Of a stretch of 26,434 bases of DNA, positions 1-26,434 are shown piece by piece. The notes beneath the pieces are model-generated. The model was not told where the DNA came from, did no database searches, and worked only from the letters and a program-made list of their open reading frames with translations. The translations under genes and the position numbers were made by a program. Source of the DNA: a virus; IMG/VR virus record IMGVR_UViG_3300020159_001147, positions 1 to 26,434 of that record. One strand, 5' to 3'. Numbering within the stretch: position 1 is the first letter of the stretch; each line of letters begins with the position of its first letter.

Positions 1-156
1 CTAGAATCACCACCACCAGAAGGGTATTCTTTGGAAAGCAAAAAGGTTTTATTCATAACCTTTGAGCCAGACAAAAATAACCTATGTGTTTACGAAGTGC
101 CAAAAGAAGAAGTATTAAACGCAGAAATAAAAAAGAAAAAGAATGACAATGAGTAA
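1..156 (+). CDS. Hypothetical protein, 3' end only
   Basis: The frame is open from the first base and stops with TAA at 154-156, giving the last 51 residues of a protein that begins outside the window. The visible part is charged, with a lysine-rich end (IKKKKNDNE). No domain is recognised. The stop overlaps the start of the next small gene (ATG at 143 or 149), in keeping with the compact + strand operon that follows. Confidence 0.6.
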   Translation, partial: LESPPPEGYSLESKKVLFITFEPDKNNLCVYEVPKEEVLNAEIKKKKNDNE

Positions 157-388
157 GAAGCAAAACCAAAAAAAGAAAGTAACTGTAAAGATTCTTCCAG
201 GTCAAGCTGTATATGTAGCTGATTTATCTAAACTAGAACATATATCAGAACTCTATAGATCAATGTCTAATGAATGTGAGACAGAAGAAGAAAGAGCTGC
301 TTGGCTAGAGGTTTCAGAAGAAATTAATAAGTGGATATTTGAAACTTATTTTAACCCAGAGGAAGATTATCAAGATGAAGAATGGTAA
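143..388 (+). CDS. Small acidic hypothetical protein (81 aa)
   Basis: I do not recognise this protein. The first residues are Lys/Gln-rich (KKQNQKKK) and the rest is acidic, ending in EDYQDEEW. A short predicted helix around residues 30-65 (YRSMSNECETEEERAAWLEV) is the main visible feature. ATG at 143 or ATG at 149 could start it; neither has a strong Shine-Dalgarno. It overlaps the upstream partial gene by 14 nt and the next gene by 14 nt, which suggests translational coupling. The tight overlap and clean frame support a real gene of unknown role. Confidence 0.6.
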   Translation: MTMSKKQNQKKKVTVKILPGQAVYVADLSKLEHISELYRSMSNECETEEERAAWLEVSEEINKWIFETYFNPEEDYQDEEW

Positions 389-659
389 TCTAAAAATAGT
401 AGCAAGTATGCTAGCCCTAGGTTATGCAGTTGGATTAGCTGCATCTGTGTCGAGAAAAAAAATAGAATTACTTAGCAATACCGATAATCGCAAGTATGTT
501 AATAGACTAAAAGAATTCTTTTTTGACGAGGACTATTCAAAAGCAGTAAAAAAGTATTATAAATTTATTGAATCAGGACTTTCAGGACAAAATTCATTTG
601 ATATACTTATTAGTCCCATACAGTTAACTGAAATACCAATTGGAGAATTTAATGATTGA
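375..659 (+). CDS. Small membrane-anchored hypothetical protein (94 aa)
   Basis: The frame is open from 339, but ATG at 375 is the better start because it places a hydrophobic segment (IVASMLALGYAVGLAASV) right at the N-terminus after a short basic stretch. This reads as a signal anchor or single transmembrane helix at about residues 7-25. The rest is a soluble, mixed-charge domain with no recognised motif. It overlaps the gene before by 14 nt and the glycosyltransferase after it by 8 nt. Function unknown. Confidence 0.55.
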   Translation: MKNGNLKIVASMLALGYAVGLAASVSRKKIELLSNTDNRKYVNRLKEFFFDEDYSKAVKKYYKFIESGLSGQNSFDILISPIQLTEIPIGEFND

Positions 660-1467
660 TCTATGCGTTGTTAATCACAACACAAGACCACAACTGCAGA
701 GATTTTTGGACACTCTGCATTCTGATGTAATCAGTCCAAATGGCGCGCTCGTAAAAAATTGGAATCTTTATATTACAGATAATGATTCAACAGATGACTT
801 TATTCCATGGTTAAGAGAAAGCGAAGAAAAGTATCTAATAGATAGAACATATCTAAGAAAGAATATTGGATACTCCTCTGCTATAAACATGATGGCTAGC
901 AATAGTTCAGCTGAGATAGTGGGAGTTCTTAATGGCGATGTCTGGATGACAAACCAAGACTGCCTGAACATAGAAAAAATATTTGCAAACAATCCAAACA
1001 TCCATATTCTTGGCCCCAAACAAAGAGACGAAAATGGCTTAATTACACATGCTGGGATAGTCGGTACCAACACTGCTCCAAAACATAGAGGCTGGAGAGA
1101 GCCCGACCCTAATGATATTCTTTATAAAGATCAAATAGAGTGCGTTACAGTATCTGGTTCTGCTTATTTTGTAAGAAGAGATGTATGGGATGACATGACA
1201 AATAATAAGAAGTACAGAGAGCTATATCCTGATGCAGTAGGAGCATTCTTGCCAACCCCACACTACTATGAGGAGACATGGTGTTCTTATTTTGCTAGAC
1301 ATCTTGGATACAATGTAGTGTATGATGGTTCAGTGTCAATTGGTCACAGCTGGCATGCATCGACACCAAAGCCTGGAGAAGGAATCAGTCACGCTGACAA
1401 GTACTTCCCTATAAGTAGAGAAATTTTTAGAAAAGCATGTGACCACATGGGAATAGAAAGAGATTAA
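652..1467 (+). CDS. Glycosyltransferase family 2-like protein (271 aa)
   Basis: Predicted GT-A fold glycosyltransferase that would transfer a sugar from an NDP-sugar. The N-terminus has the GT2 pattern: a first beta strand (DLCVVNHNTR), a nucleotide-binding Asp cluster (ITDNDSTDD) and an Asn-rich second block (RKNIGYSSAINM). A DXD-like metal site appears as LNGDVW near residue 100. The later SGSAYFVRRDVWDDM and EETWCSYFARHLGY are typical of the acceptor half of GT2 enzymes. A TTG at 640 is in frame, but ATG at 652 starts directly at the first strand and overlaps the previous stop by 8 nt. It is one of about six glycosyltransferase-like genes here. The target (virion, host surface or DNA) cannot be told from sequence. 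Confidence 0.85.
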   Translation: MIDLCVVNHNTRPQLQRFLDTLHSDVISPNGALVKNWNLYITDNDSTDDFIPWLRESEEKYLIDRTYLRKNIGYSSAINMMASNSSAEIVGVLNGDVWMTNQDCLNIEKIFANNPNIHILGPKQRDENGLITHAGIVGTNTAPKHRGWREPDPNDILYKDQIECVTVSGSAYFVRRDVWDDMTNNKKYRELYPDAVGAFLPTPHYYEETWCSYFARHLGYNVVYDGSVSIGHSWHASTPKPGEGISHADKYFPISREIFRKACDHMGIERD

Positions 1468-1468
1468 A

Positions 1469-1870
1469 ATGACAGATAAATTAAATCCTTGGATATATAA
1501 CGCAGAAGTTAAAAAAGTAATTGATGGCGATACGTTTGATATTGTTATTGATCTTGGTTTTGATACCTTAAAAAAAGGTAGAGTTCGTCTTTACGGTGTC
1601 AACACTCCGGAGAGTCGTACTTCTAATGTAGAAGAAAAAAAGATGGGCTTAGCTGCAAAAGAATTTACCGATCAATGGTTGTCTTCTGCAAATCACAAGG
1701 TTAAGATAGAGACAATTATTGACAAGAATGAAAAGTATGGCAGAGTCCTTGCTAGAGTTTGGAACGAAGCAGGCGAATGCCTTAACGAAGCTATAGTAAA
1801 ATCTGGTTTAGCTAGAGAATACTTTGGTGTAGGCGACAAAACATTTACTGAGTTTAAGAAAGATAAATAG
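1469..1870 (+). CDS. Thermonuclease (SNase-like) family nuclease (133 aa)
   Basis: Staphylococcal-nuclease-like OB-fold enzyme, a Ca2+-dependent phosphodiesterase on DNA or RNA. Visible family features are the DGDT metal loop (D19, D21), the RVRLYGVNTPE block holding the catalytic Arg (R40) and Glu (E48), and KYGR with the second Arg (R92). The residue matching Asp40 of the staphylococcal enzyme is Asn (N45 in VNTPE), so the metal site may be slightly altered. No signal peptide is seen, so it should act in the cytoplasm. The start is one base after the glycosyltransferase stop, and the TAG stop shares its last base with the GTG start of the next gene. Confidence 0.9.
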   Translation: MTDKLNPWIYNAEVKKVIDGDTFDIVIDLGFDTLKKGRVRLYGVNTPESRTSNVEEKKMGLAAKEFTDQWLSSANHKVKIETIIDKNEKYGRVLARVWNEAGECLNEAIVKSGLAREYFGVGDKTFTEFKKDK

Positions 1871-2274
1871 TGCAAACATTTCTACCATATGCAGATTTTG
1901 TTGAGTCTGTAAAAGTTTTGGATTATCGTCGGCTAGGAAAACAACGTGTTGAGACTTTTCAGGTCTTAAATATATTGCTTGATAGAACACCAACAAAAGG
2001 TTGGCGCAATCACCCAGTTACAAAAATGTGGACAGGTTATGAAGAAGCTCTCAAGCTGTATCAGAACTATACTATTCTAGAATGGATAGATAGAGGATAT
2101 AAAAACACAATGAAGTTTGAAGATATAGATCATTCTTCTATCATATATCCAATATGGTTTGGCGAAGACGTGTTTCATCGTTCGCATAGATCTAATCTTC
2201 TCAGAAAAGATTATGAATATTATTCTCAGCATTTTGATGAACCATCAGACATAGATTATCATTGGCCAGTATGA
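1870..2274 (+). CDS. Pyrimidine-dimer DNA glycosylase-like protein (Pyr_excise / MSMEG_6728 type, 134 aa)
   Basis: The N-terminus (MQTFLPYADFVESVKVLDYR followed by RLGKQRVE) matches the pattern of a small bacterial and phage family related to T4 endonuclease V. T4 endonuclease V cuts DNA at UV pyrimidine dimers. The conserved HPVTKMWTGYEEAL and the late HRSHRSNLLRKDYEYY block are also present. The start is GTG at 1870, sharing a base with the upstream stop. This placement is supported because the conserved motif begins at the second residue. The codon CGG at 1930-1932, followed by C, is read here as an ordinary Arg in the conserved RRLGKQR block, which matters for the CGG pattern reported in the findings. 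Repair activity is inferred from family likeness. Confidence 0.75.
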   Translation: MQTFLPYADFVESVKVLDYRRLGKQRVETFQVLNILLDRTPTKGWRNHPVTKMWTGYEEALKLYQNYTILEWIDRGYKNTMKFEDIDHSSIIYPIWFGEDVFHRSHRSNLLRKDYEYYSQHFDEPSDIDYHWPV

Positions 2275-2675
2275 GTATTACAGTATATTTAGCTGGAGCC
2301 ATGGATTATGTCGGAGACTATGCCACTGGTTGGCGCAAAGAAGCAGCATTTCTTTTAGAACAAAGAGGCTACAATACATTAGACCCAACCTCTATACCAG
2401 AAGGGGATGATATGTCCCCAGAAGAAAAAGTTCAAAAAAATCTGTTTATGCAGAAGAGATCAGATATCCTTCTGGTAGAATATATGCTAGAAGATAGAGC
2501 TTACATAGGAACTGACTTTGAAATGGCTTGGGCTAAGATGCACAACCAACCATGTATAGTTATGTGTTCTAATCAGAATAAAGATCGTCCGTATATGAAA
2601 TATATGGCCACAAAGCTTGCGGAAAACCTGCAAGATGCTATAGAATATATAGCAGTACACTATCCAAACAAATAA
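2271..2675 (+). CDS. Nucleoside 2-deoxyribosyltransferase-like protein (134 aa)
   Basis: The N-terminal strand and loop (TVYLAGAMDYVGDYATGWRK) and the later LLVEYMLEDRAYIGTDFEMAWA fit the nucleoside 2-deoxyribosyltransferase-like Rossmann fold. That fold usually carries an Asp and Glu near these positions. Family members move deoxyribose between bases or hydrolyse nucleotide N-glycosidic bonds, so a role in phage nucleotide salvage is plausible. ATG at 2271 overlaps the previous stop as ATGA, which selects it over the in-frame start at 2262. Substrate unknown. Confidence 0.75.
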   Translation: MSITVYLAGAMDYVGDYATGWRKEAAFLLEQRGYNTLDPTSIPEGDDMSPEEKVQKNLFMQKRSDILLVEYMLEDRAYIGTDFEMAWAKMHNQPCIVMCSNQNKDRPYMKYMATKLAENLQDAIEYIAVHYPNK

Positions 2676-2691
2676 CCAAAAGGAAAACAAA

Positions 2692-2883
2692 ATGTCAGAT
2701 AATAAGTTCAAGTACTTTGCTGTTACTACAACTACCCTAGTTAAGGCTAACAACAAAGCAGACGCACAGAAGGTAGCCATGGGTCGTCGCAATACAGATG
2801 GCGAGCTTTTGTTCAAGTCAACAGACATTGAGCGTATTTCATCCGTAGAAGCTCGTGAGCAAATCGAAGAGCTTACAGCCTAA
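2692..2883 (+). CDS. Small conserved-looking hypothetical protein (63 aa)
   Basis: A small soluble protein with a beta-rich N-terminal half (KFKYFAVTTTTLVKANNKAD) and a helical, acidic end (SVEAREQIEELTA). It is preceded by a good Shine-Dalgarno (AAAGGAAAAC) 16 nt after the previous stop and followed by a strong hairpin. Its codon use (CGT, GTT, GAG) looks more GC-rich than its neighbours, which can mark a well-expressed gene. Function unknown. Confidence 0.7.
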   Translation: MSDNKFKYFAVTTTTLVKANNKADAQKVAMGRRNTDGELLFKSTDIERISSVEAREQIEELTA

Positions 2884-2908
2884 TAGCTGATAATCAATAT
2901 CAAGTTTT

Positions 2909-2935
2909 GGGGGGACCACTATTCGTGGTCTCCCC
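2909..2935 (+). terminator. Stem-loop terminator candidate
   Basis: An 11-bp stem pairs 2909-2919 with 2925-2935 (one G-T wobble) around a 5-nt loop (TATTC). It lies 25 nt after the 63-aa gene. Only a short T run follows, so it may be a weak rho-independent terminator or an RNA-stabilising 3' end. It separates the 63-aa gene from the next glycosyltransferase. Confidence 0.6.
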
Positions 2936-2956
2936 AGTTTGATTGAAGAGGTATTT

Positions 2957-3652
2957 ATGATAATTGCACAAATGGTAGGAAAAAACGAATCATCAAGATT
3001 CTTAGAAGATGTTTTGTCTAGATTGTCAAAACAGGTAGATAAAATTGTTTTTACAGACGATTGCTCTGATGACAATACAGCAGAGATAGCTGGAAAATAC
3101 GCAGAAGTATTCTCCACTAAAGAAACAATGTTCACAAAGCACGAAGGGCACTTAAGATCCATTGCATGGTCGCATCTTGAAAAGATTGCAAAGCCAAATG
3201 ATTGGATTGTAGCTATTGATTGTGACGAGATGCTATATCATGAAGATGGAGTAGGACTTAGAGACGTCCTTAAGCAATCAGCTTATGACGTAGTCAATGT
3301 TCGTTTTTATCACATGTGGAATGAAACTCAATATAGAGTAGACAAGTTGTGGGCACCAAATAATAGTTCTAGAATTTTTAGATTCCAATCTGGAGGAACT
3401 TTCTTTGATAGAAAACTTGCTTGTGGTTCTGAGCCAACTTATGTTGTAGATCTTATAAGAAGAAAAAATTATTGGGTCCACTCAGGCTTAATGATGAAAC
3501 ACTTGGGCTACGAAAGAGATGAAGATAAAATAGCCAAACACGAAAGATACATGTCTCTTGATAAAGGTGAGTTTCACAACATAAGCCACATTGAATCTAT
3601 TGTCGATCCTAATCCCGTACTATTGAGTTGGAACATTAATGAAAACCTATAA
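2957..3652 (+). CDS. Glycosyltransferase family 2-like protein (231 aa)
   Basis: Predicted GT-A glycosyltransferase. The N-terminus gives the first strand (IIAQMVGKNESS), then KIVFTDDCSDDNTAEIA, the nucleotide-sugar-binding Asp cluster of GT2 enzymes. The metal-binding DXD appears as VAIDCDEML near residue 80. The C-terminal part (RRKNYWVHSGLMMKHLGYER) resembles the small GT2 proteins of phages and bacteria that modify glycans. The in-frame start at 2939 is rejected because ATG at 2957 has a Shine-Dalgarno (GAAGAGG) at proper spacing. It overlaps the next gene by 14 nt. Confidence 0.8.
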   Translation: MIIAQMVGKNESSRFLEDVLSRLSKQVDKIVFTDDCSDDNTAEIAGKYAEVFSTKETMFTKHEGHLRSIAWSHLEKIAKPNDWIVAIDCDEMLYHEDGVGLRDVLKQSAYDVVNVRFYHMWNETQYRVDKLWAPNNSSRIFRFQSGGTFFDRKLACGSEPTYVVDLIRRKNYWVHSGLMMKHLGYERDEDKIAKHERYMSLDKGEFHNISHIESIVDPNPVLLSWNINENL

Positions 3653-4274
3653 CACAAAACAAACAATAATAAAAGTAACAGATCTTCTAGAGAAGAAGAA
3701 GCGTTTTGCATTTGTAACATATACAAGATCAGCTTTTTTCTCTGTACTAGGAGACATCAAGGGCGACAAGAAGCCACCAAAGCAGTTTGTTCAATCTACG
3801 CTAAGAGGGCTAACTCTTACAGATAGCAACTATATTGCAGCCGCACAGTTAGATTTTATTGAGTCTCACGGTTCAAAGTTTGGCAAGGTAGGAATCGCTG
3901 ACAAAACATTCTATGATGCAGGCTTCTTGGAAACATACATTAACGATAAATACGATGTATTTAAAACCTTTATGCAGTATTATTTTAAACATAATAAAGT
4001 ACTCGTAGTTTCTTTCCAGCACCAGTCCAATATTGGAAAGTTCTTTTCAAGAGACTCTGCTTTTATTGTTGTTCCCTATAATGATTTCTATGACAAACTA
4101 GATTCTGTTGTTGCACAGATTCGTGAGTTTGAAGGAGAGTATGATACAGTAGTTCTTGACTGTCCTATGTTAAGCTCTGCTCTAGCTCCAAAGATTTGGG
4201 AAAGCACCAAGATGTCAATTTTAGACATTGGCAAGACATTAACTGTAGCAAGAGCAGCTGATAGAAATCGATAG
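3639..4274 (+). CDS. Hypothetical protein, possibly GT-D-fold glycosyltransferase-like (211 aa)
   Basis: Not confidently recognised. The N-terminal helix and strand (LLEKKKRFAFVTYTRSAFFS) and the C-terminal block (DTVVLDCPMLSSALAPKIW, then SILDIGKTLT) resemble in layout the GT-D (DUF1792) glycosyltransferases. Those proteins have a similar first block and end with a Rossmann-like strand followed by a DIGH motif. The acidic active-site pair of that family is not clear here. It overlaps the upstream glycosyltransferase by 14 nt, so a shared glycan-modifying role is a reasonable guess. It could also be an unrelated alpha/beta protein. Confidence 0.65.
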   Translation: MKTYNTKQTIIKVTDLLEKKKRFAFVTYTRSAFFSVLGDIKGDKKPPKQFVQSTLRGLTLTDSNYIAAAQLDFIESHGSKFGKVGIADKTFYDAGFLETYINDKYDVFKTFMQYYFKHNKVLVVSFQHQSNIGKFFSRDSAFIVVPYNDFYDKLDSVVAQIREFEGEYDTVVLDCPMLSSALAPKIWESTKMSILDIGKTLTVARAADRNR

Positions 4275-4281
4275 GTAGAAG

Positions 4282-4920
4282 TTGAAGAAGTGGGACCATA
4301 CTCAAGACGATGATGAGTTTCTCACAGATCTTTTGTTTGAAAGTTCATTGTCTTTAATTGACATTGCTAAAGAGTTAAACATAAATGTAAATCAATTAAA
4401 CAAAAGAATAAATCAACTTGGTCTTTCTTGGATTAAGGAAAGACATAAAAAAATGTCAAGAGGTCAGACGGCTCTAACTTTAGCTATGAAAAAACTTCTA
4501 CCTGGTGAGAACATAATAAATGAACACCACATAGGAGACAGACTAAAGTTAGACGTCTACTGCCCTAGCTATAAAATAGCAGCAGAGTACCATGGAAGAC
4601 AGCACTTTTATTACACGCAAAGATTTTTTGACACAAAGTATGACTTTGAAGAAGCGCAAAAAAGAGACCTTAAAAAAATTGAACGCTGCAAAGAATTAGG
4701 CATAGCTCTTATTGTATTTAGGTACAACGATAAGTTGACTGAACAATCTGTTTATGATAGAATCATAGAAGCAATTAGAACCACTGATGTTGTTCAAAAA
4801 GAAAATAAAAAAAGAAGCATAACTGAAAACTCAGCTTACGTATCTGCAAAAAAAAGAAATGCAGAGATGAGAAAAGCTTATTACAAAAAGATGAAAGATA
4901 AGAAAAAAAATGACCAATGA
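4282..4920 (+). CDS. PD-(D/E)XK endonuclease with N-terminal helix-turn-helix, VSR/DUF559-like (212 aa)
   Basis: Residues about 10-55 form a helix-turn-helix-like segment (SLSLIDIAKELNINVNQLNK). Residues about 65-165 form a small nuclease core: LKLDVYC (D91), AAEYHGRQHF (E102, H106), a conserved basic helix (QKRDLKKIERCKEL) and a beta strand (ALIVFRYND). This order is that of VSR-like and DUF559-like nucleases, which are often free-standing or homing-type endonucleases in phages. The C-terminus is Lys-rich. The only start before this is blocked by a stop at 4276-4278, so TTG at 4282 is used. The gene overlaps the helicase start by 11 nt. A homing role is possible but not shown. Confidence 0.75.
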   Translation: MKKWDHTQDDDEFLTDLLFESSLSLIDIAKELNINVNQLNKRINQLGLSWIKERHKKMSRGQTALTLAMKKLLPGENIINEHHIGDRLKLDVYCPSYKIAAEYHGRQHFYYTQRFFDTKYDFEEAQKRDLKKIERCKELGIALIVFRYNDKLTEQSVYDRIIEAIRTTDVVQKENKKRSITENSAYVSAKKRNAEMRKAYYKKMKDKKKNDQ

Positions 4921-6379
4921 TGACAACACAGAAGAAGTTGTTAAAGAATTTCCTGTTGAGTATCAGATATTTGCTCTCTGCCTAAGACAGGAGGGGTCAG
5001 TATCATACTTTGATGCAAACCTCCCAGAAGACATTGTTGGAACCATACATGGTCAAACAGGAATAAATGAATTCTATAGAGCAATCATTGGATACCACCA
5101 TGCAACTAAGTTAGAACTTGTTGACCCAGTTGCTTTTAAAGTATGGCTAGAATCAGAGACTGATATATACTCAGCTTTAGGTGGAACATCAGGAGTGGAC
5201 ACAATGATGGACATTCTTATGTCGATTAATCTTTCTACACCTGATTCAATAACTAAGATTATAAAACACAAAGCAAATAAAAGAAAGCAATTGGATTATC
5301 TCCAAGAGCTGCAGATTCTAATCACTCAAAAGGGAGAAAAGAACCCTAAAGATCTTGCTAGAATTTCTCAGATCACTTCTGAAATAAAAGACTTAGAAGG
5401 CGAGCTCAATTACAATCCGCTAGACAGCGTCAGTACTGCTAATGATATTTCCAAAAGAGCAGAAGAGCTATTGGAGATACCAAACTTTCTTCCCACTCAA
5501 TACAAGTCCTTAAACAGAGCCATGGGCTACACAGACGATGGTGGATTCTTTAAGGGCGCTGTGCATGCAATCATTGCACCATCCGGAAAAGGAAAGAGTA
5601 CCTTCGCTAAGTGTCTGGTCAATAACTGGGCAGACCAGGGCTATAGGGTTCTATATGTCAATTTTGAAGAAGCTATTTCTCACTGGGAAAGAGTCTTAAT
5701 GACTCAGATCATAGGCAAGAATGTGTATAAAGAATCTGTTAATTGGACACAAGAGCAAAAAGAATATAACTTAAAACTATTTAAAGGCAAGCTTGAAGAG
5801 TGGGGAGATAGGTTCATGGTTAGACATGACCCAGAGACTCCTTACTTTGAAGACCTAGAAAGATGGTTAAGAGACATAACAGGAAACAATGAGAGACTTC
5901 CTGACGTAGTTGTCATAGACACTATTCAGTCTATGTTTACTAGAGGCGGCAAGGGCAAGCCTAGATGGGGAGAGTTTGAAGAGATGATGGTTCGTTTAGA
6001 AAAGCTTGCAAGAGACATGAACTGTGTGCTAATTATAACTGCTCAAGAGAATTCTAATAGAATGAAAGAAAAAAGAGAAGTCGTTCAGCAGTCTGACACT
6101 GGTGGATCATTAGCCATTCAACAAAAATGTGCTGTCACTATATTTATCACTGAGAAAAAATTAATGTCTGGAGATGACTCCGAAGACGAAAATATAATGC
6201 AGCTTCAAATACCAAAGAATAGAATCACTGGATCCACTTTTGTTTATGACTCTCCTCTTGTTCGATATGTTGACGAAAGAAAAACATATGAAGAATACGA
6301 AGCTATTACAGAAAAAGATTACAATAAGGATGTTGACTTTGACGTTGACAGTTTAGTAGAGCAAATGAAGGTTATATAA
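4910..6379 (+). CDS. DnaB-like replicative helicase (489 aa)
   Basis: RecA-fold hexameric helicase that would unwind the replication fork. The Walker A motif is at residues 226-231 (PSGKGKST, K229 binding phosphate). A strand and Glu (VLYVNFEEA) follow, as in DnaB helicases, and Walker B appears as VVVIDTIQSMF. A late sensor-like block (LIITAQENSNR, then SDTGGSLAIQQKCA) matches the C-terminal half of DnaB-type proteins. The N-terminal 200 residues are helical and diverged, as in many phage helicases. Length fits the family. It sits in the replication cluster with the primase and polymerase genes. Confidence 0.85.
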   Translation: MTNDDNTEEVVKEFPVEYQIFALCLRQEGSVSYFDANLPEDIVGTIHGQTGINEFYRAIIGYHHATKLELVDPVAFKVWLESETDIYSALGGTSGVDTMMDILMSINLSTPDSITKIIKHKANKRKQLDYLQELQILITQKGEKNPKDLARISQITSEIKDLEGELNYNPLDSVSTANDISKRAEELLEIPNFLPTQYKSLNRAMGYTDDGGFFKGAVHAIIAPSGKGKSTFAKCLVNNWADQGYRVLYVNFEEAISHWERVLMTQIIGKNVYKESVNWTQEQKEYNLKLFKGKLEEWGDRFMVRHDPETPYFEDLERWLRDITGNNERLPDVVVIDTIQSMFTRGGKGKPRWGEFEEMMVRLEKLARDMNCVLIITAQENSNRMKEKREVVQQSDTGGSLAIQQKCAVTIFITEKKLMSGDDSEDENIMQLQIPKNRITGSTFVYDSPLVRYVDERKTYEEYEAITEKDYNKDVDFDVDSLVEQMKVI

Positions 6380-6380
6380 A

Positions 6381-7181
6381 ATGGACAAAATAACAGTTAA
6401 ACAATTAAAAGATTTTCAAGTATGTGCACGACTATACGACTATAGATATAATGAAAAGCTCCCAGAAAAAATAGGAAGCAGAGATATATATTCTCAAAGA
6501 TTTGAAAATACATTAAAAAGTGTAGTCAACTTCTATTTTTATAAGAAGCAATCAGGAGCAGCTCCTTCGTATTCTTCTCTGCTAAATAGATGGGAGAAGT
6601 TATGGTATCCAAAGGATACAACCGCATACGACATTGCTCATGAGCAGCATGAAAGCGTCTATGGAAACAATGCTAGCTTAACCAGCAAAGCAGCTGCAGC
6701 ACTATTGGGTGTATCAGAAAACTTTTCCGATACTTCAATAATACCAATAGCAATAGAAGAAGATTTTTTTATTCCCATAAATGAATCAATAGCAATTCAT
6801 GACAAGTTTGATCTAATCTACTTTAAAGATGGAAAAATATATGTTCTTAAATGGGTATTCAATATTAAGTTCAAAAAAGAGTATCTGTATACACAAGACT
6901 TTGCCGTATTAAACATGGGATACTGGAGCAAATATGGTCTTAAAATTAAAAACACAGACTTTGGATATTATGATTTGCTGAATCCTAAACCAAACTTTAC
7001 TCAGTTTGAAACAAAAAAAGAAGATATAGAAACAATAAAAGCTTGGTGCGATTCTATGTCAAGTGACAAACTCTTTCTCCCCAAGAGAGGGTTAATATCG
7101 TACTGCGCATCGTGTCCTTTTGATTCACCATGTTCTAAATGGAATATAAACTCTAAAAAAGAAAGCCAAAAAAATGCCTAG
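6381..7181 (+). CDS. Cas4/RecB-like PD-(D/E)XK protein with a degenerate active site (266 aa)
   Basis: The layout matches the Cas4/AddB-like nucleases with an iron-sulfur cluster: one N-terminal Cys (C15, in FQVCARLYDY) and three C-terminal Cys (C242, C245, C251 in SYCASCPFDSPC). The nuclease core looks dead. The strand pair DLIYF (D144) then KIYVLKWVF lines up with the D...(D/E)xK motif, but the acidic and Lys positions hold K157 and V159. The His expected in the N-terminal helix is also missing (ENTLKSVV). A second protein of this type at 13485 keeps all of these residues. A structural or DNA-end-binding role without cutting is my inference. It starts one base after the helicase stop. Confidence 0.7.
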   Translation: MDKITVKQLKDFQVCARLYDYRYNEKLPEKIGSRDIYSQRFENTLKSVVNFYFYKKQSGAAPSYSSLLNRWEKLWYPKDTTAYDIAHEQHESVYGNNASLTSKAAAALLGVSENFSDTSIIPIAIEEDFFIPINESIAIHDKFDLIYFKDGKIYVLKWVFNIKFKKEYLYTQDFAVLNMGYWSKYGLKIKNTDFGYYDLLNPKPNFTQFETKKEDIETIKAWCDSMSSDKLFLPKRGLISYCASCPFDSPCSKWNINSKKESQKNA

Positions 7182-7854
7182 AAATATACTAGACGAAATA
7201 TTGTCAGAGAAATCTAAATTTATTTTTAAAAATGACGAAGACAAAATACTAAAACCAATTTTAACGGAAATAGATTATATATTTGATGAGAGCATTAAGT
7301 CTTTTGTCAGATCAATTCTTCTAAGATCTAAAAGTTTTTGGACTATTCCTTCTAGTTTTTCTGGAAAGTATCATCCTATGGACGAACACAACGAAGGTGG
7401 CAACTTATTACACACTCAAAGAGTGGTGCGAGCAGCAAAGATCATGTGTGAATCCTACTCTTTAGGGAGAGAAGATACTGACATAGTTTTAGCAGCATGC
7501 CTGCTACACGATGTAACAAAGGGGATTATGCTAGAGGGAGAAGAATCTTTTCATTATGACCCAATGCATCCCTATACGGTCGGAAGACTAGTTAAAAAGT
7601 GTCAAGAAGATGATGTTAAGTTCGCTTCTGATTCACAATCTTCTACAGTTTTTCTAGCAGAAGATATTGTTCAGTCTATTCTTAGATTAGTTAGATGCCA
7701 CTTGGGTCCTTGGTCTCCGGTTCCAGAAACAATACCAATTACTTACATGGACATGATTGTTCACATGGCAGACAACTTAGCTTCCAAGGTTCACTATATA
7801 ATTGATGGAGATAATATAGTAAAAGAAAGATGGATACTTAATAAAGATGAATGA
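7174..7854 (+). CDS. HD-domain phosphohydrolase-like protein (226 aa)
   Basis: Metal-dependent HD-superfamily protein. The metal ligands appear in order: H80 (NLLHTQRVVRAA), the doublet H112-D113 (CLLHDVTKG), further His in HYDPMHPYTVGR and RCHLGPW, and a final Asp in VHMADNLASK. This five-point pattern is that of active HD phosphohydrolases and HD-type exoribonucleases such as YhaM. The first 60 residues are a helical extension with no clear motif. The product could act on nucleotides or RNA ends; the substrate is not evident. It overlaps the previous gene by 8 nt and the next by 8 nt. Confidence 0.8.
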   Translation: MPRNILDEILSEKSKFIFKNDEDKILKPILTEIDYIFDESIKSFVRSILLRSKSFWTIPSSFSGKYHPMDEHNEGGNLLHTQRVVRAAKIMCESYSLGREDTDIVLAACLLHDVTKGIMLEGEESFHYDPMHPYTVGRLVKKCQEDDVKFASDSQSSTVFLAEDIVQSILRLVRCHLGPWSPVPETIPITYMDMIVHMADNLASKVHYIIDGDNIVKERWILNKDE

Positions 7855-8029
7855 ACAAGATGAACGCTTGTTAAAAAGATTTACAGCTATTAAAAAAATA
7901 GAATATTTCATAGAAGAGTCTGTATACTATAGGACTCACTCAGAAGATATTTCTGGTCTTGATAAAAAAATATTATGGAACGATCAACTCAATATAAACT
8001 CAACAAAATTGTATGAAGATAGAAGCTGA
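7847..8029 (+). CDS. Small hypothetical protein (60 aa)
   Basis: A short charged helical protein (NEQDERLLKRFTAIKKIEYF) with no recognised motif. It overlaps the HD gene (8 nt) and the primase gene (17 nt), and a Shine-Dalgarno-like AAAGATG lies just upstream. The tight packing between two solid genes is the main support. Confidence 0.55.
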   Translation: MNEQDERLLKRFTAIKKIEYFIEESVYYRTHSEDISGLDKKILWNDQLNINSTKLYEDRS

Positions 8030-9230
8030 AGAAAACAAATTCCTTTCACAATGGAAATACTACGAGGTCGCAAGACACGTACCTAATTTAAATAGAGTTA
8101 TTAGAGATAAAAAGAATAACGCTCCCTTGATGCTAACGCAACAAGAGGTTGTTGAATACTCAAATACAAATAATAACACAGGAATATATACGTCCGTATT
8201 TGCATATAATTCTCAAGAAATAGATTCAGCTGTTAGATTTGGCCCTCTTTACTTTGACCTAGATAGCTCTGATTTAGAGCTCGCTAAAAAAGAAACTATT
8301 CTTCTTTATGAGGAGCTAAACAAATACGTGCCAAGTGAATCGATCTTAGTGTTTTTTACTGGTAAAAAAGGTTTTCATATTGAGTGTGAGCCAACTGCTA
8401 TTGGAATCAATCCTAGTAACGATTTAGCAAAAATTTATAGATACATAGCAACTGATATAAAGAATAGGTTATCTCTTCAAACATTAGACTTTAGTGTTTA
8501 TGATCCAAGAAGAATGTGGAGATACCCTAACTCTCAGCATCAATCAACTGGACTTTATAAAGTTCTATTAAACCCATGCAATACTGAAAATCTATTGTTT
8601 AAAGACACTAAAGAAATAACGGAGTACGCCTCCAAGCCCCAGTCTTTAGATGTGTGTGATCAGCCATTTAGTTATAAAGCTAATGAGTGGTATAGAAACT
8701 ATACATACTTGATAGAAGAAGACTCTAAAAGAAAAGATGATCCGTTAGAGTATTTTAACAAGTATGGCTCAACAGCATTTAAGAATGTCGCTGAAACAAA
8801 AAAGGTATTTGACAAGAGAATGCTTCTGTCTAAATGCTCAGCAGTAGGAAGACTATATGAGCAAGCTAAATCTAAACACTTTCTTGAGCATGAAGCTAGA
8901 TTGTTTTTGTGTTCGGTTTTAACTTACACAGAAGATTCAATTAAATTTCTTCACGAAATACTTAGCAATTGTGAAGACTACAATTTTGAAAAGTCGTCCG
9001 CTCATATTAATGATTGGATAAAAAGAAGACAAATGGGTATTGGTGGAAGACCATACACTTGTGAAAGAGCTAACTCTGTTGGAGTTGGATGCGGGGCATG
9101 CTCTTTAGATCAAAAAAATAAATGGGTCAAAGTAGGAAATCGATATATAGAGACTCAAGAGAAGTCTTCTCCTTCTCCTATTAGATTCGCCTACAGAAGC
9201 ATGAAAGAAGATGAGGACAATGGTAAATAA
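8013..9230 (+). CDS. DNA primase of the archaeo-eukaryotic (AEP) type (405 aa)
   Basis: Predicted primase that makes primers for the phage polymerase. The AEP motifs are in order: motif I LYFDLDSSD (D82 and D84), motif II FFTGKKGFHIE (G117-H122), and motif III VYDPRRMWRYPNSQH (D164). These are the metal and nucleotide-binding residues of the PriS-like catalytic core. The C-terminal 100 residues are helical and end in a Cys-containing block (YTCERANSVGVGCGACSLDQ) that could hold zinc or another metal. There is no DnaG-type TOPRIM sequence. It lies between the helicase and polymerase genes, so a complete replisome is encoded together. Confidence 0.85.
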   Translation: MKIEAEENKFLSQWKYYEVARHVPNLNRVIRDKKNNAPLMLTQQEVVEYSNTNNNTGIYTSVFAYNSQEIDSAVRFGPLYFDLDSSDLELAKKETILLYEELNKYVPSESILVFFTGKKGFHIECEPTAIGINPSNDLAKIYRYIATDIKNRLSLQTLDFSVYDPRRMWRYPNSQHQSTGLYKVLLNPCNTENLLFKDTKEITEYASKPQSLDVCDQPFSYKANEWYRNYTYLIEEDSKRKDDPLEYFNKYGSTAFKNVAETKKVFDKRMLLSKCSAVGRLYEQAKSKHFLEHEARLFLCSVLTYTEDSIKFLHEILSNCEDYNFEKSSAHINDWIKRRQMGIGGRPYTCERANSVGVGCGACSLDQKNKWVKVGNRYIETQEKSSPSPIRFAYRSMKEDEDNGK

Positions 9231-9420
9231 TCCGGATGACGTAATTGGTGTTTGTTCTGAATGTAAGTCAGATCAACCAATGAAATATATGGAAAGTAAT
9301 CTATTCGCACAAAATGGAACAGCGGTTCCATGCAAATACTGTGGAGGGATTGTGGTAATCACCTATAGGGAGACTAGAGATACTTCACTAAAACAAGCAG
9401 ACAGAGAACGAGGACTTTAA
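9220..9420 (+). CDS. Small zinc-ribbon protein (66 aa)
   Basis: Two CxxC pairs (CSEC near residue 12 and CKYC near residue 38) with a spacing of about 25 residues mark a zinc ribbon. The frame is open from ATG 9211, but ATG at 9220 is preferred because GATGAGG sits 5 nt upstream of it. It overlaps the primase end, and its own stop shares a base with the polymerase start. A regulatory or nucleic-acid-binding accessory to the primase or polymerase is plausible but unproven. Confidence 0.65.
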   Translation: MVNNPDDVIGVCSECKSDQPMKYMESNLFAQNGTAVPCKYCGGIVVITYRETRDTSLKQADRERGL

Positions 9421-12400
9421 TGAAAAACTGGACAAACCTACACAACCATACAGTGTTCTCAATGCTGGACGGTCACGGTGATGTTCATAAGTATCTAGAA
9501 AGAGCAAAGAGCCTTGGAATGATGGGCCTTGCTACAACAGACCATGGGAATATTCACTCTTGGCTTGACTTTTATGATGCTGGTAAAGCCGCTGGCGTAA
9601 AACCAATTCTTGGATCAGAGTTTTATCAAGCACGTAAGACTAGATTTGATAGAGATGAAGAAGAAAGATCTGGTCCAGCCAAAAATGAATGGGAACAAAG
9701 AGGACCATATCATATAACTATCCTAGCTAAAAATAATATTGGATACCATAACATTATTAAAATGTCTTCAAAGTCCTTTGTAGATGGGTATTATGGTAAG
9801 CCTAGAATAGATCACGATCTTATATCTCAGCATAGTGAGGGAATCATTGTCTTATCTGGCTGCCTCAACGGTGAAATATCCCAAGCTCTTTTAAGAAATG
9901 ATTTCAATTTTGCACTAGAGTCGGCTAAGAAAATGCAGGACATAGTAGGAAAAGAAAACTACTTTATCGAAATGCAAGACCACGGTTTGCCAGAACAAAG
10001 AAAAATTGCAAGCCAGCTAATAGAGATTGCAACAAAAATAGGAGCAAAGATAGTTCCAACTGGAGACTGCCATTACGTGCATAGAGCAGATGCTCAAGCT
10101 CATGACGTCATGTTATGTGTTGCAACTAACTCTACTGTAAATAATCCAGATAGATTTTCTTTTTCCGTTGATGAATTTTATCTTCAGTCTTATGAAGATA
10201 TGTCCAGAACTTTTTCTGAAGACTGGTTAAAAAACACCATGATAGTCAACGACATGGTTGACATAGATCTTTCTTTTGGTCAAATACATTTTCCTAACTT
10301 CCCAATACCAACTAACGAACCATCTGTTGACTACTTTGAAAGACTAGCTTGGGATGGTTTAAAGAAAAAATATGGAGACCCATTACCTTTTGAAATAATG
10401 GAAAGAGCTAACCATGAACTAAAAGTAGTAAAAGAAATGGGCTTTCCAGAATACTTCTTAGTTGTTTCTGACCTAGTTAGATGGGCGAAGTCTAATGACA
10501 TTAGAGTTGGATGGGGTAGAGGTTCTGCAGCAGGCAGTGTTCTGTCATATGCATTTGATATTACAAACTTAGACCCAATTAGATTTGGACTGATGTTTGA
10601 AAGATTTCTTGTTGAAGGCAGAAAATCCATGCCCGACATTGACTTAGACTTTGATGATAGACACAGAGACAAGGTGATTGATTATGCAAGAAACAAATAT
10701 GGCAGCGACAGAGTGGCTCACATCTGTACGTTCAACAGAACAGGCGCAAGACAATCAATTAGAGACGCAGCGAGAGCTTTAGGTTACGATTTCATAACTG
10801 GAGACAAGGTGGCAAAATTAGTTCCACCGCCTGTCTTGGGCGTTTCAAAAAATCTTACAGAGTGTATGGAAGTAGATGATTTTAAAAAAGAATACAGTTC
10901 CAACTCTGAATCAAAAAAAATAGTTGACACAGCATTTGGCTTAGAGGGGCTAGTTAGACAAACAGGCATCCACGCTGCAGGCATAGTAATATCAAAAGGA
11001 CCCCTTACAGACTACCTTCCAATTATGCAGAAGGGTCAAGACAACCCAGTGGTAACACAATGGGATATGGGACGAGTAGAACAGTGTGGACTTCTTAAGA
11101 TTGACTTCCTTGGACTAAGAAACCTTGGTGTGATAGACCAATGTGTAAAGCTTGTTTCTAAAACAAGATCCATAGAAATAGAAGTTGATAAAATACCTTT
11201 AGACGATAAGGCTACCTATGATGAATTGGGCAAAGGAAATGCCATAGGTGTTTTTCAGCTTGAGTCTAGTGGAATGCGTGAGCTAATGGTGCAAATGCAA
11301 CCACAAAATATAGAAGACATCATGGCATTGATATCTTTGTATCGACCAGGCCCAATGGGTTCTGGAATGGACAAGCTGTACATAGATAGAAAGCATGGCA
11401 GATCTAAAATTACATATGACCACCAGAAGATGGAAAAAGTATTGGGACCATCATTGGGAATTATGTTATACCAAGAAGATGTACTGGGTGTCTCAAGAGA
11501 GCTAGCTGGATTTTCTTCTGCTGAAGCTGACGATCTTCGTAAAGCAATCGGCAAAAAACAAATGGACAAGATTTCTTTGTTTAGAGAAAAGTTTGTGAAA
11601 GGATGCGTAGAACATTCTTCACTGCAAGAGGATAGAGCAAATAAAATTTATTCAGACATCGAATACTTCGGTGGTTACGGATTCAACAGAGCACACGCAG
11701 CTAGCTATGCAATGATTTCATATGTCACAGCTTATTTAAAAACAAATTATACAGTTGAGTACATGGCAGCTTTGATGAGTTCAGTTGTAGGCAATAAGGA
11801 TAAACAATCTCTCTATCTTGCTGATTGCAGAAAGAGAGGAATTAAAGTTGTTCCACCTTCTATTAACTGGTCGCAAGAAGACTTTGGCGTAATAGATGAA
11901 AAGACAATCATATTTGGATTAGCTGCAGTAAACGGAATAGGCTACGCTGTTTCAGATGCCATAATATCTAGTAGACACCATGGTGCTCCATATACATCAA
12001 TGCACGACTTCTTTAGAAGAACAAGCCCAGCCGTTTTAAAGAAGGGTACATTAGAACACCTTACTAAAGCAGGGGCTTTTGATGAGCTAATTGAATCAGT
12101 CTTAGACAATGATTTTGGAAGAAGAACAGAGCTTAGCATCTTGGAGCAAGAGAAAGAGGAGTTGGGACTTTACGTTTCTAAGAATCCAGTAGATGGCATA
12201 TGGGACTTGCTATCAGATCATATATCTCATGAGATTATTGAAACATCAGAAATGCCAGCGTCCTCAAGAGTAATGATTGCAGGAATTATATCTGGAGCAA
12301 AAAAGCTTATAACTAAAAAGGGCGCAAAGATGTTTAAGTTTAATCTTCAAGACATATCTTCTGATATTGAAGTCTTAGTGTTTCCTAGAGAAGCTAAAAA

Positions 12401-12746
12401 TTATCCAGACAATTTCTTTACTGATGGAGAGGTTGTTAAAATAACTGGATCTGTTTCTAAAGATGGAGATGAAGAAAATGCAGTGAGCAAAATAGTTCTA
12501 AATGCATGCGAAAAACTAGATCTCTCTACATTTGCTGGTGGTAAACCTATATATTTAAAATCTAAAAAAACAATAACAGAAGTTTATTTAAATAAAATAA
12601 ATGATATAATTGATTCTACAAAAGGTGGATCTTATGTTTTTGTCGAAATAGAAGATGGAACAAAGACATTTAAATTCAAGTTTAATAACACAACTTCAAT
12701 TACTGTAAAAGAAAAGCTAGAAGAACTAATCAAGGAGATGCAGTGA
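9420..12746 (+). CDS. dnaE: DNA polymerase III alpha subunit, DnaE type (1108 aa)
   Basis: Full-length C-family replicative polymerase. Residues 1-270 are an intact-looking PHP domain (NLHNHTVFSMLDGHGD, ATTDHGNIHSW, SGCLNGE, PTGDCHYV), which in some bacterial enzymes gives 3'-5' proofreading. The catalytic palm has GRGSAAGSVLSY, then MPDIDLDFDDR (D406 and D408, matching E. coli D401 and D403) and KIDFLGLRNL (D562, matching D555). The thumb and fingers motifs (GIHAAGIVIS, SLYRPGPMGSG, GYGFNRAHAASYA) are present. The C-terminal 200 residues include an OB-fold (VMIAGIISGAKKLITKKG). It is close in length to bacterial DnaE (about 1160 aa). No separate exonuclease subunit gene is seen. Confidence 0.95.
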   Translation: MKNWTNLHNHTVFSMLDGHGDVHKYLERAKSLGMMGLATTDHGNIHSWLDFYDAGKAAGVKPILGSEFYQARKTRFDRDEEERSGPAKNEWEQRGPYHITILAKNNIGYHNIIKMSSKSFVDGYYGKPRIDHDLISQHSEGIIVLSGCLNGEISQALLRNDFNFALESAKKMQDIVGKENYFIEMQDHGLPEQRKIASQLIEIATKIGAKIVPTGDCHYVHRADAQAHDVMLCVATNSTVNNPDRFSFSVDEFYLQSYEDMSRTFSEDWLKNTMIVNDMVDIDLSFGQIHFPNFPIPTNEPSVDYFERLAWDGLKKKYGDPLPFEIMERANHELKVVKEMGFPEYFLVVSDLVRWAKSNDIRVGWGRGSAAGSVLSYAFDITNLDPIRFGLMFERFLVEGRKSMPDIDLDFDDRHRDKVIDYARNKYGSDRVAHICTFNRTGARQSIRDAARALGYDFITGDKVAKLVPPPVLGVSKNLTECMEVDDFKKEYSSNSESKKIVDTAFGLEGLVRQTGIHAAGIVISKGPLTDYLPIMQKGQDNPVVTQWDMGRVEQCGLLKIDFLGLRNLGVIDQCVKLVSKTRSIEIEVDKIPLDDKATYDELGKGNAIGVFQLESSGMRELMVQMQPQNIEDIMALISLYRPGPMGSGMDKLYIDRKHGRSKITYDHQKMEKVLGPSLGIMLYQEDVLGVSRELAGFSSAEADDLRKAIGKKQMDKISLFREKFVKGCVEHSSLQEDRANKIYSDIEYFGGYGFNRAHAASYAMISYVTAYLKTNYTVEYMAALMSSVVGNKDKQSLYLADCRKRGIKVVPPSINWSQEDFGVIDEKTIIFGLAAVNGIGYAVSDAIISSRHHGAPYTSMHDFFRRTSPAVLKKGTLEHLTKAGAFDELIESVLDNDFGRRTELSILEQEKEELGLYVSKNPVDGIWDLLSDHISHEIIETSEMPASSRVMIAGIISGAKKLITKKGAKMFKFNLQDISSDIEVLVFPREAKNYPDNFFTDGEVVKITGSVSKDGDEENAVSKIVLNACEKLDLSTFAGGKPIYLKSKKTITEVYLNKINDIIDSTKGGSYVFVEIEDGTKTFKFKFNNTTSITVKEKLEELIKEMQ

Positions 12747-13111
12747 CTATTAAAGGAACATATAAAAATCCTACAGAAAATCCATGTTGGGTATTTTGCC
12801 CATCGTGCAATAGGTGTCAGGACAAAGGAAGATACACAAAGTGCAATGGTTGTTCCGGACGATTTGATCCCGAAGGAATAACCGATCCAGATATAGATGA
12901 TTACTGTGATTGCAAAAATGGAAACCTTAGATGGAAGACCAAGCAAGGCAAGCTTCTTATGACAAGATTTAAAACAAATCCATTTAAAGGAACAGTAAAG
13001 TACGAAAAAAAATCAGAGGATGAAAGAGATTGGGACTCATATGTAGCTGACATGAGAGAGAAGCTTGATAACCCAACTTGGAATCCAATTACCATAGTAG
13101 ACGAGGATTAA
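12743..13111 (+). CDS. Cys-rich zinc-finger-like hypothetical protein (122 aa)
   Basis: The first 60 residues hold eight Cys in pairs: CPSCNRC, then CNGC, then CDC after an acidic linker. This suggests two zinc sites. The rest is mixed charge and ends acidic (TIVDED). The start is GTG, overlapping the polymerase stop as GTGA, so translation is probably coupled to the polymerase. A nucleic-acid-binding accessory is a reasonable guess; no named family is recognised. Confidence 0.65.
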   Translation: MTIKGTYKNPTENPCWVFCPSCNRCQDKGRYTKCNGCSGRFDPEGITDPDIDDYCDCKNGNLRWKTKQGKLLMTRFKTNPFKGTVKYEKKSEDERDWDSYVADMREKLDNPTWNPITIVDED

Positions 13112-13112
13112 T

Positions 13113-13343
13113 ATGATAAAGAATGAAGCTGGACGTGTAGTCCTAAATAATATAAACCTTATTGAATACCAGCAAGATCAAGTATTGGATGGAAAATACT
13201 TTATTCAAGTTGGAGTAGTGGGGCTTTATTGTTCTCACAAAGAGTTAAAGGACTTATATACAGTTCTCAATTACTATTCCCATATAGAAGATTTTGCAGA
13301 GTGCAACATCAAAATAGGAGACGAGAATGTGGCCATACGTTGA
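13113..13343 (+). CDS. Small hypothetical protein (76 aa)
   Basis: A beta-rich small protein (RVVLNNINLIEYQQDQVLDG, then KYFIQVGVVGLYCSHKELKD) with no recognised motif. It starts one base after the previous stop and overlaps the next small gene by 17 nt. Role unknown. Confidence 0.6.
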   Translation: MIKNEAGRVVLNNINLIEYQQDQVLDGKYFIQVGVVGLYCSHKELKDLYTVLNYYSHIEDFAECNIKIGDENVAIR

Positions 13344-13488
13344 AGATGATCATATGGAGATTGGAAACTCGGGATGGATTCCTGTAGGGGAAGGTCTATT
13401 TAAGAACATAAAAACAGGAGAAATTATTGACGAAACAGGCGTTGAGTATGACGCAAATGGAAACGTCATAGAGCAAGAGGATGAATGA
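13327..13488 (+). CDS. Small acidic hypothetical protein (53 aa)
   Basis: A short open frame that fills the space between the 76-aa gene and the nuclease gene. It begins MWPYVEDDHMEIGNSGWIPV and ends in an acidic tail (NVIEQEDE). It overlaps the gene before by 17 nt, and its TGA overlaps the ATG of the next gene as ATGA. This is the same junction type as elsewhere in the operon and is the main reason to accept it. The repeated D/E-T-G pattern (KTGEIIDETGVEYDANG) suggests a small beta-hairpin domain. Confidence 0.6.
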   Translation: MWPYVEDDHMEIGNSGWIPVGEGLFKNIKTGEIIDETGVEYDANGNVIEQEDE

Positions 13489-14279
13489 GTTTAGAAATAA
13501 AAAGAATTGAAGACATAGACGACTTCACTAAGTTAACACTTAGCGAATTTAGTTACTCAAGAATAGACACATATGAGATGTGTCCTTCTAAGTATTTCTT
13601 TTCTTACATCAAAAAAGAACCAAGACAGTTTAATGGTCCAGCCATACTTGGAAATATAGTACATGAGGTATTGGAGAACACGGTATCCGCCGAAGAAGTT
13701 TTGGATCTAGAAGACATGCATAACAAGTATGTTCAGAGCATAGACTCATATGATCCCAACAAGTCTCTTTCTGAAGATCTTCTTAATGTAGGTGCAGAAA
13801 TAATAGATGAATTTTTTGATTTAAACAAAGATAAGACCTTTGATGTATATGGAAAAGAAATTGGATTTAACTTTGTGTTAGGCAATTATTCTATTATTGG
13901 ATTCATAGACAGAATAGATGTCATTGATGACAATGTTTTTATTGTTGACTATAAGACAGGCAAAAGAGAAGTGGCAGCAAAAGACGTGTCAACCAATTTG
14001 CAGATGGGCATCTATGCGTTGGCAGCTAGTGTTATGTTTCCTGGAAAAACAATTACAGCTGCTCTTCATTACCTGAGAACAAATCGACTAAAGGCACACA
14101 CCTATTCTGAGGAAGACTTGGAAGCAATTAAACAAAAGCTTGTAGAAAGAATTTTAGTAATTTTAGAAGACCAAAATTTTTCCCCTACTATGAACGAAAG
14201 AATATGTTCTTTCTGTGACCACTCACAAAGTGGTGCCTGTGGTGTCGGAGCCGTAAGACTAAAAAAGTTTAGAAGATAG
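13485..14279 (+). CDS. Cas4/RecB-like PD-(D/E)XK nuclease with Fe-S-type cysteines (264 aa)
   Basis: Predicted single-strand DNA exonuclease of the RecB/Cas4/AddB nuclease group. The active-site residues are in order: H60 (GNIVHEVLEN), D142 (GFIDRIDVI), D155 and K157 (FIVDYKTGKRE), and a QMGIYAL helix (the QxxxY motif of RecB-like nucleases). C33 (YEMCPSKYFFSYI) and C241, C244, C252 (RICSFCDHSQSGAC) match the four-Cys iron-sulfur clamp of the group. It has the same layout as the gene at 6381 but with a complete active site. It closes the replication operon, just before a strong terminator. A role in DNA end processing or recombination is inferred. Confidence 0.85.
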   Translation: MSLEIKRIEDIDDFTKLTLSEFSYSRIDTYEMCPSKYFFSYIKKEPRQFNGPAILGNIVHEVLENTVSAEEVLDLEDMHNKYVQSIDSYDPNKSLSEDLLNVGAEIIDEFFDLNKDKTFDVYGKEIGFNFVLGNYSIIGFIDRIDVIDDNVFIVDYKTGKREVAAKDVSTNLQMGIYALAASVMFPGKTITAALHYLRTNRLKAHTYSEEDLEAIKQKLVERILVILEDQNFSPTMNERICSFCDHSQSGACGVGAVRLKKFRR

Positions 14280-14287
14280 ACACATAG

Positions 14288-14322
14288 AAAAAACCCCAGG
14301 GAATTAACCCTGGGGTTTTTTT
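14288..14322. terminator. Bidirectional rho-independent terminator
   Basis: An 8-bp GC-rich stem (CCCCAGGG at 14294-14301 with CCCTGGGG at 14308-14315) has a 6-nt loop (AATTAA). It is flanked by an A run before and a T run after, so it can work on both strands. It lies between the + strand nuclease gene and the end of the lone minus-strand gene, which is where a shared terminator is expected. Confidence 0.9.
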
Positions 14323-14345
14323 GTTATTAACTATTAAATATTAAA

Positions 14346-14516
14346 TCAGAACTGATCTACTGGATTAAGTTCTGAGGAAGCTACCAGATCAAAGTCTGAT
14401 TCAACAACGATTTTTACTGCGTCGTTGTGGTCAAAACCAAGGGCACTAAGGTCCTCGATTACTGTCTCATTGATGGTCTGGCTGATGCTGTTGATGATTG
14501 TGTTTAATGTATTCAT
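14346..14516 (-). CDS. Small acidic hypothetical protein on the minus strand (56 aa)
   Basis: The only minus-strand gene I accept. It starts at ATG 14516 and begins MNTLNTIINSISQTINETVI. The second half (LSALGFDHNDAVKIVVESDF) resembles a UBA-like three-helix fragment: a hydrophobic helix, a GF turn and a second helix. It is bracketed by the bidirectional terminator downstream and a promoter region upstream that also serves the + strand nuclease gene. The stretch overlaps no better + strand gene, because the long + strand frame there begins with a hydrophobic, implausible N-terminus. A palindrome (14517-14531) lies just before its start. It may be a small regulator; this is a guess from position only. 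Confidence 0.55.
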   Translation of the reverse strand: MNTLNTIINSISQTINETVIEDLSALGFDHNDAVKIVVESDFDLVASSELNPVDQF

Positions 14517-14531
14517 GATAGATACTCTATC
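14517..14531. repeat. Perfect inverted repeat next to the minus-strand start codon
   Basis: GATAGA-TAC-TCTATC: two 6-nt arms around 3 nt, directly adjacent to the ATG of the minus-strand gene. On DNA it could be an operator. On the minus-strand transcript it would put a small hairpin next to the start codon and affect translation. Either reading suggests control of this small gene. Confidence 0.45.
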
Positions 14532-14569
14532 ACCTTTCTGCCTTGGTGGCAACTTTTTTGTGGTTATTT

Positions 14570-14598
14570 TTGTTTTTACTTTGAATATAAAGTATAAT
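14570..14598 (+). promoter_or_regulatory. Sigma-70-like promoter (TTGTTT, 17 nt, TATAAT)
   Basis: The -10 is a perfect TATAAT at 14593-14598. The -35 is TTGTTT at 14570-14575, with a 17-nt spacer. Transcription would start near 14605, upstream of ATG 14632, whose Shine-Dalgarno is AAGGATAA. It begins a new + strand operon after the bidirectional terminator and lies in a divergent gap with the minus-strand gene. Confidence 0.7.
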
Positions 14599-14631
14599 AT
14601 ATGTATGTTTGACGTCGATAAGGATAACACC

Positions 14632-15189
14632 ATGAATACAGAAGTAACAACTCCTGAGCAATATTTTTTTTCGAGATCCAGGAAAAGGTCTCATCCTAAT
14701 TTTAAAAAAATGATAGCAGAGGCAATTGATAGAATTGTTTTAAAAGAAGACAACAAAAGCTCTAGGGGTAATGCGTACAAGCATACCAAGTCCGGCTACA
14801 GAGAAGATCTCGGAATTGTCCTTAGATCAAATTGGGAAGCAAATGTGGCCAGGATATACAATGCCTACAGTATTGAATTTGAATTTGAACCAAAGATATT
14901 TACGTTTCCAATCAAAAGGGGAACAAAAGGTTACACTCCAGACTTTTATCTTCCTAAGCACGATGAGTGGCTAGAGGTAAAAGGCTACTTAGATGATAAA
15001 AGTAAAATAAAACTTAAAAGATTTAAAAGGTATTATCCAGAAGAGTTTGCAAAGATGACTTTTGTTTGCAGTAAGTACTCAAGCAATGCAAAGAACTTTG
15101 CGGAAGAGATAGGGATTCCGCAAGTTGTTTACTACGAAGATATTAGAAATTATTATATGGACAAGATTCCATATTGGGAAGGAAAGTAG
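14632..15189 (+). CDS. PD-(D/E)XK endonuclease (185 aa)
   Basis: Active-site residues D104 (YTPDFYLP) and E115-x-K117 (WLEVKGYLDD) are followed by a Lys/Arg helix (SKIKLKRFKRYYPEEF) and a beta strand (MTFVCSKYS). This is a complete PD-(D/E)XK core. The middle block (GYREDLGIVLRSNWEANVAR) is typical of a phage endonuclease group often found as free-standing or homing-type enzymes. ATG at 14632 is preferred over the ATG at 14605 because AAGGATAA lies just upstream of it and the predicted transcript starts about 14605. The longer frame from 14425 has an unlikely hydrophobic N-terminus. The exact DNA target is unknown. Confidence 0.8.
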   Translation: MNTEVTTPEQYFFSRSRKRSHPNFKKMIAEAIDRIVLKEDNKSSRGNAYKHTKSGYREDLGIVLRSNWEANVARIYNAYSIEFEFEPKIFTFPIKRGTKGYTPDFYLPKHDEWLEVKGYLDDKSKIKLKRFKRYYPEEFAKMTFVCSKYSSNAKNFAEEIGIPQVVYYEDIRNYYMDKIPYWEGK

Positions 15190-15191
15190 TT

Positions 15192-15356
15192 ATGTCTAGC
15201 TACAAAGAACAATATTACAGTTTAGAAGAAAACGAAATGCAAGATCTAATTGCTAGAGCAAAAAAGGGATCTGCAAAATCACAAGAAGAGTTATTGAAAG
15301 TTTTTAATAACTTCCTAACCAAGTATGTTAGCATGCTCTTCTACCGGAAAATATAG
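15192..15356 (+). CDS. Sigma-70-like factor, fragment 1 (N-terminal, broken by a +1 shift)
   Basis: Starting at ATG 15192, the first 51 residues (SLEENEMQDLIARAKKGSAK, then QEELLKVFNNFLTKYVSM) read like the start of sigma region 2 in phage sigma-like factors. The frame hits TAG at 15354. Dropping the C at 15345 joins TAC to GGA AAA TAT and continues as LFYGKYSYNDYDIRRF, which extends the same domain naturally. The break sits at an in-frame CGG followed by A. Fragments 1, 2 and 3 together give one protein of about 285 residues. It could be a real frameshift, programmed recoding or a sequence error. Confidence 0.7.
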   Translation: MSSYKEQYYSLEENEMQDLIARAKKGSAKSQEELLKVFNNFLTKYVSMLFYRKI

Positions 15357-15489
15357 TTACAACGATTATGACATTAGAAGGTTTATATCATTATTTGTTA
15401 AAGATAACTTTGTTAGATTTGCGCTTATGAAAAATAAACTAAATTCAGCAGGATTTAAACATGTAAACGAATGTATGCGACGGAATTAA
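15325..15489 (+). CDS. Sigma-70-like factor, fragment 2 (middle part, different frame)
   Basis: The second frame is open from ATG 15325 to TAA 15487, but its meaningful part starts at GGA 15346: YNDYDIRRFISLFVKDNFVR, then LMKNKLNSAGFKHVNECM. This continues fragment 1 and runs into fragment 3 (DGINYMTKRYCSEEDV) through a second +1 shift between 15478 and 15481. The shift again involves a CGG followed by A (15481-15484). Alone it would be a 54-aa protein with an odd start, so it is best seen as the middle of the sigma-like gene. Confidence 0.55.
   Translation: MLACSSTGKYSYNDYDIRRFISLFVKDNFVRFALMKNKLNSAGFKHVNECMRRN
15342..15348 (+). other. Predicted +1 frameshift site, TAC CGG A
   Basis: In frame 0 the codons are TAC CGG AAA ATA TAG. 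Skipping C15345 gives TAC GGA AAA TAT AGT, which removes the stop and joins sigma fragments 1 and 2. CGG is a very rare codon in this window. No upstream Shine-Dalgarno-like stimulator is obvious. Confidence 0.5.
15478..15484 (+). other. Predicted +1 frameshift site, CGA CGG A
   Basis: In frame the codons are ATG CGA CGG AAT TAA. Dropping one C (15478 or 15481) moves to GGA ATT AAT TAT ATG and joins fragments 2 and 3 of the sigma-like gene. If the skipped base is C15481, this site has the same CGG-A to GGA form as the two other sites. Confidence 0.45.
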
Positions 15490-15493
15490 TTAT

Positions 15494-16051
15494 ATGACAA
15501 AAAGATACTGCTCTGAAGAAGATGTTAGGCAGACAGTTAATTTAACGTTCCTTCAGTGTGTTCAAAGGTATGAAAGAAGAGATTCGGAGAAGGGTCCAAT
15601 TCCATTTAGTGCCTTCCTGTACAGCTATTTCTTCTACTTACTAAAAAAGAATGTTGATACATTCTTGATAGACCAATTGGGCAGAAAGTCATTCCCCCTT
15701 TATAATGAAAGTAATAGTGGAGACGAGGGATCTGACCAACAAGAGGGCTTTAATGTTGATACAATAGAGCATGCAGTTACAGATTTAATATTTGCAGGAA
15801 ACGTAGATGAATTTTGGGTATTGGGAGAAAATACTCAACCTCCATTTGATCAACTCTCTGTTCAAGAAAGACAATTAATTAAGTGGAAATATGTAGACGG
15901 AAAGAAATCTTCTGATATAGCTGCTAAAATTACAGAGCACCCAAATACAGTTCGAGAACATATCAGCAAAGTAAAAATAAAACTTAAAGATATACTACTA
16001 TCAGACGGAATGGAAGAGTTCTTGCTGTTAACAAATATAGAAAGAAAATAA
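15494..16051 (+). CDS. Sigma-70-like factor, fragment 3 (C-terminal, 185 aa from ATG)
   Basis: The C-terminal part of the sigma-like factor. The N-terminal half (YCSEEDVRQTVNLTFLQCVQ, then PFSAFLYSYFFYLLKKNV) matches the sigma region 2 helices that bind the -10 element. After an acidic linker (about residues 75-90), the C-terminus (SVQERQLIKWKYVDGKKSSD, then HPNTVREHISKVKIKLKDIL) is a region 4-like helix-turn-helix that would bind -35 DNA. The frame is open back to about 15467, so translation could begin at ATG 15494 without the upstream parts, but region 2 would then be cut short. It would direct host RNA polymerase to phage promoters. Confidence 0.75.
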   Translation: MTKRYCSEEDVRQTVNLTFLQCVQRYERRDSEKGPIPFSAFLYSYFFYLLKKNVDTFLIDQLGRKSFPLYNESNSGDEGSDQQEGFNVDTIEHAVTDLIFAGNVDEFWVLGENTQPPFDQLSVQERQLIKWKYVDGKKSSDIAAKITEHPNTVREHISKVKIKLKDILLSDGMEEFLLLTNIERK

Positions 16052-16052
16052 A

Positions 16053-16562
16053 TTGGAAGACAACTACAGTATTTTAAATGGTTTGTATAACTTTTTAAAT
16101 CCACAACTAAAAGAAATAGTGCAGGCTTTTTCTAAGCCAGAAGATTTAGATAAATACTTTATAGAAATACCTGATGTTAATTATATAGACTTAACGATAC
16201 ACGACCTGGCGTCGCTTGTTGCAAGATCATCCAATGTCTACAGTAGGGTAGCAAGATTTGCGGGCATAGCAAGAGCTCAAAGAAAGCTTCTAGAAGGAAA
16301 ATACAAGAGAGTATATAAGGCTAATCGTTTTGGAAAGAACGAAGCAGAGCGTGAAGCTACTGCTATAGCAGCAGCAGAAAAAGAATACGAAGCTCTTACT
16401 GCGGTAGAAGCTGTTGTCGAGTTAGCTGAATCTATGGAGTCAGCTGCCAGAGTATCTTCTGAATCAGCAAGAAAACTAATGGATAAGGTTCAGTCTATGC
16501 AGGTAGCAAGCAGCAGAGAAGACAAAGGGTATTATTCAGAAAAAGATTACAATACGTTTTAG
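16053..16562 (+). CDS. Hypothetical helical protein (169 aa)
   Basis: Mostly alpha-helical. Residues about 1-60 form an acidic helical part. From about residue 65 there is a long helix (RVARFAGIARAQRKLLEGKY) followed by a strongly helical Ala/Glu-rich coiled-coil-like segment (AEREATAIAAAEKEYEALTA, then AESMESAARVSSESARKLMD). It starts at TTG 16053, two bases after the sigma stop; no in-frame ATG lies nearby. Long basic-then-acidic helices resemble in shape single-strand-binding recombination mediators such as T4 UvsY, but there is no clear motif, so I leave it unnamed. Confidence 0.6.
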   Translation: MEDNYSILNGLYNFLNPQLKEIVQAFSKPEDLDKYFIEIPDVNYIDLTIHDLASLVARSSNVYSRVARFAGIARAQRKLLEGKYKRVYKANRFGKNEAEREATAIAAAEKEYEALTAVEAVVELAESMESAARVSSESARKLMDKVQSMQVASSREDKGYYSEKDYNTF

Positions 16563-16568
16563 GAAAAT

Positions 16569-16778
16569 ATGTATATAGGTCATTATAAATCAGTAAATTC
16601 AAGTCAAGAATTCTTTTCTTCAGTAAGAAAAGGTTTAGATTTTCCAACTCAAGTGGAATACAAGGGAGATAGATATCTTCTCCAAACCACATACTCAGCT
16701 GCCTCTACATCCATGCAAAAGAGTATCGCTGCTAGAGCAGACGAACTAGGTATACCTAGAGATATTAATGTAGACTAA
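16569..16778 (+). CDS. Small hypothetical protein (69 aa)
   Basis: Starts at ATG 16569 with AGGAAAAT upstream. No motif is recognised; the end (RADELGIPRDINVD) could be a small helix. It lies between the helical protein and RNase H with gaps of 6 and 1 nt, and probably belongs to the same operon. Confidence 0.6.
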   Translation: MYIGHYKSVNSSQEFFSSVRKGLDFPTQVEYKGDRYLLQTTYSAASTSMQKSIAARADELGIPRDINVD

Positions 16779-16779
16779 T

Positions 16780-17214
16780 ATGAATATAGAAGTTTTTTGC
16801 GACGGAGCCTCAAGAGGTCAAGGACAAAAAAAGGTTGGAGAAGCTTCTTGTGCTGCAGTAGTATATAAAAACAGAAGAAAAGTTGCACAGTTTGCTAGAG
16901 GCTTAGGGCAGAGAACAAATAATGAAGCAGAGTATGAAGCTGTTATAGCAGCTTTGCTAATGTGTTCTATGTCAGATTTTAAAGATCCCATAATATACAC
17001 AGACTCTGCAGTGATTGCCAATCATATTTCCGGCAAATGGAAGTGTAAGAACGCAGCACTACTGCCTCTTCTTATGACAATTGAAGACATCAAAGAAGAA
17101 TATCAATTCAGAGTTCTTCAGGTTCCAAGAGCTTTTGTTTGGGAAGCAGACATGTTAGCAAACGAGTTCTTGGATCAATTAAAAGATCGAAAAGCAAACA
17201 GTATAGAAAAGTAA
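16780..17214 (+). CDS. rnhA: Ribonuclease HI (144 aa)
   Basis: RNase H fold enzyme that cuts the RNA strand of RNA-DNA hybrids, for example primers during phage replication. The metal-binding acidic residues are in order: D8 (VFCDGASRGQG), E51 (TNNEAEYEAV), D75 (IIYTDSAVIANH) and D124 (WEADMLANEF). Length is typical for the small bacterial-type enzyme. It follows the previous gene with a one-base gap and overlaps the region upstream of the kinase gene. Confidence 0.9.
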   Translation: MNIEVFCDGASRGQGQKKVGEASCAAVVYKNRRKVAQFARGLGQRTNNEAEYEAVIAALLMCSMSDFKDPIIYTDSAVIANHISGKWKCKNAALLPLLMTIEDIKEEYQFRVLQVPRAFVWEADMLANEFLDQLKDRKANSIEK

Positions 17215-17231
17215 ACGATAGAATAGAGAGT

Positions 17232-18017
17232 ATGAATATTAATTTTAAACAAGATTATCCAATTATCGTAGGGTTAGCAGGCAAAGCTGGAAGTGGAAAA
17301 ACTTCAGTTGCTGAGTACATGGTTCCAAAAGGTTCTATAGAAACAACTCTTTATGGAATGAAGTGGGATCATATCTTCTACGCACTTCCACTCTATGAGA
17401 TGTCCTCTATAAAGAGATCAATAAGAGGCTTCAACCAAGAGTCTAGACAAATGTATGCTATCCATGATGCGCTATATGAAATATATGGAAGAAGCCCCAT
17501 AGGAACAATACCAGACTACAATACTTTTGTTTCAAAGGTAAAACAAATACACAGCCTCCCAATAGAGGAAGAAGGTGTAAAGCCTAGATCGTTTCTTCAA
17601 AAGGCTGGCGACGTCTGCAGAGACGGTTATGAGGACTGTTTCTCTGAGTGGGCAATAACTAAATCCATAAGACTGTATAGTTCCTATAGAAAGAATTTAA
17701 ATGACGAGGAAGATGAGCTTCCATTTGTTGTTTTTATTTCTGACGTAAGATTTGTTAATGAAGCTCAAAAGATATTAGATCAACCAAATGGAATCGTAAT
17801 TTGCTTTGAGGCCGAAGAAGAAACTCTAAATGATAGAATTTTAAAAAGAGATGGAAGATTGATGAACAGCGATCAAAAAAATCATATATCAGAACAGCAG
17901 ATTGAAACAATAAAATCAATGGCTACTTTTGTTATACCAACAGATAATATGACAATAGAAGAACAAGCTCAGGCAACACTAAAACATCTTGGTATACTAA
18001 AGGAGTCCCATGCCTAA
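17232..18017 (+). CDS. P-loop kinase, probably deoxynucleoside monophosphate kinase-like (261 aa)
   Basis: The Walker A motif is at residues 17-24 (GKAGSGKTS). The middle contains a long helical lid-like insertion (DHIFYALPLYEMSSIKRSIR, FLQKAGDVCRDGYED). A Walker-B-like strand is followed by FISDVRFVNEAQ and ICFEAEEETLNDRILKRDGR, which fits the dNMP-kinase family used by phages to phosphorylate dNMPs for replication. ATG 17232 is preferred to the upstream in-frame start at 17139, which would overlap RNase H by 76 nt. The 7-nt gene overlap with the next gene also fits this operon. Confidence 0.7.
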   Translation: MNINFKQDYPIIVGLAGKAGSGKTSVAEYMVPKGSIETTLYGMKWDHIFYALPLYEMSSIKRSIRGFNQESRQMYAIHDALYEIYGRSPIGTIPDYNTFVSKVKQIHSLPIEEEGVKPRSFLQKAGDVCRDGYEDCFSEWAITKSIRLYSSYRKNLNDEEDELPFVVFISDVRFVNEAQKILDQPNGIVICFEAEEETLNDRILKRDGRLMNSDQKNHISEQQIETIKSMATFVIPTDNMTIEEQAQATLKHLGILKESHA

Positions 18018-18330
18018 GGTATCCAAAAACGCATTTGAACAATCAACAGACTCTCCAATAGAACAGGTAGTAAATTTAATGGCACAAGAAATATCAATCT
18101 CTACAAACCCAGTATTTATTTGTGGAGTAAACAGAAAAATAAATATAGGAAACTTTGAAAACATAGACGTCTACGCTGGGATTACCATCCCGCTAACTGG
18201 CATTGATCCGTCTGACAGAGAAGCTCTTTCTGAGGCAATTCAAGCTGCAGCAGCAGACGGTTTTGCCATGGTCTCAAGAGAGACTGGGGAAAGATATACT
18301 TTAATTAAAGAGTCCCAGCAAGGAAAATAA
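18010..18330 (+). CDS. Small conserved-looking hypothetical protein (106 aa)
   Basis: An N-terminal linker is followed by a beta-alpha-beta-like core (INIGNFENIDVYAGITIPLT, then DPSDREALSEAIQAAAADGF) and a short basic end. No named family is recognised. It overlaps the kinase by 8 nt and ends the + strand operon that began near 14605. It is followed by an AT-rich gap with a promoter. Confidence 0.6.
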   Translation: MPKVSKNAFEQSTDSPIEQVVNLMAQEISISTNPVFICGVNRKINIGNFENIDVYAGITIPLTGIDPSDREALSEAIQAAAADGFAMVSRETGERYTLIKESQQGK

Positions 18331-18340
18331 TTATTTTGGG

Positions 18341-18372
18341 TTGCTTTTTTGATAAAAGTAATGTATTATAAT
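18341..18372 (+). promoter_or_regulatory. Promoter candidate with perfect -10 (TATAAT)
   Basis: TATAAT lies at 18367-18372 in an AT-rich 78-nt gap. The -35 is unclear: TTGCTT at 18341 gives a long 20-nt spacer. It would drive the small basic protein gene at 18409, which has a good Shine-Dalgarno (TAAGAGG) and is followed by a terminator. Confidence 0.5.
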
Positions 18373-18408
18373 TATTGAATTAATTCAACTATTAACTAAG
18401 AGGTTAAA

Positions 18409-18711
18409 ATGATTAACAAGCTAGCAAAGAAAGTCACCTCATTCTTGGTGGGTTTCAAGAAAAAGAATGCAAAGTCCGTTCAGGATTCTGTCATCAATAC
18501 AGTTATTGACAAGGTTACCGAAGATATCACTGAGGTAGCAGCAGTAGCAGAAAAGGCAGTAGAAAATGTCTTGGAAGTTGCAGCTGAAGAAACCAAGAAG
18601 GTAACAAAGGTTGTGGAAACCAAGGTTCCAAAGGCCCCCAAAAAGGCTGCTACTGAGCCAAAGAAGGCAGCAGCTAAACCTAAGGGTAGACCAAAGAAAG
18701 ATCCACAGTAA
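18409..18711 (+). CDS. Basic histone-H1-like, AT-hook-like protein (100 aa)
   Basis: The N-terminal half is a helix (MINKLAKKVTSFLVGFKKKN, then an acidic helix with many Val/Ala). The C-terminal 30 residues are Pro/Lys/Ala-rich (VPKAPKKAATEPKKAAAKPK) and end in GRPKK, the core of an AT-hook that binds the minor groove of AT-rich DNA. It probably binds or compacts DNA, possibly inside the virion or on intracellular phage DNA. It has its own promoter candidate and terminator, so it is likely made at its own level. Confidence 0.7.
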   Translation: MINKLAKKVTSFLVGFKKKNAKSVQDSVINTVIDKVTEDITEVAAVAEKAVENVLEVAAEETKKVTKVVETKVPKAPKKAATEPKKAAAKPKGRPKKDPQ

Positions 18712-18723
18712 TCTTCAGATATT

Positions 18724-18765
18724 AAAGGGTTCTCTTAGATTTAAAAGTTTAAGGGAACCCTTTTT
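18724..18765 (+). terminator. Rho-independent terminator
   Basis: A 14-bp stem (18724-18737 with 18750-18763, one T-G wobble) has a 12-nt loop and is followed by a T run. It lies 13 nt after the histone-like gene and is among the strongest terminators in the window. Confidence 0.85.
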
Positions 18766-18782
18766 CTGTTACTATATACCTT

Positions 18783-18896
18783 ATGTCATACGCTCAATAC
18801 AGAAGATTAATTAAAAATAATTGGTCAAACAAAGAGTCTAATAAGCCTCAAGAATCTGATGAGCAGGAAGAAACTTTACCAGCAGAAGAAGAATAA
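18783..18896 (+). CDS. Tiny acidic protein (37 aa)
   Basis: ATG at 18783 starts MSYAQYRRLIKNNWSNKESN and continues with a strongly acidic tail (ESDEQEETLPAEEE). It sits right after the terminator and right before the 64-aa gene. There is no clear Shine-Dalgarno; an AT-rich TATATA just upstream suggests it could be leaderless. The basic head with acidic tail is the opposite of its neighbours. Confidence 0.5.
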   Translation: MSYAQYRRLIKNNWSNKESNKPQESDEQEETLPAEEE

Positions 18897-18898
18897 TA

Positions 18899-19093
18899 AT
18901 GGTAATGAAAAAAGTAGTTGGAATTAGTGGCTTTAAATATGCTACTAAACCCAAGATGGGTACAAGTAATGTGTTTAATGGTTTATTTTTAAGCGCATAT
19001 GGCGAAAAGAAAATAGCAAAAAGTTTCAAAAAAGAACAAACTAAAATGAAAGGCAAAAGCAAAAATGGCAAAAGCAAAAAAGGCAAAAAGTAG
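18899..19093 (+). CDS. Small basic protein (64 aa)
   Basis: The N-terminal half is a compact beta-like domain (VVGISGFKYATKPKMGTSNV) and the end is a run of basic residues (KMKGKSKNGKSKKGKK). It starts three bases after the previous stop. This type (short fold plus Lys/Gly tail) recurs in this cluster. Role unknown, perhaps DNA-associated. Confidence 0.55.
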   Translation: MVMKKVVGISGFKYATKPKMGTSNVFNGLFLSAYGEKKIAKSFKKEQTKMKGKSKNGKSKKGKK

Positions 19094-19202
19094 TTCAGCT
19101 CCAAAAGGCGCAGCTGCTCCAAAATTAACACCAGGCTTTATGTATGGCACAATGCCAAACGCATCTGCTCCAAAAGCTGCTACAGGTAAAAAGAAAAAGT
19201 AA
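19065..19202 (+). CDS. Tiny Lys/Ala-rich protein (45 aa)
   Basis: Overlaps the 64-aa gene by 29 nt in another frame. It starts MAKAKKAKSSSAPKGAAAPK, has the middle block FMYGTMPNASAPKAA, and ends GKKKK. The same Ala-Pro-Lys style is seen in several nearby genes, and its end lies 2 nt before the next start. These points support a real gene, but composition alone cannot prove it. Confidence 0.5.
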   Translation: MAKAKKAKSSSAPKGAAAPKLTPGFMYGTMPNASAPKAATGKKKK

Positions 19203-19204
19203 CA

Positions 19205-19492
19205 ATGGCTACGCCTAAGGACTCCAGGCTTAAGAAGGCTGGGGTAAGTGGATATAACCAACCTAAGAGGACACCAAGTCACCCAAAGAAGTCACACGTA
19301 GTGGTGGCAAAGCAAGGTTCAAAGGTGAAAACAATTAGATTTGGCCAACAAGGCGTTTCTGGCTCACCCAAAAAAGAGGGTGAGTCAAAGTCTTATGCTG
19401 CAAGAAGAAAATCTTTCCAAGCACGACATGCTAAGAACATAGGCAAAGGTCCTATGTCAGCAGCATATTGGGCCAATAAGGTCAAGTGGTAA
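19205..19492 (+). CDS. Small basic protein resembling DUF6321 (95 aa)
   Basis: The C-terminal half has the pattern of a small domain seen in phage and large-virus proteins: VKTIRFGQQGVSGSPKKEGE, then ARRKSFQARHAKNIGKGPMS, then AAYWANKVKW. The Arg-Lys-Ser-Phe...Arg-His block and the terminal aromatic-Lys-Trp are the typical features. The N-terminal half is basic and disordered-looking. No function is known for the domain; its place in a run of small basic proteins suggests a virion or DNA-binding role. The family name is from memory and should be checked. Confidence 0.65.
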   Translation: MATPKDSRLKKAGVSGYNQPKRTPSHPKKSHVVVAKQGSKVKTIRFGQQGVSGSPKKEGESKSYAARRKSFQARHAKNIGKGPMSAAYWANKVKW

Positions 19493-19493
19493 T

Positions 19494-19979
19494 ATGGAAG
19501 CTGTTTTTGTAGCCCTTATAGCAGCAGTAGGTGGTATCCTAGCAGCGCTTGTACAAAAGGGTCGTAAAGAAAACAAGGACGACCACAACGTGGTCGCCAA
19601 CTTGCTAATTGACGTGAAAGATGATATCATTCATCTTCATAAAAAGATAGATCATGTAGATGATCAAGTCGATAAGGTCGATGACAAAATAGATATGCAT
19701 ATTAAATGGCATCGGGAAACAAAAAAAATAATACTAGTATTAAACAAGGAGAAAATAATGGCTAAGAAAATGTCAGCAAAAGGCGGTAAGGGAGTTTCAG
19801 CTCCAGAACCAACAGTAAGTGCCGGTCAGGCAAAACAGGGTATTCGCCCAATCAAAAATACAAAGGGTCAGAATATTGAGAAGAAGGGTGCATCAGCTCC
19901 AAAGCCTGCAGCCTCGACTGGTCAGATGAAGATCGCAAAGCGCCCAATTAAGAACACCAAGGGTAAGGTTATCGGCTGA
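19494..19979 (+). CDS. Membrane-anchored coiled-coil protein fused in frame to a basic protein (161 aa as read)
   Basis: Residues 2-20 are a transmembrane helix (EAVFVALIAAVGGILAALV), and residues 30-72 are a His/Asp/Lys coiled-coil-like segment (DDIIHLHKKIDHVDDQVDKV). This layout is typical of small phage holin-like or DUF2746-like proteins, which usually end soon after HIKWH. From residue 89 the frame becomes a different, basic protein (MAKKMSAKGGKGV...) with its own Shine-Dalgarno. The join is probably not natural. A +1 shift at CGG 19713-19715 would end the membrane protein at TAA 19729-19731 with 78 residues, leaving the basic gene separate. See findings. Confidence 0.55.
   Translation: MEAVFVALIAAVGGILAALVQKGRKENKDDHNVVANLLIDVKDDIIHLHKKIDHVDDQVDKVDDKIDMHIKWHRETKKIILVLNKEKIMAKKMSAKGGKGVSAPEPTVSAGQAKQGIRPIKNTKGQNIEKKGASAPKPAASTGQMKIAKRPIKNTKGKVIG
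19758..19979 (+). CDS. Small basic repeat protein (73 aa), in-frame internal start
   Basis: ATG at 19758 has a very good Shine-Dalgarno (AAGGAG at 19746-19751, 6-nt spacing), though it lies inside the 19494 frame. The protein has two imperfect repeats (about SAPEPTVSAGQ ... RPIKNTKG and SAPKPAASTGQ ... RPIKNTKG) and a basic character like its neighbours. The signal at its start makes it likely that it is translated separately, whether or not the longer frame is also read through. Confidence 0.65.
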   Translation: MAKKMSAKGGKGVSAPEPTVSAGQAKQGIRPIKNTKGQNIEKKGASAPKPAASTGQMKIAKRPIKNTKGKVIG

Positions 19980-20009
19980 TAATCCTACAACGTAGGTGTT
20001 TGATTTAAG

Positions 20010-20045
20010 TATGGGGGTGGTACTATGATAGGTATCATCCCCATA
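20010..20045 (+). terminator. Stem-loop, terminator or 3'-end hairpin
   Basis: A 14-bp stem (20010-20023 with 20032-20045, two G-T wobbles) with an 8-nt loop lies 30 nt after the 73-aa gene and just before the Shine-Dalgarno of the next one. No long T run follows. A smaller hairpin CCTAC-AAC-GTAGG (19984-19996) lies before it. Confidence 0.55.
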
Positions 20046-20064
20046 TTATTATCTAAGGAGTAGC

Positions 20065-20271
20065 ATGGCTGCAAAGAAATCAGATAAGAAGTGGATTCAG
20101 GGTGCGATCAAAAGACCTGGTGCGTTCACTGCCAAGGCCAAAAAGGCAGGTAAATCTGTCTCTGGTATGGCAGCTGCCGTTACCAAGAATCCAGGTAAGT
20201 ACAGCAAGTTGACTGTGCAGCAAGCTAATCTTGCAAAGACATTAAAAAAGATTAATAAAAAAGGTAAGTAA
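20065..20271 (+). CDS. Small basic protein (68 aa)
   Basis: Starts after a strong Shine-Dalgarno (AAGGAG, 20055-20060). The N-terminal KKWIQGAIKRPGAFTAKAKK motif is a pattern seen repeatedly in small phage-encoded proteins. The rest is a Lys/Ala-rich helix ending KKINKKGK. Role unknown; it could bind nucleic acid or be packaged. Confidence 0.65.
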   Translation: MAAKKSDKKWIQGAIKRPGAFTAKAKKAGKSVSGMAAAVTKNPGKYSKLTVQQANLAKTLKKINKKGK

Positions 20272-20272
20272 A

Positions 20273-20437
20273 ATGGCAGCAAAGAAACCAAAGAGTTCTG
20301 TTTACAATAACGCTAATAAGAATCTAGACAGAACCATGGATGGATCAAAGTCTGTACCCAAGACTAAAAAGGGTGCGTACGAAGATGCAACCAAAAAAAC
20401 TTTTAGCACCAAAACAAAAACATCAAAAAAGAAGTAG
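20273..20437 (+). CDS. Tiny basic protein (54 aa)
   Basis: ATG at 20273 follows the previous stop by 1 nt. The protein is MAAKKPKSSVYNNANKNLDR, then TMDGSKSVPKTKKGAYEDAT, and ends in a Lys/Thr/Ser tail (KTKTSKKK). No motif is recognised. Start-codon context and Lys-rich tail match its neighbours. Confidence 0.55.
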   Translation: MAAKKPKSSVYNNANKNLDRTMDGSKSVPKTKKGAYEDATKKTFSTKTKTSKKK

Positions 20438-20446
20438 GAAATTATT

Positions 20447-20596
20447 ATGGCTATGAACAAACCATCCGCAAAAAAAATGGCAGGAAAGCCTGCAAAGACA
20501 GCACCAAAAGCAGCAGGCATGACAGCTGCTCAGAAGAAGCTTCCACCATTTATTCAGAAAGCTATTGCTGCAAAGAAGTCAGCAAAGAAAAAATAA
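20447..20596 (+). CDS. Tiny Ala/Lys-rich protein (49 aa)
   Basis: ATG at 20447. The N-terminal part (NKPSAKKMAGKPAKTAPKAA) is disordered-looking. The second half (AAQKKLPPFIQKAIAAKKSA) contains a short amphipathic helix followed by AKKK. Its TAA shares the A of the next ATG. Proteins of this type resemble short DNA-binding or scaffolding peptides. Confidence 0.55.
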   Translation: MAMNKPSAKKMAGKPAKTAPKAAGMTAAQKKLPPFIQKAIAAKKSAKKK

Positions 20597-20775
20597 TGGC
20601 TAAGGTCAATAAGGCTTCAAAACCTGCCCTCTGGTCTGCTGCTAAGTCTCAGGCTAAGGCAAAGTTTGATGTGTATCCTAGCGCCTATGCTAACGCATGG
20701 GCTGCTAAGAAGTATAAATCAATGGGTGGAACTTGGAAGACTGTCTCTTCCAAGAAGGCTTCAAAGAAGAAGTAA
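20596..20775 (+). CDS. Small basic protein with a PSAYANAWAAKKY motif (59 aa)
   Basis: ATG at 20596 overlaps the previous stop by 1 nt. It has a clear aromatic block (FDVYPSAYANAWAAKKYKSM, then GGTWKTV) followed by a Lys tail. The YPSAYANA block is a short motif I recall from small phage and large-virus proteins of unknown function. It sits beside DUF5872-like and DUF6321-like genes, and the three may travel together. Confidence 0.6.
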   Translation: MAKVNKASKPALWSAAKSQAKAKFDVYPSAYANAWAAKKYKSMGGTWKTVSSKKASKKK

Positions 20776-20776
20776 A

Positions 20777-21064
20777 ATGGCTGGCCCTAAAGGTGTTGGT
20801 TTAACTAAATGGTTTGACCAGAAGTGGGTGAACATAGGTGCGCCAAAGAAAAAGGGCAAGTACCAGCCTTGCGGAACGTCTGGAGTTGGTGGTTCAGGAT
20901 ATGCAAAGTGTGTTCCAGTAGCTAAAGCTAAATCAATGTCTCCTGCTCAGAAGAAAAGTGCTGTTCAAAGGAAGAGAAGTTCTGGAACTCCTGAAAAAGG
21001 ATCAAAGGGACAAGCTCCTAAAAATGTATCAACTTTTGTTAAGTCTAAAAAAAAGAGTAAATAA
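20777..21064 (+). CDS. Small basic protein resembling DUF5872 (95 aa)
   Basis: ATG at 20777 lies one base after the previous stop, so it is preferred to the in-frame start at 20666, which would overlap that gene. The N-terminus (GLTKWFDQKWVNIGAPKKKG) and the Cys-containing middle (PCGTSGVGGSGYAKCVPVAK) followed by SMSPAQKKSAVQRKRSS match the DUF5872 pattern. The tail is Lys/Ser-rich. Function unknown; the family name is from memory. Confidence 0.65.
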   Translation: MAGPKGVGLTKWFDQKWVNIGAPKKKGKYQPCGTSGVGGSGYAKCVPVAKAKSMSPAQKKSAVQRKRSSGTPEKGSKGQAPKNVSTFVKSKKKSK

Positions 21065-21276
21065 TGTCAGAGGAACAATCCTTTAGTGGCTTTATGCCAA
21101 TGATTTCCCAAATAAGCATAAGCACAGAAAATACAATGCTGAACACTGAAGGGCAAATAATGAAGGCTCATGAATTTAAAGTTACAACTAGAGATAATGA
21201 AGACTATGTTTTTAGTATTGAAAACGTAGATCTTATGAGACTTTATTTTTTAATAATGAAAATTAATAATTCTTAA
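21064..21276 (+). CDS. Small hypothetical protein (70 aa)
   Basis: Overlaps the previous stop as TAATG. It is not Lys-rich. The sequence (MISQISISTENTMLNTEGQI, then FKVTTRDNEDYVFSIENVDL) looks like a small beta domain with a C-terminal helix (MRLYFLIMKINNS). No family is recognised. Confidence 0.55.
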   Translation: MSEEQSFSGFMPMISQISISTENTMLNTEGQIMKAHEFKVTTRDNEDYVFSIENVDLMRLYFLIMKINNS

Positions 21277-21286
21277 GGAGAATAAA

Positions 21287-21508
21287 ATGCTACCGAGTAG
21301 AGGCGTACAAGATATAGCAAGCTCTGTCATGAGATATGCGGGGACAAGCAGTGGTAGAAAAACAATCGGTGGAGGCTTAGCTGTCGGCGGTGCTGCTGCA
21401 GCATTTTACGGATATAGTAGAAATCAAAACAAACCAGGACCCATGTTGATGGGTGGAGCAGCTGCTTCTGTAGCTGGATCAAGCATGCTTGCTAGTCGCA
21501 TGAGATAA
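21287..21508 (+). CDS. Small Gly/Ala-rich membrane protein (73 aa)
   Basis: A strong Shine-Dalgarno (AAGGAG) lies upstream of ATG 21287. Two glycine/alanine-rich hydrophobic stretches (TIGGGLAVGGAAAAFYGY and LMGGAAASVAGSSMLA) flank a polar loop with NQNKPG. This suggests two glycine-zipper-like membrane helices, as in some phage virion or lysis proteins. Exact role unknown. Confidence 0.6.
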   Translation: MLPSRGVQDIASSVMRYAGTSSGRKTIGGGLAVGGAAAAFYGYSRNQNKPGPMLMGGAAASVAGSSMLASRMR

Positions 21509-21524
21509 GCTCTTCTTGATTGAT

Positions 21525-21596
21525 ATGCAAAATTTAATGTTCTTTTTATTAGTAGGCATCATGTATGCCTCTTTTTTGTTTGGAAGAAAAAAGTAA
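21525..21596 (+). CDS. Very small single-helix membrane peptide (23 aa)
   Basis: ATG at 21525 encodes one hydrophobic helix with a basic end (MQNLMFFLLVGIMYASFLFG, then RKK). The shape fits a short membrane peptide. It lies between the glycine-rich membrane gene and a promoter. There is no clear Shine-Dalgarno, so it is a tentative call. Confidence 0.35.
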   Translation: MQNLMFFLLVGIMYASFLFGRKK

Positions 21597-21608
21597 AACC
21601 GCTATAAT
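21580..21608 (+). promoter_or_regulatory. Sigma-70-like promoter (TTGGAA, 17 nt, TATAAT)
   Basis: The -10 is TATAAT at 21603-21608. The -35 is TTGGAA at 21580-21585, with a 17-nt spacer. A transcript would start about 21615, shortly before the Shine-Dalgarno (CAGGG) and ATG 21637, and would cover the glycosyltransferase operon. Confidence 0.7.
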
Positions 21609-21636
21609 ATATATGTAACCAACAGCAGGGATGTAT

Positions 21637-21870
21637 ATGAGCGAAGAAATGTGGACATGGCTATTGTTTGCCATGGAACTTATTGGTGTATATGGAAGTT
21701 ACACGGTAGGAAATAAAAAATGGTATGGACACTTGATAGTTGCCCTTCATTCTTTTCCATGGGTAATATATTCTATAGTGTTTGATAAGCCAGGATTTTT
21801 AGCCATGTGGCTACTATGGCAATGGGTCCACTGGAGAAATATGTTTAGGTGGAGAAAAGATGAAAAGTAA
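21637..21870 (+). CDS. Small membrane protein (77 aa)
   Basis: Two to three hydrophobic helices (WTWLLFAMELIGVYGSYTVG, LIVALHSFPWVIYSIVF, FLAMWLLWQWVHW) with a basic C-terminus (RNMFRWRKDEK). ATG at 21637 is preferred to ATG 21631 because the Shine-Dalgarno (AGCAGGG) is well spaced from it. It leads the glycosyltransferase operon and overlaps the first by 11 nt. A membrane-bound role in the same pathway, for example scaffold or lipid-linked step, is a guess. Confidence 0.6.
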   Translation: MSEEMWTWLLFAMELIGVYGSYTVGNKKWYGHLIVALHSFPWVIYSIVFDKPGFLAMWLLWQWVHWRNMFRWRKDEK

Positions 21871-22588
21871 CATTAAGGTTTCAGTAATTCTAACTAGTTA
21901 CAACAACGCTAAGTATGTTGAGAGAGCTATAAAATCAGTTCTAAGTCAGACATATAAAAACTTAGAGCTAATCATAGCTGATGATAATTCTTCTGATCCA
22001 GAAGTTATTAATATAATATCCAAGTATTGTTCTCACGAAAATGTTATCTGCTATAACTCAAAAATAGCAGAAGATAATAGACTAAAGACAGCTCGATACG
22101 CTACTCAAATTAACACAGTAGGAAGACACATTGCTACTGGAGACTACTTTTTGTATCTAGCAGATGATGACTATTACTACCCGGAAATGGTCGAAAAAAT
22201 GGTTGAATATGTTGAGAAGACTGGTCATGATGTAGTTTTTTGCGCACAACACATCAGAGATGTTGATGACAATATTGATGGTGGTGGTGTTGAAGGTGCC
22301 GGTATTAGATTCTTTAATGAGCCCCTAAAAAGAGGCGCAGACATATTAGATCACAATCAAGTTATGACTTCAAAAAAGTGTTTTGATTCAGTAGGTGGAT
22401 GGGACGATGGAGCATGGTGTTGGGCTGGTGCAGACGCAGCATTCTTTGATAGATTAGAGAGAGCTGGATATTTATTTTATCCAATAGACTACACACTGCC
22501 CCTTCATGCTAAAATGTATAGAGAAAAATCTGTACAATGGAACATGGCAAACAATCTTAATCCAGTTGGAGGAGAAATACAAGAATGA
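21860..22588 (+). CDS. Glycosyltransferase family 2 (242 aa)
   Basis: A classic GT2 N-terminus: VSVILTSYNNAKYVERAIKS, then QTYKNLELIIADDNSSDPEV. The metal-binding DXD is YLADDDYYYPEM near residue 100. The acceptor half contains SVGGWDDGAWCWAGADAAFF, typical of GT2 enzymes. It starts the phage glycan operon of three glycosyltransferases, an FkbM methyltransferase and a NeuD-like protein. Sugar and acceptor unknown. Confidence 0.9.
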   Translation: MKSNIKVSVILTSYNNAKYVERAIKSVLSQTYKNLELIIADDNSSDPEVINIISKYCSHENVICYNSKIAEDNRLKTARYATQINTVGRHIATGDYFLYLADDDYYYPEMVEKMVEYVEKTGHDVVFCAQHIRDVDDNIDGGGVEGAGIRFFNEPLKRGADILDHNQVMTSKKCFDSVGGWDDGAWCWAGADAAFFDRLERAGYLFYPIDYTLPLHAKMYREKSVQWNMANNLNPVGGEIQE

Positions 22589-23469
22589 GTACTAATTTTT
22601 GGGCCGTAGGAATGGCTCGAGATGAAGGTGATATCATTGATCACACAATGTATCACCTCGCTGCCAATGGAGCAGCAGGCATTATAGTTGCTGATAACCT
22701 TTCTAAAGATGACACTAGAGAAAGAATGGAAGAAGCTAAAGAAAATATCGCCAAGTTTAATCCAGAAATTCAAGTCATCATCTTAGAAGATAACGTAGTT
22801 CAGTACACACAGTCACAAAAGATGACCAACCTAGCTGCTATGGCTCGTGAAAACGGAGCCAAGTGGGTCATTCCGTTTGATATTGATGAAATTTGGCACT
22901 CTCCAGGAAGAACTCTTCAAGATGCTTTTGAAATTTTGTCTGAAGATTCTGTAGATATTTATAGAGTTCTTTATACAAATCATTCGATTACAGAATTTGA
23001 CGAACCAGCACTATCCCCATTCCATTCCATAAAGTGGAAATGGAACCTCCCAACTAATCATAAAAGTTGTTTTAGATTTAGAAGTGAAGACAAATTTGTA
23101 AAGATATCAAATGGTAACCATTTAGTTCAGCATAATGGTTGGGATATTGGAAGAAGTGTAAAAACAGTTTTAGACGATTATGGTCATGATAAGATTGTTT
23201 TTGGCCCACAACTATTAGAGATTAGACACTTTCAATGGAGATCGTTGGATCATTTCATGAAAAAGATTCTCAATGCTTACGAAGCCTGTCGTGCTCTAGG
23301 TCCTGGGGCAGATTTATATAATGGCGCAGCATGGGCTGAGCATTTTGTAATTTACGAGGCTGATGGAGTAGATGGTTTAGTGAAGTATTTTGAAAACAAT
23401 ATTTTAGTCAAGGGAGATACTGGATCTTTAATATTAGATCCAGCTCCAATTAGGGAGCTTCCAGTATGA
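22585..23469 (+). CDS. Glycosyltransferase (GT2, diverged, 294 aa)
   Basis: GT-A-like enzyme of the type that begins VGMARDEGDIIDHTMYHLAA. VADNLSKDDTRERME is its nucleotide-binding cluster and VIPFDIDEIWHSPG near residue 95 its DXD. The rest (ILEIRHFQWRSLDHFMKKIL) resembles related bacterial glycosyltransferases of the Glyco_tranf_2_4 kind. It overlaps the genes on both sides as ATGA (4 nt), so it is part of the operon. Confidence 0.8.
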   Translation: MSTNFWAVGMARDEGDIIDHTMYHLAANGAAGIIVADNLSKDDTRERMEEAKENIAKFNPEIQVIILEDNVVQYTQSQKMTNLAAMARENGAKWVIPFDIDEIWHSPGRTLQDAFEILSEDSVDIYRVLYTNHSITEFDEPALSPFHSIKWKWNLPTNHKSCFRFRSEDKFVKISNGNHLVQHNGWDIGRSVKTVLDDYGHDKIVFGPQLLEIRHFQWRSLDHFMKKILNAYEACRALGPGADLYNGAAWAEHFVIYEADGVDGLVKYFENNILVKGDTGSLILDPAPIRELPV

Positions 23470-24122
23470 ACAAAGTGTCACTAGTAGTTATTACGGATGG
23501 AAGACAAGCCTGTATAGAAAAAACTATCAATAGGTTTAATCATATAATTGATTTTAATTTTTTTGAAAAGTTAATTATTAATGATTCCGCAGATCCTAGA
23601 TATCACGAGTTTTTAGTTAAAAGATTTCCAGAGTTTGAAGTTATTTCACATGAAACAAGAAGAGGTTTAGCTGGTGCAGTGCAGTCAGCTTGGGCATCTG
23701 TAAGTCGTGAATGCGACTATGTTTTTCATTTAGAAGATGATTTTATTTTTGAAAAATCAATAGACATAAATTATATGGCTTTCTTACTGAGAAAGAATCC
23801 ACACCTTGTTCAAATGGCATTGGTCCGTGCTCCAGTTAATCCTCCTGAAGAAGAAGTTGGTGGATTTGTATTCCAGCATCTTGAAGACTATAGTCAAAAA
23901 GGGGACTACTTTGAACATGGTAGACTCTTCACTTTAAACCCCTGCCTATATCCTATGTCTACGGTTAAAATTGGCTGGCCAGATCATGGTGGCGAATCTG
24001 AGTTCACATCAAAAGTTCATTCTATTGATAAAGATTATAGATTTGGTTTTTATGGAAACATTTATGACGCACCACTTGTAACTCACATAGGCGGTAGAAG
24101 AACAGAAGGATGGTTCTTGTGA
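23466..24122 (+). CDS. Glycosyltransferase-like protein (GT-A fold, 218 aa)
   Basis: The N-terminus has a first strand (KVSLVVITDGRQACIEKTIN), IINDSADPRYHEF as the nucleotide-binding part, and VFHLEDDFIFEK as a DXD-like site near residue 95. The end includes PLVTHIGGRRTEGWF, a common C-terminal motif in this type. It overlaps the methyltransferase start (GTGA) by 4 nt. Substrate unknown. Confidence 0.75.
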   Translation: MNKVSLVVITDGRQACIEKTINRFNHIIDFNFFEKLIINDSADPRYHEFLVKRFPEFEVISHETRRGLAGAVQSAWASVSRECDYVFHLEDDFIFEKSIDINYMAFLLRKNPHLVQMALVRAPVNPPEEEVGGFVFQHLEDYSQKGDYFEHGRLFTLNPCLYPMSTVKIGWPDHGGESEFTSKVHSIDKDYRFGFYGNIYDAPLVTHIGGRRTEGWFL

Positions 24123-24832
24123 AAGAGGTTAATCTCTCAGTCCAAAAAAGAAATATTTCATTCACAGTAGAAGATAGTCAAGAGCTTCACCAAGAAAAAG
24201 GTTATAATTTTTGGAAAGAAAAATATAGTTCTTGGGAGAATGAAACCTTTAATTTTTTAGATAAATTTTTATCAAAAGAAAAAGACTATTTGGACATAGG
24301 ATCCTGGGTTGGACCAACTGTAATATACGCTTCCCACCTATGTAGAAATGCAGTAGCTATAGAACCAGACCCTGTTGCTTATCGCATATTAAATACCAAC
24401 ATCGCTTTAAATAATATATCAAATATAGAAACAATAAACAAAGCTGTTTCAATATTTGAAACTTCTTTTATGAGTGAATCAAAATTCTTTGGTGATTCAA
24501 TGACTAGAGTGTCTTCTAGCTCAGAAAATGGCACTCCTATAGAAGTAGTGAGATTAGAAGAATTGTTTTCGATGGGAGATTACTCAATCGTAAAAATGGA
24601 CATCGAAGGATCTGAGTTTGATGTAGTTCCATATTACAGTTCTCTCTTTAAGGAAAAAGGAATACCTCTTTACCTTTCAACTCACGCACCATTCTTTAAA
24701 GATGGAAATGAAAAGACTTCTAAATTAATAGACTCTTTATCTAGCGCAAATAAAATATATAATGAAAGCGGCGATGAGATTAAGTTGAAAGAAATCACCG
24801 CAAACTTTGGTAGCTATCTTATTTCTTGGTGA
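24119..24832 (+). CDS. FkbM-family methyltransferase (237 aa)
   Basis: SAM-dependent methyltransferase. Motif I is YLDIGSWVGPTVIYA, the acidic end of strand 2 is AVAIEPDPVAYRIL, and the typical FkbM block is SIVKMDIEGSEFDVVPYY. Such enzymes methylate sugars. GTG at 24119 is chosen over ATG 24110 because AGAAGGA lies upstream at good spacing and it overlaps the preceding stop as GTGA. It probably modifies the glycan made by the neighbouring glycosyltransferases. Confidence 0.85.
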   Translation: MKEVNLSVQKRNISFTVEDSQELHQEKGYNFWKEKYSSWENETFNFLDKFLSKEKDYLDIGSWVGPTVIYASHLCRNAVAIEPDPVAYRILNTNIALNNISNIETINKAVSIFETSFMSESKFFGDSMTRVSSSSENGTPIEVVRLEELFSMGDYSIVKMDIEGSEFDVVPYYSSLFKEKGIPLYLSTHAPFFKDGNEKTSKLIDSLSSANKIYNESGDEIKLKEITANFGSYLISW

Positions 24833-24835
24833 GTT

Positions 24836-25472
24836 ATGGACTTGGTTATAATTCGGAGCTGGTGGACACTCTAAAGATCTAGAATACCTTGCTCTTTCGG
24901 ATAAGTATGAACGATGGAATCTTATTGGATTCTTAGACGATGATCCATCAGTGAATAACAAACAACTTCTTGGCGATGTATCATTTTTATCTTTTCTACT
25001 TGACAAATACCCTAGCTTAAAATATACTATAGCTATTAATTCTTCCAGAGTAAGAAAAGAAATAGAATCTAAAATAAATAGAATAGAACGAGCTGCTAAT
25101 CTCATTCATGAGACAGCTGTAATTGGCACAGACTGCGAGTATGGTAACGGTCTTACAATGGGGCCATATTCTGTGTTGACAACTAGAGTGACATTGGGCT
25201 TACATGTACATATTAATACCGCCGCATCCATTAATCAATCCAGCACAATAGGAGACTACTGCACCGTAAGTCCTGGGGCTAGGATTTGTGGAGACGTTAA
25301 CGTCGGTGAGACAACCTCTATAGGTGCTGGTAGCGTAGTTATTAACTTTAAAAATGTGGGAAGCAACTGCACCCTAGGAGCAGGGACCGTTGTGATAGAT
25401 CACGTAGGAGATAATGCTACTGTTGTGGGAGTTCCCGGTAGGGAAATCAAAAGATTTGGTGAGTATATTTAG
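24836..25472 (+). CDS. neuD-like: NeuD-like sugar O-acyltransferase (about 211 aa with one +1 shift)
   Basis: Left-handed beta-helix acyltransferase of the NeuD/PglD type, which acetylates sugars. From ATG 24836 the frame reads MDLVII and then stops after RSWWTL. Dropping C24854 gives GGA GCT GGT GGA CAC TCT: MDLVIIGAGGHSKDLEYLAL, the family's exact N-terminal Rossmann motif. The frame then runs to 25472 through a beta-helix with hexapeptide repeats (TAVIGTDCEYGNGLTMGPYS, IGDYCTVSPGARICGDVNV). The position of the usual catalytic His (in a V-G-H-D block) appears as Gln here (SINQSSTIGDYC), so activity may be altered. Without the shift only a GTG start at 24951 is available, and the nucleotide-binding end would be missing. 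Confidence 0.8.
24851..24857 (+). other. Predicted +1 frameshift site, ATT CGG A
   Basis: Codons ATT CGG AGC TGG in the starting frame. Skipping the C at 24854 gives ATT GGA GCT GGT, which restores the GAGGH motif of NeuD-like proteins. The place of the shift is fixed by homology to the seventh codon, so it is the best-placed of the sites in this window. Confidence 0.6.
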
Positions 25473-25483
25473 ATATATATAAT
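25455..25483 (+). promoter_or_regulatory. Possible promoter for the endolysin gene
   Basis: TATAAT at 25478-25483, at the end of the NeuD-like gene, with a weak TTTGGT 17 nt upstream. The 47-nt gap is very AT-rich, so other -10-like hexamers occur. It would allow separate late expression of the endolysin. Confidence 0.35.
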
Positions 25484-25519
25484 TACTATATAGATATATT
25501 ACTTTAAAGGAGATAATAA

Positions 25520-26050
25520 ATGGCAAGAAAATATCCATATTATCCATCATTTGATGGCAAAAAAGCAGGAGCTGGAACGGAATGGTTCGTCAATGCTTGC
25601 AGTCGCAGATGGAAAACTAGCAACATGGGAATTTATTCTCCGAGATTGATGAGAAATTCACACACTGCTGGTAAGAAGATTGGTGACCCAGGAATGGAGA
25701 AGTGGCTTTCAGTTCATGCAACTGGTGCTGCTGCCGACATCGGTTACACAGATCGTAAGATTGGTGTAGCAATGTGGGATTGGTTCTTGGCTAATGCTGA
25801 AGCTCTTGGAATCGTAGAGATTCACGACTATGCCTACGATGCAAACGCATCTGACAAGAAGCCAGGATATGGTCGTGGTTTTCGCTGCTCACGTGGCGAA
25901 GGACAAAAGGGTGTAAAGATATATGACGCAAAAGATAATGCAGGATCCTTTGGTGGGAAGTGGATTCATATTGAATTAGAACCAGAATTTGCTAAGGACG
26001 CAGCAAAAATGGAAGCAGCTTGGCGTGCACTCCCAAAACCCGGTGCCTGA
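25520..26050 (+). CDS. Endolysin, M15-peptidase-like (176 aa)
   Basis: Predicted cell-wall peptidase that releases phage particles. The zinc-site pattern of M15 (VanY-like) enzymes is seen: H66 and D73 in SVHATGAAADIGYTD, and H150 in KWIHIELEPE, with E152 near it. The middle (IVEIHDYAYDANASDKKPGY, then GRGFRCSRGEG) is shared with many actinobacterial-phage-type lysins as I recall. There is no signal peptide. A strong Shine-Dalgarno (AAAGGAG) is upstream. The next gene is a small membrane protein, a common place for a holin. Confidence 0.75.
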   Translation: MARKYPYYPSFDGKKAGAGTEWFVNACSRRWKTSNMGIYSPRLMRNSHTAGKKIGDPGMEKWLSVHATGAAADIGYTDRKIGVAMWDWFLANAEALGIVEIHDYAYDANASDKKPGYGRGFRCSRGEGQKGVKIYDAKDNAGSFGGKWIHIELEPEFAKDAAKMEAAWRALPKPGA

Positions 26051-26051
26051 T

Positions 26052-26165
26052 ATGGTACTCATCTGTGCCGCTTTATTTCTATCCATGTTTGCAATGCCAT
26101 TAGCTATAGGACTAGTATTAATAGATGGATTAAAAAAAACTGATCCAGATATAGAGATAGATTAA
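26052..26165 (+). CDS. Small membrane protein, holin candidate (37 aa)
   Basis: One hydrophobic helix (LICAALFLSMFAMPLAIGLV) followed by a short acidic tail (KKTDPDIEID). It starts one base after the endolysin stop. Position and shape suit a small holin or a membrane-anchored lysis regulator, but the sequence is too short for a family call. Confidence 0.5.
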   Translation: MVLICAALFLSMFAMPLAIGLVLIDGLKKTDPDIEID

Positions 26166-26178
26166 GCTCACAAGACAC

Positions 26179-26207
26179 TTGCTGATACCAGAGTAATCTG
26201 ATATAAT
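26179..26207 (+). promoter_or_regulatory. Extended -10 promoter (TTGCTG, 17 nt, TGATATAAT)
   Basis: A perfect TATAAT (26202-26207) is preceded by the TG extension, with TTGCTG at 26179-26184 and a 17-nt spacer. This is the best promoter match in the window. Transcription would start about 26214. Confidence 0.8.
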
Positions 26208-26213
26208 AATATT

Positions 26214-26264
26214 CCTTGCAACGGAGGCAACGAAAAGACCCTGGCTTAAATGCTGGGGTCTTTT
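26214..26264 (+). ncRNA. Possible ~50-nt RNA with two hairpins and a terminator
   Basis: Directly after the extended -10 promoter there is a small hairpin TTGC-AACGGAG-GCAA (26216-26230) with a GGAG in its loop, then a strong stem 26233-26241 with 26256-26264 (AAAAGACCC with GGGTCTTTT) and a T run. The terminator lies only about 50 nt after the predicted start, so the transcript would be a short RNA. It may instead be the terminator of the lysis genes. Confidence 0.5.
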
Positions 26265-26291
26265 CTATTTGGCCGCCACAAAATAGTTAGA

Positions 26292-26328
26292 TACCCCTTA
26301 CTATAACAGGTGACTACCTGGAGGGGTA
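26292..26328 (+). promoter_or_regulatory. 5'-UTR structure burying the ribosome-binding site
   Basis: TACCCCTT (26292-26299) can pair with GAGGGGTA (26321-26328), with an inner hairpin CAGGT-GACT-ACCTG (26307-26320). The right arm of the outer stem holds the GGAGGGG Shine-Dalgarno, just before ATG 26330. This arrangement would hide the ribosome-binding site unless opened, suggesting translational control. Confidence 0.5.
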
Positions 26329-26329
26329 A

Positions 26330-26434
26330 ATGCGCATAAAACCACGTAGAGGATCTTGGATTCTAGCTGTACTTTTTGCAGTTGTATTTGTATTTCCATC
26401 TTCTTCAAAAGCAACTGCAGAGCCCGGTCTTAAC
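26330..26434 (+). CDS. Secreted protein, 5' end only
   Basis: ATG at 26330 follows a strong Shine-Dalgarno (GGAGGGG). The protein has an N-terminal signal peptide: a basic head (MRIKPRRGSW), a hydrophobic core (ILAVLFAVVFVFP) and a likely cleavage site near SSKATA-EP. It runs off the window. It could be a phage-encoded secreted lysis factor or surface protein. Confidence 0.75.
   Translation, partial: MRIKPRRGSWILAVLFAVVFVFPSSSKATAEPGLN

Follow-up and report, generated by a model that had tools for sequence, protein, structure and literature searches.

The locus studied here, from a large aquatic phage, raises the question of what function is served by a compact series of very small, lysine-rich viral proteins. 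In the window, i.e., the whole analyzed stretch of 26,434 nucleotides (positions 1–26,434 of the IMG/VR virus record IMGVR_UViG_3300020159_001147), about a dozen small co-directional protein genes were found at positions 18409–21064 of the + strand. The elements of this island are as follows:

g02, 18409..18711, + strand: 100 aa, basic, Ala/Lys-rich, C-terminal AT-hook-like KGRPKK; 29/57 relatives
Terminator-like hairpin, 18724..18763, + strand: 18-pair stem followed by a T-rich tail; separates g02 from the remaining island
g03, 18783..18896, + strand: 37 aa, acidic (pI 4.6); 10/57 relatives
g04, 18899..19093, + strand: 64 aa, basic, KKGKK tail; 12/57 relatives; third-position fraction 0.63
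g05, 19065..19202, + strand: 45 aa, basic, KKKK tail, overlaps g04; 5/57 relatives; third-position fraction 0.60
g06, 19205..19492, + strand: 95 aa, phrog_7595 (E = 1e-40), core; weak DUF5754/DUF6321 similarity; 37/57 relatives
g07a, 19494..19757, + strand: probable membrane/coiled-coil protein, phrog_32850 (E = 2.4e-13)
g07b, 19758..19979, + strand: 73 aa, basic; internal repeat SAPxP...RPIKNTKG; own ribosome-binding site
g08, 20065..20271, + strand: 68 aa, basic, phrog_20603 (E = 1.3e-19); 56/57 relatives
g09, 20273..20437, + strand: 54 aa, basic, KKK tail; 15/57 relatives
g10, 20447..20596, + strand: 49 aa, basic, KKK tail; 56/57 relatives
g11, 20596..20775, + strand: 59 aa, YPSAYANA protein, phrog_27331 (4.5e-5); sub-cut-off match to the first part of DUF5872; 57/57 relatives
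g12, 20777..21064, + strand: 95 aa, phrog_23735 (E = 7e-25), two conserved Cys; relatives match the second part of DUF5872; 57/57 relatives

Composition and conservation of the island

The initial annotation had described some 12 tiny Lys-rich proteins in this region, and these are indeed present and mostly very basic. Of the 10 non-overlapping island ORFs, 8 had a K+R content of at least 0.20, compared with 1 of the 40 other + strand ORFs (Fisher p = 7e-7), the mean values being 0.244 in the island and 0.129 in the other + strand ORFs, and the basic members had a predicted pI of 9.8–11.1. The product of g03, by contrast, is acidic, and the statement that most of the proteins end in KKK-type tails proved too broad, since a KK- or KKK-type tail was found in only 7 of 12, about half.

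Conservation in related phages, on which the earlier reading had been made to depend, was found: most of the frames occupy the same place in a set of 57 deduplicated relatives, among which g11 and g12 were each detected in 57, g08 and g10 in 56, g07 in 51, and g06 in 37. In the same relatives, the outer members g02–g05 and g09 turned over fast, whereas the core was stable; the core of the island is the trio g06, g11, and g12. The island frames were considered real genes because their differences from the relatives fell mostly at third codon positions (0.69–0.72 of the differences for g06, g08, g11, and g12, and 0.53–0.67 for the remaining island genes with more than two compared pairs, versus a random expectation of 0.33), and most of them are under purifying selection. 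The small size and simple composition of the proteins would suit chance or low-complexity ORFs without function; however, the third-position bias and the conservation in 57 relatives and in many unrelated phages make such an origin extremely improbable for the island, and for g06, g08, g11, and g12 the codon-position pattern together with conservation excludes it. Support as functional genes remains weakest for g03, g05, and g09.

Two members required correction. The 161-codon ORF at 19494–19979 consists of the membrane/coiled-coil gene g07a and the basic gene g07b, joined in frame through a lost stop codon. This merger is confined to the window and its closest relatives; in most relatives the two are separate genes, which excludes a 161-aa membrane fusion protein as the ancestral state. 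The product of g02 had been called AT-hook-like, for which an RGRP core flanked by basic residues and a Pfam AT-hook match were taken as the criterion; a single KGRP motif does occur at its C-terminus, and 31 of 39 homologues retain GRP, but no Pfam AT-hook match was obtained at E ≤ 1.

Domain families and gene neighbourhoods in other phages

The DUF5872-like and DUF6321-like domains proposed earlier were recovered above the Pfam curated cut-offs in relatives from other phages, whereas the window proteins scored below them: g11 reached 17.8 bits against DUF5872 (cut-off 27.5), g06 reached 14.9 bits against DUF6321 (cut-off 28.5) and 12.9 bits against DUF5754 (cut-off 27.4), and g12 of the window had no Pfam DUF5872 match. 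Among relatives in which the domains are fused into longer proteins, L065 and L041 matched DUF5872 with 54.2 and 52.3 bits, and L014 matched DUF6321 with 83.4 bits, all over the cut-off. Within DUF5872, a domain of phages and of large DNA viruses of algae, the g11 relatives cover positions 1–39 and the g12 relatives cover positions 53–109; judged by these alignments, the adjacent g11 and g12 look like the two halves of this domain, although in the window they are two separate genes whose products stay below the curated cut-off. Relatives of g06 gave sub-threshold matches to both DUF5754 and DUF6321, the best being that of the closest relative, L163, to DUF5754 (23.9 bits, E = 4.2e-5). Conservation of the uncharacterised Tlr6f, the counterpart of DUF5754, has been reported for polinton-like viruses, virophages, giant viruses, and some phages (PMC4642659). 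Possible homology of g06 to Tlr6f is regarded as a lead, the window protein lying far below the DUF5754 and DUF6321 cut-offs.

Significant matches of g06, g08, g11, and g12 were obtained to PHROG 7595, 20603, 27331, and 23735, respectively, all of them annotated as of unknown function; the head-module context, the fusions, and the junction motifs described below are new beyond this annotation. In the papers found, DUF5872 and DUF5754 are named with no tested function, and nothing was found on DUF6321. The g06 gene was found in 47 phage records and g11 in at least 600 related stretches of IMG/VR; tblastn of g11 and g08 gave no match in phage records, and the polymerase gene as a nucleotide query gave no useful relatives among cultured phages. 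Sequence comparison of g06, g12, and g11 with solved structures revealed nothing significant. The fold search with the g06 model gave no PDB match; it returned five viral models at E ≤ 0.001 together with less significant hits, one of which is annotated XkdF (E = 0.12). The predicted g12 model was poor (pLDDT 63). No DNA-binding fold was identified in these structure and fold searches.

Separate small genes for these domains occur in the window phage, in Pelagibacter phages, and in several podo- and siphovirus-like phages, and in unrelated phages the core trio often lies within head modules. Cultured phages with stand-alone genes include Pelagibacter phage HTVC027P (g11 and g12), roseophage SIO1 and Lentibacter phage ICBM2 (g06), and cyanophage KBS-S-2A (g06). 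In L077, the order is portal, minor head protein, two tiny Lys-rich ORFs, g11, g12, g06, an acidic scaffold-like protein of 242 aa, and the major capsid protein; in KBS-S-2A and MED4-184, g06 directly precedes an acidic protein of 223–225 aa, followed by the coat gene. The g11 and g12 genes are located between capsid/cement and adaptor genes in DSL-LC04 and between terminase and portal in L053, whereas L022 has the order g06, g11, g12, terminase; in MW202867, g06 is flanked by a P22-like tail accessory factor and a stabilisation protein. Against a head role, g06 of Vibrio phage D274 adjoins recombination genes. Likewise against it, in the relatives of about 200 kb the terminase gene is far from the island (137 kb vs. 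17.6 kb in G028), which is flanked by replication genes and by glycosyltransferase, lysin, and tail-fibre genes.

Fused forms and the junction motif

Elsewhere, T4-like marine phages among others, the same domains occur in fused form: 120 unique proteins longer than 150 aa bear the g11 domain, often together with g12 and/or g06, as confirmed with PHROG profiles. The most frequent neighbour of the fused genes was the terminase large subunit, followed by the portal gene. Relatives of one fused protein alone were found in 493 phage records, and one fused protein includes a nucleotidyltransferase-like domain.

The prohead protease of T4 cleaves at sites of the [L/I]-x-E type. In the fused proteins, which come from related phages so that the counts are not independent, [LI]xE stood at exactly −12 to −10 before the conserved Trp of the g11 domain in 76 of 96 sequences, compared with 1.1% per position; similarly, Glu at the junction position had L or I two residues before it in 76 of 87 cases versus 14% for other Glu residues. 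The g12 domain in fused proteins comes after xxE|DLRKWF. Some fused N-termini (MKTYEELAE, MENFKEYIDE, and MKTFKEYHLDE) resemble that of T4 ipIII, MKTYQEFIAE, and a strict capsid-targeting pattern was found in 10 of 131 fused versus 9 of 533 control N-termini (p = 0.001). The loose pattern was set aside because it was weakly enriched (47/131 versus 136/533, p = 0.02), and the evidence was restricted to the strict pattern and to the junction at its fixed position. A capsid-targeting N-terminus ending in a gp21-type cleavage site was not found in the window proteins.

The gp21-type protease (S77, PF03420) was detected in all four fused contigs of 100 kb or more versus none of the ten stand-alone contigs of this size, which are relatives of the window, itself a fragment. 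Against cleavage of the fused forms, a protease was found in only 13 of about 43 tested fused contigs with the junction motif, most fused contigs being fragments. The XkdF-type protease (PF14550) was absent from the 19 contigs tested, and the relatives of about 200 kb have no recognisable protease of either the S77 or the XkdF type.

In T4-like cyanophages, the gene for the DUF6321 protein lies between gp16 and gp17 (S-CREM2 gp137 and the RN05-S structural protein), and its product is a fused multi-domain protein, combining g12-like, g11-like, and DUF6321 domains in RN05-S, whereas the island encodes single-domain proteins. Mass spectrometry of purified S-CREM2 virions detected gp137, whose C-terminus is DUF6321-like (PMC10665884, Table 3), by four unique peptides with 4.1% coverage, which does not demonstrate the presence of the basic domain itself.

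Probable function and relation to known systems

Association with the head is supported by the location of the homologous genes in unrelated phages, by the prohead-protease-type junctions of the fused forms, some of which also have capsid-targeting-like N-termini, and by the virion detection of a distant relative. The best explanation, to which we assign a probability of roughly 0.6, is that the island encodes small, strongly basic, head-associated proteins that work like the internal proteins of T4; packaging in this virus is inferred, as its relatives of about 200 kb have no recognisable gp21-type protease and the island is distant from the terminase gene. The proteins would be expressed late, enter the procapsid together with the scaffold core, and remain in contact with the packaged DNA, which they would neutralise or order; like the internal proteins of T4, they might also exit with the DNA at injection. 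The g11, g12, and g06 domains would form a modular kit, present as separate small genes in some phages and as beads of a longer protein in others, where cutting inside the prohead would yield similar small basic pieces. The initial annotation had considered DNA packing in the virion, injected factors for host control, and scaffold peptides; head association is supported, and the choice among the three lies beyond sequence.

T4 IPI and Alt exert their effect inside the host once ejected, and the island proteins might likewise be carried in the head to act in the host, for example, against nucleases or on transcription, with DNA packing not being their task. The fast turnover of g02–g05 and g09 around a stable core is similar to that of the variable internal proteins in T4-like phages, and the nucleotidyltransferase-like domain of one fused protein points the same way; however, the conservation of g11, g12, and g06 across unrelated phages and hosts goes far beyond what is usual for host-specific effectors, and the small proteins show no effector-like fold or catalytic motif. 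This reading is considered unlikely. Some of these variable T4-like internal proteins are ejected and counter restriction (PMC9026906).

Less probable again is a role restricted to assembly, in which scaffold or core peptides would shape the prohead and be lost or degraded before maturation. Such a role would fit the proximity to a scaffold-like gene in L077, KBS-S-2A, and MED4-184, as well as the cutting of T4 core proteins to small peptides that leave the head, but the junction sites would free the conserved domains intact rather than destroy them, and these domains are conserved more strongly than a disposable peptide needs. We give slightly less credence still to non-virion proteins that would bind the nucleoid, ribosome, or RNA in the infected cell and compact or protect DNA or redirect translation: although the high Lys content, the AT-hook-like motif, and the position of the island in the window lineage beside replication and nucleotide genes rather than head genes agree with them, homologues in the head modules of unrelated phages, the prohead-protease-type junctions, and the virion detection of the distant relative do not.

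Aquatic viruses widely carry the uncharacterised domains DUF5872, DUF6321, and Tlr6f/DUF5754, whose fusion, common head-module position, and protease-type junctions lead to a concrete hypothesis, that of small basic virus-head proteins, which predicts exact cleavage sites, after the Glu of the E|KNVPT and E|DLRKWF junctions, that can be searched for in existing cyanophage mass-spectrometry data. This class may have stayed hidden, as gene finders and tryptic proteomics are both weak on short Lys-rich proteins. It is conceivable, albeit doubtful, that a single kit of small basic domains inside the capsid (g11 + g12 = DUF5872; g06 = Tlr6f/DUF5754/DUF6321) is common to tailed phages, algal giant viruses, and polinton-like viruses, encoded, depending on the lineage, as a gene island or as a polyprotein cut in the prohead; if so, this would be a widespread and so far unrecognised virion DNA-associated system.

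From the T4-type internal proteins the island proteins differ in showing no sequence homology to them and in having no targeting sequence, and the relatives of the window have no detectable gp21-type protease. Meanwhile, the basic members of the island are likewise small and basic (pI 9.8–11.1), and some of their fused relatives have a T4-like capsid-targeting start and [LI]xE sites ahead of the domains.

Conservation and composition of the island genes

The tiny genes g02 to g12 (window 18409–21064, + strand), which mainly abut or overlap by a few bases, form a genuine and conserved group of small, basic genes. The elements of this island discussed below are as follows:

18724–18763: long terminator-like hairpin separating the AT-hook-like gene from the remaining island
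19205–19492, + strand: g06, core trio
19494–19757, + strand: g07a, membrane/coiled-coil
19758–19979, + strand: g07b, basic
19984–19996: shorter hairpin
20596–20775, + strand: g11, core trio (YPSAYANA protein)
20777–21064, + strand: g12, core trio

The Lys-rich row of small genes described here in the initial annotation was borne out: among non-overlapping ORFs, a K+R content of at least 0.20 was found in 8 of 10 island ORFs versus 1 of 40 elsewhere on the + strand, with means of 0.244 and 0.129, respectively. Predicted pI values of the basic members ranged from 9.8 to 11.1, the exceptions being g03 (37 aa, acidic) and g07a (membrane/coiled-coil). Since the genes flanking the island (18010–18330 and 21064–21276) are both acidic, its borders are sharp. 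Of the claim that most of the proteins end in KKK-type tails, the tails themselves stood (KK or KKK-type, 7 of 12 proteins), and the word "most" did not. A sigma-factor-like protein (phrog_351, Sigma70 region 4) is encoded upstream, at 15494–16051, and could be a late sigma factor.

The test of conservation in related phages that this annotation had named was performed on 57 IMG/VR relatives, after deduplication, over the stretch spanning g01–g12, and did not refute it. This stretch contained between 6 and 16 small ORFs, of which 6 to 12 reached a K+R content of 0.20 or more. Genes g11 and g12 were present in all 57 relatives, g08 and g10 in 56, g07 in 51, and g06 in 37, with faster turnover of g02 to g05 and g09. 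In comparisons with relatives at 70–97% nucleotide identity, 69–72% of the differences in g06, g08, g11 and g12 fell on the third codon position (53–67% in the other island genes with more than two compared pairs).

The 161-codon ORF at 19494–19979 is two genes, a membrane/coiled-coil gene and a basic one. Where relatives have a close homologue, a stop mostly follows the first gene, and read-through with loss of this stop was found only in the window and the relatives nearest to it (L260/L261 and L340/L341). The internal ATG at 19758 retains a good to strong ribosome-binding site, so either a fusion or a separate product may be made. The predicted model of g06 (pLDDT 75) comprised a beta-hairpin followed by helices and had no match in the PDB; in the viral-model library it matched phage proteins, with one weaker match annotated XkdF. 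The model of g12 was unreliable.

Core-trio homologues in other phages

Profile searches assigned g06 to phrog_7595 (E = 1e-40), g08 to phrog_20603, g11 to phrog_27331 and g12 to phrog_23735, all annotated as of unknown function. By tblastn, g06 was detected in 47 phage records (phages of roseobacters, cyanobacteria, Puniceispirillum and others), and g12 in Pelagibacter phages and the lake phage DSL-LC04. Among 39 deduplicated stand-alone g11 genes from loci other than those of the window lineage, 31 had g12 directly downstream, although a handful of these actually come from truncated contigs of that lineage.

Core-trio homologues recur in head modules, though not universally. In locus L077, the genes for portal and minor head/head morphogenesis are followed by two tiny Lys-rich ORFs, then by g11, g12 and g06, and finally by those for an acidic 242-aa protein of scaffold-like appearance and the major capsid protein; in KBS-S-2A and MED4-184, g06 immediately precedes a similar acidic protein, followed by the coat gene. 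In DSL-LC04, g11 and g12 stand between capsid/cement and adaptor genes, in MW202867 g06 lies within P22-like head-completion genes, and two further loci had the orders g06, g11, g12, terminase (L022) and terminase, g11, g12, portal (L053). In cobaviruses, g06 is close to endolysin and internal virion proteins, and in HMO-2011-type phages to lysis or structural genes, lying a few kilobases from terminase in CRP-9. However, in Vibrio phage D274, g06 adjoins a recombination module. The two tiny ORFs of the L077 capsid module (3756–3994; 41 and 38 aa) together with the adjoining g11-g12-g06 form a miniature of the window's island.

Fused proteins and their junctions

Many aquatic phages encode these domains as beads of a long protein. 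The g11 domain was found in 120 unique proteins longer than 150 aa, with the architecture g12+g11 in 53 and with g06 as well in 28. These fusions were independently confirmed by matches to Pfam and PHROG profiles: DUF6321 in L014 (1.8e-23), DUF5872 in L065 and L041 (54.2 and 52.3 bits), and both phrog_7595 and phrog_27331 in L030 and L055. Positions 1–39 of DUF5872 were matched by g11-type proteins and 53–109 by one g12-type protein, so that this family looks like g11 followed by g12. Another bead, CWxxxxQxGMKKKGxRxVPNCVP (phrog_9737 and others; L014:5545-6936, L018:5707-7368, L025:1191-2861), recurs in many fused proteins, and the L025 protein has a nucleotidyltransferase-like domain behind its small-domain beads.

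Genes neighbouring the fused ones most commonly matched terminase large subunits and, in second place, portal proteins; sheath and head maturation protease were among the other matches. In T4-like cyanophages, a DUF6321 protein lies between terminase subunits gp16 and gp17. In cyanophage S-CREM2, the two genes between the terminase subunits encode gp136 and gp137, both included in the published virion proteome (PMC10665884 Table 3). The Lys-rich gp136 (L114:4302-5015), annotated hypothetical, has a targeting-like start, MQTFSMFFSE, and was represented by 8 unique peptides. For gp137, a C-terminal DUF6321-like domain (RRSSYCSRSAG...RRRWNC) was recognised by eye; its coverage was low (4 unique peptides, 4.1%), so the detection concerns gp137 as a protein rather than the basic domain in particular.

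Homologous domains are fused with protease-type junctions. When 96 unique fused sequences were anchored on the conserved g11-domain Trp, [LI]-x-E occurred at −12 to −10 in 76 of them, versus 1.1% of the remaining positions along these proteins; 87 sequences had Glu at −10, preceded two residues earlier by Leu/Ile in 76 versus 14% of other Glu. The signal persisted in 55 of 69 clusters after similar upstream sequences were collapsed. Position −11 is variable, as it should be in a protease site but not in a structural motif. T4 gp21 cleaves after [LI]-x-E, and the proteases of T4, phiKZ and SPN3US cut after Glu behind a short motif; the g12 domain of fused proteins is preceded by x-x-E|DLRKWF. 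The S77 protease was present in 4 of 4 fused versus 0 of 10 stand-alone contigs of at least 100 kb, which is one contrast, not ten, since the stand-alone contigs are one lineage. Several fused proteins start with MKTYEELAE, MENFKEYIDE, MKTFKEYHLDE or MKTYKELIKE, resembling MKTYQEFIAE, the T4 ipII/ipIII start (NC_000866) that directs proteins into the T4 core; a strict capsid-targeting pattern was found in 10 of 131 fused versus 9 of 533 control proteins (p = 0.001). We infer that the fused forms would be cleaved.

In second-type fused proteins with Tyr at the anchor (L041, L046, L050, L065, L071, L074), no [LI]-x-E site was seen by eye, and S77 protease was not found in the contigs of this type, most of them short. 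Some (L041:5464-6453, L065:5683-6456, L086:9221-9628) have a C-terminal cysteine-containing stretch, CANC...C, possibly linked to a gene annotated high-potential iron-sulfur protein in the L086 head module.

Phage type and comparison with known systems

The virus record forming the window is linear and appears to be a fragment; its relatives reach 171–211 kb. A 111-kb relative encodes a contractile-tail sheath, ribonucleotide reductase, virion structural proteins, endolysin and tail fibres; its island has replication genes on one side and genes for glycosyltransferase, lysin and fibres on the other. The contigs near 200 kb in length have the island remote from the terminase gene (137 kb versus 17.6 kb in the example of contig G028). 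For the window phage, we infer packaging, DNA contact and late expression.

Tlr6f/DUF5754 is reported to be shared by polinton-like viruses, giant viruses and certain phages, with no role assigned to it (PMC4642659); matches under the curated thresholds offer a lead to a possible relation with the island. By the tests applied, the island is not a member of the T4 internal-protein system, which would nevertheless be the closest to it in working.
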